From Planctomycetota bacterium (GTDB lineage: Bacteria; Planctomycetota; UBA1135), in assembly GCA_004295085.1 (NCBI GenBank), contig SHNF01000002.1, forward strand, positions 372,001 to 436,000: 64,000 bases of DNA, read 5' to 3'. Each line of letters begins with the position of its first letter. Position 1 is the first letter of the stretch. The notes beneath the pieces are model-generated. The model was not told the origin of the DNA. It worked only from the letters and a program-made list of their open reading frames with translations, and did no database searches. The translations under genes and the position numbers were made by a program. This document shows positions 1 through 64,000 of the stretch, one piece after another.

Positions 1-649
1 CGCGCAGCCGCTCCAGGATCTCCGCGCGCGCGACCACGTGCTCCGGCGACCAGCGCGTGGCGCCACCCACGTCCATGTACTCGATGTAGCGCAGCTCCGC
101 GCCGGCCGCGCGCGCGTAGTCGAGCAGGTCCTCCAGCTCGTCGTCGTTGACGCCGCGCATGAGCACGGAGTCGAGCTTGGTGCCCCTGAACCCGGCGCGC
201 TGCGCCGCCTCGACTCCGGCCAGCACCGCGGCCAGATCGTCCCGGCGCGTCAGGGCGCGGAAGCGCTCGCGGCGCAGCGTGTCCAGGCTCACCGTGACGC
301 GGTGCAGCCCGGCCGCGCGCAAGGCCGCCGCGTGCTCGGCCAGCAGCACGCCGTTGGTGGTCATGGCCAGGTCCCGCAGGCGCGGCTCGCCGGCCAGCAT
401 CGCCACGAGCGCGGGGAGCTCGCGGCGCAGCAGCGGCTCGCCGCCGGTCAGGCGCAGCTTGTCCACGCCCAGGCCGGCGAAGACCCGCACCAGCGCCAGG
501 ATCTCCTCGAAGCGCAGGATGTCCCGGCGCGGCAGCCACACGTACTCCTCCTCCGGCATGCAGTACGCGCAGCGCAGGTTGCAGCGGTCGGTGACCGACA
601 GGCGCAGGTTGCGCAGCGGCCGGGCGCAGCGGTCTCTCAAGGACCGCAT
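1..649 (-). CDS. moaA: GTP 3',8-cyclase MoaA, N-terminal part, runs off the window
   Basis: Radical SAM enzyme of molybdenum cofactor synthesis, which rearranges GTP to 3',8-cH2GTP. Reading the minus strand from an ATG at 649 gives about 216 residues, open to the window edge. The radical-SAM cysteine motif CNLRCAYC lies at residues 24-31 behind the typical RLSVTDR lead-in. It is followed by RLTGGEPLLRREL (SAM-binding GGEP) and TTNGVLLAEHAAALRAAG, the standard MoaA order. The C-terminal cluster-binding region and GTP site lie outside the window. The next gene is on the other strand, so the 150-base gap after 649 holds both promoters. Family identity is secure; the full length is unknown. Confidence 0.96.
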   Translation of the reverse strand, partial: MRSLRDRCARPLRNLRLSVTDRCNLRCAYCMPEEEYVWLPRRDILRFEEILALVRVFAGLGVDKLRLTGGEPLLRRELPALVAMLAGEPRLRDLAMTTNGVLLAEHAAALRAAGLHRVTVSLDTLRRERFRALTRRDDLAAVLAGVEAAQRAGFRGTKLDSVLMRGVNDDELEDLLDYARAAGAELRYIEYMDVGGATRWSPEHVVARAEILERLR

Positions 650-754
650 GATAACGGTTGACCGCTCCGCTGGCCGTCCAGGGCCGCCGGCGGGCCTCCG
701 GGGCGGCCCGGCCGCCGATGGCCGCCCGTCGGTCGCCGGCCGCCAGCGGCCCGG

Positions 755-760
755 TATAGT
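755..760 (+). promoter_or_regulatory. Candidate -10 box TATAGT
   Basis: TATAGT stands out in very GC-rich DNA about 63 bases before the ATG at 824. No good -35 hexamer is visible. It is the best candidate promoter for the small membrane protein gene. Confidence 0.35.
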
Positions 761-823
761 GCCGTCCGTCGGCGCTGGTCCATCTCTGTTTGCACTGGCA
801 TGGTCCGAGCTGGAACCATCATC

Positions 824-1363
824 ATGAAGCAGGCTCCGCACTTCCCGGGCCGCACACGCTGGTTGGCGTGCGCCCTCGCCGCGCTCCTGTGCGCGCTCGC
901 TGCCGCCGGAGCTCCCGCGCGCGCAGAACGGTCCAGCGCCGTACCGGGGAATCAGTTCGGCGTGCTGTTGGACGAGGAAACGTGGCTGATGCTCTACCTG
1001 ACCGGCAAGCTCGCCGACGGCGCCCGCGCCTGGCTCGAGGATCGCAACTACGCAGTGCAGGTGGTGACGTCCTCGAACGCCGCCGTTCCGCTCACGGAGC
1101 AGGACGAATTCGTCGTGAACGATCTGTCGCTGTCCTCGAGCTCCGATTCCAACGGTGTCGTCACCTTGATCGTCACTCCCGTCGTGCAAGGGCTTCCCAA
1201 TAATCCGGTTCTGGTCACCAAGCACGATTTTCACCCGGAATGGATGCTGGGACTGCTCATCGGGATCATCGTCCTGGTGCTGGTGCTGTGGGCGCTGGAC
1301 CGCCGCTTCCTGCAGCGACGATTGCGGGAGCTGGGCCGGGAGCTGCGCGACCGCGGCGCCTAG
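824..1363 (+). CDS. Small secreted/membrane-anchored protein next to kinase-FGE gene (copy A)
   Basis: About 179 residues, family not recognised. The ATG at 824 (MKQAPHFPG) is preferred over an in-frame ATG at 800 because it gives a normal signal peptide: basic n-region, then LACALAALLCALAAAGAPARA. A soluble domain follows and then a single C-terminal membrane helix (LLIGIIVLVLVLWAL) with a strongly basic tail (RRFLQRRLRELGRELRDR), predicting a type I topology with the body outside. The gene converges on the kinase gene 8 bases downstream. A protein of the same plan and size lies at 4156-4707, next to the second kinase. A role as sensor or partner of the kinase is inference from position only. 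Confidence 0.75.
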   Translation: MKQAPHFPGRTRWLACALAALLCALAAAGAPARAERSSAVPGNQFGVLLDEETWLMLYLTGKLADGARAWLEDRNYAVQVVTSSNAAVPLTEQDEFVVNDLSLSSSSDSNGVVTLIVTPVVQGLPNNPVLVTKHDFHPEWMLGLLIGIIVLVLVLWALDRRFLQRRLRELGRELRDRGA

Positions 1364-1371
1364 CCTGCGCC

Positions 1372-3978
1372 TCAGCGCTCCACCGGCCGCGACACGCGCA
1401 GCCCGCGCGAATAATTCAGCGTGCGCGGCGGATCGCGCTGCGCCAGTCCGTAGGCGCACAGGGTCGCGGGCATGGACCAGCACGCATACGTGTAGCACTT
1501 CTGCCTGCCCTCCTGGACCGGGTTCGCGCAGTCTCCAGGAGGGCCCGGGAATGCCGGGGGTGACGGCATGTACCAGTCCCGGAACCACTCGCCCACGTTG
1601 CCGTGCATGTCGTACAGGCCGCTGGCGTTGGGCCGGAAACTCCCGACGGGAGCGTGGAAACGGAACCCGTCGTCCCATTCCTCGGTCCCCTGGGGCGCGA
1701 AATCGCGCGCTGCGGCGTCGGCGATGTTCTCCTTCCCGCGCAGGCAGTCGGGGACGTCCCCCCAGGACCACTTCTGCTGACCGGAGGCCGGGCGCATGCA
1801 CGCGTAGTCCCACTGGACCGCCGTGGGCAGGGTCAGGCCCAGGCGCCGCGCAAACTCCCGGCTGTCCTCCCAGCTCACCGACTCCACGGGATGCAGGCTG
1901 GTGAAGGCGTAGCCGGCGGACACGGTACCGGCCGCGAAGTGCGCCGGCTGGGTGCCCATGATCCTGGCCCACTGCGCCTGGGTCACCTCGTACCTGCCCA
2001 GGAAGAACGCATCCACGTTGAGCTCGCGCTCGTCGCCGTAGGTCACTTCGTACCCGCCACCGGGGAGCGCGTGCAGGTCGCCGCGCGCCTGCGACAGCTT
2101 CGCGCCGGGGATCAGCACCAGCACGATGCCGCTGTCTTTCGTCAGGGCATAGTCGCGGGCGCCGGGACGCAGGACAGGACGCTCACCGCTGGCCACCACC
2201 CAGAACTCCCAGAGGCCGGAGTCATCATTCCTGCGCAGCGGCACCACGCCGGGGACGGGCCGCATCCGCAGCTCGCCGTGCGCGCCGTAGGCCTCCGCGG
2301 TCGCGACGTCCTCGATGACCTGGCGCCACAACGCCGCCGATTCCTGATCCAGCCGCGGGATGTCGCTCTGCAACAGCTCCCGATTGCGCTGCACGCGCTG
2401 GCGCACCCGGGCCAGCGGCGGCAGGGCGTCCAGGATGGAGCGCATCTCCTGGGCGCGCTGCGCCTCGCCGGACGCCTGGCAGCGCCCGAGCTCGCGGCGG
2501 AACTGTTCTGCGCCGGCGAGCAGCCGCTCGGCCTCCGCCAGCCATTGATCCATGCGCGCCTCCACCTCGCCCGGAATCAACGGATACAGGCTGCTCTCAC
2601 GCTCGAACAGGGAGCCGGCTGCATTGACGTCGGCGAGGTGGTCGGCGCGGTCGCGCTCGGCCGCGATGCCGTTGACGAACACCAGGCCCGCGCCCAGCAG
2701 CAGCAGCGTCGCCACAGAGCTGACCACGGACACGCCCTTGTTGCGCAGGACCGCGAGCCTCAGCGCGTACGACAGCGACGGCGGGTGCGCCGCCACCGGT
2801 CTCCGGTCCAGGAAGGCCTCGACGTCGCGCGCCATCTCCAGGATGTCGGCGTAGCGCTGTGCCGGGTCGCGGGCCATCGCCTTCTCGCAGATCGCCGCCA
2901 GCTCGTCCGGGGCCTGCGGATTGACCTGCCGCAACGGCTTGGGCGGACCGTGCAGCAGCATGTTCAGGACCGCATAGGGCGGAGTCTTGGAGTCCGAGGG
3001 CACGTACGGCATGTGCCCGGCCAGCAGGTGATACAGCATCGCGCCCACGGAATAGACGTCCGAGCGCGGGCCCAGCTCCTCGATGCGGCCCATGGCCTGC
3101 TCGGGCGGCATGTACGAGGGCGTGCCGATCACCACCCCGTCAACCGTGACCACGGGCGAGCGCGGCGTCTTTTCGCGCTCCTCCTCGCGGTCGGTGTGGA
3201 CCACGCTGATCGGGACGTCCTTCTCCGCCAGGAGGCGCAGGTCGCGCGGATCGGGCCGCCCCAGCACCCGCGCCAGGCCCCAGTCCATCACGTACACCTC
3301 GCCGAAGCGCCCCACCATGATGTTCGACGGCTTCAGGTCGCGGTGGATCACGCCCTTGGCGTGCGCGTAGGCCATGGCCTCGCACACCTTCAGCAGCACG
3401 CCCAGCGCCCGCGTCAGGGTCCAGCCTTCCATGCCGTCGCGGACCAGCTCGAAGATGTCCTTGAGGTCGCGTCCTTTCACCAGCCGCATGGTGAAGTACA
3501 GGCGGCCGGCGCTGTCCAGGCCCAGCTCGTGCACCGGCACCACGCCCGGGTGGTCGAGCTGACCCGTGATCTGCGCCTCCTCCAGGAAGCGCGCCACCTG
3601 GTGCAGCTCCAGCGCCTGCGGCGGCTCGGCGACGTCGCCGTCGTGGCCCAGGATCACCTTCATGGCCAGATGGCGGCGCAGGTCCGGGTCCCAGACCTTC
3701 AGCACCGCGCCCATGCCGCCGCGTGCGATCTCCTCGCGCAGCTCGTAGCGGCCGGATCCCTCGCGGGCCAGACGCCGGATCAGCTCCAGGCTGGACCGCG
3801 CCGTGCCGTCACGGCTCTCCTTGGCCGCGGCGGCTTCCCGGCGCCGGATCTCGTCGGAATCGAGCTCGATGCCGGGATCCACGCCGTCGCCGTACAGGCG
3901 GCGCACCTGGCCGGAAACCGGCCCGGTGGAGGACGGCAGCCGATCCTCGGCGCGCGGGCTCAGTTCTCCAGCATTCAC
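1372..3978 (-). CDS. Ser/Thr protein kinase with C-terminal FGE-sulfatase domain (copy 1)
   Basis: 868 residues. The kinase domain spans roughly 78-395: glycine loop ARGGMGAV, ATP lysine K107 (HLAMKVI), catalytic HRDLKPSN at 212-219, DWG in place of DFG at 232-234, and GTPSYMPPEQ near 285-294. A membrane helix follows at about 416-436, then a coiled-coil-rich stretch, then an FGE-sulfatase domain from about 620 to the end (FLGRYEVTQAQW, GLYDMHGNVGEW, GLRVSRPVER). This predicts a receptor kinase with the FGE-like domain outside the membrane. The FGE opening motif is degenerate here compared with copy 2. GTG start with AAGGAG six bases upstream. Such kinase-FGE fusions are common in planctomycetes; the ligand is unknown. 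Confidence 0.95.
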   Translation of the reverse strand: MNAGELSPRAEDRLPSSTGPVSGQVRRLYGDGVDPGIELDSDEIRRREAAAAKESRDGTARSSLELIRRLAREGSGRYELREEIARGGMGAVLKVWDPDLRRHLAMKVILGHDGDVAEPPQALELHQVARFLEEAQITGQLDHPGVVPVHELGLDSAGRLYFTMRLVKGRDLKDIFELVRDGMEGWTLTRALGVLLKVCEAMAYAHAKGVIHRDLKPSNIMVGRFGEVYVMDWGLARVLGRPDPRDLRLLAEKDVPISVVHTDREEEREKTPRSPVVTVDGVVIGTPSYMPPEQAMGRIEELGPRSDVYSVGAMLYHLLAGHMPYVPSDSKTPPYAVLNMLLHGPPKPLRQVNPQAPDELAAICEKAMARDPAQRYADILEMARDVEAFLDRRPVAAHPPSLSYALRLAVLRNKGVSVVSSVATLLLLGAGLVFVNGIAAERDRADHLADVNAAGSLFERESSLYPLIPGEVEARMDQWLAEAERLLAGAEQFRRELGRCQASGEAQRAQEMRSILDALPPLARVRQRVQRNRELLQSDIPRLDQESAALWRQVIEDVATAEAYGAHGELRMRPVPGVVPLRRNDDSGLWEFWVVASGERPVLRPGARDYALTKDSGIVLVLIPGAKLSQARGDLHALPGGGYEVTYGDERELNVDAFFLGRYEVTQAQWARIMGTQPAHFAAGTVSAGYAFTSLHPVESVSWEDSREFARRLGLTLPTAVQWDYACMRPASGQQKWSWGDVPDCLRGKENIADAAARDFAPQGTEEWDDGFRFHAPVGSFRPNASGLYDMHGNVGEWFRDWYMPSPPAFPGPPGDCANPVQEGRQKCYTYACWSMPATLCAYGLAQRDPPRTLNYSRGLRVSRPVER
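3232..3431. repeat. 200-bp block identical to 6590-6789 (kinase paralogue)
   Basis: Every base of 3232-3431 matches 6590-6789 at a constant offset of 3358. It covers the codons for the catalytic loop and the DWG motif. A second identical run at the same offset covers 3485-3598. The surrounding coding sequence is much more diverged, so this looks like gene conversion and not only common descent. Confidence 0.9.
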
Positions 3979-4155
3979 CTCCGGCTCCTTGGAAAGCAGT
4001 GAATGCCTTGGCCGCCACAGCCCGCCTCCTTACCGTTTTTTCGCCCGCCGGGGCTTCCGTGAGGCCCGGGAAATGCCAAGAATCTGGGGCGATCGCCCCC
4101 AACCCCCACACGTGCGTCCGTAAGCGGTTCGCGCGTCAGCGCAAGGAAGGACACG

Positions 4156-4707
4156 ATGCAAGTGCAGCGATTTCAACGACTTTCCGGCCTCTTCACACTG
4201 CTCCTGTTCATGGCTGGCGCCGTCGCGGCGGCGACGTCCGCCGCCGGCGCCAGCGGCGTTCCCGGGCAGCCGCCGGCGCTGGTCGCCGCCGCCGCGCCCG
4301 CACAGTACTCCACAACCGAGTCGGTGGAGGGCTGGCACGTCAAGCAGGCGATCGCTTATCTGCTCGCCAGAGGCGTGTCCGCCGACCAGATCGTGGTCAA
4401 GGACGAGGACGGCAATACGCTCACGCCGGAACAGGTCAACGCTTTGCCGCTGACCTGGGTGGTGAAGGATCAGACGCCGGACACGCTCGCGGCGGGCGCC
4501 GGCAGCGGCGCGGTCACGATCGTGGTCGGTCCCCCCGGCCCCTCGGACGAGCACGCGGACGATCCCATCGAGGTCCAGCTGGTGAGCCGGCAGTTCTTCG
4601 GGCTGGTGGCCGGCATGGCGCTGGTCGCCGTCAGCATCCTGCTCGCCGCCTCCATGGTGAGCCGCAGCCTGCGCGAACGCGGCTCCATGAGCCAGCACAA
4701 GATGTAA
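4156..4707 (+). CDS. Small secreted/membrane-anchored protein next to kinase-FGE gene (copy B)
   Basis: 183 residues, family not recognised. Signal peptide MQVQRFQRLSGLFTLLLFMAG...AAA, a soluble middle part, then one C-terminal helix (FFGLVAGMALVAVSILLAA) and a short basic tail (SRSLRERGSM). Length, signal peptide, tail anchor and convergent placement against a kinase-FGE gene all match the protein at 824-1363, although sequence similarity by eye is weak. ATG preceded by AGGAAGG, a good ribosome site. It diverges from kinase copy 1 (177-base gap, shared promoter region) and converges on kinase copy 2 with 16 bases between. Confidence 0.78.
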   Translation: MQVQRFQRLSGLFTLLLFMAGAVAAATSAAGASGVPGQPPALVAAAAPAQYSTTESVEGWHVKQAIAYLLARGVSADQIVVKDEDGNTLTPEQVNALPLTWVVKDQTPDTLAAGAGSGAVTIVVGPPGPSDEHADDPIEVQLVSRQFFGLVAGMALVAVSILLAASMVSRSLRERGSMSQHKM

Positions 4708-4723
4708 GCGGCCGGATCCGCCG

Positions 4724-7336
4724 TCATTGCAGGTCGCGGGCCAGGCGCACGCCGCGATACAGGCTGCGGCCGCGGGGGTCGGCCGCCAGGCGGAAGCCGG
4801 AGCGGCAGCGCGACGGTTCGAAGGCGTAGCAGCCGCCCCGCCCGATTCTCTCCTTTCCATCCACGGCTTCACACCGGCCATCCGGGTGGTTGTTCACCTC
4901 GGCACGCCGGGGCAGGTACCAGTCATCGCACCACTCGGTCACGTTCCCGTGCATGTCGTACAAGCCGAAGTCGTTGGGCCGGAATGACCCCACGGGCGCG
5001 TGGTAGCGGTGGCCGTCGTCCCAGGTGATCCAGTCCGCCGCTCCGGCCACGCTGCGATCGCGGATGTTGTCCACGATGCCCCAGTCGATGCCGTCCGCGC
5101 CCCAGAACCAGGGCGTGGGGCTGCCCGCGCGGCAGGCGTACTCCCACTGCGCCTCGGTCGGCAGCCGCAGGTCCAGGCGCCGCGCGCACTCGGCGCACTG
5201 CAGCCAGCTGACGTTCTCGATCGGATTCATGCCCGTGAAGCGCTCACCGCCGGTCTCACTGTCCATGCTGTACAGCGCCTCGCGCGCATTCATGCAGCGC
5301 AGCCACTGGCCTTGCGTCAGCTCGTACTTGCTCATGAAGAACGGCCGCAGGCGCAGGAACACGTAGCGCTCATTCTCGAGGCGTCCGGGCTCGCCGACGG
5401 ACTGCTCGCCCCGGTCCTCGTACGTCCCCATGCGGAAGTCGCCGCCGGGGAGCAGAACCAGGATGACGGCGCTGTCCGGCGTCAGGATGTAGCGGCCGCT
5501 GTGTCCGTCCCGCTGCGGCCGATCGCCGCTCAGGACGCTGTAGAACTCGTACAGGCGGCTGGCGGGGTCCGGGCCCAGCGGGATCAGGCCGAGCTGCGGC
5601 CGCAGCTGCAACCCATGGTACAGGTCGGTCGCGCCGACGTAGCGCGCCGCCGCCTCCCAGGCCGCCTGCTGCTCGGTGATCGTCTCCGTCTCCAGCCGGC
5701 GCGCGCGCTCCAGGCGCTCGCGGATGTCGTCGCGCACCGCCGGGAGCTGGTCCAGGTTGGCGAGCAGACGCTCCACCTCCTGGACCTCCTGCGCTGTCGC
5801 CGCGCTCGCGCCCGCGCGCGCCTGCTGCAGCGCCTGCTCGTACGCGCCCCGGCGGCCGAGCACGCCGTCCGCGAGCTCCAGCCACCGGCTCATGCGGCCC
5901 GCGGTCTGTGCGTCGGGCGGGTACAGGTCGCCGGCCTGGCGCAGCAGCGCCTCGCTGGTCATGACGTCCGCCAGCCGCTCGCTCTTGGCCAGCGCCGTGG
6001 ACTTCTGCTCCACCTCCGACTCCAGGCGCAGGATGAATACGCTGGTCAGGACCAGGACCAGCACGGCCGCCGCGGCCACGGTCGCCGCGAGCGTCCTGTT
6101 GCGCTGCACGGCCAGCCGGAGCGCGTACCACAGCGTATGCGGGCGCGCGCTGACCGGGCGGCGGTCCAGGAAGGCCTCGATGTCGCGCGCCATCTCCAGG
6201 GTGTTGGCGTAGCGCCGCGCCGGGTCGCGGGCCATGGCCTTGTCGCAGATGGCCACCAGCTCGTCGGGCGCGCCGGGCCTGAGCTCCTGCACCGGCCGCG
6301 GCGGGCCGTGCAGCAGCATGTTCAGCACCGCGTACGGCGGCGTGCGCGCGCCCGAGGGGAGGTACGGCATCTGCCCGGCGAGCAGGTGGTACAGCATCGC
6401 GCCCACGGAATACACGTCGGAGCGCGGGCCCAGCTCCTCGATCCGGCCCATGGCCTGCTCGGGCGGCATGTACGAGGGCGTGCCGATCACCGCGCCGTCC
6501 AGGGTCACGACCGGTGAGCTGGGAGTCTCGGCGCGCTCCTCCGTGCGGTCGGTGATGACGGCGCTCACGCGCGCCGCGGACTCGTCCTTGAGGCGCAGGT
6601 CGCGCGGATCGGGCCGCCCCAGCACCCGCGCCAGGCCCCAGTCCATCACGTACACCTCGCCGAAGCGCCCCACCATGATGTTCGACGGCTTCAGGTCGCG
6701 GTGGATCACGCCCTTGGCGTGCGCGTAGGCCATGGCCTCGCACACCTTCAGCAGCACGCCCAGCGCCCGCGTCAGGGTCCAGCCTTCCAGGCCGCCGTGC
6801 AGGAGCTGCAGCACCTGCTTCAGGTCGCGGCCGCGCACCAGGCGCATGGTGAAGTACAGGCGGCCGGCGCTGTCCAGGCCCAGCTCGTGCACCGGCACCA
6901 CGCCCGGGTGGTCGAGCTGACCCGTGATCTGCGCCTCCTCCAGGAAGCGCGCCACCGACGCCTCGTCCAGGGGCGCAGGCTCGGGCCCGACCGCCGGCGC
7001 GCCCTTGCCCAGGATCACCTTCATCGCCAGGTGGCGGCGCAGATCCTGGTCCCAGACCTTGAGGATGGCGCCCATGCCGCCGCGGGCGATCTCCTCCTTC
7101 AGCAGGTAGCGCCCGCCGCCGAACTGGTGGCGCGACAGGCGCGCGACCAGCTCCATGGTGTGCCGCGTGCGCGCCGGCGCGCCGGGCGCGCCCTCGCCGG
7201 AGTCCAGCGAGATGCCGGGGTCCACGTCCTTGCCGTAGATGCGGCGCACGCGCTCGACGAAGCTGCCCGGCGCGGACGGGGCGGATTCCGGGGACTCCGC
7301 CGGCTCCTGGCTCGGTTGGGGCTCGGGCGCGCTCAT
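4724..7336 (-). CDS. Ser/Thr protein kinase with C-terminal FGE-sulfatase domain (copy 2)
   Basis: 870 residues, paralogue of the gene at 1372-3978 with the same domain order. Kinase: ARGGMGAI, K106, HRDLKPSN, DWG, GTPSYMPPEQ. A membrane helix follows the DRRPVSARP stretch (TLAATVAAAAVLVLVLTSVFI), then a helical linker. The FGE-sulfatase domain begins at LLPGGDFRMGT and continues through FFMSKYELTQGQWLRC and GLYDMHGNVTEW to GFRLAADPRG. This copy keeps the canonical GGxFxMG opening that copy 1 has lost. ATG start; no clear Shine-Dalgarno. An extracytoplasmic sensing role for the FGE part is inferred. Confidence 0.95.
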   Translation of the reverse strand: MSAPEPQPSQEPAESPESAPSAPGSFVERVRRIYGKDVDPGISLDSGEGAPGAPARTRHTMELVARLSRHQFGGGRYLLKEEIARGGMGAILKVWDQDLRRHLAMKVILGKGAPAVGPEPAPLDEASVARFLEEAQITGQLDHPGVVPVHELGLDSAGRLYFTMRLVRGRDLKQVLQLLHGGLEGWTLTRALGVLLKVCEAMAYAHAKGVIHRDLKPSNIMVGRFGEVYVMDWGLARVLGRPDPRDLRLKDESAARVSAVITDRTEERAETPSSPVVTLDGAVIGTPSYMPPEQAMGRIEELGPRSDVYSVGAMLYHLLAGQMPYLPSGARTPPYAVLNMLLHGPPRPVQELRPGAPDELVAICDKAMARDPARRYANTLEMARDIEAFLDRRPVSARPHTLWYALRLAVQRNRTLAATVAAAAVLVLVLTSVFILRLESEVEQKSTALAKSERLADVMTSEALLRQAGDLYPPDAQTAGRMSRWLELADGVLGRRGAYEQALQQARAGASAATAQEVQEVERLLANLDQLPAVRDDIRERLERARRLETETITEQQAAWEAAARYVGATDLYHGLQLRPQLGLIPLGPDPASRLYEFYSVLSGDRPQRDGHSGRYILTPDSAVILVLLPGGDFRMGTYEDRGEQSVGEPGRLENERYVFLRLRPFFMSKYELTQGQWLRCMNAREALYSMDSETGGERFTGMNPIENVSWLQCAECARRLDLRLPTEAQWEYACRAGSPTPWFWGADGIDWGIVDNIRDRSVAGAADWITWDDGHRYHAPVGSFRPNDFGLYDMHGNVTEWCDDWYLPRRAEVNNHPDGRCEAVDGKERIGRGGCYAFEPSRCRSGFRLAADPRGRSLYRGVRLARDLQ
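6590..6789. repeat. 200-bp block identical to 3232-3431 (kinase paralogue)
   Basis: Partner of the block at 3232-3431, with no mismatch over 200 bases, covering the catalytic core codons of kinase copy 2. Confidence 0.9.
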
Positions 7337-7397
7337 GGCAGAGGCGGGCGCAACAGTATCGCCGCAGGGCGCAGCCGCACCAAGCCGCCGGAGCGGA

Positions 7398-7643
7398 TCA
7401 GGCCTGCGGCTGCGCCGCGGCCCATTCCCGGGCCTGCGGCTCGCTCAGGAACGCGCGCACGAAGCGCCAGCGCTTGCCGTCTTCGTGCCGGCGCAGCACC
7501 CAGGCGTTGCTGTACGCCACCTGGACGGGCACCTTGACGCCGCTGTCGGCCAGCTTCTTGCGGTCCACCAGCTCGTACGAGAGCCGGAACGGCCCCACCA
7601 TCACGGGCTCGAAGACCTGCTCCGCGGCGGCCACCCCGCTCAC
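7398..7643 (-). CDS. Small conserved-looking protein coupled to Rieske gene
   Basis: 81 residues from a GTG that overlaps the Rieske stop codon by four bases (GTGA), implying translational coupling. It reads FEPVMVGPFRLSYELVDRK...YSNAWVLRRHEDGKRWRFVRAFLS, a plausible small soluble alpha/beta protein with no signal peptide. Not recognised. The same frame stays open upstream through the Rieske gene, but that longer reading is low-complexity Arg/Gly shadow. Last gene of the operon that begins at 11513. Confidence 0.6.
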   Translation of the reverse strand: MSGVAAAEQVFEPVMVGPFRLSYELVDRKKLADSGVKVPVQVAYSNAWVLRRHEDGKRWRFVRAFLSEPQAREWAAAQPQA

Positions 7644-7945
7644 ACCTGGACCATGACGTCGTTGCCTTCCACCTTGGTCGGATAGCAGCCGACGCTGATG
7701 GCGGGATTGAAGGCCGAGGCGCCGCTGCACACGTCCCACTGCCAGCCGTGCCAGGGGCAGGTGACCGTGGTGCCGTCCAGCATGCCTTCGCCCAGCGGGC
7801 CGCCGCGGTGGCGGCATGTGTTGTCGATGGCGTAGAACTGCCCGGCGACGTTGAACAGGGCCAGCGCCTTGCCGCCCGCCTGCACGACCTTGCCGGTCCC
7901 CGGCGGAATGGCGCCGCGGTCCGCCACCTTCACGAACTCCGCCAT
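7640..7945 (-). CDS. Rieske [2Fe-2S] ferredoxin-type protein
   Basis: 101 residues, single Rieske domain. The two cluster-binding motifs are CRHRGG (C-x-H) and CPWHGW (C-x-x-H), spaced as in the small NirD/BphF-like family. It lacks a signal peptide, so it is a cytoplasmic electron carrier or oxygenase partner. The ATG at 7945 begins MAEFVKVADRG; the longer reading upstream is a shadow of the dehydratase. TAGACT lies eight bases before the ATG, overlapping the upstream stop codon, so an internal leaderless promoter is possible. It sits 11 bases after the dehydratase gene and overlaps the next gene by four. Confidence 0.93.
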   Translation of the reverse strand: MAEFVKVADRGAIPPGTGKVVQAGGKALALFNVAGQFYAIDNTCRHRGGPLGEGMLDGTTVTCPWHGWQWDVCSGASAFNPAISVGCYPTKVEGNDVMVQV

Positions 7946-7956
7946 GGCCCGCCAGT

Positions 7957-8922
7957 CTAGGTGGAGGCGCGCAGCGCGGCAAGCTGCGCCGGATCCGGGT
8001 TGCCGCCCGATACCACGACCGCCACCTTCAAGGGCCGCGCCCGCGCCTGGAACAGCTCCGCCGGCAGGCGGCCGGCAAACACCAGCGCCGCCGCCGCCGC
8101 GCCGGCCGGCTCCACCTCCCAGCCGCCTTCCCGCACCAGGCGCGCCTGCGCGGCCAGAATCGCGCCGTCGTCCAGCGTGAACACACGCACGCCCAGGCAC
8201 TTGCAGATCTCCAGCGGCAGCTTCCCGGCCGACGGAGGACACAGGCCCTGCACCACCGTGCGCACCTCCGCCAGTGGCACCGGACGGCCGGTCTGCAGCG
8301 CCAGCGTCAGGTCCGGAGCGCCCTCCGGCTCCACTCCGAATACTTGCACCTGACCGCGGAATGCCAGCGCGCAGCCGGACACCAGCCCACCGCCGCCGAC
8401 CGGAATGATGACCAGCTCCACCTCCGGCCAGTCCTCCGCGATCTCCAGGCCGACTGTGCCCTGGCCCTCGATGGTGCGCGCGCTGTCATAAGGATGGACC
8501 AGCACGGCGCCGGCGGCGACCCGCTTCGCAACTTCCCGCTCCGACTCCTGCCGGGTCCCGCACAGCACCACCTCGGCGCCGAAATCGCGGCAGGCCTGGA
8601 TCTTGTTCGGGTACGCGTCCGCCGGCATGCAGATGGTCGCGCGCACGCCCGCGCGCTGGGCCGCCCAGGCCACCGCCTTCCCATGATTCCCGCTGCTCAC
8701 GGTGACGACGCCCGCCGCGCGTTGCTCCGGCGTGAGCTGCGCCATCTGGTTCCAGGCTCCGCGCGCCTTGAAGGCGTTGCACTCCTGCAGGCACTCCAGC
8801 TTCAACCGCAGCTCCACGCGCGGGTCCCCGCTCGGAAACGGCACCAGCGGCGTGCGCCGGATCACGCCGCGCAGCCGTTCCGCCGCTTCAGCGATCCGGA
8901 TGTCCTGAATCGCGGCTGTCAT
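7957..8922 (-). CDS. Threonine/serine dehydratase family PLP enzyme
   Basis: 321 residues, fold type II PLP enzyme. Visible marks: NAFKARGAWNQM (Schiff-base lysine), SSGNHGKAVAWAA (substrate loop), GGGGLVSG (phosphate-binding glycine loop) and VVVSGGNPD near the end. This matches short catabolic threonine ammonia-lyase or serine/threonine racemase-like enzymes without an ACT domain. Substrate (threonine, serine or hydroxy-aspartate) cannot be fixed from sequence. Start chosen at ATG 8922 (MTAAIQDIRIAEAAERLRG), typical of the family; it overlaps the upstream lipoprotein gene by 35 bases. Confidence 0.9.
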   Translation of the reverse strand: MTAAIQDIRIAEAAERLRGVIRRTPLVPFPSGDPRVELRLKLECLQECNAFKARGAWNQMAQLTPEQRAAGVVTVSSGNHGKAVAWAAQRAGVRATICMPADAYPNKIQACRDFGAEVVLCGTRQESEREVAKRVAAGAVLVHPYDSARTIEGQGTVGLEIAEDWPEVELVIIPVGGGGLVSGCALAFRGQVQVFGVEPEGAPDLTLALQTGRPVPLAEVRTVVQGLCPPSAGKLPLEICKCLGVRVFTLDDGAILAAQARLVREGGWEVEPAGAAAAALVFAGRLPAELFQARARPLKVAVVVSGGNPDPAQLAALRAST

Positions 8923-9550
8923 CGTCGAGCGCCACGAGGCTGGGACGCAGGTATGGGATCTGGAACGGCTCAGCGGCCGGATCCACCGCGTCGCGATGCT
9001 CCGAGAAGCGCAGCACCAGGCGCGCGGCGGGACTGTGCCGATCTTCCAGCACGATGGACCACTTGCCGGAGGCGCTCGGCGGCAGCTCGAGGCGGTCCTC
9101 ATGCACGACGAACTCGGGTAAGTCCAGGACGACGCGCGTGCCCTCCACGTCCACCGCGTCCGATTTCAGCTCGAACACGCGATGGAATTGGTATTCCAAA
9201 GTCCCCGTCCAGTATCCGTTGTCCAGTTGTCGTGGGCGCACGTGAATGGTCAATCCGTGCTGCAAGCCGGCTGCGCTCACCTCAACCTGGCCATTGGCGA
9301 GGCGCCGGGCGTCTTGCCGGTAGGGCTCCACCTCGAAAAGGGGGATGACGCGATCTTCGCCGGGCTGCAGGACAGCCGCGCCGCGGATGTCCCGGACGCT
9401 CATCGCAGCTCCCGGAAGCGTCGAAGTCGTCACGAGATCGAGTTCGACGAGTATCCGGCTCGGCAGCGGCGACGGCTCGGCGGGCGGCGCCGACTGGCAG
9501 CTCGCGAGGGCGGCAGCCATCAGTGGGATGAAGTGTGCAACTTTGCGCAT
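8888..9550 (-). CDS. Lipoprotein of unknown function
   Basis: 220 residues. The signal ends in a lipobox (LASC), giving a lipid-anchored envelope protein, followed by a Pro-rich spacer. The rest looks beta-rich (ILVELDLVTTSTLPG, GYWTGTLEYQFHRVFEL, RLVLRFSEH) and ends with an acidic tail. No family recognised. It starts four bases after the ThuA/DUF1080 gene and its tail overlaps the dehydratase start, so it is in that operon. Confidence 0.75.
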   Translation of the reverse strand: MRKVAHFIPLMAAALASCQSAPPAEPSPLPSRILVELDLVTTSTLPGAAMSVRDIRGAAVLQPGEDRVIPLFEVEPYRQDARRLANGQVEVSAAGLQHGLTIHVRPRQLDNGYWTGTLEYQFHRVFELKSDAVDVEGTRVVLDLPEFVVHEDRLELPPSASGKWSIVLEDRHSPAARLVLRFSEHRDAVDPAAEPFQIPYLRPSLVALDDDSRDSGHPDR

Positions 9551-9554
9551 GGAC

Positions 9555-11513
9555 TCACGGCAGCGGCGTCAGCCGGATGTTGCGGAAATGGATCTCGGCG
9601 CCTTCGGACTGCAGGCAGATCTTGCCCGGGGTCTCCCAGCAGTCGGTGGCCTGGTTGAGGAGCTCGCCGTTCACCTTCAAGGTGACGGTGCCGTGGTCGA
9701 CGCTGATCTCGTACTGGTTCCACTCGCCGACCGGCTTCTCGTTCATCTTCAGCTTCTTCGTGTTGCGCCCGTTGGTGCGCGCGGCGTCGGTCTTCATCGG
9801 GTAGTCGTCGATGCACCAGAAATCGCCGGCGTTCTGGCCCATCAACTGGGCCTCGATGCTGCGCGGCCACACCTTGTCCGGACCCTGCATGCGGAACAGC
9901 ACCCCGGAATTGCCCTCCTGCTTGGTCACCGGGCTCCAGCGCCACTCCAGCTTGAGCACGAAGTTTGTGAAGTCGTCCACGGTGCGGATGTAGCCGGCCG
10001 GCTTGCCCTTGCACACGATCACGCCGTCCTGCACGCTCCACACGTCTGCCATCTTGCCGTTGTCCAGCAGGAAGTAAGTCCAGCCGGCCAGGTCCTTGCC
10101 GTTGAAGAGGGCGACCTCCTTCCCCGGCTCGAGCGGCGCCATCTCGCGCACCTTGACGTTGCGGAACCAGACGTCGTCGCCGTGATTCTGGAGGGCGAAA
10201 TGCCCCTTCGGCTTGACGCCGAAGCCGGGCCAGGCCGTGAACTTGCTCTTCTGGTACAGCGCGTCCCAGACCGGCCCGCTCAGCGGCGCGCTCAGCACTT
10301 TGACGCCGTTCAACCAGTGCTCCACGTGCGCGCCGCGCAGCACGATCTTGCCCTGGTTCCACGCGCCGGCCGGCTTCACGGTCTTGTTCGCCGGCGCCAT
10401 CAGGTCGTACAAGGCGGCCGCCGAGTGCGGGCCGTCGATTCCGCCGGCATGGCCGGCGTCGTCCAGGATCTGGTACTCGTTCCCGGTCTGCCAGGTGGTG
10501 TCGCGCTCCTCGGTGACGCGGTAGATGACGCCGCTGTTGGCGCCCTTGGCCACCTTCCACTCGAAGGCGAACTCGCAGTCCTGGAACATGGCCTCGGTCA
10601 TCAGGTCGTTGCCGCCGCCCTGCATGGCCTTCAGGCAGCCGTCCTCGATGGCCCAGCCCTGCGCAGGAAAGCCCTTGTCCTTGAAGCCGCGCCATCCGGC
10701 CCCGCTCTTGCCGTCGAACAGAAGCTTCCAGCCGGCGCGTTTCTCCTCCTCGGTGAGCGTATTTGAGCCGTCCTGGCGTGGAGGCGTGATCTGCCCGATC
10801 GCGGCCCACTCGGCGCCGCGCACGATCAGCTCGGCGAACTGCGGGTCCTGCATGGAGACGCGCGTGCCCTCGACGCCCGGCCACACGTGCCCGAGCGGTG
10901 TGTGGAACACGCGGCCGCTGCCGTAGTTGAGCACCACGACCATCGGTTCGTGGTTGCCCGTGCCGCCGGTTCCCGGGTCGGAGTAAGCGGTCGCGAGCAC
11001 GCGGTATTCCGCGCCCGGGGTGGGGACCAGGCGGTGGTACAGCTCGTCGGGATGACCACGGATCTCGAACAGCTCGCGGGTGACCGGGTGGTCGCGGTCG
11101 GTGATCGCGACGTCGAACATGTGAAAGGAGCCGTGGCCGGTGCCCTGGCGCCAGCACAAGGCCACCATCTTCTCGTACTCGGTCCAGCCCTCGAAGGCGT
11201 TGTTGGCGGCGTGCACCACCACCACGCCGGCGCCGCTGCGCACCGCGTTCAGGAAGTTGGTCTCCGCGGGCTCGCCCCAGCGCGGCCCGTTGTAGTTCAG
11301 CACGAAGACCCGGTACTGCGCCAGCGCGGCGGCATCCGCGAGCGCCACGGACGGCTGGTCCGTGGTGGACGGCCGGAACTTGCCGCTGGACTCGAGGATG
11401 GACGCCAGCCGGGGGGTGGTCCATTCCCAGTCGTGGTTGTTGGCGCCGGAAACGATCAGGGCCGGGATCGGGGCCGCCGACTGCAGGAGCGCGAGGCAAA
11501 GGGGACCGAACAT
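9555..11513 (-). CDS. ThuA-like + two DUF1080 domains, secreted carbohydrate-active protein
   Basis: 652 residues. A short signal (MFGPLCLALLQSAAPI) precedes a ThuA-like glutamine-amidotransferase-fold domain at about 18-235 (ALIVSGANNHDWEWT, VVVVHAANNAFEGW). Two DUF1080 (3-keto-disaccharide hydrolase, concanavalin-like) domains follow: the first from about 250 (WKLLFDGKSGAGWRG), the second from about 455 (LFNGKDLAGWTYFL to HFRNIRLTPLP). ThuA and DUF1080 proteins act in 3-keto-sugar breakdown, and this combination is typical of planctomycetes. ATG start with TACGAT eight bases upstream and no Shine-Dalgarno. First gene of a five-gene operon; why a dehydratase and a Rieske protein follow is unclear. 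Confidence 0.93.
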   Translation of the reverse strand: MFGPLCLALLQSAAPIPALIVSGANNHDWEWTTPRLASILESSGKFRPSTTDQPSVALADAAALAQYRVFVLNYNGPRWGEPAETNFLNAVRSGAGVVVVHAANNAFEGWTEYEKMVALCWRQGTGHGSFHMFDVAITDRDHPVTRELFEIRGHPDELYHRLVPTPGAEYRVLATAYSDPGTGGTGNHEPMVVVLNYGSGRVFHTPLGHVWPGVEGTRVSMQDPQFAELIVRGAEWAAIGQITPPRQDGSNTLTEEEKRAGWKLLFDGKSGAGWRGFKDKGFPAQGWAIEDGCLKAMQGGGNDLMTEAMFQDCEFAFEWKVAKGANSGVIYRVTEERDTTWQTGNEYQILDDAGHAGGIDGPHSAAALYDLMAPANKTVKPAGAWNQGKIVLRGAHVEHWLNGVKVLSAPLSGPVWDALYQKSKFTAWPGFGVKPKGHFALQNHGDDVWFRNVKVREMAPLEPGKEVALFNGKDLAGWTYFLLDNGKMADVWSVQDGVIVCKGKPAGYIRTVDDFTNFVLKLEWRWSPVTKQEGNSGVLFRMQGPDKVWPRSIEAQLMGQNAGDFWCIDDYPMKTDAARTNGRNTKKLKMNEKPVGEWNQYEISVDHGTVTLKVNGELLNQATDCWETPGKICLQSEGAEIHFRNIRLTPLP

Positions 11514-11539
11514 GGAGAGAGATCGTATCGTTCCGGCCC
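11514..11539. promoter_or_regulatory. 26-bp divergent promoter with two -10-like boxes
   Basis: The start codons of the ThuA/DUF1080 gene (ATG at 11513, minus) and the transporter gene (GTG at 11540, plus) are separated by 26 bases. TACGAT on the minus strand (11522-11527) and TATCGT on the plus strand (11526-11531) overlap, and each ends eight bases before its start codon. This suggests leaderless mRNAs in both directions. Confidence 0.45.
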
Positions 11540-12409
11540 GTGGACGCGCGCGCCGCCCGCCTGCAGGTGCTGGCCGCCGCCGCGCTGTTCTCCACCGGCG
11601 GCGCCGCGATCAAGGCCTGTCACCTGTCGAGCTGGCAGGTGGCGAGCTTGCGTTCCGGCATCGCCGCGGTGGCGCTGCTGCTCCTGGTGCCGCAGGCGCG
11701 CCACGGCTTCCGCTGGCGCACGCTGCCGGTGGCGCTGGCCTACGCGGCGACGCTGATCCTGTTCGTGACCGCCACCAAGCTCACGACCGCGGCGAACGCC
11801 ATCTTCCTGCAGTCCACGGCGCCGCTGTACCTGCTGCTGCTGGGGCCCTGGCTGCTGCACGAGCGCGTCCGCGCCCGCGACCTGGCCTACATGCTGGCGG
11901 TGGGCGCCGGGCTCACCCTGGTGTTCCTGGGCGACACGGGCGCGCAGGCCACGGCACCGGATCCGGGGCGCGGCAACCTGCTGGCGCTGGCCAGCGGGGT
12001 GACCTACGCGCTGGTGCTGCTCGGCTTCCGTTGGCTGGGCACGCGGCCCGACGCGGGCCCGGGCGATGCCGCGGCCGCCGCGGTGGCGGGCAACGCGCTG
12101 GCCTGGATCATCGGCCTGCCCTGGGCCTTGCCGGTCACGGAAAGCACGCCGGCCGACTGGGCCGTGCTGGCCTTCCTGGGAGTGGTGCAGATCGGCCTGG
12201 CTTACAAGTTCCTGACCGCGGGCATGCGCAGCGTGCCGGCCTTCGAAGCCTCACTGCTGGTGCTGGTGGAGCCAGTGCTGAACCCGGTCTGGACCTGGAT
12301 GGTCCATGGCGAGGTTCCCGGCCTCGGCGCGGTGGCGGGAGGAGTGGTGATCCTCGCCGCCACCGCCTTGAAGACCGGCAGCGACTTGCGCCGCGCGCCG
12401 GCCGCTTGA
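11540..12409 (+). CDS. EamA/DMT-family transporter
   Basis: 289 residues with about ten hydrophobic segments arranged as two EamA repeats. The first opens LQVLAAAALFSTGGAAIKA; the second covers GNLLALASGVTYALVLLGFRW and ends near EPVLNPVWTWMVHGEVPG, the characteristic EamA ending. These inner-membrane carriers export or import small metabolites; the substrate is unknown. GTG start at 11540. It ends seven bases before the end of the convergent RRM gene. Confidence 0.92.
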   Translation: MDARAARLQVLAAAALFSTGGAAIKACHLSSWQVASLRSGIAAVALLLLVPQARHGFRWRTLPVALAYAATLILFVTATKLTTAANAIFLQSTAPLYLLLLGPWLLHERVRARDLAYMLAVGAGLTLVFLGDTGAQATAPDPGRGNLLALASGVTYALVLLGFRWLGTRPDAGPGDAAAAAVAGNALAWIIGLPWALPVTESTPADWAVLAFLGVVQIGLAYKFLTAGMRSVPAFEASLLVLVEPVLNPVWTWMVHGEVPGLGAVAGGVVILAATALKTGSDLRRAPAA

Positions 12410-12416
12410 CGCAGGT

Positions 12417-12767
12417 CTACCAGCGGCGATCGCGCCCGCCGCCGCCTGCTCCGCCGCTGCGGCCACCGCCGCGCGGACCGCGGTCGCCGCCGCCACCACC
12501 CCCGCCGCCGCCAAAGCCACGCGGCTCGCGCGGACGGGCCTCATTGACCACCAGGGGACGGCCGCCCATGTTGAAGCCGTTGAGGGCGGTGATGGCCGCC
12601 TTGCCTTCGGCATCCATGGCCATCTCGACGAAGGCGAAACCGCGCGGACGGCCGGTCTCGCGGTCGCTGATCAGACTGACGCTCGTGACTTGTCCGTGCT
12701 GAGCGAAGAGATCCCGCACCTCGGCTTCCGTGGCGGTGAAGGGAAGATTCCCGACGTAGATGTTCAC
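12417..12767 (-). CDS. RRM RNA-binding protein with Gly/Arg-rich tail
   Basis: 116 residues. One RRM at 1-80 with RNP2 IYVGNLPF and RNP1 RGFAFVEM intact, then a disordered tail from about 85 made of glycine, arginine and aspartate (FGGGGGGGGGDRGPRGGG). This matches the bacterial RRM/Rbp family of small RNA chaperones, often cold-induced in cyanobacteria and planctomycetes. The start is the first methionine before the beta-1 strand (MNIYVGNL). A 186-base untranslated stretch separates it from the FKBP gene upstream, room for a regulated leader. Confidence 0.95.
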   Translation of the reverse strand: MNIYVGNLPFTATEAEVRDLFAQHGQVTSVSLISDRETGRPRGFAFVEMAMDAEGKAAITALNGFNMGGRPLVVNEARPREPRGFGGGGGGGGGDRGPRGGGRSGGAGGGGRDRRW

Positions 12768-12928
12768 GCTTGTTCTTCGGTTGACGCCCGATTTCCTGCT
12801 GATCCAACGACGATTCCTCGGGCAGTCATCAACGTCGGCCGAACCTAGGGGTTCTTGGAAAGCTGGTCCCGCGGGAGCAGGGCTCGCGGGGGCGGCATTA
12901 TGGCAGATTCCGGGCCTCCCGCCAGCGC

Positions 12929-12955
12929 AAAATCCAGGCCCGGTGCCCCGGGCCT
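12929..12955 (-). terminator. Intrinsic terminator after SlyD-like FKBP gene
   Basis: On the minus strand, AGGCCCG and CGGGCCT form a 7-bp stem with a 6-base loop. The stem begins inside the TAG stop codon and is followed by GGATTTTG. A clear, compact rho-independent terminator for the FKBP operon. Confidence 0.7.
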
Positions 12956-13457
12956 AGTGCCCGCCCCCGGCGGACCCGTGGATGTGGCCGTGCAGGCGCT
13001 CCTCCAGGGTGGCGTCGCGGACCCCCAGGATGGTGACCTCGAAGTGCAGCGTCTCCCCGGCCAGCGGATGGTTGGTGTCCACGGTGATGGCGTCGCCGCT
13101 CACGTCCGAGACCCAGACGTCCACGGTGCGGCCTTCGGGGTCCTCGGCCGTGAACTGCATGCCGACCTGGATGTCCAATCCGGCCGGAAAAGCGCGGCGC
13201 TCCACCACCTGGGCGCCTTCCGGGTCGTAGGCGCCGTAGCCGTCCTCGGGAGCCACCTCCACGATCACCTGCTCGCCGGGCTGGCGGCCCGCGAGCACGC
13301 GCTCCAGGCCGGCGACGATGTTGCCGGCGCCGTGCAGGTACTCGAAGGGCACACCCTCTTCCGAGCGGTCCAGGATCTCGCCGTCCGCGTCGCGCAGGGT
13401 GTACCGGATGGCGACGATCTTGCCGTCGGCGACGGCCTCACGGGTGGAATCAGGCAC
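12954..13457 (-). CDS. SlyD-like FKBP-type peptidyl-prolyl isomerase
   Basis: 167 residues. FKBP half with RYTLRDADGEILDRSEEG, EYLHGAGNIVAGLE and the insert-in-flap arrangement (PEDGYGAYDPEGAQVV) of SlyD, then NHPLAGETLHFEVTILGVR and a His-rich tail (HGHIHGSAGGGH) like the metal-binding tail of SlyD. It catalyses proline isomerisation and chaperones folding in the cytosol; the tail suggests nickel or zinc binding. The start is GTG at 13457, set by AAGGAG six to seven bases upstream; the longer upstream reading is Arg/Ser shadow. It follows the triple-FKBP gene after 16 bases, so the two form an operon. Confidence 0.93.
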   Translation of the reverse strand: MPDSTREAVADGKIVAIRYTLRDADGEILDRSEEGVPFEYLHGAGNIVAGLERVLAGRQPGEQVIVEVAPEDGYGAYDPEGAQVVERRAFPAGLDIQVGMQFTAEDPEGRTVDVWVSDVSGDAITVDTNHPLAGETLHFEVTILGVRDATLEERLHGHIHGSAGGGH

Positions 13458-13473
13458 GCAGGGCTCCTTGCCG

Positions 13474-14643
13474 CTACTTCTGGACCTGGATGAGCTGCAC
13501 CAGGAACACCAGGGTCTGGTTGGGCCCGATGACCGGCGGCGAGCCTTCCGGGCCATACGCCAGCTGCGCCGGAATGGTGAACTGATACACGGCGCCTTCC
13601 TGCATCAGCGCCAGGCCCTCGTTCCAGCCGTCGATGACCTCGCCCAGGCGGAACTCCGACGGCTCGCCACGGCCGTAGGAGGAATCGAACAGCGTGCCGT
13701 CGAGCAGCCAGCCGGCGTAGTGGACCGTCACCTTGGCGCCCCTGGCGGGCGTGGCGCCGGTCCCCGGCTGGAGCACCTCGTACTGCAGGCCGCTCGCGGT
13801 CTTCTGCAGCTTGTCCGGGGGCGACACGCGGAACGCCGGCACCGGCAGCGGCTTCACCAGGCGCTTCAGCTTCAGCTCCCACACCGTGACCGAGCCGCCA
13901 GGCAGATCCGGGCTCATGGGCCGCTCGCCGAAGGCCAGCGACGGCGGCACCTCGAAGCGGTAGTGCGCGCCGGCCTGCATGAGCGGCAGCGCTTCCCGGA
14001 AGAAAGGGATCTGCAGGTCGGACAGGCGGGCCTTGGTGGCGCCGTCGCGCATCTCGCTGCAGTCCAGCAGCTTGCCGGAGGTGTTGAACAGCGCGTACTC
14101 GAACTCGTACACGTCCTCGGGGCCGGGCGTGCCGCCCTCTCCGGCCACCAGGGCTTCGTACTTCAGTCCCGAAGCGCAGGACTTCTGCGCGTCCGGCCGG
14201 GCCGGACGGAACTGCGGCATGGCGATCACCGCCAGCAGCTCGACGTCGAAGATGAGCGTGGACTTGCCCGGGATGTCCGGCGGGAAGCCGCGCTCGCCGT
14301 AGCCCAGGGCGTACGGGATCGTGAACTTGAAGCGGGCGCCCGGAGCCATGAGCTGCAGCCCCTCGTTCCAGCCCTGGATCACCTGCCCCAGCACGAACTC
14401 GGCCGGCTCGCCGCGCTCCCGCGACGAGTCGAACATCTTGCCGCCGGGCAGCCAGCCCGTGTAATGGACCCGCACCTTGTCGCCCATCTTGGGCCGCGGC
14501 CCCGGGCCGCCGGCAGCCAGCACCGAGTACTGCAGCCCCGAGGCCGTGGTCTGGATGGTGGTGTCCGCCGGGATCGGCGGATCCTGCTTCTGCTCCTGGA
14601 CCGCCAGGGGCAGCGCGAGCATGGTCAGCGCAAGTGCGAGCAA
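13474..14643 (-). CDS. Secreted triple FKBP-type peptidyl-prolyl isomerase
   Basis: About 389 residues with three FKBP domains in a row. The first (KVRVHYTGWLPGGKMFDSS, FTIPYALGYGERGFPP) and third (KVTVHYAGWLLDGTLFDSS, QLAYGPEGSPPVIGPN) have typical active-site segments. The middle one (VYEFEYALFNTSGKLLDCS) has lost the HYTG motif and is probably structural. Export by a short signal (LALALTMLALPLAVQ) places it in the periplasm. I chose TTG at 14643 because CAGGAG lies six bases before it; an ATG at 14622 is the alternative. Upstream coding-like sequence to 14757 is shadow. Confidence 0.9.
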   Translation of the reverse strand: MLALALTMLALPLAVQEQKQDPPIPADTTIQTTASGLQYSVLAAGGPGPRPKMGDKVRVHYTGWLPGGKMFDSSRERGEPAEFVLGQVIQGWNEGLQLMAPGARFKFTIPYALGYGERGFPPDIPGKSTLIFDVELLAVIAMPQFRPARPDAQKSCASGLKYEALVAGEGGTPGPEDVYEFEYALFNTSGKLLDCSEMRDGATKARLSDLQIPFFREALPLMQAGAHYRFEVPPSLAFGERPMSPDLPGGSVTVWELKLKRLVKPLPVPAFRVSPPDKLQKTASGLQYEVLQPGTGATPARGAKVTVHYAGWLLDGTLFDSSYGRGEPSEFRLGEVIDGWNEGLALMQEGAVYQFTIPAQLAYGPEGSPPVIGPNQTLVFLVQLIQVQK

Positions 14644-14767
14644 AAGGGACTCCTGAGGGATCGGCCGGGCAAGTGTAGCGCCCGTCCCGGCGCGGGCTCC
14701 GGCCTGGAAACCATGGCGACTGGTGCCTTGCCGGCACCAAGCGCCACGATTGCGCAAGGAGCACGCA

Positions 14768-15655
14768 TCAGCGGATCACCGGCGCCGCGGACGCTTCGGC
14801 GTGATACGGCACCGGGAGCTGCAAGCGCTCGTGGATGGCGCGCAGGTGGTGGTCCAGGCCGATCTCGGCGCCGGGACGGAAACCGGGGACGGTGATCACC
14901 TGCGCCAGCACGCCGCCCAGGCCGCGGTGCGCGACGCCACGGCGGATGTACACGAGATCGCCCGCGCGCAGCGGGCAAGGTCGCAGCAGCTCCATGGCCT
15001 CGTCCGCGCGCACCTGCTCCGGCGACTCGATCCGCGCGACGTGGTCGCCGGCGAGCAGCTGCGCTCCGGCCGGCGCCGCCTGCACGAGGTACAGCTCGTC
15101 GAAGCCGCCCGCGCGCGGGTGATAGTGCGTGAACGAGTCCCAGATGCGCACGCGGTGGGCGTTGAGCCCGTGATAGACGTACGGCCCCTTCTCCGCCAGC
15201 CACGTGAGCAGGATGCGCCGGTACGCACCGGTCTCCGTGGCGCAGCCGCCGGGCGTGTCCGTGATGCCCGGATCCCAGTCGGGCCGGATGAAGGCGGGGA
15301 GCCGGCCGGGGAAGGCGTCCGGCGTACGGAACACGAGCAGTCCCACGGGCTCCGAGAGCTCCAGCGCCTCCTGCGGCCGCAGCAGCACGATGTCGCCCAC
15401 GGACAGCGCCGAGCGGGCCGCAGCCACAGCGGCGTCGGCGCAGGATCCCTCCTGGACGAAGACCACGCGCGGCTGCGTGGCGGCGGCGAGCCCGGTGGCG
15501 GCAGGCAGCCACTCGAAGTCGTACCCGGGATTGGCGCGGACGAAGGTCGCGCGCAGGCGCTCCAGCGCCGCGGCGTCGCCCAGCGGGGCGATCGTGACCG
15601 GACTGGGCGCCGCCTGGCAGGCGGCCAGCAGCAGCGCGATCCAGGCGGCGCGCAC
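14768..15655 (-). CDS. Cupin-fold lipoprotein of unknown function
   Basis: 295 residues. Short signal with lipobox (LAAC). The second half looks like a cupin: HYHPRAGGFDELYLV supplies the His/Glu metal set and RRGVAHRGLGGVLAQVITVPGF the late histidine strand. It may bind a metal and a sugar acid or act as a regulator; no reaction can be assigned. GTG start. It diverges from the Gfo/Idh gene with only 17 bases between start codons, suggesting joint control with that pathway. A 7-bp stem-loop (14721-14739) lies beyond its stop but has no T-run. Confidence 0.7.
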   Translation of the reverse strand: MRAAWIALLLAACQAAPSPVTIAPLGDAAALERLRATFVRANPGYDFEWLPAATGLAAATQPRVVFVQEGSCADAAVAAARSALSVGDIVLLRPQEALELSEPVGLLVFRTPDAFPGRLPAFIRPDWDPGITDTPGGCATETGAYRRILLTWLAEKGPYVYHGLNAHRVRIWDSFTHYHPRAGGFDELYLVQAAPAGAQLLAGDHVARIESPEQVRADEAMELLRPCPLRAGDLVYIRRGVAHRGLGGVLAQVITVPGFRPGAEIGLDHHLRAIHERLQLPVPYHAEASAAPVIR

Positions 15656-15672
15656 CGGGTTAGAGTAACTGC
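15656..15672. promoter_or_regulatory. 17-bp divergent start region with overlapping -10-like boxes
   Basis: Two GTG start codons face away from each other across 17 bases. TAGAGT (15661-15666, plus) and TACTCT (15662-15667, minus) overlap almost completely, and each ends six bases before its own start codon. There is no room for a leader or Shine-Dalgarno on either side. Confidence 0.5.
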
Positions 15673-17115
15673 GTGACTTCCCTCACGCGCCGCCGCTTCC
15701 TGCGCGGCTCCGCCGCCGCCGGCGCGGCCGTGGCCCTGGGCGCCTGCAGCAGCGCCCCGCGGCCGCGCAGCCCCAACGAGGAGGTGCGAGTGGCCGTGGC
15801 CGGCCTGCGCGGCCGCGGCCGGGACCACGTGGCCGGCTTCGCGCGCCTGCCCAACGTGCGCGTGGTGGCGCTGTGCGACGTGGATTCCGCGGTGCTCGCG
15901 CAGGCCGCCGCGCAGCTGGAGCAGCAGGGCACGCACGCGGCCGCGTACGCCGACTACCGCGCGCTGCTGGACCGCGCCGACGTGGACGCGGTCTCCATCG
16001 CGACGCCCAATCATTGGCACGCGCTGCAGGCGGTGTGGGCCTGCCAGGCCGGCAAGGACGTGTACGTGGAGAAGCCGGTCTCGCACAACGTGTGGGAGGG
16101 CCGCCAGATCGTGCACGCGGCGCGCCGGCACCGCCGCATCGTGCAGGCGGGCACGCAGTGCCGCTCCAGCGGCGCCATCCGCGACGCCTTCGCCTGGGTG
16201 CGCGAGGGGAACCTGGGACGCATCACCCTGGCGCGCGGCCTGTGCTACAAGCCGCGCCCCGGCATCGGCCGCGTGGACGGGCCGCAGGCGCCGCCCGGCA
16301 GCGTCGACTACGAGCTGTGGACCGGCCCGGCGCCGATGAAGCCGCTGCGCCGGCGCAACCTGCACTACGACTGGCACTGGGACTTCGACACCGGCAACGG
16401 CGACCTCGGCAACCAGGGCATCCACCAGATGGACCTGTGCCGCTGGGCGCTGGGCGAGAGCGCGCTGCCGCCGCGCGTGTTCAGCCTGGGCGGGCGCCTC
16501 GGCTACGAGGACGACGGCAACACGCCGAACACGCTCCTCACCTACCTCGAGTACGAGCGCGCGCCGCTGTTGTTCGAGGTGCGCGGCCTGCCGCGGGACA
16601 AGGCGGCGCAGTCCGGCGACTGGGGCCGCGGCATGGACAGCTACCGCGGCGCCCAGATCGGCGTCATCGTGCACTGCCAGGACGGCTTCCTGCGCGTCCC
16701 CGACTACTCCTCGGCCGTGGCCTGCGCCGCGGACGGAGCCGAGATCCGCAGGTGGGAGGGCGCGGACGACCACTACGCCAACTTCATCGCCGCAGTGCGC
16801 AGCCGCCGCCCGCAGGACCTGACCGCCGAGATCGAGGAAGGCCACCTCTCCAGCGCCTTGTGCCACCTCGGCAACCTGTCCTACCAGGTGGCGCGCGGCG
16901 GGCCCGCGGCGGACAGCGGCTGGCTGGCGGAAGCGCGGGACCGGATGCTGGAGCACTTGCAGCGCAACGGCGTGGATCCCGCGGCGGTCCAGCGCGGGGC
17001 CTGGCTGGACGTGGATCCGGGGCAGGAGCGGCTGGCGGCGCCAGCCGATGCCGCGGCGCAGGCCCTGCTCACGCGCGCGTACCGCGCGCCGTACGTCATG
17101 CCGGAACGCGTGTGA
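15673..17115 (+). CDS. Tat-exported Gfo/Idh/MocA-family oxidoreductase
   Basis: 480 residues. A twin-arginine signal (TRRRFLRGSAAAGAAVALG) runs up to a cysteine (GACSS), so it is exported folded with its nucleotide and possibly lipid-anchored. NAD(P)-binding fold: VAVAGLRGRGRDHVAGF, VALCDVD. The substrate-binding signature is VYVEKPVSHNVWEGRQIV with the catalytic lysine, followed by DWHWDFDTGNGDLGNQGIHQMD. These enzymes oxidise or reduce sugars and 3-keto-sugars. GTG start at 15673. It overlaps the next gene by four bases. Confidence 0.95.
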   Translation: MTSLTRRRFLRGSAAAGAAVALGACSSAPRPRSPNEEVRVAVAGLRGRGRDHVAGFARLPNVRVVALCDVDSAVLAQAAAQLEQQGTHAAAYADYRALLDRADVDAVSIATPNHWHALQAVWACQAGKDVYVEKPVSHNVWEGRQIVHAARRHRRIVQAGTQCRSSGAIRDAFAWVREGNLGRITLARGLCYKPRPGIGRVDGPQAPPGSVDYELWTGPAPMKPLRRRNLHYDWHWDFDTGNGDLGNQGIHQMDLCRWALGESALPPRVFSLGGRLGYEDDGNTPNTLLTYLEYERAPLLFEVRGLPRDKAAQSGDWGRGMDSYRGAQIGVIVHCQDGFLRVPDYSSAVACAADGAEIRRWEGADDHYANFIAAVRSRRPQDLTAEIEEGHLSSALCHLGNLSYQVARGGPAADSGWLAEARDRMLEHLQRNGVDPAAVQRGAWLDVDPGQERLAAPADAAAQALLTRAYRAPYVMPERV

Positions 17116-17837
17116 GGCGCGCCGGCGCGCTCCTGGCGCTGCTCCCGGCCTGCGCGGCGCCGCCGCGGGAGCCCGCATCCGGCCCCGTCCTCCTGTACGC
17201 CCAGGATTTCGCCGAGCCGCAGGCCCTGGAGAGCTTCGAGTTCACGGACCGCGCGGCCTGGCGCTGGAGCGACGCCGGAGGCCTGCCGTCCCTGGAGCTG
17301 CACGCCCAGAGCCGCTACCAGCCGCCGTACCGCTCGCCGCTCAGCGTCGCCCTGCTCCCCTGCCCGCCCCTGGCGGAGTACGTGCTGGAAGTGGAAGCGC
17401 TGCAGACCGGCCCCGAGTACGGCCACCGCGACCTGATCCTGGTGTTCGGCTGGTCGTCCCCGAGCCGCTTCTGCTACGCGCACCTGGGTGCGCAGCCGGA
17501 CGCGAACTCGCACAACCTGTTCGTGGTCGCGGATGCGCCGCGCCGCGCCGTGACGCCCGTCGGCACGCGCACCCTGGCCTGGGGCCAGGAGCAGTGGCAC
17601 CGGCTGCGCCTGCAGTGCCTGCGCGGCAGCGAGATCCGGGTGTGGTTCGACGGGGAGCTGCTGTTCCAGGCCGCGGGAATGCCGGCGGCGGGCCGCATCG
17701 GCCTCGGTTCCTTCGACGACACCGGGCGCTTCCGCGCGATCCGCGTCTGGTCGGTCCCTCAGTCGGAGACGAAGCCCGATGCGAGGGCATCCAGCGCCGC
17801 GGGATCGGCCAGGCCGGAGATCAGCGCCACGCGGTAG
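17112..17837 (+). CDS. Concanavalin-like lipoprotein coupled to Gfo/Idh gene
   Basis: 241 residues from a GTG overlapping the upstream TGA (GTGA). Signal RRAGALLALLPAC gives a lipobox (LPAC). The body looks like a DUF1080/LamG-type jelly roll: LLYAQDFAEPQALESFEF, EYVLEVEALQTG, WHRLRLQCLRGSEIRVWFDGELLF, GRIGLGSFDDTGRFRAIRVW. It probably binds or cleaves a carbohydrate at the cell surface. The final 30 or so residues overlap the end of the convergent DUF6807 gene by 79 bases; they are polar and probably unstructured. Confidence 0.85.
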   Translation: MRRAGALLALLPACAAPPREPASGPVLLYAQDFAEPQALESFEFTDRAAWRWSDAGGLPSLELHAQSRYQPPYRSPLSVALLPCPPLAEYVLEVEALQTGPEYGHRDLILVFGWSSPSRFCYAHLGAQPDANSHNLFVVADAPRRAVTPVGTRTLAWGQEQWHRLRLQCLRGSEIRVWFDGELLFQAAGMPAAGRIGLGSFDDTGRFRAIRVWSVPQSETKPDARASSAAGSARPEISATR

Positions 17838-18700
17838 CGGAAGCGGACCCTTTCCCCGGGCGCCAGCCGCAGGTCGCCGGTACCGGGAGCGACGCCCTCG
17901 AAGTCGTGCGCGCCGAAGGGATTGGCGGCCACCAGCCCGTAGTCGCGCGCGTGCCACCAGGTCGGGTAGCGCGGGTTGCGCGGGTGATCGAAGACGGCGA
18001 CGCTCAGCGTGCGCCCCTCCACGGGGCCGGAGTAGCACACCCACGCGGCGCGCTTGCCCCACACCGCCGCGTCGCGCTGCCCCTCGCTGTTGTAGCAGTG
18101 GCCGGCGGCGCCCTCGCCGCGCAGGGCCAGCTCGTGGCGCAGGCGCAGGGCGAAGCTGCCTTCCTTGGTGTCGCCCAGGACGACGGCGCGCTGCGGCGGA
18201 GCGATGAGGGTGATGTCGGCGTCGATCCAGCGCACGCCGTCCCGCGCGGAGAAGCGCAGGGTCCGTTCCTCGGTCAGGATGGTCTCGCCGCCGGCGATCC
18301 AGCGGTTGTGCAGGCGCACGGCCGCCTGCGCGCCGCCCTGCTGCAGGATCTCGGCGCGCACGCAGGCGATGCGCGCGCCGTCGCCGCCCTGCCAGAAGTC
18401 ATGGCCGTTGACGCTGCCGTGCGCATACCACAGGGACACGTGGTGCGGATGGTCGGTGGGCTCGCCGGGGCGCTCGGCGATCGGATAGGCGCGCGTGACC
18501 TCCACGCCGTCCGGACCGAGCACCGGATACAGGTACGGGCGGGGCGCCGCGGCCGCGTGCACCACGGTGAACAGCGCGCCGTCCTGGCGCACCTCGTAGG
18601 CGCCGCCGTGCTCCAGGACGGTCAGCTCGTCCCCGGACGCCTGGCACGCGGCCAGCCACAAGGTCGCGAGGCACAGCGGAGCGGCGCCCGCGCGCGGCAT
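17759..18700 (-). CDS. DUF6807 (PmoA-like) lipoprotein
   Basis: 313 residues. Signal peptide with lipobox (LAAC). The hallmark stretch for this family is present: RPYLYPVLGPDG, then PTDHPHHVSLWYAHGSVNGHDFW, and later FDHPRNPRYPTWWHARDYGL with NPFGAHDF. DUF6807 proteins are widespread in planctomycetes beside Gfo/Idh oxidoreductases and sugar hydrolases, as here; no activity is established. TAGGAT lies eight bases before the ATG, suggesting a leaderless start. Its 3' end overlaps the neighbouring convergent gene by 79 bases. Confidence 0.92.
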   Translation of the reverse strand: MPRAGAAPLCLATLWLAACQASGDELTVLEHGGAYEVRQDGALFTVVHAAAAPRPYLYPVLGPDGVEVTRAYPIAERPGEPTDHPHHVSLWYAHGSVNGHDFWQGGDGARIACVRAEILQQGGAQAAVRLHNRWIAGGETILTEERTLRFSARDGVRWIDADITLIAPPQRAVVLGDTKEGSFALRLRHELALRGEGAAGHCYNSEGQRDAAVWGKRAAWVCYSGPVEGRTLSVAVFDHPRNPRYPTWWHARDYGLVAANPFGAHDFEGVAPGTGDLRLAPGERVRFRYRVALISGLADPAALDALASGFVSD

Positions 18701-18708
18701 GCCGCGCC

Positions 18709-18714
18709 ATCCTA
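18709..18714 (-). promoter_or_regulatory. Candidate leaderless -10 box TAGGAT
   Basis: TAGGAT on the minus strand ends eight bases before the ATG of the DUF6807 gene. No Shine-Dalgarno lies between, matching the spacing seen at nine other starts in the window. Confidence 0.4.
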
Positions 18715-18753
18715 CAGCGGCTGCGTGCCCCCACGCATGCGCCGACGAATCAC

Positions 18754-18759
18754 TAGAAT
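18754..18759 (+). promoter_or_regulatory. Candidate -10 box TAGAAT
   Basis: TAGAAT stands 85 bases before the amine-oxidase-like start, in GC-rich DNA. It would give a normal leader of about 80 bases. Confidence 0.35.
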
Positions 18760-18844
18760 TCTGCGCTCACTGCCTCAGCGACCACCCACCGGACCAGGCT
18801 CGGTCCACCTCTTCTTACCCGGCGGCTCCTCCCCAAAGTCAGCA

Positions 18845-20506
18845 ATGATGCGACCCCTTTCGGCCATGCTCCTGCCCGCGGCTGTGTTGACCTCCGCGGC
18901 AACGTTGCTCGCCCAGCAGCCCGCGGTCCAGACCCGGCCCGCTGCGGGCGCGCTCGAGCTCGAGATCGTCCCTGCCGGTCCCGACCCGGCCGTGGTGGAA
19001 GACTTCAAGGCCGGGCTGGCGCAGCATCCGGCGGTGAAAGCCCGGCTGGGCGGCGCTCTGCCGCGCCTGCTCTCGTTCCAGCTCCTGCACGCGCCGGAGA
19101 AGGACGCTGTGACCGGCACGCCCTTCGAGGCCTACTTGTTCGACTACCAGCGCAATCAGGCCTACGCGGTGAGCGGCGACCTGGAGCGGCCGGACGCCAT
19201 CCAGCTGGCCGAGTCCGACCGGATCCTGGTGCCCAACGGCCCCGAGTACGCCGACGCGCTCACCGTCATCGAGGAGGACCCGCTGCTGGGCGCGGCACTG
19301 CGCTCCGGCGAGCTCATGGCGTACATGGCCATGCCGCCGGTGCTGGAGAACCCGCAGGCGGACGGCCGGCACCACCGCACCCTGGCCATCGGCCTGCTGC
19401 CCCAGAACGGCGCCCGCCTGCCCCACCAGATCGTGGGCGTGGACATGATCGCGCGCCGGCTGCTGACCTACCCGGACAACGCTCCGCCGCATGCGCGCGC
19501 CAACGCGCTCACCTGCAACCCGCCGCCCAGCGCCAACCAGTCCACCAGCAACCGCGGCCTCACCGGCAGCGTGGTGGTGCGCGCGCGCCTGGGCGGGATC
19601 GAGTACTGGCGCTTCCTGGTGACCCGCCCGTCCGATTCCACGGGCACCAATGCCTCGGGCGTGGACCTGCGCAATGTGTACTTCCGGGGCAAGAAGGTGC
19701 TGACCCAGGCCCACGCCTCCATCCTCAACGTGAACTACGACACCAGCGCCTGCGGGCCGTACCGCGACTGGCTGTGGGAGGAAGGCATGTTCACGGCCGA
19801 CGGCACCGACGTGGCCCCGGGCATCCGCCGCTGCAGCACGCCGGCGCAGACCATTCTGGACAGCGGGTCCGACAGCGGCAACTTCCGCGGCGTGGCCATC
19901 TACGTGGACGGCAACAACGAGCTGGTGCTGGTCAGCGAGATGGAGGCCGGCTGGTACCGCTACGTCAGCGAGTGGCGCTTCCGCACCGACGGCACCTTGC
20001 TGCCGCGCTTCGGTTTCGACGGAGTGCAGAACTCCTGCACCTGCCGCCGCCACCACCATCACGTGTACTGGCGCATGGACTTCGATCTCGGCAGCGACCT
20101 GAACGACCGGGTCCAGGAGTACAACGAGATCAGCGGCGTGCCCCAGGTCACCGACCTGGCGGTGGAGACCGACCGCCTGCGCAGCGGCGGCACCAACCGC
20201 TCGTGGCGCGTGCAGAACTCCACCGGCGCCGAGTTCTACTCCATCCTGCCGGGCGCCAACGACGGCTTCACCAACGCCTACGCCCCGGTGGACTTCTACG
20301 CCCTGCGCTACCACCCGGGACAGGTGGACGACGGCCACGCCACCTGGCAGTTCTGGAGGACCGCCGAGGACATCGGCAAGTTCGAGGACGGCGAGGACAT
20401 CCTCGACCAGGACGTGGTGGTGTGGTACGCCGCACACTTCACTCACGACGACCAGTCGCCCAACAACCACATCGTGGGCCCGACGCTGGCGCCGGCGAAC
20501 TGGTAG
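18845..20506 (+). CDS. Secreted copper-amine-oxidase-like protein
   Basis: 553 residues with a signal peptide (LSAMLLPAAVLTSAATLLAQ). The C-terminal half follows the catalytic domain of copper amine oxidases: GPYRDWLWEEGMF, CRRHHHHVYWRMDFDL with a His pair like the copper H-x-H, and VVWYAAHFTHDDQSP...HIVGPTLAP, matching the usual ending with the third copper histidine. The topaquinone site, normally NYD/E, aligns by eye with WYRY (Y371): the tyrosine is kept but both neighbours changed. It may be a divergent amine oxidase or a relative without the cofactor. Start at the first of two adjacent ATGs. Probably cotranscribed with the next gene 16 bases on. Confidence 0.72.
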   Translation: MMRPLSAMLLPAAVLTSAATLLAQQPAVQTRPAAGALELEIVPAGPDPAVVEDFKAGLAQHPAVKARLGGALPRLLSFQLLHAPEKDAVTGTPFEAYLFDYQRNQAYAVSGDLERPDAIQLAESDRILVPNGPEYADALTVIEEDPLLGAALRSGELMAYMAMPPVLENPQADGRHHRTLAIGLLPQNGARLPHQIVGVDMIARRLLTYPDNAPPHARANALTCNPPPSANQSTSNRGLTGSVVVRARLGGIEYWRFLVTRPSDSTGTNASGVDLRNVYFRGKKVLTQAHASILNVNYDTSACGPYRDWLWEEGMFTADGTDVAPGIRRCSTPAQTILDSGSDSGNFRGVAIYVDGNNELVLVSEMEAGWYRYVSEWRFRTDGTLLPRFGFDGVQNSCTCRRHHHHVYWRMDFDLGSDLNDRVQEYNEISGVPQVTDLAVETDRLRSGGTNRSWRVQNSTGAEFYSILPGANDGFTNAYAPVDFYALRYHPGQVDDGHATWQFWRTAEDIGKFEDGEDILDQDVVVWYAAHFTHDDQSPNNHIVGPTLAPANW

Positions 20507-20522
20507 TCCGACCGCCGACGAC

Positions 20523-21656
20523 ATGAGACACCGCATCGCGTTCTGGTCCGCAGGCCTGCTGCTCGGCCTGTGTCCCGCCGCCCTCGGCGCGCAGTCCACT
20601 CTGCCCGTGTACCGCGGCGCTCCTCCCAGGTACGCGGGCGTGTACCGGGCGGCCACCGGCGAGTTCGTGCCGGCCGCCCGGGGCACGCGCAGCGGCCCGG
20701 CCGTTCTGTTCAACAACACCACGCGCACGACCTACTACGGCGTGCCCGGCGCGCGGCAGGAATGGATCGACGAGGGCGGCCTGCTCGACCGCAACAACTG
20801 CCGCTCGGACCAGATCAACGGTTTCCAGTTCGGCTACTGCTCCACCCAGCCGGACGCGACCCAGTCCGGCGGCACCATCGTCATCACCTTCTACGACGAG
20901 ACCGCGGTCTGCACCGGCCCGCCCGACTGGCCCCGCGTACGCTGCGCCTACGCCGTCCCGGACCTGCCGCTGGGCACGGCCACGGGAGGCGTGCAGTGCT
21001 GGGTGGTGGACGTGGAGCTGGAGGGCGGGCTCGAGTGTCCCGCCACGCTGGCCAGCAGCTTCCGCACCGAGGACGCGGCGGGCGCGCAGCGGCTGTTCGG
21101 CTGGGGGTTCGCGCCGCTCCAGCCCAACACCGGCCCCCGCATGGCCGGCCCGGCTTATCGCACCGACAACAGCTTCACCTGGTACGACCGCACCATCGGC
21201 TTCTTCAACGGCTGCTTCTGGTTCGGCGGACAGCCGTATGCGAGCTTCCACATGCAGCTGCTCGGGCCGCAGCCCAACAGCCGCGTGTATCGCCGGATGG
21301 GACAGCCGCGGCCGCTGGACCGCCTGGTGCTGCGCAACACGACTCCGGTGGACGCGGCCGACCCGGCCCCAGAGACCTGGCAGGTGATGAACCCGCGGAC
21401 CGGACGCCGCTACTGGCTGCTGTTCTCGCAACGCCCCCAGGACCGGGACGCGCTGGGCGGGCGCGCCTCCCTGCTGGTGCGCCTGCCGTTCCTGGTGGAT
21501 CCCAGCCCGGTGGAGATGCCGGGCGGCGTGTACAGCAGCGCCCTGCCCGCCGTCATCGGCATCGGCGAGCTGTTCGTGCAGGCGCTGGAGACCAGCGGAG
21601 CGCCGACGCCGGCGCACATCACCGCGGTGTCGAACGGCCTCGCCCACTGTTTCTGA
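20523..21656 (+). CDS. Secreted Cys-containing protein of unknown function
   Basis: 377 residues; signal peptide RIAFWSAGLLLGLCPAALGAQ. Family not recognised. The mature part is rich in aromatic residues and has about eight scattered cysteines (NNCRSDQ, GYCST, AVCTG, RVRCAYA, VQCWVV, LECPA), suggesting an extracellular, disulfide-bonded beta protein. It starts 16 bases after the amine-oxidase-like gene, so the two are likely made together. A stem-loop (21687-21723) follows it. Confidence 0.8.
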   Translation: MRHRIAFWSAGLLLGLCPAALGAQSTLPVYRGAPPRYAGVYRAATGEFVPAARGTRSGPAVLFNNTTRTTYYGVPGARQEWIDEGGLLDRNNCRSDQINGFQFGYCSTQPDATQSGGTIVITFYDETAVCTGPPDWPRVRCAYAVPDLPLGTATGGVQCWVVDVELEGGLECPATLASSFRTEDAAGAQRLFGWGFAPLQPNTGPRMAGPAYRTDNSFTWYDRTIGFFNGCFWFGGQPYASFHMQLLGPQPNSRVYRRMGQPRPLDRLVLRNTTPVDAADPAPETWQVMNPRTGRRYWLLFSQRPQDRDALGGRASLLVRLPFLVDPSPVEMPGGVYSSALPAVIGIGELFVQALETSGAPTPAHITAVSNGLAHCF

Positions 21657-21686
21657 GCGGCGGAGTGTTGCCGGAGGCCCGAGGTG

Positions 21687-21723
21687 GACTAACCGGGGTG
21701 ATCTCCCCCGTTCCGGTTGAGTC
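21687..21723 (+). terminator. Imperfect stem-loop between unknown exoprotein and HEAT gene
   Basis: GACTAACCGG pairs with CCGGTTGAGTC with one bulged G. It lies 30 bases after the stop of the preceding gene and 20 before the HEAT gene. No T-run, so termination is only likely; an operator is possible. Confidence 0.4.
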
Positions 21724-21742
21724 GTTCTGCTCCCGGATTAGC

Positions 21743-23722
21743 ATGGGTTCGCCCGTGTCGCTCGTGCTTCGACTCCTGGCGGCCCTGTCCGCAAGCCTGG
21801 CCCTGTGCGCGGGGATGGCAGCCCACGGCGGCACCTACGCCGGCCCTGGCGCCACGGTTCCCTTGCCGAGCGGGCCGGCCACGTCGCCCGTCGCGCCGGC
21901 GGCGCCGCCGCCGGCGACGCCCGGCCCCCTCCCCGCGGCTCCCGGTGTCGCCGGGGGGCCTTCCGGAGCGGTCACCGCCGTCGTTCCTGGCCCGGACAAC
22001 TCCGCCTGGCAGAGCTGGTGGGAGTTCAACAAGGAGGCGTTCCTGCAGCGCAAGTCCGCCCGCGCCGGCGGGGCGCTGACCGGGGAAGGCGAGCTCCTGG
22101 TCGGGCTCAGCGGCGTCAGCGCGCGCTCCGGAGCCTGGGGCCTGGGCCGGGACCAGGTGCAGCAGGTGGTCGTGCCGGCGCTGCTGCGCGCCCTGGAGAA
22201 CGAGGATAACAAGGACCTGGTCAGCGCCTGCCTGGTGGCGCTGTCCAAGGCAGGGGGCGATCCGCAGATTCCGGCCCTGCTGCGCCCCTTCCTCGGCCAC
22301 GACGACCAGGAGATCGCCGAGACCGCGGCGCTGTGCCTGGGCATCCTGGCCGTGGATGAGGACGTGCCGCTGCTGGAGGCCATCGTGCAGGACGGCGAAG
22401 AAGGCCGGCGCGCCACCACCGGTTCCCGGCCGGTTCCGGTGCGCACGCGCGCCTTCGCCGCCTACGGCCTGGGCATGATCGGCGCGACCAGCGCCGACCG
22501 CGAGCTCCAGCGCGGCATCGCGGTGCGCCTGGTGCAGACGCTGGAGCAGGACGAGTCCGCGCTGGCGGATCTGCGCGTGGCCTGCGTGATCGCCATCGGC
22601 CTGGCCGGAGCGGAGGCGCAGGCCCTGAGCCTGGAGACCCTGGGCGCGTGGCTGCGCGACCCGCGGCGCGAAGCCGTGGTGCGCGCGCAGGCGCCGCAGT
22701 CCATGGCCCGGCTGCTGCGCGCGGGCTCGGCTTCCGCCTCCGAGCGCGCAGCCGGCGCACGCCTGCTGCTGGACCTGCTGGCGGACAAGGACACGCCCAA
22801 CGAAGTGCTGCAGTCCTGCTGCCAGGCGCTGGGCGCGCTGACGCGCGGCAGCGACCCGTTCGCGGCCGAGGTCGTGCAAGGCCTGCTGCGCGTGGACGCC
22901 GGCGGGCACGACGCCATGCAGCGCAACTTCGCGCTGATGTCCCTGGCCGCCATCGCCGCGGACCCCGCGGGCGAGCGCAACCTGGTCACCGGGACGGTGG
23001 CCGAGTACCTGCTGCGCCGTCTCGATTCCGGCTCGAAGCTGCGCGCCGAGTGGAGCGGCCTGGCGCTGGGCGTGCTGGCCTTCCGGCTGCGCGAGGGCGG
23101 CGCCGCGCTGGGGCCCGTGGCGGCGGAGCGGATGCACGCGAAGTTCCGCAGCGAGAAGTCCCCGTCTTCCAGGTCTTGCTACGCGCTGGCGCTGGGCCTC
23201 ATGCATCACGCGCCCGCGGCCGCCGCCATCCGCGACGCGCTCGTGGAAGCGCGCGATCCCGAGTTCCGCGGCTACGCAGCCCTGGCGCTGGGCCTCCTGC
23301 AGGCACGCGAGTACCGCGACGAGCTGCGCGGCCTCGTGGGCGAGAGCAAGCGCCTGCCTGGCCTGCTGGCGCAGGCCACCGTCGCGCTGGGCCTGCTCGG
23401 CGATGCCGACGTCACCGACACGCTGCTGGCGCTGATGCAGCCGGCCGACGGCTCCAGTCCGCCCCTCTCGGTCCTCGCCGCGGCCGCCTCCGCGCTGGGT
23501 TACACCGGCGACGCGCGCGCCCTGGGCCCGCTGACGCGGCTGCTGGCCGACGGCAGTCGGCCGCCTCTGGCCCGCGCCTTCGCAGCCGTGGCTCTGGGCA
23601 TGCTGGCCGACGAGCGTCTCCTGCCCTGGAACCAGCCGATCGTCGAACACCGTAACTATCACGCGGTGGTGGACACGCTGCTGTCGGGGGGCGGCAGTTC
23701 CGGGGTGCTCGACATCCTCTGA
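21743..23722 (+). CDS. Secreted HEAT-repeat protein
   Basis: 659 residues. Signal peptide LVLRLLAALSASLALCAGMAAHGG, then a Pro/Ala-rich linker of about 60 residues, then WWEFNKEAFLQRK, a phrase typical of planctomycete secreted HEAT proteins. From about residue 110 to the end come many alpha-helical repeats of the form ALxxALxxxD...LVxxAxxALGxxGD (LVSACLVALSKAGG, ETAALCLGILA, GYAALALGLLQAREYRD). Such solenoids are scaffolds or binding proteins. ATG 21743 was chosen because the reading frame upstream is a shadow of the previous gene. Confidence 0.9.
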   Translation: MGSPVSLVLRLLAALSASLALCAGMAAHGGTYAGPGATVPLPSGPATSPVAPAAPPPATPGPLPAAPGVAGGPSGAVTAVVPGPDNSAWQSWWEFNKEAFLQRKSARAGGALTGEGELLVGLSGVSARSGAWGLGRDQVQQVVVPALLRALENEDNKDLVSACLVALSKAGGDPQIPALLRPFLGHDDQEIAETAALCLGILAVDEDVPLLEAIVQDGEEGRRATTGSRPVPVRTRAFAAYGLGMIGATSADRELQRGIAVRLVQTLEQDESALADLRVACVIAIGLAGAEAQALSLETLGAWLRDPRREAVVRAQAPQSMARLLRAGSASASERAAGARLLLDLLADKDTPNEVLQSCCQALGALTRGSDPFAAEVVQGLLRVDAGGHDAMQRNFALMSLAAIAADPAGERNLVTGTVAEYLLRRLDSGSKLRAEWSGLALGVLAFRLREGGAALGPVAAERMHAKFRSEKSPSSRSCYALALGLMHHAPAAAAIRDALVEARDPEFRGYAALALGLLQAREYRDELRGLVGESKRLPGLLAQATVALGLLGDADVTDTLLALMQPADGSSPPLSVLAAAASALGYTGDARALGPLTRLLADGSRPPLARAFAAVALGMLADERLLPWNQPIVEHRNYHAVVDTLLSGGGSSGVLDIL

Positions 23723-23733
23723 GTGCTCCCCCG

Positions 23734-23918
23734 ATACTGGCCCCCTTCCGTGGGTCACCTTGATTCGCAAGTCCTTGTCATGCCGGGGATTGTCTTCGAC
23801 GGGAGCGCCGTGCCTGCCGGAGGCGCACAAGTTACAAGAATGCAGAACATAAGCCATTATCTCATTGCTATTTAGGATCATGAGTTTGCAGAAGCTACCC
23901 ACGGAAGGGGGCCAGTAT
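23734..23918. mobile_element. MITE-like element with 22-bp perfect terminal inverted repeats
   Basis: The 22 bases at 23734-23755 are the exact reverse complement of 23897-23918. The 141 bases between them are AT-rich (about 60% AT around 23830-23885) in a genome of over 70% GC, with no coding frame of note. GCTCCC occurs close to both outer ends (23725-23730 and 23921-23926) and may be a remnant of target duplication. A further copy of the terminal repeat lies at 29331-29354. Together with its flanks this fills the 340-base gap between the HEAT and DoxX genes. Confidence 0.65.
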
Positions 23919-24062
23919 TCGCTCCCATCGACATCGTTCTTCCCGCGAAACCTTGATCGATTTCGGGGACCGCGTCCGCTCAGGGAACGTAGGAAAACCT
24001 CGTGGGGCGTGCTCCGGCCGGCCGGCGCCGGGCGGCGGCGCTGGCGTCATGCGAGGATTCCG

Positions 24063-24545
24063 ATGGCTCGCACTCATACTGCGACGATACTCGAAGATGG
24101 CCGGCGCACCGTCATCGCCATCGAGCGGGCGCCTGCGGCCACCATCCTTGTGCCGCTCGGCCGGGCGCTCTTCGCCGCCATCTTCCTGTCGGCCGCGCCC
24201 GGACACTTCGGGGAAGAAAGCATCGCCATGTCCGCGCAGCAAGGCCTGCCGATGGCGGTCGTCCTGGTGCCGGCCTCGGGCGTGTGGCTGCTGATCGGCG
24301 GACTGGCCGTGCTGCTCGGCATCCACGCGCGGCTCGGCGCGTTGATGCTGGCGCTCTTCCTCATCCCGGCCACCTACCTGTTCCACGACTTCTGGAACGT
24401 CGCCGATCCGGCGGAGGCGCACATCCAGCAGATCATGTTCATGAAGAACCTGGCCATGCTGGGCGGCGCGCTGCTGCTCGCCTACTACGGGGCGGGCCCA
24501 TGGAGCCTGGACTCCTGGCGCTACACGCGCCCGCGCCGGCCCTGA
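24063..24545 (+). CDS. DoxX family membrane protein
   Basis: 160 residues with four hydrophobic helices, starting ILVPLGRALFAAIFLSAAPGHF. The DoxX signature segment LIPATYLFHDFWN...QQIMFMKNLAMLGGALLLAYYGAGPWSLD is complete. DoxX proteins are small quinone- or thiol-related membrane proteins of unsettled function. ATG 24063 (MARTHTATI) has GAGG seven bases upstream; the longer reading to 23865 runs through the repeat element and is rejected. Confidence 0.9.
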   Translation: MARTHTATILEDGRRTVIAIERAPAATILVPLGRALFAAIFLSAAPGHFGEESIAMSAQQGLPMAVVLVPASGVWLLIGGLAVLLGIHARLGALMLALFLIPATYLFHDFWNVADPAEAHIQQIMFMKNLAMLGGALLLAYYGAGPWSLDSWRYTRPRRP

Positions 24546-24564
24546 CGCATGTGGCCACTGCGAC

Positions 24565-27456
24565 TCATGGCACGAGCAGGAGCGTGCGGGCGGCGGAGCT
24601 GCCGCGCAGCTGGTGCGCAAGCGGGTGGAGTGAGACCGCGGCGAGATAGAGCGTGGTGCCGGCGTAATCCGCGAGCTTCGGTGACGGCAGGAGTGTCACC
24701 GTGGCGTCGCCGCCGGCGTCGAGTTGACCGGTGCCGTCCTGGAACAGCGGAGACCAGCCGGAGGCGGTGCGGCGCAGCAAGGCGTCCGCGCTGAGCGGCA
24801 CCTCGATGCCGTCCACCGTGATGGGTCCGCTGCCCGTGAAGGACGCGAGCAGGCGATACCTCTGCCCGGCCTCACTGGGCGGAAAGTCCAGGCTTGCGGT
24901 CACCGCCCCCCCGCCTGCGGACAGCGTGTCGCTGTCGAGCGTGAGATACGGATCGTAGCCGTAGACGAACACGGCCCCGGCGCCGAGACAGAGCCCGTGG
25001 TCAACGGAAGGCGAACCGGCAGCGAGGTTCGGCCGTCCGTCCGCGTCGGTGTCCCCCAGGCCGGCCACGGCGTGGCCGAGCAAGTCCAGCTTGCCGCCGC
25101 GGACGTGATCCAGCAGCCGGCGCTCGCGCCCAGAGTACAGGTAGACGCCGCCACCGATTCCGGGCCCGTCGTACAAGGATCCGATGGCGAAATCCGGAAC
25201 GCCGTCCTCGTCCATGTCGCCGGTCCCGTCCATGCTGTAGCCGAAGTAGGAACGGTCGTAGCTGGTCCCCTCCAGGCGCTGCAGGAGGGCGCCGCTGCGG
25301 CCGGAGTAGAGGAAGACGACACCCGGCTGGAAGGCGGCTCCCGGCGCGCCCACGATGAAGTCGCCGGCTCCGTCGCCGTCCACGTCGCCGGCGCCGGCCA
25401 GCGCCTGGCCGTACATGCGCATGCCGGGCTCGGCGAAGCGCATCAGCAGCGCGCCGTCCGCCCCCGAGTAGAGCATGGCCGCTCCGCTGTAGGGAAAACT
25501 TCCGGAGGGCGCATTCGGCGCGCCCACCAGCAATTCGGAAACGCCGTCGCCGTTGATGTCGCCGGTGGCGGCGACGGCGCTGCCGAAGTCGTAGGCGCCG
25601 CCGATGCGCAGCAACTCGTGGCCGCCGGCGCCGGAGTAGATCAACGCATGGCCGAGCGTGCTTCCCCGCGCGTGCCTGGGCGCGCCGGCGAGCAGGTCCG
25701 CCACGCCATCTCCGTCCCAGTCGCCAGCATTCTCCAGGGAGGTGCCCAGCCCATTGATGGATCCGCCGCCCCCGATCCGATAGAGGAGGCTGCCATCGCC
25801 GCCGGAGTGCACGAATACGGCGCCTACTTGCACGAGATCGAAGGCGATCCACTGGCTCCATCTCGGAGCGGCGATCGCAAGGTCCGGGACGTGATCACCG
25901 TCCACGTCGCCCAGGCCCGCCACCGCTGCGCCATAGTCGCCGTGGAGACCATCCTCATCCAGTTCGCCCAGGAAGATGCCGATCTGTGCGCCATCGCGGC
26001 CCGCGTACAGGTAGGCCACGTTGGAGGCCGCATTGGCGCCGGCCACGATGTCGGCGCAGCCGTCGCCGTTGACGTCGCCGGCCGCCGCCAGCGCCTCGCC
26101 GATGCCGGCGCGCTCGTCCGGCACGATGCGCACGCGCTCGTGCAGGCCTCCCTGCGCGAACGGGCGCTGCGGCGGCGCCGCCACCGCGGGCTCCAGGTCG
26201 AAGACGTACGCCGAGCCGTTGCTGGAATAGTCGGTGGCGGAGGCCGGCGCGCCGGCGAAGACCTCGTCGCGGCCGTCGCGGTCCACATCGCCGGCGCTGG
26301 CGACGGCGGCGCCAATTCCGTAGGCGTAGTCCCGCACGTACTCTCCGAAAGCTCCGAGCAGCCGCAGGTCCCGGCCCGAGTAGACCAGGACACCACGGCA
26401 GGAATGGTCGCCGGGCGCGCCGACCACGAGATCGCGCCATCCGTCACCGTCGACATCCCCGGCGCCGGCCACCGACGTGCCGAACCGCTCCTGCGGCCGA
26501 AGTCCGAACAGGCGCCAGAGCGGCGCACCGGTCGCGCCGGAGAACAAGGTCGCGGAGCCGGTGTCCTCGCCGACGAACACGTCGTCGTGGGGCGCGCCGG
26601 CGAGGAGGTCCGGCACGGCGTCGCCGTTGACGTCTCCTGCCCCCGCCACCGACCAGCCGAAGTGATCGCCGTCGTCCTGGCCGTCGAATCGCGCCAGCAG
26701 GCTGCCGTTGCGCCCGGAGAAGAGGAACACCGAGCCGGAATCCGCGAACCCGGCCACGTCCGCGTCCGGTGCGCCCACGAGCAGGTCGGCATGGCCGTCC
26801 TGGTCCACGTCGCCGGCGGCGGCGACGGCGAAGCCGAACTCGTCGCCCGCCGCGAAGCCGTTGAGCGCCAGCAGCTTGCGGCCGTCGGCTCCGGACACCA
26901 CGAACGCGGCGCCAGCATCCGCGCGTCCCGCTGGATCCGCATACGGCGCGCCCATCGCGAAATCCGGAACGCCGTCCCCGTCCACGTCGCCGAGGCCGCT
27001 CACCGACCAGCCGAGGGACTCGTGCTCCGCGCCCCCTGAGTAGAAGTAGAGCGGCCGGCCGTTGCGCCCGGAGTACACGCGCACGCTGGCCAGGGAGAGG
27101 GTGCCCGCAGCTTCGTCCCCGGGAGCACCGATGATCAGGTCGGCGAAGCCGTCGCCGTCGACGTCTCCGGCGCCGGCCACGGAGCGGCCGAGATACCCGG
27201 CGCCGGCCGATCCCTGCCAGTCGAGCAGCACGGAGCCATCCGCGCCGGAGCGTACCGTGGCACGGCCGTGCTCGTGCCGGCCCCACAACGGCGCCCCGTA
27301 GATCAGGTCGGGAAAGCCGTCGGCATTCACGTCCTCCGCCGGCGCGACGGAGTAGCCCAGCCCGTCGTACCCGTTGGGAGTGTCAAAGCGATGGCGCACC
27401 ACCCACTCCGAGCCTCCGCCGGCCGCCTGCACCTGGAAAAGCAGAAGGAGGATCAT
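24565..27456 (-). CDS. Giant secreted FG-GAP/integrin-alpha-like repeat protein
   Basis: 963 residues. A very short hydrophobic signal (MILLLLFQVQAAGGG) precedes about fourteen FG-GAP repeats. Each has the form GxSVAGAGDVDGDGxxDLIVGAP followed by a beta-hairpin ending LYSGRDG; the DxDxDG loops are calcium-binding sites of the integrin-alpha propeller. Repeats occupy residues 30-855 or enough for two seven-bladed propellers, followed by a C-terminal beta domain (TLDSDTLSAGGGAVTASLDFP). Likely an extracellular adhesion or matrix protein. ATG at 27456 with no visible ribosome site. Confidence 0.93.
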   Translation of the reverse strand: MILLLLFQVQAAGGGSEWVVRHRFDTPNGYDGLGYSVAPAEDVNADGFPDLIYGAPLWGRHEHGRATVRSGADGSVLLDWQGSAGAGYLGRSVAGAGDVDGDGFADLIIGAPGDEAAGTLSLASVRVYSGRNGRPLYFYSGGAEHESLGWSVSGLGDVDGDGVPDFAMGAPYADPAGRADAGAAFVVSGADGRKLLALNGFAAGDEFGFAVAAAGDVDQDGHADLLVGAPDADVAGFADSGSVFLFSGRNGSLLARFDGQDDGDHFGWSVAGAGDVNGDAVPDLLAGAPHDDVFVGEDTGSATLFSGATGAPLWRLFGLRPQERFGTSVAGAGDVDGDGWRDLVVGAPGDHSCRGVLVYSGRDLRLLGAFGEYVRDYAYGIGAAVASAGDVDRDGRDEVFAGAPASATDYSSNGSAYVFDLEPAVAAPPQRPFAQGGLHERVRIVPDERAGIGEALAAAGDVNGDGCADIVAGANAASNVAYLYAGRDGAQIGIFLGELDEDGLHGDYGAAVAGLGDVDGDHVPDLAIAAPRWSQWIAFDLVQVGAVFVHSGGDGSLLYRIGGGGSINGLGTSLENAGDWDGDGVADLLAGAPRHARGSTLGHALIYSGAGGHELLRIGGAYDFGSAVAATGDINGDGVSELLVGAPNAPSGSFPYSGAAMLYSGADGALLMRFAEPGMRMYGQALAGAGDVDGDGAGDFIVGAPGAAFQPGVVFLYSGRSGALLQRLEGTSYDRSYFGYSMDGTGDMDEDGVPDFAIGSLYDGPGIGGGVYLYSGRERRLLDHVRGGKLDLLGHAVAGLGDTDADGRPNLAAGSPSVDHGLCLGAGAVFVYGYDPYLTLDSDTLSAGGGAVTASLDFPPSEAGQRYRLLASFTGSGPITVDGIEVPLSADALLRRTASGWSPLFQDGTGQLDAGGDATVTLLPSPKLADYAGTTLYLAAVSLHPLAHQLRGSSAARTLLLVP

Positions 27457-27668
27457 GGCACGATCGTGAGGGAGCGCGCGACCGAGGCGGCGCGCGGACT
27501 CCTGCGGCTAACGCTAACCCGAAAACGTGGCGGGAGTTCTGAAGAAAACCGCGTCAGCCTCGAGCCGGCGAACCAAGCCCCGGCGCGCGCTTCCTGACGG
27601 CGGACACAGACATCCGCTCGATCGTCTTCACCTCGGTCGGGCGCGGCTTCGTTTGCGGCCAGCACGTG

Positions 27669-27692
27669 CCGGACCATGGGTCCGGTTTTTTT
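27669..27692 (+). terminator. Orphan rho-independent terminator
   Basis: CCGGACC and GGTCCGG form a perfect 7-bp stem with an ATG loop, followed by seven T residues. It points in the plus direction although no plus-strand gene lies within 3 kb upstream, so it ends either a small RNA or the remains of a lost gene. Confidence 0.65.
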
Positions 27693-27751
27693 CGTTAGGC
27701 CCCGGGGCGGCACGCGCCAAGGCGCGGACATGGAGATCGCCCGCCACGGCC

Positions 27752-27928
27752 ATGGGTGACCGGTTCGTGCACCAGGACACGGCCGCGGTCCCGGGCCGCC
27801 CGGAGCACGCCGACCGCTTCGGCTACGCGCTGCGCAGCGGGGACTTCAACAACGACGGCAAGGACGAGCTCGCGATCGGCATTCCGGTCGACACCGTGAT
27901 CGGCGTGCGCGGCGGCGCGGCCCTCTAG
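27752..27928 (+). pseudogene. FG-GAP repeat gene fragment
   Basis: 58 residues containing one clear FG-GAP unit: HADRFGYALRSGDFNNDGKDELAIGIPVDT, followed by VIGVRGGAAL and a TAG stop. It resembles the repeats of the gene at 29459-30952, not those of the minus-strand gene. No signal peptide precedes it and the repeat is cut off before its hairpin, so it is most likely a remnant left by recombination within the FG-GAP family. Confidence 0.5.
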
Positions 27929-27993
27929 GCACATTGTCTTTACGCCGTCACGACAGGCGGGCGCTGGAGCTGCTGGAAGTGGGACGGCAGCCT

Positions 27994-28022
27994 TTGACGC
28001 GGCGAGCGCGCCAGCCTAGACC
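27994..28022 (+). promoter_or_regulatory. Sigma-70-like promoter of the ATP-grasp gene, probably leaderless
   Basis: TTGACG (27994-27999), a 17-base spacer and TAGACC (28017-28022). The predicted transcript start, about seven bases further on, falls within three bases of the ATG at 28032. This is the best complete promoter in the window. Confidence 0.65.
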
Positions 28023-28031
28023 ACTTCTGCC

Positions 28032-29306
28032 ATGGCGGCCACGGCTCCCGCCGGCCCCTTGCTCGTCGTCCTGCCCACGGACTGGGACCTGGAGGAGCTG
28101 ACTCCAGAGCGGCAGCCTGGCTGGCGCTTCGAGGCGATTGGACGCCACCGCGACGAGCTCGCCGGCGGCTTCGACCCCCTTGCTTTCGTCCGCGCAAGCG
28201 CGGCGCGCTGGCGCGGAGCCGCCTCCGGCGTGCTAGGTACCGACGACTACCTCGCTTGCGTGCTCGGGCCGGCCCTGGCGCGCGAGCTCGGCCTGCCTGG
28301 CCCGGCTCCGGAGACCGTGCTGCTGTGCCAGCACAAGTACTACTGCCGCCTCGAGCAGCGGCGGCTGGTGCCGCGGGCCACGCCGCGCTTCGAGGTGGCC
28401 GCGCCCGTCCAGCTCGACCCAGAGCAGCCGCCGCTTCCCTATCCGTTCTTCCTCAAGCCCGTGCGCGGCACCTTCTCGCTGCTGGCGCGGCGCGTGGACG
28501 GTCCCGGCGACATGCTGGCGCTGTTCCACAACCCTCCCGGTCCGCTGGACCGCGGCCTGGCGCTGCTCGAGCCCTTCCACCAGCTCCTGCGCCACTATGG
28601 CGACGGCCGCTTTCTCCTGGACGGCCGCCGCTTCCTGCTGGAGGAGCTCTTGAGCGGCTGCCAGGTCACCGTGGAAGGCTTCGTCCACCGCGGGCGCGCG
28701 ACCGTGATGGGAGTGGTGGACTCGGTGCTGCATCCGGCCACGGGCAGCTTCCTGCGCTTCGAGTACCCGTCGCGCCTGCCGCAGGCGGTGCAGGACCGCA
28801 TGGGCGCGATCGCCGCCACCCTGATGGAGGGCATCGGCTTCGACGCCGGCCTCTTCAACGTGGAGATGTTCCATGACGCCGGGCGCGACGACATCAGCAT
28901 CATCGAGGTCAATCCGCGCATGTCCTACCAGTTCGCCGACCTGCATGAGAAGGTGGATGGCACCGGCAGCTACTCCGTGGCAGTGGCGCTGGCGGCCGGG
29001 AAGGAGCCGCGCTGGCGCGCGCGCAATGGACCCTTCCGGACCGCCGCGAGCTTCGTGCTGCGCACAGACCGCGACGCCGTAGTGCGCCGGGTGCCGGACG
29101 AGGAGGACCTGGAGCGGCTACGGCGGCGCTTCCCGGAGGCCCGCGTGCGCACCTTCCACCGGCCCGGGGAGCGCCTGTCCGCCGCCATGCAGGACGGCTG
29201 CAGCTTCCGCTACGGGCTGGTGCACCTGGGTGGCGATGGCGAGGCCGATCTGAAAGCGCGCTGCGCCGAAGCCCTGGCCATGCTTCCCTTCGAGCTGGCG
29301 GACTGA
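28032..29306 (+). CDS. ATP-grasp domain enzyme
   Basis: 424 residues, no signal peptide. The central half has the ATP-grasp fold: YPFFLKPVRGTFSLLARRV (first nucleotide-binding lysine), RFLLEELLSGCQVTVEGFVHRG, and the metal/ATP motif IIEVNPRMSYQFADL. It ligates a carboxylate to an amine or thiol via an acyl phosphate; the substrate is unknown. The N-terminal 130 residues look like the usual Rossmann-like preATP-grasp part (GVLGTDDYLACVLGPALARELG, LCQHKYYCRLEQRRL). No neighbouring biosynthetic gene suggests a pathway. ATG start three to ten bases after the predicted transcription start. Confidence 0.85.
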   Translation: MAATAPAGPLLVVLPTDWDLEELTPERQPGWRFEAIGRHRDELAGGFDPLAFVRASAARWRGAASGVLGTDDYLACVLGPALARELGLPGPAPETVLLCQHKYYCRLEQRRLVPRATPRFEVAAPVQLDPEQPPLPYPFFLKPVRGTFSLLARRVDGPGDMLALFHNPPGPLDRGLALLEPFHQLLRHYGDGRFLLDGRRFLLEELLSGCQVTVEGFVHRGRATVMGVVDSVLHPATGSFLRFEYPSRLPQAVQDRMGAIAATLMEGIGFDAGLFNVEMFHDAGRDDISIIEVNPRMSYQFADLHEKVDGTGSYSVAVALAAGKEPRWRARNGPFRTAASFVLRTDRDAVVRRVPDEEDLERLRRRFPEARVRTFHRPGERLSAAMQDGCSFRYGLVHLGGDGEADLKARCAEALAMLPFELAD

Positions 29307-29330
29307 TCCACGGCCATGGTCGTGCGGGTG

Positions 29331-29354
29331 TGACCCACGGAAGGGGGCCAGTAT
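29331..29354. repeat. Solo copy of the MITE-like terminal repeat
   Basis: These 24 bases repeat the inverted-repeat arm of the element at 23734-23918, extended by two bases (TGACCC at the inner end). No second arm is visible within a few hundred bases, so it is a lone end or a deletion product. Confidence 0.7.
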
Positions 29355-29458
29355 TGGGGAAAGTCGGTAGCGCCGGGCACGGGACTGCTTTCCGGAGAAA
29401 TCGGCCGCCGCCCGCGAGGCGCGGCACTCCATCCCTGTCCAGAGAACCACAACCGACC

Positions 29459-30952
29459 ATGGCATTGCTTCCCATCCTTCTGTCCGCCATCGCCCAGGAT
29501 TTCAACGGCGACGGCTACCACGACCTCGCCATCGGCATTCCGGGGGAGGACGTCGGCACGATCGCCAATGCCGGCGCCGTGCAGGTGATCTACGGCGCTT
29601 TCGGCGGCCTCAGGTCCAGCGGCAACCAGTTCCTGCACCAGAGCACGTTCGGCATCTTCGACGTGGCCGAAGCCGGCGACAACTTCGGCCAGGCCCTGGC
29701 CTGGGGCGACTTCGACGCCGACGGCTACGACGACCTGGCGATCGGCGTGCCGTACGAGGACTTCGGACTGCGCAGCGACGCGGGCGCGGTGCAGATCATC
29801 TACGGCTCGTCCGCCGGCCTGTCCACGCGCAACAGCATCCACAACCTGGACAACGCCGGCATGGCCGGCGTCGCCGCCAACAGCGACCTGTTCGGCGCGG
29901 CGCTGTGCAGCGGCGACTTCAACGGCGACGGCTATGCCGACCTCGCCATCGGGATCCCATACGCCAATTACGGCAGCGTCCAGGATTGCGGCGCGGTCAG
30001 CGTGATCTATGGCGGCAACGGCGGATTCGGCGTTCCGATCGGGGACTACTGGCAGCAAGGCCTCGGCGGCATTCCCGACAAGTCCGACACGTACGACTTG
30101 TTCGGCGCCACGCTCGCCTGCGGCGACTTCACCAACGACGGCCGCGACGATCTCGCCATCGGCGCTCCCTGGGAGGACGTCGGCCTGATCGAGAGCGCCG
30201 GCGCCGTCACCATCATGCTGGGCGACGCAGGCGGGCTGATCCCCACCCCCTTCTACTGGACGCAGGACACCTTCGGCGTCCAGGACCAGTGCGAGGCCGG
30301 CGAGGCCTTCGGCTACGCGCTCGCCAGCGCCGACTTCGACGGCAACGGCTACGACGACATAGCCGTCGGCGTCCCCTGGGAGGACATCGGCTTCGCAACC
30401 GACGCCGGCGCGGTGGCCGTGTTCTTCAGCGGGCTGGCCGGCCCCGGCGGCTCCTTCAACCAGTTCTGGAGCCAGGACAGCTTGGGCATCCTCGACGTGA
30501 GCGAGACCAGCGACGCCTTCGGCTTCTCCCTGGCCGCGGCCCAGCTCGGCGGCACCGCGCACGCGGACCTCGCCATCGGCGTGCCCTTCGAGAAGGTGGG
30601 AAGCGTGGTCGCCGCCGGCGCGGTGAACGTCATCTTCGGCGCCGCCGGCACGCTGACCGAGGCCGGCGACCAGTTCTGGAGCCAGGACACCTTCAACGTC
30701 CTCGACGCCTGCGAGCGCAACGACATGTTCGGCTACCGCCTGACCGCAGGCGACTTCAACCGCAACGCCCTGTACGACCTTGCCGTCGGCATCCCGTGGG
30801 AGGACGTCGGCGCGGTCCTGGACGCCGGGGCGGTCGCGGTGCTCAACGGCGGCCTGACCTCCACCGGCAACCAGTTCTGGACCCAGGACAGCCTCGGACT
30901 GCTCGACCTGTGCGAGTCTGCAGACGTCTTCAGTACCGGCCTGATGCAATAA
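29459..30952 (+). CDS. Secreted FG-GAP repeat protein
   Basis: 497 residues. A very short signal (MALLPILLSAIAQ) runs straight into FG-GAP repeats, each about 70 residues: DFNGDGYHDLAIGIPGEDVG, a hairpin (GAVQVIYG) and a linker ending FGxALxxGDF. Six full repeats and a half one are present. The protein stops after ADVFSTGLMQ, just where the next calcium loop should begin. Extracellular calcium-stabilised adhesion or enzyme scaffold. ATG 29459 chosen because earlier codons cross the repeat sequence at 29331. Confidence 0.88.
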   Translation: MALLPILLSAIAQDFNGDGYHDLAIGIPGEDVGTIANAGAVQVIYGAFGGLRSSGNQFLHQSTFGIFDVAEAGDNFGQALAWGDFDADGYDDLAIGVPYEDFGLRSDAGAVQIIYGSSAGLSTRNSIHNLDNAGMAGVAANSDLFGAALCSGDFNGDGYADLAIGIPYANYGSVQDCGAVSVIYGGNGGFGVPIGDYWQQGLGGIPDKSDTYDLFGATLACGDFTNDGRDDLAIGAPWEDVGLIESAGAVTIMLGDAGGLIPTPFYWTQDTFGVQDQCEAGEAFGYALASADFDGNGYDDIAVGVPWEDIGFATDAGAVAVFFSGLAGPGGSFNQFWSQDSLGILDVSETSDAFGFSLAAAQLGGTAHADLAIGVPFEKVGSVVAAGAVNVIFGAAGTLTEAGDQFWSQDTFNVLDACERNDMFGYRLTAGDFNRNALYDLAVGIPWEDVGAVLDAGAVAVLNGGLTSTGNQFWTQDSLGLLDLCESADVFSTGLMQ

Positions 30953-30988
30953 CGAAGGCCGCAACGGCTGCCGAGCTCCACGCACGAT

Positions 30989-31036
30989 GGACACACCCTG
31001 TGTTTCCCGCCCGAGCGCAGCGAGCAGGGTGTGTCC
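30989..31036 (+). terminator. 12-bp perfect inverted repeat after FG-GAP gene
   Basis: GGACACACCCTG (30989-31000) pairs perfectly with CAGGGTGTGTCC (31025-31036) across a 24-base loop. It begins 36 bases after the stop of the FG-GAP gene. No T-run; either a terminator or a binding site upstream of the truncated gene at 31201. Confidence 0.5.
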
Positions 31037-31053
31037 CGGATCCCTGTGCAATT

Positions 31054-31119
31054 GGTGCAAGGATTGCACCTCGGCGGAGAGGCGCACCGGCTGTGGTGCA
31101 TGATTGGCACAAGATGCAC
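31054..31119. promoter_or_regulatory. Cluster of GTGCA dyads
   Basis: GGTGCAA-GGA-TTGCACC (31054-31070) is a perfect 17-base dyad. A second pair, GTGCAT (31096-31101) and ATGCAC (31114-31119), follows. They lie 80-150 bases before the ATG at 31201. Repeated half-sites of the same core suggest an operator for a dimeric regulator, not identified here. Confidence 0.4.
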
Positions 31120-31200
31120 AGTGCCGGGAAGACGCGCCCTGGCGCCGGTATCGAGGTCTTCTGTAAGAAGGCGCGGGCCGCGGTCAAAGGTCACCGAAGA

Positions 31201-31491
31201 ATGCGCCACCCCTCCAGGAACCTGCGCTCCGGCTTCATTCTCGTGCTTCTGGCGGCCGCGGCTCCCCTGGCCGCCCAGACCTCCGGCGACTTCAACGGCG
31301 ACGGCATGGACGAGCTGGCGATGGGCGCCCCTTACGAGGACCTGGTCGCGATCGGCGACGCCGGGGAGGTCCAGGTGCGGTATGGCCCGCTGCCTGTGAT
31401 CAGCGGAACGACCCAGGCCTGGAACCAGGACAGCGCCATGGTGGCGGACAGCGCCGAGGCGAGCGACTGGTTCGGGCGCGCGCTGCGCTGA
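31201..31491 (+). CDS. Truncated secreted FG-GAP protein (one repeat)
   Basis: 96 residues: a good signal peptide (LRSGFILVLLAAAAPLAAQ), then one FG-GAP unit (SGDFNGDGMDELAMGAPYEDLV, GEVQVRYGP) and a stop after SDWFGRALR. In the longer homologue at 29459 the same position is followed by the next GDFNxDG loop, so this is a gene cut after one repeat. It may be a broken gene or a small secreted protein. The bases after the TGA do not encode another repeat. Confidence 0.6.
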   Translation: MRHPSRNLRSGFILVLLAAAAPLAAQTSGDFNGDGMDELAMGAPYEDLVAIGDAGEVQVRYGPLPVISGTTQAWNQDSAMVADSAEASDWFGRALR

Positions 31492-31532
31492 CCCGGAATG
31501 GAGGGAGGCCGGCAGCCGCCAGGGCCGCCGGG

Positions 31533-31745
31533 CTACTTCAGCTCGTCGTCGAGCTCCTTTTCCAGCTTGTCCGCCTCGGCCGCGGCGTTGTCGGGCGTGA
31601 TCTGCTGCGCGGCCTTGGCCGCCGCCTCGTCCTCGGTGGGGATGTCATCCACGACGGATTCCACCGAGTCATCGCCCTTGGTGCACGCGACCGGCGCGAA
31701 CGCGGCGGCGAGCAGGAGGACCTTCATCCAGGAAGTGGCGTTCAT
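31533..31745 (-). CDS. Small acidic lipoprotein
   Basis: 70 residues. Lipobox at PVAC after a short signal (MKVLLLAAAFAPVAC). The mature part is short, acidic and helical (TEDEAAAKAAQQITPD, EADKLEKELDDELK), a Lpp-like coiled-coil shape. Its ATG overlaps the stop of the upstream gene by four bases (ATGA), so the two are translationally coupled. Function unknown; an envelope spacer or tether is possible. Confidence 0.75.
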   Translation of the reverse strand: MNATSWMKVLLLAAAFAPVACTKGDDSVESVVDDIPTEDEAAAKAAQQITPDNAAAEADKLEKELDDELK

Positions 31746-32371
31746 TGCTTGCTGGCCTCCTTGATCTTGTTCTCGTCGCTCTTGATCTTCTCGCCGCGCT
31801 TGTCGCGGAGCTGCTGCTCCATGGCGGCCTTGGCCTTGTCCACCTTTTCGTCGCCGTACTTGGCGCGCATGGCGGTTTCCTTGCGCTTCTCGACGTCGCG
31901 GAACTTCTTCTCCAGCTCGCTGACGCGCTGCTGCAGGGCCGGATCGTTCTTCTGCTGCGCGACCTGGCGCAGGCGCTCGAGGCGCGCCATGCGGTCGCGG
32001 CGCACGGCCTCGGCCTGCGCCATCATCCGCATCATCTGCGTCTGTTCGGGGTCGGCCTTGCTGCCCGCGGCCTTGCTGGCCTTGTCCTGCGCATCCTCGC
32101 CGACCTGCTGCTTGGCCTTGGCCGCGTTCTCGTCGATCTTGCCCTCTTGCTCCTTGGCCTTGCCTTGGTGCTCCTGGGCCTTGGCTTCGCCCTCCTTGAC
32201 CTTGCCCGGGTTTTCCTGGGCTTTATTGGCCGCCTGATTTGGGTTTTCCTGGGCCTTGTTGGCGGCCTGTTGCGGGTTGTTGGCGGCCTTGTCCTTGGGC
32301 TCCTGCGCGGCCGCTCCGGCAGCGAGCAGGAGAAGGAAGGATGCCGCGAGAATCCGGCTGCTCCAACTCAT
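31742..32371 (-). CDS. Secreted Lys/Glu/Ala-rich coiled-coil protein
   Basis: 209 residues. Signal peptide (SRILAASFLLLLAAGAAAQ), then a LEA-like low-complexity region with a tandem AANKAQENP repeat and many KAKEQEGK-type units, then a predicted coiled coil from about 105 (MARLERLRQVAQQK, VSELEKKFRDVEKRKET). Start at ATG 32371 with AAGGAG nine bases upstream. Not recognised; resembles periplasmic desiccation or envelope-spacing proteins in composition only. Operon with the small lipoprotein gene downstream. Confidence 0.75.
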   Translation of the reverse strand: MSWSSRILAASFLLLLAAGAAAQEPKDKAANNPQQAANKAQENPNQAANKAQENPGKVKEGEAKAQEHQGKAKEQEGKIDENAAKAKQQVGEDAQDKASKAAGSKADPEQTQMMRMMAQAEAVRRDRMARLERLRQVAQQKNDPALQQRVSELEKKFRDVEKRKETAMRAKYGDEKVDKAKAAMEQQLRDKRGEKIKSDENKIKEASKQ

Positions 32372-32585
32372 GGTCGACGCTCCTTGTCTTGATGCTTCGC
32401 CGGGCCGGACTGGCCCGCGCAGATTCTACCTCTCTCATACGCTTCATACCGGCCCCGCTGCAAGCCTTGGATCTGGATGAATCGTGGCCGGGAATCCATG
32501 CTCATTTTGTAGATATGAATTGCAATTTCGTAACGAGCGCCTGCGACGCGGCTGGCCTGGCGCGCTGCCATGCTGATGCCGGGCC

Positions 32586-33803
32586 ATGCTGCCGCAACGG
32601 GAGCCGGGATCCGATCGGCGACTGCTGTACGCCGCCGCGTTCCTGCGCGCTTTCGGCGTCGGGATGACCGGAGTGCTGCTGGGGCTGTACCTGGCCCGCG
32701 CTGGCCTGGACGAGGCCCGGATCGGGGTGGTCATCTCCCTGGGTCTTGCCGGCGCGGCGCTGGGCACCCTGGTCGTGAGCTGGCGCGGCGACGCGCTCGG
32801 CCGCAGGCGCAGCCTGATTGCGCTGTCGCTGCTGGCCGGGGCCGGCGGACTGGCGCTGGCCTTGGGCCAGGGCTTCGGCGTGCTGTGCCTGGCGGCGTTC
32901 CTCGGCATGGCCAACGGCATGGGCCGCGACCGCGGTCCCGCCAGCGTGCTGGAGCACGCGATCCTTCCCGCCACCGCCAGCGACGCCGCGCGCACCGGCG
33001 TGTTCGTGCGCTACAACCTGGTCCTGGACGCAGGCCATGCGCTGGGAGCGCTGGCCGCGGGACTGCCCGCGTTGCTGCAGCAGCGCCTGGCCGGGCTCGA
33101 GTCGTACCGCTGGAGCCTCGCGATCCCGGCGCTGTGCGGCCTGGCTGCGGCGCTGGTGTACACGCGCCTCTCCCCTGCGGCGGAGGCGGCGCCGCAGCCG
33201 GCGCGCGCGCGCCTCAGCCCGCGCTCGCGCGCGATCGTGGCGCGCTTCGCCGCCTTGTCCACGCTGGACAGCCTGGGCGGCGGCTTCCTCACCACGAGCT
33301 TCCTGACCCTGTGGTTCGCGCGCCGCTACGGCGTCGGTGAGGAGGCCCTGGGGCCCTTGTTCGCCGCGGCACGCCTCGCCAACGCCGCCTCGCACCTGGG
33401 AGCGGGATGGCTGGCCCGCCGCATCGGTCTGGTGGCCACCATGGTGTGGACGCACGTTCCCTCGAGCCTGCTGCTGATGGCGCTGCCGTTCGTGGGCTCG
33501 TTCCCGCCGGCCGCCGCCCTGTTCCTGCTGCGCGAATGCCTGGTGGAGATGGACGTGCCCACGCGCCAGTCGTACCTGATGGCGGTGGTGGCGCCGCAGG
33601 AGCGCGTGACGGCCGCCGGTGTCGCCAGCTTGACCCGCGGCGCCGCCTGGGCCGTGGCGCCGTCCCTCGCCGGGGTCCTGTCCAGGTTCTGGAGCCTGTC
33701 GGCGCCGCTGTTCGCCGGCCCTGCCATCAAGATCGTGTACGACCTGCTGCTGCTGTCCGAATTCCGCGGCGTGCGGCCGCCGGAAGAGGCGGAGCGCGCG
33801 TGA
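32586..33803 (+). CDS. Major facilitator superfamily transporter
   Basis: 405 residues, about twelve membrane segments in two halves joined by a Pro/Arg-rich loop (AAPQPARARLSPRSRA). The signature loop between helices 2 and 3 reads WRGDALGRRRSLI, matching the MFS motif G-x-L-x-D-R-x-G-R-R. The second half repeats it weakly as GWLARRIGLVATM. Substrate unknown; many planctomycete relatives are annotated as drug or sugar-phosphate exporters. ATG at 32586 without a clear Shine-Dalgarno. Confidence 0.9.
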   Translation: MLPQREPGSDRRLLYAAAFLRAFGVGMTGVLLGLYLARAGLDEARIGVVISLGLAGAALGTLVVSWRGDALGRRRSLIALSLLAGAGGLALALGQGFGVLCLAAFLGMANGMGRDRGPASVLEHAILPATASDAARTGVFVRYNLVLDAGHALGALAAGLPALLQQRLAGLESYRWSLAIPALCGLAAALVYTRLSPAAEAAPQPARARLSPRSRAIVARFAALSTLDSLGGGFLTTSFLTLWFARRYGVGEEALGPLFAAARLANAASHLGAGWLARRIGLVATMVWTHVPSSLLLMALPFVGSFPPAAALFLLRECLVEMDVPTRQSYLMAVVAPQERVTAAGVASLTRGAAWAVAPSLAGVLSRFWSLSAPLFAGPAIKIVYDLLLLSEFRGVRPPEEAERA

Positions 33804-33833
33804 GCGCGCTTTCCAGGTCTCGCGGCGTGCCGG

Positions 33834-33839
33834 TATGAT
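33834..33839 (+). promoter_or_regulatory. Candidate -10 box TATGAT
   Basis: TATGAT lies 49 bases before the chosen ATG of the Asp-box protein and 30 bases after the MFS stop, giving a leader of about 42 bases that contains GGGAGAAG as ribosome site. Confidence 0.45.
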
Positions 33840-33888
33840 CCGTGTTCAACCCCCGGCGCCGCCGAAGGTCTTGGTTTGGGAGAAGACC

Positions 33889-36552
33889 ATGCAGTTCTGG
33901 AATGTCGCGCCCCTGGGCGCAAGCCTGCTCGTTTCCCTGGGTGCGCCCGCGCCGCTGCATATCCCCCACGACGCGGCCAATGGCGTGGCCGTGGCCCGGC
34001 TGGCCGGCGGAGGGCACGAGATCGTGATCGTGTCGGGCGGGCTGTACCGGGCCTTGCGCTCGGTGGACGACGGACTGTCCTGGGAAGTCGTGGTCGGCGC
34101 GGGCCTGGAGATCCCCGGGGCCGCGGACGTCGTGTACCACGCCGGTTTGAATCCTCAGCGCTTCCTCATCGGGTCCGCCGACGGCGTGTTCGCGTACGAC
34201 CCGGCTACGCGCCAGGTCGCGGCGGCGAGCGCCGGGCTGCCGGCCGGCGACCGCGACATCGTGGACATGGATGCGCCCGCGGCCGGCTCCGACGGTCCCG
34301 TGCTGCTGGTGACGTCGAAGGGCTCCGTGTACGCCTGGGACGAGTCCGCGGGTGGCTGGGGCTTGTCGCTGGCCACCGGCTTGTCCACGCGCAGCGCCAC
34401 CGTGGCGGTGGTGCCGCACTACTCCGCCGCGGCGCCGCCGGGTCCGGCCAGGAGCATGGCCGCGGCGGTCAACGGCGCGCTGTACATGTCGCAGGACGGC
34501 GGCGGCACGTGGGCGGTGAGCAGCCAGTTCCCGACTCCCGCCACGGGCCTGCAGGACTGGATCATCCTGGCCATGGCCTTCAGCGACGACTACGACAGCT
34601 CCGGCGCGATCGTGGTGGGACGCACGCGCCAGGACCCGCTCTACGGCGGTTTCTTCGGCGAGGGCGAGCTGTGGCGGTCCGGCGACTTCGGCGCCACGTT
34701 CCAGCGCATGCTCGCCGTGGACGCCAGCATCGAAGCGATCGCCGCGACGCCGCCCGACGCCGCCGGCACGCGCTACTTCCTGGCCAGCGGCGGCTACTAC
34801 GGCAGCCGCGCGATCGGGTATCTCCGCAGCGGCGACGGCGGGGTGAGCTGGAGCGACCACGGCTCCGCCCAGGACATGAGCCTGGAGCACGGCGCCGGCC
34901 CCTACGGCACCGACGTGCACGGCTGGCTCAAGCACAAGCAGGCGTTCGCCGTCTCCCCGGACTTCAGCAGCGACGGCATGCTGCTGAGCGCGCGCCTGGA
35001 AGGCCTGTGGCAGAGCCGCGACGCGGGCCTGCACTGGCTGCAGAAGGCGGTGCGCTCCGACCGCGAGACGCGCGACGCCGCGGCCGCGTTCGACCTGCAC
35101 GGCACGCTGGCCGGCTTCGGCTCGGGCTACGGCTCGGCCGTGGTCGCCAGCTCCATGGATGGAAGCCAGGACCTGGTGCTGGGGCCGGGCGCTCCCACCG
35201 CGTACCTGAAAGAGCTGGAGATCTCGCCCGCGTTCGCCCAGGACGGCATGCTCGTGGTCAGCGGCGAGGACGGGCTGCGGCTGTGGTTCGACCCGCGGCT
35301 GCCGGCGAACAACCCGTACGCCAGGACCGGCTGGGTGATTCCGCCGCTGGCGGAGATCGGCACCGGCGAGCACTTCCGCGGCTACGCCCGCACCCTGGCG
35401 ATCTCGCCGCACTTCGACGCGCGCAACGGTGCGGCGGACCAGACCTTCTACTGGTGCGCCTGGGAGCGGCCGCCCATGCGCACCGAGGACGGCGGCCTGA
35501 CCTACACCGCCCTGCGCCGGCGCACGGGCGGGGGGAACATCAGCTTCGTGGACCAGATGGCCATCGCGCCCTCGTATGACGCCGCCACTGCGGCGGGCCG
35601 GACCGACGTGTACGCGTCGCTGGAGCTCTCGGGCGACCTGTACCGCCTGGACGACGCGCAGTGGACCTTCGTCGCGCGCTTCGGCAGCATCATCATGGGC
35701 ATCGTCCCGGATCCGGCGTTCTCCCGGCCCGGCAACCCGCGCCTGTTCGTGGCGCTGCGCCTGGCCCCTTACGTCGTGATGGTGGAGGACCATCCCGGGG
35801 GCGCGACCGTCACGCCGCTGCGCTTCAACATGCCGTCCACCACCCTGATGCAGAGCCTGGCAGCGCACGTGGACGCCGGCCCGCAGCGCCTCCTGTATGC
35901 CGCCACCTGGGGCGCCGGCGTCCTGCGCTGCGACTTGTCCGCGGGCACGCCCGCGTGGGAGCCCGTGGGCACCGGCTATCCGAGCTGGTTCGTGCAGAAG
36001 ATGACGCTGTCGCCGGACTTCGCCAATGACCGCGTGCTCCTGCTCGCCACCCAGTACGGGCTGCTGCGCGGAGAAGACCGCCCCGGCGGCGCGTGGACGC
36101 CGCTGACCAACGAGTCGTGGCGGGACAACGTGGCACCGGACTTCACCACCTTCGCCCCGAAGGATCCGGCGAACCCGCAACCGGACCGGCCCTGGCATTG
36201 GGACGAGGTGCGGGCCGCGGACTATGCCGGCCAGCTGCGCTTCCTGAGCGTGGACGCCGGTGTCGCGCTCTGGGACGGCTCCTACCTGGTCGGAACGGGG
36301 TATGCGCGCCGGCTGATCCTGCACACCGCCTCCGGCCCCGGGATGGGATCGGTGCGCTTCGCCGCCTTCGACTACCGGACCGGCGCGCTCCTGGACCAGG
36401 CCGACGTCAACCTGGCCACGCACAGCGCCACCCTGGACGAGGCCGAGGTGCAGCTCCGCTGGCCGCGCCTCGCTCCGGCGCTCCTGCGCATCGACACGAA
36501 GCTGGATCCCGGCGAGACCTTCCTCTTCGACGGCGTGAGCTTCATCCGCTGA
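33889..36552 (+). CDS. Secreted Asp-box (BNR/sialidase-type) propeller protein
   Basis: 887 residues. ATG 33889 (MQFWNVAPLGASLLVSLG) gives a signal-like start behind GGGAGAAG; the frame is open 18 codons further upstream, but that would cover the promoter. Asp-box repeats S-x-D-G-G-x-T-W recur through the protein: SVDDGLSWEVV, SQDGGGTWAVS, SGDFGATFQRM, SGDGGVSWSDHG, SRDAGLHWLQK. These mark one or two beta-propellers of the sialidase/VPS10-like type. No sialidase arginine triad is evident, so a binding role is as likely as hydrolysis. Confidence 0.85.
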   Translation: MQFWNVAPLGASLLVSLGAPAPLHIPHDAANGVAVARLAGGGHEIVIVSGGLYRALRSVDDGLSWEVVVGAGLEIPGAADVVYHAGLNPQRFLIGSADGVFAYDPATRQVAAASAGLPAGDRDIVDMDAPAAGSDGPVLLVTSKGSVYAWDESAGGWGLSLATGLSTRSATVAVVPHYSAAAPPGPARSMAAAVNGALYMSQDGGGTWAVSSQFPTPATGLQDWIILAMAFSDDYDSSGAIVVGRTRQDPLYGGFFGEGELWRSGDFGATFQRMLAVDASIEAIAATPPDAAGTRYFLASGGYYGSRAIGYLRSGDGGVSWSDHGSAQDMSLEHGAGPYGTDVHGWLKHKQAFAVSPDFSSDGMLLSARLEGLWQSRDAGLHWLQKAVRSDRETRDAAAAFDLHGTLAGFGSGYGSAVVASSMDGSQDLVLGPGAPTAYLKELEISPAFAQDGMLVVSGEDGLRLWFDPRLPANNPYARTGWVIPPLAEIGTGEHFRGYARTLAISPHFDARNGAADQTFYWCAWERPPMRTEDGGLTYTALRRRTGGGNISFVDQMAIAPSYDAATAAGRTDVYASLELSGDLYRLDDAQWTFVARFGSIIMGIVPDPAFSRPGNPRLFVALRLAPYVVMVEDHPGGATVTPLRFNMPSTTLMQSLAAHVDAGPQRLLYAATWGAGVLRCDLSAGTPAWEPVGTGYPSWFVQKMTLSPDFANDRVLLLATQYGLLRGEDRPGGAWTPLTNESWRDNVAPDFTTFAPKDPANPQPDRPWHWDEVRAADYAGQLRFLSVDAGVALWDGSYLVGTGYARRLILHTASGPGMGSVRFAAFDYRTGALLDQADVNLATHSATLDEAEVQLRWPRLAPALLRIDTKLDPGETFLFDGVSFIR

Positions 36553-36577
36553 CGGCGCGCGACGGCGCGCGGCCGGG

Positions 36578-37120
36578 TCAGCCCTCGTCCTTGGACTCGG
36601 CGATGCGCTTCAGGTTGGCCAGGCCCTGCTCCATGCTGGGGCCGAGGTTGCGGTCCGCGAACAGGACGAAGTACTTGCCCAGCGTCCGGTCCAGGAGGCT
36701 GGAGCCGACCGAGCCGGAGACGTCCCACACCACGCGCTGCATGATGCCGGGCTCGAAGCGGATGGAGCCGGTGATGTGCATGTGGCCCTGCTCCACCTGC
36801 ATGTCATACGTGATCCCGGCGAGGGGATCCGCAGCCTGCAGCACCAGCCGGCCCTCGCCGAACTTGAAACTGTCCCAGGCCATGGCGGCGCCGGGGCCGC
36901 GGTCGGGACCCTCGAAGCGCGGCTGGAAGCGCTCGTCCTCCTCGTACCACGGCCACCAGCGCTGCCAGCGCTCCAGGTTGTTGAGCAGCGGGTAGATCTG
37001 GCCGGGTTGCGCCGCCACCTCCGTGGCGCGCTCCACCTTGAACTCGGAGGAGAGCAGGAAGGATACGGCGAACAGGGTCAGGAGCACGCCGAGCGCGATG
37101 TAGACGAGGCGGCGGATCAT
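36578..37120 (-). CDS. Membrane-anchored SRPBCC (START-like) protein
   Basis: 180 residues. An N-terminal helix (IRRLVYIALGVLLTLFAVSFLLS) is followed by an SRPBCC/polyketide-cyclase fold: VERATEVAAQPGQIYPLLNNLERWQRWWPW, then YDMQVEQGHMHITGSIRFEP and a C-terminal helix (LGPSMEQGLANLKRIAE). This family binds hydrophobic ligands. It is the last gene of the Tol-like operon, 27 bases after the cyclase-fusion gene, consistent with a lipid-handling role in the envelope (inference). Confidence 0.85.
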   Translation of the reverse strand: MIRRLVYIALGVLLTLFAVSFLLSSEFKVERATEVAAQPGQIYPLLNNLERWQRWWPWYEEDERFQPRFEGPDRGPGAAMAWDSFKFGEGRLVLQAADPLAGITYDMQVEQGHMHITGSIRFEPGIMQRVVWDVSGSVGSSLLDRTLGKYFVLFADRNLGPSMEQGLANLKRIAESKDEG

Positions 37121-37147
37121 GGGGGAAGGGGGGAGAAGAGCGGAGGG

Positions 37148-40100
37148 TTATTCGACCCTGAGCAGCGGCGTGAAGTAGCGGTAGTACACCTCCATGGTGA
37201 GCACGCACATCGCCGTGCTGTAGCTGCGATCCCAATCGGTGTCGCCGGCCACGTTGGCATAGATGGAGATGGGCAGCCAGGAGCCGTCGTCCTGCTGCGC
37301 CGGCAGGATGGTGGCCTTCATGGCCTTGTTCCAGCGCTCCCAGACGTCGCCGCCGCAGCGGAACATCGCCAGTGTGGCGTAGTACCAGAAGTAGTCGTTG
37401 CCCTGGCAGCGCTGGACGAAGTCCTCCTCCGTGGTGAAGCTGTAGCTCCGCGGAGCGCGCGCCAGGATGAACTGGCGCACGTCCTCGAAGCGCGGACTGT
37501 TGGCGTCCTCACCCAGCAGGCTGAGGGCGAACAGGGCGGCCGGCGTGGAGCCCGGCAGCCACGGGTACACCGAGCGCAGGCGCAGGGGGTCGTGGGAATA
37601 GAGGAACAGGCCCTTCTCCTGGTCCTGGCAGGTGAGCAGGAAGTCGTGGGCCAGGCGGAAGGTCTCGTCGGGCACCTCGAGCCCGCCCAGCCGGGCCGAT
37701 TCCAGCGCCATCACTTGCCAGGCGGTGATGGAGGCGCGCGGCCACGAGTCGAACACGCGATCGTCGGGGTAGTAGTAGCTCCACCCGCCGCGCTTGCGCG
37801 GGTCGTCGCCCCGGGTCTGGCGCGACACGATGTGCGCCACCGCCTTGGCCAGGGACTCGCGCAGCTTCGGGTCCTCGGTGAGGGCGTAGCACTCGCCCAG
37901 CGCGTAGGTGGCGATGCCGTGGCTGTAGGCCTCGGTATAGCCGAAGTGGCCGGTGACCGGATCCTGCACCGACAGCAGGAAGTCGATCGCGCGCTGCACG
38001 TTGGCGGAATACTGCGTGTCCGAGTCGTGCGTGTGCCCGGCGCCCAGGAACGCCAGCATGCACAGCCCGGTGCGGCCCACGGTGACGCTGCCGTACTTCT
38101 CGTCGTTTCCGGTGCGGCTCCACCAGTTGCCCTGGCGGCTCTGGCGCTTGGCCAGGTACGCCAGGCCCGAGGCGACGGCGCGCTCGGTCTCGGCGCTGCC
38201 GCCGAAGGTGCGGATCGCCACGTCTTTCTCCGAGCCGAAGCGGCTGCGGTACGGCGTGTGCTCCAGACGTCCGGGCTCCGGCGCGCCCTCGGGCGCTGGC
38301 TCCTGCGCCGTCATGGAGGCCAGCGGCAGCAGGCTGGGCGGTTCTTCCGCCGCCGGCTCGTGCTGCCAGCGCGAGGGGGCGGCCGCCGGGTCCTGCGTGC
38401 GCCGCAGGGTGGGGTTGCCACTCACGTCGCTGGCCACCAGATCCAGCTCCGAGGGCGAGTCCGACGAGACGGAGGTTGAGCCCGGGGTGCCGCCGGGAAG
38501 CTCGGCCGGAGCGTCCAGGGCCACGGCCGGCAGGTCCTGGCGCACCGGCGCGAACTCGGCGGCCGCGGGCCGGCCAGGCGTGGATTCCGCCATGGCGGCC
38601 ACCGGCGTCGGCTGCAGGTTGCTGGAGTCGAACGACGGCGTTTCGAACGCAGGCTCGCTGAACGTCGTCTCCACGTCCACGCGCTGGGGCTGGGACGCCT
38701 GCTCCGAGACGCTGTTGCGCGGCCCGAACGCCACCAGCGGCGCCAGCACCTCCTCCGCGGGCGACGCCTGCGCCTCGGCCACGGCGGGAGGCGCACTGTC
38801 CACCGCATCCTGCTGCACGGGGACCGAGGGCAGGTTCAAGGCCGCAGTGGGCTCGGCCGTGATGGCGCTGCGCGCGGGGCCGCCGCCCACGGCGGCGGCG
38901 GCATCCTGGTTGGCGGCGCGCTCGGTCCGGCTGACGGGCCCTGAAACCGGCACGTCCTCGACGCGCGTGCTGGCGCGGCCCGGCTGATCCAGCCGCCGGC
39001 CAGCCGGCGACAGCGCCGGCGCCGCCGCCAGCTCCAGCTCGCCGACCCCGCCCTCCATACGCTGCACGTTCTCCGCCGGCACCGCCACGTTCACGGGGGC
39101 CTTGCGGGCATCCGTGGTTTCGGACGGCGTCACCCAGGCGCCGGAGGCCGGCTGGCGGGTAGGCGCCGCCTCGGCCAGCGAGCTGGGCCCGAGCTCGGCC
39201 TTGGATAGGCTCGCGGAAGGAACCTGGGCCGGCCGCTCCGCCACGGCGCTGCTGGCGCGCGCCGGCGCCTGCACGGACTCCTTCAGCGGTCCCTGCGTGG
39301 AGGGCACGGCCAGCGCCAGCTCGCTGCTGCTGCCGCTGCGCCGCTCCACGGTCTCCTGGGGCGTGGCCACGGCGACGGCGCTGCGCTCCTGCGTCGTCTG
39401 GCGCGTCGGCCCCAGCGGGGCCGCGGCGAAGGCCGGGCCTTGCACCGGAACGCTCTCCGCGCGCTCGCTGCGTGCCACCGGCGCCGCGCGGTGGTCGCCG
39501 GCCGGCTGCAGCGCCGCGCGGTTGGGCGCGGTCTGGCGCGCCTGCGCCGGCGTCTCCGCCAGGGACTGGCTGGCAGCCACGGCCAGCTCGGGCGCGCTGC
39601 CGGAAATGCGCTGCAGCTCGGCATCCGGGGTCTGCACCTCCACCGGCGACGCCGGCGTGCGCTCGGCGCGCGCCAGGCTCACGTCGGTGCGCGCGGGCGC
39701 CTCCGCCGGCGCAGCACTGGCCCGTTCCACGGCCGGCTGCTCCGGCTCGCCCCCGGCCAGCTCGGCCGGCGCCTGCTCGGCGCGCTCGGGCCCCTCGCTG
39801 CCCGTCCCGGGCGAGCGGAAGGTCTCCAGCTCGCCGTTGCGCTCCATGGCGGCGGCCAGCTCCATCAGGTCGGGGGCGATGCGCACCTTGATGGTGCGCT
39901 CGCGTTCCGGCTGCGGCACGCGCTCGGACTGCACCAGCACCTTCTGGAACAACCACAGCAGCAGCAGGTGGATCAGCAGCGAGATCAGGTAGCACTTGTA
40001 GAGGACGTCGAGCTGTTCCCACTTGGTGGCCAGCCAGGCCAGCAGGGCCAGCAGCAGCAGGGACGCCAGGACGACGAGATCCAGCCATCCGACCGGGCGC

Positions 40101-41104
40101 CCCGGCACCCGATACAGCTCCTTGGAGTGCACCACGTACAGGTTGGAGTCCTCTCCCGTGTCCTCGGACGAGAACCACAAGGTGAATCCGTCCGGAGAGG
40201 CGGTGGGCCCGCGCTCCGAAAGGGGGCTGTTCAGGCCTTCGATCGGCTCCGGCGGCAGCCACACGCCGCGGTCGCGCACGCTCCGGTACAGGTCGTAGTC
40301 CGCGGCGTCGCCGCGGTTGGAGCTGAACAGCAGCGTGTACGCCTCGCCGGTGAACCAGGGCTCGCACTCCTCGAAGGGCGAGTTCACCGCCGGGAAGGCG
40401 GTGACGCGGTAGCCCTCCTCGCCGGTGCCCACCGGGCCGGGCTCGGCCAGGTAGAGGTCGTAGTCGGCGCGTGCGCCACGGCTGCGGTTCGAAGCGAAGG
40501 CGAAGGCCCCGCCCCCGGGCACCGGCGCCGGATCGGTCTCCGCGGCCTCGGTGTTGATGGACGGACCCAGGTTCTCCACGCCGGCGAAGGAGCCGCCGTC
40601 GTAGGCGGCCCGGTAGATGTCGCTGGCACCGAGGGAGTCGGGACGGGTGCTGGCGAAGTACAGGTAGCCGGGGGCGAAGGCCGGCGCCAGGTCGTCGAAC
40701 TCTGTATTGAGCACCCGCAGCGGGCGCGGATCCACCGGCTTGCCGTCCACGTAATCGGCGACGTACAGGTCGGCGTTGAGCCCGGGCTGCCCCACGCCGA
40801 ACACCAGCAGGCGGCCGTCCGGGGAGATCGTGGCGCGGGTCTCCCAGCTGCTCGTGTTCACCCCCGCGGGCAGGGGTTGCGCATCGTCCCACACCGCGTA
40901 GCGGATGGCGTCGGTCTGCGCGCGGTCGTAGACCTGCTCGCCGTCGGTGTACTTGGCCTCGTCGCCCAGGTAAGGGCGAAAGCGCAGCCAGGCCGCGAAG
41001 AAGCCGGCCGCCAGCAGGGCCATGACGATGACCAGGTTCTTGCCCGGATGGGAGAACCGGCTCGTCAGGGCCCGCAGGCCGCGCTTACTTCCCGTTTCCG
41101 ACAT
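37148..41104 (-). CDS. Fusion of PD40 propeller, TonB-like membrane anchor and squalene-cyclase-type toroid
   Basis: 1318 residues. Order: membrane helix 24-41; PD40/WD40-like propeller repeats (about 85-325, SPDGRLLVFG, YLYFASTRP, LFSSNRGDAADYDLY), as in TolB; two membrane helices at 340-360 and 371-389 (LISLLIHLLLLWLFQK), the second resembling a TonB/TolA anchor; an Ala/Pro/Glu-rich linker of about 550 residues; and from about 968 a terpenoid-cyclase/prenyltransferase alpha-toroid (GLAYLAKRQSRQGNW, FLLSVQDPVTGHFG, VPDETFRLAHDFLL). The aspartate-rich cyclase motif DxDD is not evident, so the toroid may bind rather than cyclise. It overlaps exbD by 20 bases. Role inferred: energised envelope machine built on ExbB/ExbD. 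Confidence 0.85.
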   Translation of the reverse strand: MSETGSKRGLRALTSRFSHPGKNLVIVMALLAAGFFAAWLRFRPYLGDEAKYTDGEQVYDRAQTDAIRYAVWDDAQPLPAGVNTSSWETRATISPDGRLLVFGVGQPGLNADLYVADYVDGKPVDPRPLRVLNTEFDDLAPAFAPGYLYFASTRPDSLGASDIYRAAYDGGSFAGVENLGPSINTEAAETDPAPVPGGGAFAFASNRSRGARADYDLYLAEPGPVGTGEEGYRVTAFPAVNSPFEECEPWFTGEAYTLLFSSNRGDAADYDLYRSVRDRGVWLPPEPIEGLNSPLSERGPTASPDGFTLWFSSEDTGEDSNLYVVHSKELYRVPGRPVGWLDLVVLASLLLLALLAWLATKWEQLDVLYKCYLISLLIHLLLLWLFQKVLVQSERVPQPERERTIKVRIAPDLMELAAAMERNGELETFRSPGTGSEGPERAEQAPAELAGGEPEQPAVERASAAPAEAPARTDVSLARAERTPASPVEVQTPDAELQRISGSAPELAVAASQSLAETPAQARQTAPNRAALQPAGDHRAAPVARSERAESVPVQGPAFAAAPLGPTRQTTQERSAVAVATPQETVERRSGSSSELALAVPSTQGPLKESVQAPARASSAVAERPAQVPSASLSKAELGPSSLAEAAPTRQPASGAWVTPSETTDARKAPVNVAVPAENVQRMEGGVGELELAAAPALSPAGRRLDQPGRASTRVEDVPVSGPVSRTERAANQDAAAAVGGGPARSAITAEPTAALNLPSVPVQQDAVDSAPPAVAEAQASPAEEVLAPLVAFGPRNSVSEQASQPQRVDVETTFSEPAFETPSFDSSNLQPTPVAAMAESTPGRPAAAEFAPVRQDLPAVALDAPAELPGGTPGSTSVSSDSPSELDLVASDVSGNPTLRRTQDPAAAPSRWQHEPAAEEPPSLLPLASMTAQEPAPEGAPEPGRLEHTPYRSRFGSEKDVAIRTFGGSAETERAVASGLAYLAKRQSRQGNWWSRTGNDEKYGSVTVGRTGLCMLAFLGAGHTHDSDTQYSANVQRAIDFLLSVQDPVTGHFGYTEAYSHGIATYALGECYALTEDPKLRESLAKAVAHIVSRQTRGDDPRKRGGWSYYYPDDRVFDSWPRASITAWQVMALESARLGGLEVPDETFRLAHDFLLTCQDQEKGLFLYSHDPLRLRSVYPWLPGSTPAALFALSLLGEDANSPRFEDVRQFILARAPRSYSFTTEEDFVQRCQGNDYFWYYATLAMFRCGGDVWERWNKAMKATILPAQQDDGSWLPISIYANVAGDTDWDRSYSTAMCVLTMEVYYRYFTPLLRVE

Positions 41105-41504
41105 CCAGAGTGCCTACGGCCAGGTTCTGCAGCCCGGCCACCTGGCAGGCGTCCATCACGTGGACCACGTTCTCGTGGTGCACGAGCCTGTCGCCGCGGA
41201 TGGTGACCTGGGTGTCGGGGTCGCGCAGCGCCGCGTTCTTGAGCGCGTTGCTGAGCGCGGTCTCGTCCAGGACCTGGCCCTGCAGGGAAACCCGGCCGTC
41301 CTGGAAGACGTTGATGATGAGCTCCTCCGGCTCCTTCTTCTGCTCGTTGCCGCTCTGGGCCACCGGCAGCTCGATCTCCATCTCCTTCTCGGGATCCTGA
41401 TACGTGGTGGCCAGCATGAAGAAGATCAGCAGCTGGAACACCACGTCGATCATGGGCGTGAGGTTGAAGCCCGGGTCCTCGTCGGGCGGCTCAGGCATTC
41501 GCAT
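41085..41504 (-). CDS. exbD: ExbD/TolR-type biopolymer transport protein
   Basis: 139 residues. One N-terminal membrane helix with the essential aspartate: FNLTPMIDVVFQLLIFFML (LTPMIDVVF is diagnostic). A periplasmic domain follows (INVFQDGRVSLQGQ, TQVTIRGDRLVHHENVVHVMDAC). It forms the proton channel with ExbB. Overlaps exbB by 14 bases and the fusion gene by 20, so all three are translated together. Confidence 0.96.
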   Translation of the reverse strand: MRMPEPPDEDPGFNLTPMIDVVFQLLIFFMLATTYQDPEKEMEIELPVAQSGNEQKKEPEELIINVFQDGRVSLQGQVLDETALSNALKNAALRDPDTQVTIRGDRLVHHENVVHVMDACQVAGLQNLAVGTLDVGNGK

Positions 41505-42189
41505 GCGGCGCCCCCTTGGTCCGGACCTTCTCGGCCAGCTTGCCGTAGGTCTGCTCGGTCAGGATCACGAAGCGGTCCACCCGGGCGCGGAAATAGTAGT
41601 ACACCACCTGGATCGGGATGGCCACGATCAGGCCGGCGGCGGTGGTGATCAGCGCCTGGGCGATGCCGTTGGCGAGCTGTTCGGGCTTGCCCAGGCCGCC
41701 GGCGTACGCGATCTGCATGAAGGCGATGATCATGCCCCACACGGTGCCCAGCAGGCCGAGCAGCGGTGCGATGGTGGCGACCACCAGGAACGGACGCAGG
41801 TTGTTCATCAGGTGCCGGACTTCCTTGGCGCCGGCGTCCTCCCCGGCCTTCTCCATGTGCAGGAAGGAGTGGCGCGCCTCGGCCAGGCCGGCGCGCACGA
41901 CGTTGGCCAGGTGGCTGGGCTCGGCCTCGCACAGCTGGATGCCGCGCTCCGGCCCGCCCTCCTCCACCGCCTTCACCACGCGCTCGCTGAAGTCGGCGGT
42001 GCCGACCTTCTTGCGGCGCATCCGGATCAGGCGTTCGATGGTGTAGGCCAGGCCGGCCACGGAGGCGATGCCGATCGGGATCATGATGACGCCGCCGGCA
42101 CGGACGATGCCGAACAGCGAGTCCATCGGGTTGTCCACGGCCGCATCGCTGGCTTGACGGGCGGCAACGGCGAGTGCAGTCCACGACAT
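41491..42189 (-). CDS. exbB: ExbB/TolQ/MotA-type proton channel protein
   Basis: 232 residues with three membrane segments and a long cytoplasmic part between the first and second. Signature segment RPFLVVATIAPLLGLLGTVWGMI, then ANGIAQALITTAAGLIVAIPIQVVYYYF, both typical of MotA/TolQ/ExbB. With ExbD it converts the proton gradient into motion of a periplasmic partner, here probably the downstream fusion protein. ATG 18 bases after the TPR gene. Confidence 0.96.
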   Translation of the reverse strand: MSWTALAVAARQASDAAVDNPMDSLFGIVRAGGVIMIPIGIASVAGLAYTIERLIRMRRKKVGTADFSERVVKAVEEGGPERGIQLCEAEPSHLANVVRAGLAEARHSFLHMEKAGEDAGAKEVRHLMNNLRPFLVVATIAPLLGLLGTVWGMIIAFMQIAYAGGLGKPEQLANGIAQALITTAAGLIVAIPIQVVYYYFRARVDRFVILTEQTYGKLAEKVRTKGAPHANA

Positions 42190-42207
42190 GGTCGGCGTTT
42201 CTCCTGC

Positions 42208-45200
42208 TCAGGATCCCAGCGCTTGCAAGCGCTGCTCCGCGCTGGCGGCGTATGCCGCGCGCGGATACTTCTGCATGATCTCCCGGTACTGCCGCTTGGC
42301 CTGCTCGGAATCGCCGAGCTTCTCCAGGCACAGGCCGGCGAAGTACAGGCCTTCCGCGACCTCCTCCTCCTGGGCGTAGCGCACGCTCACGAACAGGAAC
42401 TCGCGCATGGCCTCCTCGGTCTGGCCGGAACCGAACAGCAGGCGGCCCATCTCCAGGCGCGCGCGCGCCCCGAGCACGCCCTTGTCGCCCGCGATGACCC
42501 GTTCGAAGGCCAGCTTGGCGCCGCGCTCGTCGCCCTGGGCGGCCAGGGCCTTGCCCCGCCACAACTCGGCTTCATTCAGGTTCTCGAACTGCGGGAAGTT
42601 GCGCACCAGGTCGGAAAGCGCGTCGCGGCACTCCGGCCAGCGCTCCAGCTGGCCGTAAGCGAGACCCAGCCGGAACAGGCACTTGGGCAGCACCTCGTGC
42701 CGCGGCTTCTCGCTGCGCAGGCGGCTGAGGGGCTCCACCGCGGCCTCGTACTGGCCGGCGCGGTAGCGGGCCTCTCCCAGGAGGAACAAGGACTCGCCGT
42801 ACAGCTCGCTCTCGCGGAAATTGAGAGTGAGCGTCTCGAACGGCGCCGCGGCCGCGGCGGCGTCGCCCTTGCGCAGCAGCGCGAAGCCCTCCTTGTACAA
42901 AGCGCGGTCCATCACCGGGCTGCCTTCGGTGGTGCCGGCCACGTGGTACAGGACGGCTGCCTGCGCGTCCTCGTTGCGCTCGAAGCGCGCCTCGCCCACG
43001 AAGAAGAAGGCCTCGGACACCGCCGGCTCCGCCGGCGCCACCCGCTGCGCCTCGCGCGCGAAGGCCTCGGCGCGCTCCACGTCCTTCTGGTCCAGGCGCA
43101 GGTAGGTGCGCTCCACCAGGGCCCGTGCCTTCACACTCGGGTTCTGCGAGCTGCCGACGACCGAGGCCAGCAGCGCGTCCGCGTGGTCCGGGCGGCCGGC
43201 GCGCTTCAGCGCCGCGACCACGGTCTGGGCCGCCCGCAGGCGCTCCTCCTCGTCCGTGGTGGCTCCGGCCAGGCGCTGGTACGCCTCCAGCGCGCCGTCC
43301 GGATTGCCCGATTTCTCCTCGGCGAAGACCAACAGCTCCAGCGCGCGCACGCGCAGCGGCTCCGGCGCCTTCTTCTTGGCCAGCAGCGTCTGCAGCACCG
43401 CCACCGCCTCGTGCGAACGGTCGGTGTCATGGAGCAGCCACGCCAGCCCGTACTGCGCGGTCGGGACCAGCTCGCTGTCGGGGTAGCGCTGCAGCAGCTC
43501 GCGGTAGCGCGGCTCGGCCTGGTCGTAGTGCTTGGCCGTGGACAGGTTCTCGGCCAGCAGCAGCAGCGCCTGCGGCACGAACGGACTGTCCGGGTAGGTC
43601 TGGATCAGGGCCGCCAGGCGGGCGTTGGCGGCATCGCCGGTCTCCAGGCGCGCCAGCCGCAGCGCGGTCTCGGCCGCCCACTGCCCGCGCGGATGCTTGC
43701 GCAGGTACGCGCCCCAGGACGCGGCCGCGGCGCGCCGCAGCTCCGCGCTCGCGACCTTGTCGCCCTCCACGTCCGCCGCCGCAAGCTGGGCGCGGCCCAG
43801 CATGAAGGCCGCCTCCTCGCTCTCCGCGGCGTCCGGGAACTCCTGGACCACGGCGCCGAAGCGCGCCGCGGCCCCGGCGAAGTCGTCCTGCAGGAAGCGG
43901 CACCAGCCCAGACGCGTGCCCGCGCGCGCGCGCAGCGCCGGATCCGTGCCGGCCAGCGCCCCACTGAAGCCTTGCTCCGCCTCGGGGTATTTCTTGAGCT
44001 GCAGCATCGCCTCGCCCAGGACGATCTGCGCCTGCCCGCGGTACTGGCTCTGGGGAAACTTCTCCAGGAGCACGCTGGCCTGGCGGGCGGCGTCCTCCCA
44101 GCGGCCCGCATTCAGGCTGGCTGCCGCCGCCGCGTGGATGGAGTAGTCGGAGCCCGACCTGGCGTAGGCGGTCGCGGCTTCCTCCAGCCGGCCCATGTCG
44201 TACAGCACGTCGCCGCGTACGGTGTGGATGCGGCCGGAGAGCTCGTCGTCGGGCTGCTTGCGCAGGGCCTCGTCCAGCGCGGCCAGAGCCTCCTCCCGGT
44301 CCCCGGTCTTGGCCTGGGCCTGGGCTCGCCAGTACAGCAGTTCCGGCCCGTCGCCGGCGGCCGGCAGCGTGAAGGCTTGCAGCGCCAGCGCGTATTCCTC
44401 GGCCTTCATGCGCTGGATGCCGCTCTGCATGGCCGCTTCGGCGGCGAAGCGGCTGTCCGGGAACTTCTCCACGACCGACGCGAACTGCGCCGCCGCCGCG
44501 CGCGGATCGCCGAGCGCCGCCAGGGCGAAGCCCGCGCCGCGCGCCGCGGCGTCGGCGAAGGCGCCCTCGCTCACGCTGCGGTACGAGGCCAGCGCCTCCT
44601 GCGGGCGGTCCAGCTCGAGCAAGGCCTCACCGCGCAGGAAGTTCATCTCCGCCGCCGCGGCGTCGCGCGGGTAGGCCTGCAGGTACTGGCCGATCCGCTG
44701 CAGCGCGGTCGCATAGTCGGCGCGCCGGAACGCGCACCACACCAGGCCGTACTGCGAGCCCCGGATGTACTCGTTCTGGCCCTTGACCTTGAGCACCTCG
44801 GCGTACTCGCTCTCGGCCTTCTCCATCTCCCCCTTGCGGAACCAGGCCTCGCCGCTGAAGAAGCGCGCCGGAGTCTTCAGGTAGTCCTTGTTGGAGGCCA
44901 GGGTCTTGGCGAACGCGGCGATGGCCGCGTCGTTGCGCTCGGCCTCGAACTCGCACTGGCCCAGGCGGAACCAGCACTCGGGCAGGTACTCGAAGCCCGC
45001 CTTCTCGGTGAGGGTCCGGAACTGCGGCGCCGCCTGCGCCTTCTGGTTCAGCTCGTACAGGGCGCAGGCCAGGCGGTAGCGCGCCAGGTCGGTCCTGGCG
45101 TGGCTGGGGAACTGGCGCAGGAAGGCCTCGCCCTCCTTGACGACCTGGGTGTAGAGACCCTTCTCGTACAGCCCCACCAGAAACTGGTATTGCTCGTCCG

Positions 45201-45258
45201 CGTCCGCTTGCTGCCAGGCGGGCAGAGTCCACAGAAGGAAGCTGGCGAGGGTGATCAC
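42208..45258 (-). CDS. Large secreted TPR-repeat protein
   Basis: 1016 residues if translated from GTG 45258 (ITLASFLLWTLPAWQQADA signal); a GTG at 45312 would add 18 polar residues. The whole mature protein is tetratricopeptide repeats, e.g. YQFLVGLYEKGLYTQVVKEG, ALYELNQKAQAAPQFRTL, CWFRLGQCEFEAERNDAAI, many with the YbgF/BamD-like pattern of a short hairpin per 34-36 residues. First gene of the operon with exbB and exbD, a place filled by CpoB/YbgF in Tol-Pal clusters. Likely a periplasmic scaffold. Confidence 0.88.
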   Translation of the reverse strand: MITLASFLLWTLPAWQQADADEQYQFLVGLYEKGLYTQVVKEGEAFLRQFPSHARTDLARYRLACALYELNQKAQAAPQFRTLTEKAGFEYLPECWFRLGQCEFEAERNDAAIAAFAKTLASNKDYLKTPARFFSGEAWFRKGEMEKAESEYAEVLKVKGQNEYIRGSQYGLVWCAFRRADYATALQRIGQYLQAYPRDAAAAEMNFLRGEALLELDRPQEALASYRSVSEGAFADAAARGAGFALAALGDPRAAAAQFASVVEKFPDSRFAAEAAMQSGIQRMKAEEYALALQAFTLPAAGDGPELLYWRAQAQAKTGDREEALAALDEALRKQPDDELSGRIHTVRGDVLYDMGRLEEAATAYARSGSDYSIHAAAAASLNAGRWEDAARQASVLLEKFPQSQYRGQAQIVLGEAMLQLKKYPEAEQGFSGALAGTDPALRARAGTRLGWCRFLQDDFAGAAARFGAVVQEFPDAAESEEAAFMLGRAQLAAADVEGDKVASAELRRAAAASWGAYLRKHPRGQWAAETALRLARLETGDAANARLAALIQTYPDSPFVPQALLLLAENLSTAKHYDQAEPRYRELLQRYPDSELVPTAQYGLAWLLHDTDRSHEAVAVLQTLLAKKKAPEPLRVRALELLVFAEEKSGNPDGALEAYQRLAGATTDEEERLRAAQTVVAALKRAGRPDHADALLASVVGSSQNPSVKARALVERTYLRLDQKDVERAEAFAREAQRVAPAEPAVSEAFFFVGEARFERNEDAQAAVLYHVAGTTEGSPVMDRALYKEGFALLRKGDAAAAAAPFETLTLNFRESELYGESLFLLGEARYRAGQYEAAVEPLSRLRSEKPRHEVLPKCLFRLGLAYGQLERWPECRDALSDLVRNFPQFENLNEAELWRGKALAAQGDERGAKLAFERVIAGDKGVLGARARLEMGRLLFGSGQTEEAMREFLFVSVRYAQEEEVAEGLYFAGLCLEKLGDSEQAKRQYREIMQKYPRAAYAASAEQRLQALGS

Positions 45259-45501
45259 GACGTTCTCGACTACGGTTGGTCCTGAGGTGGAATCAGGGAC
45301 GCGACGCTGCACAGTTTGCCGTGCAGTGGCAGCGTTGCGCGCGCAATTGAGGCGATTGGTGACGCGGATCGGGTGCGGTGGAGCGTATTTCTACCGGCGG
45401 ACCCGTGCCCTTGTCTCGCAAATGCCGCGCAACGACCGCTTTGATCGGGCCCGGCGGGCTTTCCGGCGCGCTTTCTCGCCGGCATCATGACGTGGAGTCC
45501 C

Positions 45502-45810
45502 ATGCGCCCCACCCTTCGCGCCGCCCTCGCCCTTTCGCTGATCGCCGCGCTCGGCTGCGCCGTGGACCGCGGCGGGACACCGGGACTGGACTCGCTCGAT
45601 TGGCTGGCGCCCGGCGCCAGTACCGAGGCGGAGGTCCGGGAGAAGCTCGGGCCGCCGGCGTTCATGCGGGAGTCGGCCACAGGCACGCGGTATCTCACCT
45701 ACCACGCCTTCGCGATCAGCCTGTACGGATTGAGGAACAACAGCGACGTCGTGGTCATCCGGATCGAGAACGATCGGGTGCAGAACATCCTGGAAGGATC
45801 CTACTTCTAA
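45502..45810 (+). CDS. BamE/SmpA-like small lipoprotein
   Basis: 102 residues from ATG 45502, behind GGAG; an in-frame ATG at 45487 is possible. Signal ends in LGC lipobox (LIAALGC). The mature part has the BamE-like pattern of a helix-turn ending in GPP: WLAPGASTEAEVREKLGPPAFM, then two or three strands (RYLTYHAFAISLYGL, DVVVIRIENDRVQNI). Such proteins bind outer-membrane assembly factors. Family placement by pattern only. Confidence 0.7.
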   Translation: MRPTLRAALALSLIAALGCAVDRGGTPGLDSLDWLAPGASTEAEVREKLGPPAFMRESATGTRYLTYHAFAISLYGLRNNSDVVVIRIENDRVQNILEGSYF

Positions 45811-45821
45811 ACAAAACAAGT

Positions 45822-47306
45822 TTATAGTATTGTGAATCTGCCGCTCACCCGGCGCACCGTTCCCGCTGTGGTGCGCAGGGTCGCGCGAATGCGGCAATCG
45901 CTGGAAGCCGCGCCTGCGACCAGCCAGGCCAAGCGCCCGGAATCCGCCAGGCCGGACGCGATCGGCGTCCAGGGTCCGCTGATTCCGGAGACGGACAGCT
46001 CCAGGTCCACATCGGCCGGCGCGCCGCCCGGGACTGCGCTCAGCCAGTCCACGAAGCGCAGCGAGCCGCGGCGCAGCGCCGCAGCGGGCCCCGGAGAGGT
46101 GACCAGGATCGCCGGGACCGCCGGCTCCGAAACCTCGCGGAAGAAGCGCAGGCGGTTGCGGCTGCTGAAGATGGTTCCTTCGTCCGCCACCACGGCGATG
46201 TCCGGCATGCCGTTGTGGTCGACGTCGCCGCCGGCCCGCAGCGCCGCCGCGTATCCGGGCTGCGCGGTCTGGAAGCCGGCGGCCCGGCGGAACCCGCCGT
46301 GCCCGTCGCCCAGGAACACCGCCCCCTCGCCTTCGCCGAATGCCACCAGGTCCAGCCGGTCGTCGCGGTTCATGTCCGCCAGATCGGCGCGCTCGAAGCT
46401 GCCGCTGGCGGGGAGGCCGGTCCCGGCCTGCACCCAGCTGCCGCCGGGCGCCTGCAGCCACAGCTTCAGGCCGCCGCTGGACACGTACACGAGATCGGCG
46501 CGCCCGTCGTTGTTCGCGTCGCCCAGGTCTACGCCGCTGCGCCCCAGGGCGCTGCCCGGAGGCAGGTTCCGGTCGCCCGGGGCGAAGCCGCCGCCGCCGT
46601 CGCCCAGCCACACGGTGCCGGCTTCGTGGCCCACGGCCAGGTCCAGGTGGCCGTCGTTGTTGACGTCGCCGAACACGATGCCGGGACGCGTGTTGCCGCC
46701 GCTCACGGAATAGCGCGGCGTCCAGGTGCCGTCGCCGTTGTTGAGGTACAGGCGCCAGCCGTTGCAGCAGCCGAACGACAAGCACGCCAGGTCCAGGTCG
46801 CCGTCGGCGTCGACGTCGCCGAAATCGCAGTCGAACATGCCATAGGTCTCACCGCTGGTGGCAAGCCCGTCGTCCCACGGAATCCACGATTGTCCGCTGC
46901 CGTCGCCCAGCGCCACCTCGATCAACTGGTCGCCGAGATCTCCCGACGCGTAGTTGTGGTGCACGCCGTAGCCCACGTCCAGCCAGCCGTCGCCGTTGAC
47001 GTCGCCCAGCGCGCAGCCGCCGTAGCCGAAGTCACCGCTCTGCACCGCGCTCCAGCCGCCGGCGCCGTCGCCGAACCAGACCACGATGCCGTGCATGTTG
47101 GTCCCGATGAACGGCGAGCCGTGGTCGCCGACGCTCACCATGTCCAGGTTGCCGTCGCGGTCCACGTCCCCGAACTCGATCTCGGTGTTGCCCCCGTCCC
47201 AGTCCGGAAAGGACAGCCCCGAGGACGACTCGACGTACCGCGGGACCAGCGGGCTCGGCCCCGCCAGCTCGGGGGTCTGAAGCGCAACGAGGGCGTGGCA
47301 CAGCAT
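45822..47306 (-). CDS. Secreted FG-GAP/VCBS repeat protein
   Basis: 494 residues. A minimal signal (MLCHALVALQ) is followed by VCBS-type repeats with calcium loops: EFGDVDRDGNLDMVS, CDFGDVDADGDLDLACL, FGDVNNDGHLDLAVG, DLGDANNDGRADLVY, and GGDVDHNGMPDIAVV. About seven repeats to residue 380, then a C-terminal Ig-like beta domain (LRRGSLRFVDWLSAVPG). Extracellular binding or structural protein. TAAGAT ends nine bases before the ATG. Convergent with the BamE-like gene, 11 bases apart. Confidence 0.9.
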   Translation of the reverse strand: MLCHALVALQTPELAGPSPLVPRYVESSSGLSFPDWDGGNTEIEFGDVDRDGNLDMVSVGDHGSPFIGTNMHGIVVWFGDGAGGWSAVQSGDFGYGGCALGDVNGDGWLDVGYGVHHNYASGDLGDQLIEVALGDGSGQSWIPWDDGLATSGETYGMFDCDFGDVDADGDLDLACLSFGCCNGWRLYLNNGDGTWTPRYSVSGGNTRPGIVFGDVNNDGHLDLAVGHEAGTVWLGDGGGGFAPGDRNLPPGSALGRSGVDLGDANNDGRADLVYVSSGGLKLWLQAPGGSWVQAGTGLPASGSFERADLADMNRDDRLDLVAFGEGEGAVFLGDGHGGFRRAAGFQTAQPGYAAALRAGGDVDHNGMPDIAVVADEGTIFSSRNRLRFFREVSEPAVPAILVTSPGPAAALRRGSLRFVDWLSAVPGGAPADVDLELSVSGISGPWTPIASGLADSGRLAWLVAGAASSDCRIRATLRTTAGTVRRVSGRFTIL

Positions 47307-47315
47307 CGTGGCCTC

Positions 47316-47321
47316 ATCTTA
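47316..47321 (-). promoter_or_regulatory. Candidate leaderless -10 box TAAGAT
   Basis: TAAGAT on the minus strand ends nine bases before the VCBS gene ATG; no ribosome site between. Confidence 0.4.
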
Positions 47322-47510
47322 GTCGGTGCACATTTTGCCTGCCGTTCCTGCTCTGAGGAATGATGGGGGTCGTACGCACGCATTTCGAGGCCGCCGAGAC
47401 TGGCTGCTGTCCGATGGACCGCAGCAGTGGAAGGACGGGCGGGCGCGTGCACGCCGCGCGGATGGGGCCAGGGCGGCACCGAGGGCGCGGGTTTGGCGGA
47501 GCCGCCCCGC

Positions 47511-47516
47511 TAGACT
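47511..47516 (+). promoter_or_regulatory. Candidate leaderless -10 box TAGACT
   Basis: TAGACT ends eight bases before the GTG at 47525, the start preferred for the mannosidase; same spacing as at other leaderless candidates. Confidence 0.45.
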
Positions 47517-47524
47517 CGCCGGCC

Positions 47525-50005
47525 GTGTCCGCCGCGCCGCGCAAGACCGTCTATTACACCTTCGGCAACCACATGCACTGGGTGGACATGGAATGGCTGT
47601 GGGGATATCACGTCCTTCCCGGCTCTGTGCGCGACATGCTGCGCCTGTGCCGCGACGGCGGCGTGCAGGGCAACGTCAACTTCGACGCGGTCGGCTACGA
47701 GAAGATGGCCGCGGAGTGCCCGGAGGCGCTGGCGGAGCTGCGCCAGGCGCTGGCGGACGGCGTCGTCGAGGTGGTCGGCGGCAGCTACGGGCAACCCTAC
47801 GGGCTGTTCCAGGGCGGCGAGAGCAACGTGCGCCAGCGCGTGTACGGGATCCGCTCGTGCCTGCGCACGCTCGGCGCGCGCCCGCGCGCCTTCTGGGAGG
47901 AGGAGTTCGATTTCTGCCCGCAGCTGCCGCAGATCCTGCAACAGTGCGGCTACGAGGGCGCGTGCCTGTTCTTCCAGTGGACCTGGCACACGCCGGAGCT
48001 GCCGATGGAGAACGCCGCGCTGGTGCTGTGGGAAGGCCTGGACGGCACGCGCCTGCCCGCGCTGCCGCGCAACGAGCTGAACCTGCACCAGTGGCCCGAG
48101 GACTTCGCGCCGCTGCTCGAGTCGCCCCTGCTGCGCGACCTGGCGGCGCCGGCCGTGGTGCAGTGGGTGGAGCTGATGCCGTCTCCGGACTGGATGTGCC
48201 GGAGCGAGCTGTTGCTGCCGAAGCTCCTGGAGCTGCAGGCGCGCCTGCACCTGCGCGCGACCACGCTGTCCGGGCTGCTGCGCGCCGTGAAGGACGCGGG
48301 AGCGCCGCTGCGCCGCTACACGCTGGACGACGTCTGGCACGGCGTGACCCTGGGCAAGAACGGCGACTGCATCCCGCGCTGGTCGCGCCGCTGCGAGCGC
48401 CAGGCGCTGGCCGCCGAGGCGATCGCGGCCCTGGCCGGCCTGTTCGGACGGCCTTACCCGTCCTGGGACGTCTATCCCGTCTGGGAGCTGGAAGAGGCCT
48501 GGCGCGAGCTGCTGGCGGCGCAGCACCACGACAACCACGAATGCGAAGGCCTGTGCGGCTTCGTGGGCAAGGACTCCTTCGCCCGCGCCCACGGCCTGGC
48601 CGAGCGCGTGTACCGCCGCACGCTGCGCCACCTGGCGGCGCGCGTCCAGGCGCCCGCGGGCGCGACGCTGGTGTACAACCCGCTGGGCTGGACGCGCGAC
48701 GTGGCCCTGCCCGGCGCCATCGCCCCGTCGGTGCCGCCGTTCGGTTATCGCGTCGCCGGCCGCGACGGCGCAGGGCTCGCTCCCGCGCGCGGCGTGACCC
48801 TGGAGAAGGAGCGCAACAGCCCGCTGCTGTCGCTGGTGCGCGGCGACCTGCGCGTGTCCGTGGAGCGCCGCAGCGGGCGCATGACCGCGTTCCGCTGCGA
48901 CGCCTTTCCCGGCGGCGTCCTGGAGCTGCCGCATCTCTTCCCGCCGCTGGAAATGGTCCGTGACGGCCAGCCGGAACGCTTCGACGCCGAGGTGCTGGTG
49001 GAGCCCTGGGGATTCGGCAGCGACCCGGGCATCCACCTCACGCGCCGCGGGCGCGACGGCGCCGAGATCAACGCCTACCTGAGCCTGCACCCGATCCACG
49101 ACGCGCTGCAGGTCGTGCTCGAGTGCTTCGACCCGCTGCCGCGCCCCGACGGCGGCCTGAACGCGAGTCTGTGCTGCGCCGTCGCTCCGGCCTTCCGCCC
49201 GTTCCGCCTGATCCACGACCATCCCTACGGCGTGAGCGCGGTGCGCGCCGAGGGCGTACACCGGCGCAAGTACCCCAGCGGCGACTGGATGACCTCGCCG
49301 CAATGGTTCGAGACGGTGCGCCGCCCGTTCACGGCCTCCAGCTTCGTGGACTTGTTGGCGGCGGACGGCGAGCGCGGCCTGCTGCTGGTCCACGACGGCA
49401 GCCAGGCCTTCTTCCGCGGCGAGGACGGGGTGCGCGCCGTGCTCAGCGCCTACGATCCCTGGGACGAGGATTACTTCGACGGCGCTCTGCGCGCGACCCT
49501 GTGGCTGCTGCCGCACGGTCCCCTCGGCCACGCCCGGCGCATGCGCCTGGCGCTGGAGCTGGGCGCGCCCGAGGCGGCCGCGGTCACGCACACCAAGCAC
49601 AACGACGGCGGCGATCTGCCGCCGGAGTTCTCCGGCCCGCAGGTGGACGCGCCCAACGTGCTGGTGACCGCCTTCTACCGCGAGACCGAGCACGCAGGCG
49701 AGCACCTGCCGGACTGGGCCGGCCGCGGCATGGGTTATCCCTACGTCGTGCGCCTGGTGGAGTTCGACGGCGCACCGGCGCAGGTGACCCTGCGCCTGCC
49801 CGGCCCCGCGGCGCGCGCGGTCCGGACCAACCTCATGGGCGAGGCGCAGCGCGAGCTCGCGATCGTGGCCGACGCCGTGTCCCTGACGCTGCGCCCGCAC
49901 GAGATCGCCACCGTGTACCTGGACCTGGTCCAGGGCCGCAAGCAGGCGCGCGACCTGGACGCGCACCGCAAGGTCTGGGCCAGCGTGCATCGGACGCCGG
50001 AATGA
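47525..50005 (+). CDS. Glycoside hydrolase family 38-like alpha-mannosidase
   Basis: 826 residues, no signal peptide. N-terminal catalytic barrel with the GH38 metal site reduced to NHMHWVDMEW (residues 15-24), then GGSYGQPYGLFQGGESNVRQ, FWEEEFDFCPQLPQIL with the likely nucleophile aspartate, and AAQHHDNHECEG. C-terminal beta domains carry ALVLWEGLDG earlier and the family's DNxxxxxxx-like late segments. The protein probably trims alpha-mannosides or related sugars in the cytosol. The GTG at 47525 begins VSAAPRKTVYYTFG; the frame is open to 47360 but that part is Arg/Gly shadow. Its stop overlaps the sugar-kinase ATG. Confidence 0.85.
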   Translation: MSAAPRKTVYYTFGNHMHWVDMEWLWGYHVLPGSVRDMLRLCRDGGVQGNVNFDAVGYEKMAAECPEALAELRQALADGVVEVVGGSYGQPYGLFQGGESNVRQRVYGIRSCLRTLGARPRAFWEEEFDFCPQLPQILQQCGYEGACLFFQWTWHTPELPMENAALVLWEGLDGTRLPALPRNELNLHQWPEDFAPLLESPLLRDLAAPAVVQWVELMPSPDWMCRSELLLPKLLELQARLHLRATTLSGLLRAVKDAGAPLRRYTLDDVWHGVTLGKNGDCIPRWSRRCERQALAAEAIAALAGLFGRPYPSWDVYPVWELEEAWRELLAAQHHDNHECEGLCGFVGKDSFARAHGLAERVYRRTLRHLAARVQAPAGATLVYNPLGWTRDVALPGAIAPSVPPFGYRVAGRDGAGLAPARGVTLEKERNSPLLSLVRGDLRVSVERRSGRMTAFRCDAFPGGVLELPHLFPPLEMVRDGQPERFDAEVLVEPWGFGSDPGIHLTRRGRDGAEINAYLSLHPIHDALQVVLECFDPLPRPDGGLNASLCCAVAPAFRPFRLIHDHPYGVSAVRAEGVHRRKYPSGDWMTSPQWFETVRRPFTASSFVDLLAADGERGLLLVHDGSQAFFRGEDGVRAVLSAYDPWDEDYFDGALRATLWLLPHGPLGHARRMRLALELGAPEAAAVTHTKHNDGGDLPPEFSGPQVDAPNVLVTAFYRETEHAGEHLPDWAGRGMGYPYVVRLVEFDGAPAQVTLRLPGPAARAVRTNLMGEAQRELAIVADAVSLTLRPHEIATVYLDLVQGRKQARDLDAHRKVWASVHRTPE

Positions 50006-50919
50006 GCGAGCCCGCGCGCCTCTGCATCCTCGGCTCCCTGAACATGGACTACGTGGTGGCGGCGCCGGCGCTGCCGCGCCGCGGAGAAACCCTGCTGGGC
50101 GGCCCCTTCGCCACCTTCCCGGGCGGCAAGGGCGCCAACCAGGCGGTGGCGGCGGCGCGCCTGGGCGCCGCGGTGTGCATGATCGGCTGCGTCGGTGCCG
50201 ACGCCCAGGGGGCGTTCCTCCGCAACAGCTTGCTGCAGGAAGGCGTGGACGTCGCTCCGGTCCTGGAGCGCGAGACCACCACCGGGATCGCGCTGATCAC
50301 CGTGGAGCCCGGCGGCGACAACACCATCGTGGTCGCGCCCGGCGCCAACGCCACGCTCACCACCGCGGACGTGGACGCCAGCGCAGGCGCCGTCCGCGGC
50401 GCGCAGATGCTGGTCGCACAGCTCGAGACGCCCCTGATGGCGGTGGCGCGGGCGGCGCACATCGCCCGCTCCGCAGACGTGCCCGTCCTCCTCAACGCCG
50501 CACCGGCCATGGACGTGCCTGGACCGGTGCTGCGGCTGGTGGACATCCTGGTGGTCAACCGCGGCGAGGCGCGCGCGCTGCTCGGCGCGCATGCGCCGGC
50601 GGATCTGCCGAGCCTGGCCATGGCGCTGCTCGCGCAAGGCCCCCGGCGCGTGGTGATCACGCTCGGCGATCAAGGCGCGGTGTACTCGGCCGGCGCCAGC
50701 TTCCAGACCCAGCCGGCCTTCCCGGTCGAGGCCGTGGACGCCACCGCCGCCGGCGACGCCTTCACGGCCGCGCTCGCGGTGGGCCTGTGCGAGCACGGCG
50801 ACGCCGCGCTGGCTCTGCGCTTCGCCGCCGCCGCCGGCGCGCTGGCCTGCACGCGCCGCGGCGCGCAGCCCTCGCTGCCGGCGCGCGCGCAGGTCGAAGC
50901 CCTCCTGGCTCAGCGCTGA
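50002..50919 (+). CDS. rbsK: PfkB-family sugar kinase, ribokinase-like
   Basis: 305 residues. Starts LCILGSLNMDYVV and carries both PfkB signatures: FPGGKGANQAVAAARLGA near residue 40 and DATAAGDAFTAALAVGL near 250 with the catalytic aspartate. NAAPAMDVPG and VVNRGEARAL match ribokinase. It phosphorylates a pentose or hexose with ATP. ATG overlaps the mannosidase stop (ATGA), so the substrate may be a sugar released by that enzyme; ribose is not assured. Its end overlaps the next convergent gene by ten bases. Confidence 0.92.
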   Translation: MSEPARLCILGSLNMDYVVAAPALPRRGETLLGGPFATFPGGKGANQAVAAARLGAAVCMIGCVGADAQGAFLRNSLLQEGVDVAPVLERETTTGIALITVEPGGDNTIVVAPGANATLTTADVDASAGAVRGAQMLVAQLETPLMAVARAAHIARSADVPVLLNAAPAMDVPGPVLRLVDILVVNRGEARALLGAHAPADLPSLAMALLAQGPRRVVITLGDQGAVYSAGASFQTQPAFPVEAVDATAAGDAFTAALAVGLCEHGDAALALRFAAAAGALACTRRGAQPSLPARAQVEALLAQR

Positions 50920-53114
50920 GCCGGCGGCGGCAGTGAGACGGTGCGCGCCAGGTCCTCGGACCCGGCCGGGAGCTCGAGGACCGGACCGAGAGCCTGGCCG
51001 GACGCATCCACGGGCTGCAAGCGCAGGGCCTGGCACGGCGCGGAGCCCCACTGCCAGCGCGCGGACGGCTCGCTCCAGCCGCCCAGCGCTTCCGGCGCCA
51101 GGTCGGGGAAGGAAGCCGGCAGGTACGGCACGTCGAGCAGCAGCAGGCCGCCGACCGCGTTCACCGGGCGGCCGTTCACGTCCACGAAGTCCAGGCGGAT
51201 CCTCCGGCCCGGAGCCAGCGGCACGATCAAGTCCTCCAATTCGGCCGCGCTGAGCTGCGCCGGCCGGATGATGTTGAAGGCATAACCGTCCTCGGACAGC
51301 ATCACCGTCTCGAGCAGGCGCGCGCAGGCGTCCAGCACGAAGCTGCCGTCGCTCTCGACGCGCGTCATCCAGATGCGGCCTCCTTGCTCGAGGACGGTGA
51401 TCATCGCGCGGCCCACCGGAGCTCCCGTGATGGATTCCACGACGCGCAGCTTCAGCGTGACCAGCTCCGGCAGGCGCAATTCCACCCCGGTGGCGCCGGC
51501 GGCCACGATCTCCTCGTCGGCCGGCACGCTCCACCGCCCCAGGTACAGGCGGATTCGATACTCCCCGCGCGGCAGCGAATCAAAGCGGAACAGCCCGTCC
51601 TCTCCGACCTCCGCGTGCACCTGGAACGCCGCCGCACCGGCGGCCGCGGCCCCGACCTGCATGGTGCTGGCTTCCTGGCGCAGCAGCGCGCCATCGTGGT
51701 GCACCACGCGGCCGGAGAGCGGCAGGCCTGGCTCCGGCAGCCGGATCTCGATGCTGCGGGCCGTGCCGGGCTCCAGCGCTTCTTCCTCCGCTCCCTTCAG
51801 CACGGAATCCGCCCAGCGCAGCTCCCAGCTCAACCGGCCGGGCGCGTGCAGGCGCGCCTGGAAGCGTCCCGCTCCATCCGTGTTCCCGGTCTGCCAGCGC
51901 AGATCCCAGTTCACGGACGCCTGGTCCTGCGGCTCGACCGCCAGCTGAACGCGGCAATCCGGCGCCGGGTTCCCATCTCCTCCCAGTACCGTCAGGCGCA
52001 CCTCCGCGGTCGCCGGAGCCAGCTCGATCACCCACGGCGGCGCTCCCAAGCCGCCGGCGAACTCCCGGATCGACCGCTCGATTCCGCCGGGCGCGGCGAA
52101 ATCCATCCGGATGAGGCGCGGGTAGTACTTCTCGGATTCGCGGATCACGAAGGGCAGGCTGATCCGTCCGGCGGCATCCGTCCGCGCCTCGCTCAGCTGC
52201 TCCCAAGGATGGAACGCGGGCCCCAGCCAGCGCTCGAAGCCCTGATCGGCCGGCAGGAAGCTGACGAGACGCTCCTGTTGCCAGCGCACCGTGCACGGCT
52301 CCGGAGGAGGCAGGCCGTGGATCAGGACCTGGATCGGCACCGGTTCCGCCGGCGGCAGGTCCACGTACGCCCGCCCGTGCATCTGCTCGACCGGAAAGAC
52401 CAAGGCGCCGCCGTGCCCTGGAGCCTCCACCAGGAGCACCAGCGGGCGTCTCTCCACGGGCACGCGGTAATCCAGCCAGCCGTCGGAAGAGGGCAGAACG
52501 CCGGCGTCGGTGAAGTCGCCCGCTTCCACGTTCCCGCTGCCCCAGCGGCCGCGGAACACGGCGTCGGGGAGGATCGCCTGCGTCTCCGCGTCGCGAGCGG
52601 CGAGCAGGATTCTCTCCGGGTAGGCCGCGACGTAGAACGTGAGCTCCGGCGGCGCCGCAGCGGCCTCCACGACGCAATCGATGCCTTCCGAGACGTATGC
52701 AGCTCCACAACCTCCGACCACCGCCTCGGCCGGGCCCGGCACGCCGGCATCGAGCACGGCCCGCCCGTCGGCTCCGGTGACGGCCTGAGCGGTGCCCGCA
52801 GCATTCCAGAGCTTGCAGTAGGCCCCGGCGATCGGCGCGTGCGAGTGTCGCTCCAGAACCTGCACGTGCACGGGGTAAGCCGGCTTCGACGCCGCATCCG
52901 CGGCCACGGTGCCGGCCTTGGGCGGCCCAAGCTCCTGCCGGACGGGGGCTTCGGACGTGGAGGCAATCGCGTCCGCCGGCGCCGCCGGCACGGCCGGCGC
53001 CGGCTCCGTTTCCCGCTGCATGGTCGCGGCGTCCTCTCCGCCGCCGCCGAGCAGGATCAGCAGCGCCACCGCCGCCAGGCCGAGCGCGACGGCGACGGGC
53101 AGGGCGGCGCGCAT
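50910..53114 (-). CDS. Exported multi-domain protein with carboxypeptidase-regulatory-like Ig folds
   Basis: 734 residues. An uncleaved or signal-anchor helix (LPVAVALGLAAVALLILLGGG), a Pro/Ala linker, then repeated CarboxypepD_reg/Ig-like units: VHVQVLERHSHAPIAGAYCKLWNAAGTAQAVTG-type starts, GLPLSGRVVHHDGALLRQ, LFRFDSLPRGEYRIRLYLG, VTLKLRVVESITGAPVGRAMI. These beta-sandwiches are structural or glycan-binding. Function unknown. Starts seven bases after the end of the PrsW gene, so probably cotranscribed. Confidence 0.8.
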   Translation of the reverse strand: MRAALPVAVALGLAAVALLILLGGGGEDAATMQRETEPAPAVPAAPADAIASTSEAPVRQELGPPKAGTVAADAASKPAYPVHVQVLERHSHAPIAGAYCKLWNAAGTAQAVTGADGRAVLDAGVPGPAEAVVGGCGAAYVSEGIDCVVEAAAAPPELTFYVAAYPERILLAARDAETQAILPDAVFRGRWGSGNVEAGDFTDAGVLPSSDGWLDYRVPVERRPLVLLVEAPGHGGALVFPVEQMHGRAYVDLPPAEPVPIQVLIHGLPPPEPCTVRWQQERLVSFLPADQGFERWLGPAFHPWEQLSEARTDAAGRISLPFVIRESEKYYPRLIRMDFAAPGGIERSIREFAGGLGAPPWVIELAPATAEVRLTVLGGDGNPAPDCRVQLAVEPQDQASVNWDLRWQTGNTDGAGRFQARLHAPGRLSWELRWADSVLKGAEEEALEPGTARSIEIRLPEPGLPLSGRVVHHDGALLRQEASTMQVGAAAAGAAAFQVHAEVGEDGLFRFDSLPRGEYRIRLYLGRWSVPADEEIVAAGATGVELRLPELVTLKLRVVESITGAPVGRAMITVLEQGGRIWMTRVESDGSFVLDACARLLETVMLSEDGYAFNIIRPAQLSAAELEDLIVPLAPGRRIRLDFVDVNGRPVNAVGGLLLLDVPYLPASFPDLAPEALGGWSEPSARWQWGSAPCQALRLQPVDASGQALGPVLELPAGSEDLARTVSLPPPAQR

Positions 53115-53121
53115 GCGGATG

Positions 53122-54228
53122 CTAGGCCGGGGCCGGAGGCGCCGCGCCTGCCTTCGATTCGGCGGCCACCTGGCTGAGGCCTTCCTTGAGGATGGCGAAG
53201 ATGAGCAGCCAGCCCACCAGGCCGATGATGATCTGCTGGATCGGCAGCGTGGTGTGCAGGATCCGGGTGTCCCACAGGCCGTGCAGGATGACCGCGACCA
53301 GCCAGCGCTTCACCACGGTCGGGTGCAGCAGCATGCCGAACTCGAAGGGGCGCTTGCCGCGCACCTTCCACAGCGCCGCGCCGATCATCCCGGTCCAGAT
53401 CACGTGCCCGAAGGGCGCCAGGAACGCGCGCAGGGAGATGTTGCTGAGGTCGCCGCTGCCGAACAGGTCCACGAACGCATAACCGGACGACTCGAAGCCG
53501 GCGAAGCCCGCGCCCACCGCGGCTCCGAACAGCAGCCCGTTGAGGATCCAGGGGTAGCGCGCGTTGCCGGCGATGAGCAGCAGCGCCGTCAGCTTGCCGG
53601 TCTCTTCGATGACGCCGGTGAGCAGGGCCGGCACCAGCTCCCCGGTGCCGGAGCCGCGGATCAGGTCGGCGATGACCAGCGTGGCGATCAGGCCGAGCGT
53701 CCCGCCGAACAGCAGCATCTTCCCGACCTGATACACGGACACGTTCTTGGGCGTGTTCATCTCGAAGAAGAACACCACCACCGCCAGCGGCACCAGGAAC
53801 GCGCCCACCACCAGCGTCCCGGGCAGGAAATTGATGTTCTCGAAGCTGGTGAAGCCCAGGCGCAGCAGGAAGTACACCAGCAGCGTGCCCAGCAGGATGT
53901 GCCAGTACACGCGCGGGCGCGGCCACTCGGTGGCGACCTGCGCCAGCGGCGGGGTCGTGCGCGGCGTGCCCACCGCGAAAGTCTCCTCCGCCGGCTCGTA
54001 CTTGTCGGGCCGCGTGAAGCCCGACAGCAGGATGTGGCGGATCGGCACGTCGTCGATCTCGGGCAGCTCGAGCAGCTTGAACAGCTTCGTGCGCAGGTCG
54101 CGCAGGATGTTGGGCGCAGGCGCCGGCGCGGCGCCGGGCGCTGCGGGCGGCGCGAAAGCCGCGGGAGGAGGCGCCGGGGCGGGCGGCGCTTGCGCAGTGG
54201 AACCCGATTCAGCGGGAGGTTCAACCAT
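53122..54228 (-). CDS. PrsW-family membrane protease
   Basis: 368 residues. A Pro/Ala-rich cytosolic region of about 110 residues, then eight or so membrane helices. The PrsW motifs are intact: TGVIEETGKLTALLL (EExxK), GAAVGAGFAGFES (FxxxE), FGHVIWTG (HxxxE/W variant) and VILHGLWD (HxxxD). PrsW cleaves anti-sigma factors such as RsiW in Bacillus, so a role in envelope stress signalling is plausible, but no sigma factor gene is nearby. ATG start; a terminator hairpin separates it from the selenoprotein operon upstream. Confidence 0.93.
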   Translation of the reverse strand: MVEPPAESGSTAQAPPAPAPPPAAFAPPAAPGAAPAPAPNILRDLRTKLFKLLELPEIDDVPIRHILLSGFTRPDKYEPAEETFAVGTPRTTPPLAQVATEWPRPRVYWHILLGTLLVYFLLRLGFTSFENINFLPGTLVVGAFLVPLAVVVFFFEMNTPKNVSVYQVGKMLLFGGTLGLIATLVIADLIRGSGTGELVPALLTGVIEETGKLTALLLIAGNARYPWILNGLLFGAAVGAGFAGFESSGYAFVDLFGSGDLSNISLRAFLAPFGHVIWTGMIGAALWKVRGKRPFEFGMLLHPTVVKRWLVAVILHGLWDTRILHTTLPIQQIIIGLVGWLLIFAILKEGLSQVAAESKAGAAPPAPA

Positions 54229-54269
54229 AGGAACGATGCCGGAGAGCGTGCTCCGAGGATAACAAGGCG

Positions 54270-54305
54270 GCGGGCCGGGCGCCTCGCTGGAGGCGGCCGG
54301 CCCGC
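54270..54305 (-). terminator. Strong GC hairpin after selenoprotein operon
   Basis: GCGGGCCGG (54270-54278) pairs with CCGGCCCGC (54297-54305), with an inner GCCTC/GAGGC stem and a GCTG loop. It lies 14 bases beyond the stop of selenoprotein 1 and 41 before the PrsW start. No long T-run. Confidence 0.6.
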
Positions 54306-54319
54306 GCTGGACGCCGCAC

Positions 54320-55450
54320 CTAGTTCTCGATCCTGACGCCGGCCTCGATGGTCTTGCGCATGACCTCGAGGTTGTCCTCGTCGAAGCCGACGGCGCGCCA
54401 CAGCACCTTGCCGTCCGGCCCGAGGATGTAGTTGGTCGGGTAGGCCTGCACGCCGAAGGCCCGGGAGACCGCGTCCCCCTCCTGCTGCACGGCGCGCAGC
54501 GTGAACTTCTCCTGGCTCCACCACTCCTCGATCACCTTCTTGTCGTCGCCGATGTTCACGCACAGGAAGACCACCTTGTCGCCCCACTTCTGCTGGACCT
54601 CTGACCAGAGGCTCTGGAGATGCGGCATCTCCACGACGCAGCCGCCTCAATGCCGGAACCAGAAGTTGAGGAGCACGGTCTTGCCGCGCAAGCCGGCGAT
54701 CGTGAGCGCCTGCCCGTCCATGCCGGTCATGCGCGCGTCGGGCGCCGCGCTGCCCACCGCCAGCAGGCTCGCTTCCATGTCGAAGCCGCCTCCGTCCTCC
54801 ATGACGGTGTAGCCTTCCGGCAGCTTGGCCGCGAAGTCGGCCAGGTCCACCTTCTCCGGCGTGCTCCAGCGGCTGAAGCTGAATTCGATCGCGGGCCTCT
54901 CCTCGCTGCCGACCCAGGTGGCGGCGACCACGTCGTTGCGCTCATCCACCCACAGGATCTCGGTCTTGTCTTCCGCCTGGAACTTCAGGCCGTCCACACC
55001 GGGGCGGGCGGCATCCTGGACCAGCTCCACCGACTCGGGAGCCGTGGCCTCTGGATCGCTCCAGACCCGCAAGGGGATGAAGTCTTGCACGAACGGGACG
55101 TCCGTGAGCTTGTCGCCGACTTCGGTGTAGCTCTTGGCGTCGACGTCCACCATGTAGACCTTCTGCCCGTCGGCCAGGTAGCTCATGCTCATGCCCTGCT
55201 GCTCCATCTTGAGCGTGCCGTGCAGCGGCCGGGCCAGACGCAGCTCGAAGCTGCCTTCGAGCTTCTGCGGCTCCGCGCCGTCCTCGCCGGGGATCTCCAT
55301 GTGGAACTGGAAGGCGGTGTCCACGGCGGCCGCCTTGCGCCACTGCGCCGCGGCCGCCTCGTAACGGGCGCGGGCCGGGTCGGCGGCGGGCGCGGGGTCC
55401 TGCCTGGCCGCCGCCTGCAACAGCAGCGGCGCGATCACGGTGATGATCAT
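54320..55450 (-). CDS. Selenoprotein: exported LolA/DUF2092-like domain fused to TlpA-type thioredoxin (UGGC), copy 1
   Basis: 376 residues if the in-frame TGA at 54647-54649 is read as selenocysteine (U268). Signal MIITVIAPLLLQAAA; residues 40-230 look like a LolA/DUF2092 lipid- or substrate-binding beta fold (FQFHMEIPGEDGAEPQKLEG, MSMSYLADGQKVYMVD); from 235 an AhpC/TSA-TlpA thioredoxin (LRGKTVLLNFWFRH-U-GGC-VVEMPHLQ; later AFGVQAYPTNYILGPDG with the cis-proline). The TGA stands where the first redox cysteine belongs and C271 completes U-x-x-C. ATG 55450 behind GGAG; 16 bases after copy 2. Without recoding the gene splits into a useless N-part and a headless thioredoxin. Role inferred: periplasmic thiol-disulfide exchange. 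Confidence 0.85.
54599..54633 (-). promoter_or_regulatory. Putative SECIS hairpins, selenoprotein copy 1
   Basis: Starting 14 nt after the TGA, the minus strand forms TGGAGATG/CATCTCCA (8 bp, 54615-54633). Next, at 37-48 nt, CTCT-GGTC-AGAG (54599-54610) makes a tetraloop hairpin whose GGTC loop equals that of the E. coli fdhF SECIS. The first hairpin sits at the usual bacterial distance from UGA; the second is slightly far. Which one SelB would use is unclear. Confidence 0.6.
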
Positions 55451-55466
55451 GGGTTTCTCCGGTTGC

Positions 55467-56558
55467 TCAAGGTGCGCCGGCGAGGCTCTGCTCCACGGCG
55501 CGCAGGATGGCGGCTTCATCGTAGCCGACGGAGTAGTAGCGGACCACGCCGTCCGGGCCGACGACGCAGTTGGTGGCGAGGGTGTGCACGCCGAAGGCGC
55601 GCGACACCTGGCCCTGCGGCTGTACCACCACCGGCATCGGGAAGCCCTGTTCTTTCCACCACTTGCGCACCAGGTCCGCGCCGTCGTTGACGTTCACGCA
55701 GTAAATGGCCACGCGGCTGCCCCACTTCGCCTGCATCTCTGACCAGAGATTCTGGAGACGGGGCATCTCCAGGCGGCAGCCGCCTCAATGGTAGGACCAG
55801 AAGTTCAGGAGCACGGCCTTGCCGGCCAGACCGGACAAGGGCTGCGGCTCACCGTCCAGGACCGGCAGGACCACGGCGGGCGCGCGCGTGCCCACGCCCG
55901 GCGCGGCGCCGGCGGAGCCGCCGAACAGGCTCTCGCGGCAGTAGTCCTCCGGCGGGCGGGCGGCGTAGTCCTGGATCTCGACCTCGGAGTGCGTGTGCCA
56001 GCGCAGGAATTGCAGGCGCACCACCGCGGCCGCGTACGAGTCGTAGGCGATGGCCGCCGCCACCAGCGCGTCGTCCCGGTCCAGCCACAGGTCCTGGTGC
56101 CCCTGGCGCAGGATCAGGCGCAGGCCGGCGGCGGCGGGCCGCGCGGCGTCCGCAGGCAGCCATTCCACGGAGACCGGCTGCGCCAGCGGCAGGCCCAGCG
56201 CGGCGCGCAGGGGCAGCAGGTCCAGGGCGTAGGGGATGTCGGACAGGCGCTCGCCCAGCTCCACGTAGGTGCGCCGCTCGTGGTTCACCGCGTGGATCAT
56301 GGCGCCGTCGGCCACGTACTCGATGCGCGCGCCGTTGCGCAGCATGGACACGAACCCGTTCAAGGGGCGCGCCAGGTGCACCTGCACGAAGCCTTCCAGC
56401 AGGTCGCCGGGGCCGCCGTCCTCGGCGGGCAGCTCCATGCGGTAGTCGTAACGCGCGTCCACCGCCGCCGCCTGCTTCCACCGGGCCAGTGCGGAGTCGT
56501 AGCGCGCGGCTGCATCCGTTTCCTGCAGCGCCAGCAAGGCCAGGCACAGCGCGTTCAT
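55467..56558 (-). CDS. Selenoprotein: exported LolA/DUF2092-like domain fused to TlpA-type thioredoxin (UGGC), copy 2
   Basis: 363 residues with the in-frame TGA at 55785-55787 read as selenocysteine (U258). Short signal MNALCLALLALQ, a LolA/DUF2092-like domain (YDYRMELPAEDG, EGFVQVHLARPLNGFV, IEYVADGAMIHAV), then the thioredoxin part: KAVLLNFWSYH-U-GGC-RLEMPRLQNLW, C261 resolving, later AFGVHTLATNCVVGPDG where the cis-proline region is altered (LATN for YPTN). The gene's own stop is also TGA, so TGA is not globally reassigned. First gene of a two-gene operon of tandem paralogues; divergent from plsC with 38 bases between starts. Confidence 0.85.
55737..55772 (-). promoter_or_regulatory. Putative SECIS hairpins, selenoprotein copy 2
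   Basis: CTGGAGA and TCTCCAG (55752-55772) form a 7-bp stem with a 7-nt loop whose second base is G, 13 nt after the TGA. CTCTGGTCAGAG (55737-55748, minus strand) is identical to copy 1 and at the same distance. Conservation at base level beyond what the protein needs supports an RNA signal. Confidence 0.6.
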
Positions 56559-56584
56559 GCGGCGATCGGGTTGCTGGAGGCTGG

Positions 56585-56590
56585 TAAGCT
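56585..56590 (+). promoter_or_regulatory. Candidate leaderless -10 box TAAGCT
   Basis: TAAGCT ends six bases before the plsC GTG at 56597, inside the 38-base gap to the divergent selenoprotein gene. Confidence 0.35.
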
Positions 56591-56596
56591 CCCGCG

Positions 56597-57370
56597 GTGA
56601 GCGGCGTCCAGGATACAGCGGCGTTCGACGCCCGGCCCGGAAGCCGCCTGCGCGGGGCCCTGGCGCTGCTTCCGGCCGCGCTGTTCGGCTTCGCGTATCC
56701 GGCCTACGCGATCCTGTACTCGATCGTGGCGCCGCGGCGCTTCCGCGAACGGCGCTACCGCATGCTGCGCTGCTTCGGCCGCGGCATGCTGCGCATCCTC
56801 GGCGTGCGCGTGGAAGAGCACGGCAGCGAGCACGTGCGCGCGCCCGGCCCCAAGCTTGTGATGTTCAACCACGTGAGCCTGCTGGACCTGTTCGTGCTCG
56901 CGTCGGTGTGGCCCGACGGCGGCACCGTCCTGTACAAGAAGGAGTTCCACCGCGTGCCCGTGATCGGCCGCGGCATGCGCCTGATGGACTTCATCGCCGT
57001 GGACCGGGAGAACCGCGAGCGCGCGTTCCAGAGCATCGAGGAGGCGGCGGCCCGCGTGCGCGCGCGCGGCGTGGCGGTGCTGGTGGCCCCGGAAGGCACG
57101 CGCTCGCGCCACGGCGGACTGCAGGAGTTCAAGATGGGGCCGTTCCATCTGGCCGTGGCCACGCGCGCGCCGGTGGTGCCCATGATCCAGCGCGGCATCG
57201 AGCAGCTGCAGCCCATGGGCGCGTGGCTGGTGCGGCCCGGGCGCGCGCGCATCGACTACCTGGAGCCGATCTCCACCGAATCCTGGACCCGGGACCAGGT
57301 CAAGCAGCGCGCCCCCGAGGTGCGCGCGCGCTTCCTGCGCTACCTGCCGCCCGCGCCAGGCACGTCCTGA
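56597..57370 (+). CDS. plsC: 1-acyl-sn-glycerol-3-phosphate acyltransferase
   Basis: 257 residues. An N-terminal membrane helix (LALLPAALFGFAYPAYAILYSIV) precedes the acyltransferase domain: NHVSLLD at 91-97 (catalytic His and Asp), KKEFHRVPVIGRGMRLM, APEGTRSR at 164-171 and VVPMIQRGIEQL. It makes phosphatidic acid from lysophosphatidic acid at the inner membrane. GTG start with TAAGCT six bases upstream. Convergent with the beta-oxidation operon. Confidence 0.93.
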   Translation: MSGVQDTAAFDARPGSRLRGALALLPAALFGFAYPAYAILYSIVAPRRFRERRYRMLRCFGRGMLRILGVRVEEHGSEHVRAPGPKLVMFNHVSLLDLFVLASVWPDGGTVLYKKEFHRVPVIGRGMRLMDFIAVDRENRERAFQSIEEAAARVRARGVAVLVAPEGTRSRHGGLQEFKMGPFHLAVATRAPVVPMIQRGIEQLQPMGAWLVRPGRARIDYLEPISTESWTRDQVKQRAPEVRARFLRYLPPAPGTS

Positions 57371-57380
57371 AGGCGCCGTC

Positions 57381-58224
57381 CTACTTGCCGCGCAGGGCGC
57401 CGGCGCGCTCCATCCAGCGCATCGTGGTGGCCTGCGGGCCCCAGATGTAGAGCGGCTTGCCCCCCGGCACGCAGTTGTACGGCTCGAAGTCGGTCACGCC
57501 GTGCTCGCGCAGCAGCTCCTCGTCGATGAGCGCCTGGCCGCTGCGCTGCAGCGGCGGCGCGCTGAACAGCGCCAGCACGGCGTCCGACACGATGTCGGCC
57601 TTGCGCCACATCTCCGGCGTGCCCATCTGGTGGTTGACGGTGGCGGCCGACTCCACCGCGGTGGCGGGCCAGAGCGTGCTGGCGCCGATGCCGTTGCCGC
57701 GCTCCTCGGCGGCCAGGCCCAGCATGAGCATGGTCAGCCCGTACTTCGAGATCAGGTAGGCGGTCTTGCCCGGGAGCGCTTCGAGATCGATGGGCGGGGC
57801 GATCAGCAGGACGTGCCCGAAGCCCTGCCGGCGCATGTGCGGCAGCACCTCGGTGCAGCCGGCGAACCCGGCGCGCACGTTCACGTCCATGATGAGGTCG
57901 AAGCGCTTGAGCGGCGTGTCCGCCAGCGGGCGCCACCACAGCGCGCCGGCGTTGTGTATGAAATAGTCCACCCGGCCGAAGCGCTCGACCGTCTGCGCCA
58001 CCATGCCGGCGATGTCCTCGGCGTTGCGCACGTCGCAGCGCACGGGCAGGGCGTTCGGGCCGATGGCCGCGGCGGTTTCGTGGATGGAACCGGGCAGGTC
58101 CTCGCGCGACTGCTCGCTCTTGGCGGCGACGGTCACGCCGCAGCCGGCGCGGCCCAGCGCGATGGCGATGGCCTTGCCGATGCCGCGGCTGGCGCCGGTG
58201 ACGATGGCGGCTTTTCCGGTGAGA

Positions 58225-58247
<23 letters not shown>
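57381..58247 (-). CDS. SDR-family oxidoreductase, HSDL2-like
   Basis: 288 residues. NAD(P)-binding TGASRGIG at 17-24, NAG (HNAGALWWRP), and active-site YLISKYG (YxxxK). The stretch LLIAPPIDLEALPGKTAY...YGLTMLMLGLAAEE, LWPATAVESAA and ALIDEELLREHGVTDFEPY closely follows the animal and bacterial HSDL2 type, which lacks the usual catalytic serine position and carries APP instead. HSDL2 enzymes act in peroxisomal/fatty-acid metabolism. Overlaps the acyl-CoA dehydrogenase gene by 23 bases, so it belongs to the beta-oxidation operon. Confidence 0.92.
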
Positions 58248-60018
<1,771 letters not shown>

Positions 60019-60040
60019 TTCCTGCTCCTCTCCACCATGC

Positions 60041-61231
<1,191 letters not shown>

Positions 61232-61277
61232 GTTGTCTCCTACACCACCTACCACAGAAGCGACTCCCCACGCTGAG

Positions 61278-61312
61278 CTTGAGCCGCGCCTGCTACCGCG
61301 GCGCGGCTCAAG
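61278..61312 (-). terminator. 13-bp perfect inverted repeat
   Basis: CTTGAGCCGCGCC (61278-61290) and GGCGCGGCTCAAG (61300-61312) pair perfectly around a 9-base loop. It lies 15 bases beyond the stop of the minus-strand exoprotein gene and upstream of fadA, so it ends the former. No T-run. Confidence 0.6.
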
Positions 61313-61327
61313 CCCTGTCTCGTGACT

Positions 61328-63094
61328 CTACTCGCCCAGCACTTTGATGAAGATGCGCTTGTTAGGGAACACTGGGCCCTTGTCGGACTGTTGTTCCCAA
61401 GTGAGCACCGTAAGGTGGGGCTTCACTCCGGCGGCGTAGTAGGCATAGTCGGCTGCTACGTGGCCAAGAAAGTTATCCTGCCGTACGACGTCATCCGGAG
61501 GATCGACCGTGTCGTCTGCAAAGGCATCCTGTCTCCAAATGACGCACTGGTCCGGATCAGGCCCAGTGTCCAGTTGTTCCCAGTAGCAGCGCCGGTATCC
61601 GCCGCTGCCAGCGACGACAATTGGGCGAACTTGATTGTCGGTGTCGTCAAGTCGGGGGTGATTGAAGCCAGTATCAGCGTTGTAATCGTGCAGGATGGTC
61701 AGGCTTCCCGCGCTAACCATCCACTCCTGGAGCGTGACATCACCGTTGTTCAGAGGAAAGGCGCTCGGACCTAGAATGTACGTGAGGAAGAAGCTATTAC
61801 TTCCGAATGCTGAAAGCATCGGCCGTCGACGGTATCCATCATCTGGACCCGTACTGTAATCCCATATGGTTTGGTAAGACGGAAGGTCCCACCCTCCGCT
61901 CTCCGTAAGGAAAGCAAGTCGAATCCTTCCTCTGAAGCTGGTATGGCCCTGAAAGCCGGGAGAATAGGCTTGGTCTTCCAAAATGGCGGCAAAAGAGTCT
62001 TCGTCAGCACCACGCACGAGTTCCGGAAGAACGAGGCCGCCAGTATCAATTATGAAGTTGGAGCCGTCTTTGGCGGTCCAGCCGTCAAAGTGCACAGTCT
62101 TCATGACGTCGCCGGGGACCAGCTGGACGGTGCCTGCACCCGCAGGATCCACGAACCTGCATTCCACAAGGTGCACATCAAAGTCACGGCTGCCATCTCC
62201 AATGTCGAGGTCATTATAGCCGTCATCCATCACTGCGTTCAAGGTTAGGCCTCCTGCCCGTTTCTGCTCCACGAAAAGCACCACGACTTGAGGATCCTCC
62301 ACGAGCGGCGTACTGAGGTCGTCCTCCCAGCGCATCGCAACGTCAGCTACGCCAGCACACTCATCCACCTTGATCGCTACAGTCGCGCTGGAGCTGGAAG
62401 AGAGCGGGAAACCAGCACCTGCGAAACCAGCGCCTCCACCCGTGAGCCCATGAACACCAACACTGGCAGTGCTGCCAGTGCCATTCTTTCTGACCCAGAC
62501 GCACTCGGTAATCGCTGGGTCATTGGGGATCGTAGTGCCTCCCGGGCCATATCCTGCCGTGTAATAAGTCCGGGTCCATACAACACAGAAGTACTCACCG
62601 ACCGCCGTAACAGATGGGCGCTCGCACTTGTTACTAGCAGGACCGATGAGCAACGGGTCAACGTCATTCGTATTGTACGTGGTGTCGCCAAGCAACGACA
62701 CGTACTCTCCGGTGTTGGGATAGCCACCAATGGCCGTCCAGACATGCTGCCCCAATCCATCGAAGCTATGCTCTAAGTACATCGCCTCCACATGCTTGAC
62801 CGCTGGCCTCGGATTAGGTTGAGCCTCAAAGTCCGATTGGATGACATCAGAATGCCAAACAACAAGGATGTCCAAGGTCTCAGGGCTAATGGCTACCGTG
62901 GCATGATCCGCTTCTCGATTCGGCTCGCCGGCGTAATTGGACGTGCCGAATCCCCCGCCAGTGCCCTGGAAGACTGGTAGCTCTTCCCCCTTTTGTGAAG
63001 TGGTTAAGGTCAGGCTAATTGGAGACGCCTGGGGCAGCGCGCTATCGAGCGCAGGGGCTATGGTCAACAAGGAAAGAAGGAACGACGGGGACAT
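61328..63094 (-). CDS. Secreted protein of unknown function in low-GC segment
   Basis: 588 residues from ATG 63094 (SPSFLLSLLTIAPALDSALPQ signal). Family not recognised. Mature part beta-rich with repeated units around TVAISPETLDILVVWHSD, VTAVGEYFCVVWTRTYY and VAIKVDECAGVADVAMRW that could be propeller blades. GC content and codon use (many A/T third positions) differ clearly from all genes before 61.2 kb, suggesting transfer. No clear Shine-Dalgarno. Followed by a terminator hairpin. Confidence 0.8.
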   Translation of the reverse strand: MSPSFLLSLLTIAPALDSALPQASPISLTLTTSQKGEELPVFQGTGGGFGTSNYAGEPNREADHATVAISPETLDILVVWHSDVIQSDFEAQPNPRPAVKHVEAMYLEHSFDGLGQHVWTAIGGYPNTGEYVSLLGDTTYNTNDVDPLLIGPASNKCERPSVTAVGEYFCVVWTRTYYTAGYGPGGTTIPNDPAITECVWVRKNGTGSTASVGVHGLTGGGAGFAGAGFPLSSSSSATVAIKVDECAGVADVAMRWEDDLSTPLVEDPQVVVLFVEQKRAGGLTLNAVMDDGYNDLDIGDGSRDFDVHLVECRFVDPAGAGTVQLVPGDVMKTVHFDGWTAKDGSNFIIDTGGLVLPELVRGADEDSFAAILEDQAYSPGFQGHTSFRGRIRLAFLTESGGWDLPSYQTIWDYSTGPDDGYRRRPMLSAFGSNSFFLTYILGPSAFPLNNGDVTLQEWMVSAGSLTILHDYNADTGFNHPRLDDTDNQVRPIVVAGSGGYRRCYWEQLDTGPDPDQCVIWRQDAFADDTVDPPDDVVRQDNFLGHVAADYAYYAAGVKPHLTVLTWEQQSDKGPVFPNKRIFIKVLGE

Positions 63095-63475
63095 GAACTG
63101 TGCTTGAACTGCTCCCTTGCAGGGTTTCCGGGGCAACGAGAAGGAGGTGGATGGATCGGCTCGCTAGACCTTCTCACCTACAGCCGAGTCCCATAGTATA
63201 CCACATGGACCGGTTGGCAGACCAGGATTTGCCGTGGAGGGCGTAGTTGGCGCCGTCGGCGAGAGATACATGCCCGTTGCTGGGCTATGGTGGAATCCGG
63301 AGCAGCGTCCTTTAACTTTCCGAGCGTGATCGTCGGGCTCATCCGGCACAGTCTGTTTTGAAGGCATCCTTTCTGGGGCTACGCAGAGCGGATACCCGGC
63401 GCCTGGCCGAAGGGCTTCGCACTGTGGTAGGCTATGCGGTCGAAAACCTTAACCGGCCCCAGTTCGGAGGACCTC
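63095..63475. other. 381-base divergent intergenic region
   Basis: Lower GC than most of the window. It holds the promoters of two divergent exoprotein genes. CATAGTATACCACATGG around 63190 is AT-rich enough for a promoter on either strand. Small open frames are Arg-rich or lack support. No RNA gene seen. Confidence 0.5.
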
Positions 63476-64000
63476 ATGAGCACGCGCGCCTTACTAACAC
63501 TCCTGGTTTCTGTGGCCCTTTGTCTCACTACCGGTATAGCTTCGGCGCAAGACATGATCGCCGTCGACTTTGATAGCCAAATCTACGGCATTGATTCGAA
63601 TACGGGCGCCACCTGGGCCATAGCACCAGGCGAAAATCTTCTCATCAACTCAATGGCGAAGAACAGCGCCGGCCAGATCTACGTTGCCGGCAGTGATGCT
63701 TCGGGAGTCGGCCACGCACCGTTAGCCTTGCTCGACCTGGACAGGGCGCGTTTCACCATAGTCGCGGATGTGCCGCTCCAGACGATCCGCGGCATGGCTT
63801 TTGGGTCTGGCGATGTACTCTATGCAATCGAGAGCGGCTTCGCCGATATTGATGATCTCTACACGATTGACCCGCTAACTGGCATGGTCCAGTTTGTTGG
63901 CTCAACCGGCCACACTGCCATTCAATCACTTGCCTACTGGAACGGTCTCTTATATGCCTACGATAATGCGAATTTGGTGCCCGGTCCTGGCCTCGTGACC
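63476..64000 (+). CDS. Secreted protein of unknown function, 3' end outside window
   Basis: At least 175 residues. ATG 63476 preceded by CGGAGGACCTC, a strong ribosome site. Signal peptide LLTLLVSVALCLTTGIASAQ. The mature part has propeller-like repeats with a Y-x-I-D pattern (SQIYGIDSNTG, QIYVAGSDASG, VLYAIESG, DLYTIDPLTGMVQFVG), as in proteins that report position or time, often with a C-terminal sorting tag. Codon use matches the low-GC neighbour. Confidence 0.8.
   Translation, partial: MSTRALLTLLVSVALCLTTGIASAQDMIAVDFDSQIYGIDSNTGATWAIAPGENLLINSMAKNSAGQIYVAGSDASGVGHAPLALLDLDRARFTIVADVPLQTIRGMAFGSGDVLYAIESGFADIDDLYTIDPLTGMVQFVGSTGHTAIQSLAYWNGLLYAYDNANLVPGPGLVT

Follow-up and report, generated by a model that had tools for sequence, protein, structure and literature searches.

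The window, i.e. the whole stretch of 64,000 nucleotides that we analysed, carried on its minus strand a gene for a LolA-like/thioredoxin fusion protein together with a tandem paralogue. The downstream gene, copy 1 (54320..55450, minus strand), comprised 376 codons including an in-frame UGA and stopped at TAG. The initial annotation had described it as one frame split by a single TGA, and this was indeed the case: from 55450 to 54320 the sole interruption was the TGA at 54649-54647, located at NFWFRH-[TGA]-GGC. This codon (54647..54649, minus strand) was the predicted selenocysteine (Sec) codon, and the protein read ...GKTVLLNFWFRH-U-GGCVVEMPHLQSLWSEV... across it. The second Cys of the U-x-x-C was encoded by a TGC (54638..54640, minus strand) that was invariant in the 12 aligned rows. 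The ATG start was at 55450, where the database record P0003 also began, and a GGAG at 55457..55460 (minus strand), read from the sequence, was its likely ribosome-binding site. A second in-frame ATG was present farther upstream, at 55519.

The upstream gene, copy 2 (55467..56558, minus strand), had 41% identity to copy 1 and was separated from it by 16 bases; the two genes were likely co-transcribed. It contained its own predicted Sec codon (55785..55787, minus strand), which was surrounded by GKAVLLNFWSYH-[TGA]-GGCRLEMPRLQNLWSEM (TGA at 55787-55785) and formed the motif FWSYH-U-GGC. The terminal stop was TAG in copy 1 and TGA in copy 2, so that TGA was by our reading used in this gene pair as a stop and also as a sense codon. 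Tandem pairs were seen in at least three genomes (the window, G096, and G107). In G096, a longer paralogue (L064:1433-3748) just upstream of the TGA gene combined a LolA-like stretch with a thioredoxin-like domain that lacked the U-x-x-C pair (FWYRDQNSC). The neighbours of the window's pair were a PrsW-type protease downstream and a divergent acyltransferase upstream. They provided no functional hint: the ten flanking frames of the window and seven other loci, called mechanically, shared no Pfam family, and four of them had no Pfam match at all. An Rfam search of 54200-56700 with E up to 1 gave no match, and the viral contigs searched contained no relative.

The C-terminal half of copy 1 was a TlpA/ResA-type thioredoxin domain (54329..54784, minus strand), where Redoxin and AhpC-TSA scored above the Pfam cut-offs (63.8 and 61.8 bits). 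None of the NCBIfam subfamilies ResA, DsbE, and TlpA was above its cut-off (best score for copy 1, 70.6 bits versus 170), and no NCBIfam model reached its cut-off for the fusion proteins. In the predicted structures, the C-terminal half was ResA-like and the N-terminal half (54827..55393, minus strand) was LolA-like. The N-terminus had been annotated as LolA/DUF2092-like. The LolA part of this label was retained, the predicted model having the LolA fold, whereas DUF2092 (PF09865) was dropped with 16.7 bits, below the cut-off of 21.2, in copy 1 only. Opposite the redox pair, 11 of the 12 aligned rows had a Pro in YPT or YPS, a candidate for the cis-Pro of the thioredoxin fold; the remaining row, copy 2, had LAT. 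At this place copy 2 read LATN, in contrast to the YPTN of copy 1 and of most relatives. The fusion was likely an exported thiol-disulfide oxidoreductase.

It had been proposed that the TGA fell exactly on the first Cys of the CxxC motif of TlpA proteins, and that its position among homologues should not be random. Among the best 80 of 100 confirmed public tblastn relatives, the aligned site was Cys in 68, TGA in 11, and Asn in one, which agreed with both points. Ten of these 11 TGA loci belonged to the close family. When 154 class genomes were scanned, this family stood out as 14 rows with E values up to 4.6e-36, after which the next value was 5.5e-19. These rows came from 11 genomes, with the window's two copies counted in. 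At the exact codon, 13 of them had TGA, at 32-44% identity to copy 1, and one (L040) had Ser. L040, from G107, had also lost the second Cys and was adjoined by an intact TGA copy. The named loci that carried the genes of the same-family genomes were planctomycete assemblies, including UBA1135, and L066 (UBA1135) was identical in sequence to L036 of G116.

These counts bore directly on the possibility that the TGA was a true stop resulting from gene decay or a sequencing error, with a shortened LolA-like domain as the product. Gene callers did end the protein at the TGA (P0003), and TGA was an ordinary stop in this genome, terminating 7 of the 11 window genes examined. Moreover, the N-terminal profile detected LolA-like genes without a thioredoxin domain, nearby at L063 and L068 in other genomes and at L153 in the window's own genome, and a family member from G117 (L224, E 1.3e-11) matched only in its N-terminal part, its frame stopping at a TAA ahead of the thioredoxin domain. 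However, a true stop would hardly recur at one codon in 13 of 14 rows, the window included, at such low identity; the thioredoxin domain downstream of the TGA was intact and conserved in the 12-row alignment, and there was conservation after the TGA at the RNA level as well (see below). We therefore considered the true stop very improbable. Chance or sequencing error as the source of the TGA was excluded, since 13 of the 14 close-family rows, from 11 genomes, shared the exact codon.

The protein databases reflected the same site. Ten close-family records were found, of which nine, including the window's own P0003, had their last residue immediately ahead of the site, whereas P0006 continued with Ser. 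For four of the shortened records, the gene itself or a near-identical one could be read at the DNA level and had the TGA; the other five, known as protein alone, presumably end at the UGA as well. One of the shortened records, P0021, was added by a family-alignment search of the protein database.

A Cys form of the close family was found neither in the protein database, including the family-alignment search, nor in the class genomes; only the Ser forms L040 and P0006 were present. The protein searches scored 7999 and 7997 candidates and were restricted to proteins that had short words in common with the query. The homologues with Cys that the initial annotation had proposed to look for were thus found among the wider relatives and, at a greater distance, in P0013 and P0020, but not in the close family. 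P0013 (CGWC) and P0020 (CPPC) were detected with a query coverage of about 30-35%, and their profile alignments spanned both domains (332 and 334 columns, probability 99.6 and 99.2). They resembled the family in this respect and differed from it in having Cys in place of the UGA. The N-terminal profile with E up to 1 did not reach P0013 and P0020, and Pfam gave nothing above cut-off in their N-terminal halves. When applied to 22 proteins and 224 loci, the N-terminal profile revealed no further fusion with Cys. Since P0013 and P0020 aligned over both domains, similarly built fusions with Cys probably occur at a greater distance, as judged from sequence comparison. We had considered that the fusion existed exclusively in the Sec form, and this idea was dropped on account of the same two proteins; the absence of a Cys form holds for the close family only.

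The window's own genome (18 contigs, about 90% complete) was searched for the Sec genes that had been suggested as a check, and selA, selB, selC, and selD were all above the curated cut-offs. The scores were 449.9 bits for selA (cut-off 267.9), 303.8 for selD (125), 264 for selB in a 669-aa frame (242.25), and 71.2 for tRNA-Sec, i.e. selC (47). ARAGORN independently confirmed a tRNA-SeC with the anticodon tca. Contig 6 carried the selA, selD, and tRNA-Sec genes next to one another, and contig 5 carried selB. The selD gene (L018:6684-7718) had its own in-frame TGA at residue 17 (CAG-U-AAK), and a 7-bp hairpin with the loop GUU was present 33 nt past it. Selenophosphate synthetase with UxxK is listed among the experimentally verified selenoproteins (PMC13188914, Table 1), so this TGA served as an internal positive control.

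Across the family of the window's genome, selA was above cut-off in 22 of 26 genomes, and its presence there was therefore uninformative. Among the ten fusion-carrying genomes of this family (G065, from another family, was left out), selA was found in eight; G116 had fragments only and none was detected in G109. The case of G109 counts against the Sec reading, in assemblies that are incomplete.

The presence of this machinery was also relevant to the idea that a suppressor or an altered code made the UGA encode Cys, Trp, or Gly. A UGA-reading tRNA-Cys would likewise fit a TGA at a Cys site. Against this, TGA terminated neighbouring genes, copy 2 itself among them, and the genome encoded a full Sec system with a Sec-type SelD. 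Reassignment of the genetic code was unlikely since TGA was the terminal stop in most of the window genes examined, and decoding as any of these amino acids had, in our view, only a very small chance of being correct; the hairpins described below added to this judgement.

Downstream of the UGA, we found two consecutive hairpins that were together predicted to be a SECIS. In copy 1, the proximal hairpin A occupied 54616..54632 and the distal hairpin B 54597..54612 (both minus strand); the loop of B was GGUC (54606-54603), 40 nt past the UGA, and the support for A was weaker than that for B. In copy 2, A was at 55754..55770 and B at 55735..55750 (both minus strand), again with a GGUC loop (55744-55741). 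An alignment of the 60 bases past the TGA in 12 relatives was gap-free (the 13th TGA gene, from G107, ran off its contig). Given no input structure, RNAalifold folded it into hairpin A at columns 18-34 and hairpin B at columns 38-53, with four compensated pairs. Hairpin B had the GGUC loop in 12/12 sequences, always 40 nt from the UGA, and a stem of 5-8 bp (G-U pairs counted) in all 12. Its stem varied in a compensated manner, as in GCCUCU/AGAGGU, AUCUCU/AGAGAU, and ACUUCU/AGAAGU. The loop was similar to that of the E. coli fdhF element, which is GGUCU.

Several statistics supported this consensus fold. Compared with shuffled alignments, there were more compensated cells (13 versus 4.7), more paired cells (87.5% versus 80.7%), and a higher covariation score (0.267 versus 0.165), each with 0/500 shuffles. 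Pairs changed on both sides (5 versus 3.4, 78/500) and further pair types (10 versus 10.4, 380/500) were not raised. When the partners were slid by one to three bases, the paired cells fell to 31.5-44%. With the proteins fixed and synonymous codons resampled at positions taken from the consensus fold, hairpin B had 72 of 84 Watson-Crick pairs versus 41 expected (z 9.9, 0/5000) and hairpin A had 62 of 72 versus 41 (z 6.8, 0/5000), where the codon test, like the shuffles, ignores the relatedness of the genes. The Ser codon at loop B was TCA in 11 of 12 genes, as opposed to 5 of 213 Ser codons elsewhere in the same genes and 3 of 184 in eight neighbouring genes; therefore, the protein motif LWSEV appeared to be partly written by the RNA.

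Folding energies gave a more uneven picture. Single-sequence folding of the two window elements did not differ significantly from their own shuffles (z -0.60 and -1.34). In the close family, the mean z of hairpin A was -0.58 versus -0.48 in Cys controls. The proximal segment beat synonymous controls at p<0.05 in 2 of 12 family genes versus 2 of 31 Cys genes, and the distal segment with hairpin B did so in 5 of 12 versus 0 of 31. One family member (L140) failed a stricter criterion of five Watson-Crick pairs.

This stricter criterion was used for genes beyond the family. A SECIS-like hairpin was defined as having at least 5 Watson-Crick pairs and a loop of 3-5 nt starting with G and then G or U, 16-42 nt past the codon. 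The background rate was about 8% (86 of 1044 TGA triplets of the window). Of the seven window genes that were terminated by TGA, one passed, and the terminal TGA of copy 2 had no such hairpin. In a first set, which included the family behind the idea and on which the 42-nt limit had been fixed after viewing, the hairpin was present in 20 of 24 TGA genes versus 4 of 81 Cys genes. A second set consisted of 40 further TGA matches, taken by rank, and 20 stop-free matches, likewise taken by rank but with a few near the top skipped. The TGA was on the first-Cys codon in 40/40, and the stop-free matches had Cys in 19 cases and Ser in one. With the criterion unchanged, 35 of the 40 TGA genes had the hairpin versus 1 of the 19 Cys genes, though many of the 40 fall in few subfamilies and are not independent cases. 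This enrichment in both sets argued against the insertion of another amino acid at the UGA and for Sec. The loop distance in the 35 genes was 31 nt in 17 and 38-39 nt in 14. No hairpin, even with four pairs, was found in two TGA genes, L026 from the window's own genome and L173.

The loci behind these observations (L043-L056 and L164-L203, from the 154 class genomes) suggest, at the level of sequence, that thioredoxin-like proteins throughout this class of planctomycetes commonly have TGA at their first Cys. Among 19 more distant loci that were fetched first, 7 had TGA at the first Cys. The window's own genome contained further examples. L142 (C1:761900-765400, match C1:763420-763815, minus strand; assessed for hairpins as L026) was TlpA-like with FWGFW-U-GPC and without a SECIS-like hairpin. 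L143/L156 (C8, about 7970; assessed as L030) was thioredoxin-like with FWAMW-U-VSC and had a hairpin of 6 Watson-Crick pairs with the loop GUU at 30 nt. L153 (C7:70924-71253) was AhpC-TSA-like with YSL-U-PTC and had a 7-bp hairpin with the loop GUU at 26 nt; the LolA-like gene without a thioredoxin domain mentioned above was located at the same locus.

A further alternative concerned the role of hairpin A. Sec could be inserted with the GGUC hairpin B alone as the SECIS, hairpin A being a by-product of the GC-rich codons of EMPxLQ. The proximal 33 nt of the family indeed folded no better than in the Cys controls, and the core pairs of A lay in GAG and CTC codons and never varied because these codons were invariant. 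Additionally, proximal folding was found in 13 of 27 short-spaced Sec genes, where this segment overlaps the G-loop hairpin. On the other hand, the excess of Watson-Crick pairs in helix A with the proteins fixed was not reached in 5000 resamplings, and in long-spaced Sec genes outside the family the proximal segment beat the synonymous controls at p<0.05 in 14 of 21 cases versus 2 of 31 Cys genes, the codon usage of the window's genome being applied to all genes in these controls. We regarded hairpin B alone as a serious contender, with a probability somewhat short of even. In the two-hairpin arrangement, we infer that hairpin A would serve as a folded spacer.

Taken together, it was very likely that the two genes belonged to a conserved family in which a UGA at the first redox-Cys of a TlpA/ResA-type thioredoxin domain is decoded as Sec, directed by the downstream pair of hairpins. 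According to the mechanism that we propose, SelA and SelD would make the Sec-tRNA, which SelB, bound to the GGUC-loop hairpin, would bring to the ribosome at the UGA. Because the intervening hairpin would fold away about 17 nt, the otherwise distant GGUC loop would come within reach. The protein would be exported, and its LolA-like half-barrel may bind a lipid, a lipoprotein, or another hydrophobic partner. The U-G-G-C centre could then act on the bound partner as a fast thiol-disulfide oxidoreductase, where Sec would attack and Cys would resolve; the candidate directions of the reaction are those of a reductase, an isomerase, or a peroxidase. In a broader hypothesis, to which we assign an even chance, this lineage evolved a long-reach two-hairpin SECIS (a G-loop hairpin 38-41 nt past the UGA, which exceeds the accepted limit of 37 nt, and a proximal spacer that compensates for this distance) and converted many thioredoxin-like proteins to Sec, including the LolA-thioredoxin family with no remaining Cys form.

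Computational selenoprotein finders require a SECIS located 16-37 nt away, homologues with Cys, or both (PMC13188914, PMC12013277). The fusion family breaks the distance rule, and among the close relatives searched none had a Cys form, although two distant proteins did; nine of the ten close-family records accordingly end at the UGA, five of them presumably. Confirmation of the two-hairpin SECIS would mean that the limits of SelB-dependent decoding must be revised, and many overlooked selenoproteins of this bacterial class could then be annotated. Moreover, a LolA-type partner domain would suggest that a redox step in the cell envelope depends on selenium and takes lipid- or lipoprotein-bound substrates.

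Among known systems, the fusion can be compared with thiol-disulfide oxidoreductases of the ResA/TlpA/CcmG type, from which it differs by the UGA in place of the first Cys, the preceding His, and the extra domain in front. The identity of that domain to the LolA/RseB half-barrels was about 6-19% among the matches listed, and the fusion was not classed as LolA. The nearest selenoprotein model was the ResA-like WAxxUGC motif-containing protein (NF041054), whose name marks a Sec-type motif. Its ResA-like fold is alike, but the fusion scored 31-39 bits versus a cut-off of 300, and the motif of the model is UGC whereas that of the fusion is UGGC.

Published lists already include UxxC proteins with Sec in redoxin-, TlpA-, or Prx-like domains (PMC13188914, PMC2398784), and other planctomycetes have been described as having selenoproteins (PMC4807772). 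The redoxin/thiol-disulfide isomerase-like proteins (PF08534 or cd02966, UxxC) and the Prx-like oxidoreductase (PF00578) of PMC13188914, Table 1, share with the fusion the thioredoxin fold, Sec at the first Cys, and a bacterial SECIS downstream. These entries of the table name no LolA-like domain, a distinction that is drawn from their descriptions. Most bSECIS have a distance of 16-37 nt from the UGA to the apical loop according to PMC13188914, in comparison to 40 nt in all 12 sequences of the fusion family. The ocean metagenome study PMC2398784 (Figure S1) likewise showed Prx-like selenoproteins fused to extra domains; the partner that it names is a distant secretin domain and the rest are unnamed, so that, compared by description, one of the unnamed partners may match ours. 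In the open-licence literature, we found no LolA-thioredoxin selenoprotein, nothing on selenoproteins of UBA1135-type planctomycetes, no two-hairpin bacterial SECIS, and no loop distance of 40 nt. The initial annotation had flagged a LolA-like/thioredoxin fusion with UGGC as apparently undescribed, and its claim of novelty could be kept for the fusion but not for the Sec-containing redoxin, which is already listed in PMC13188914. Thus, Sec in redoxins was known, while the LolA-thioredoxin fusion and its long-spaced, perhaps two-hairpin SECIS look new.
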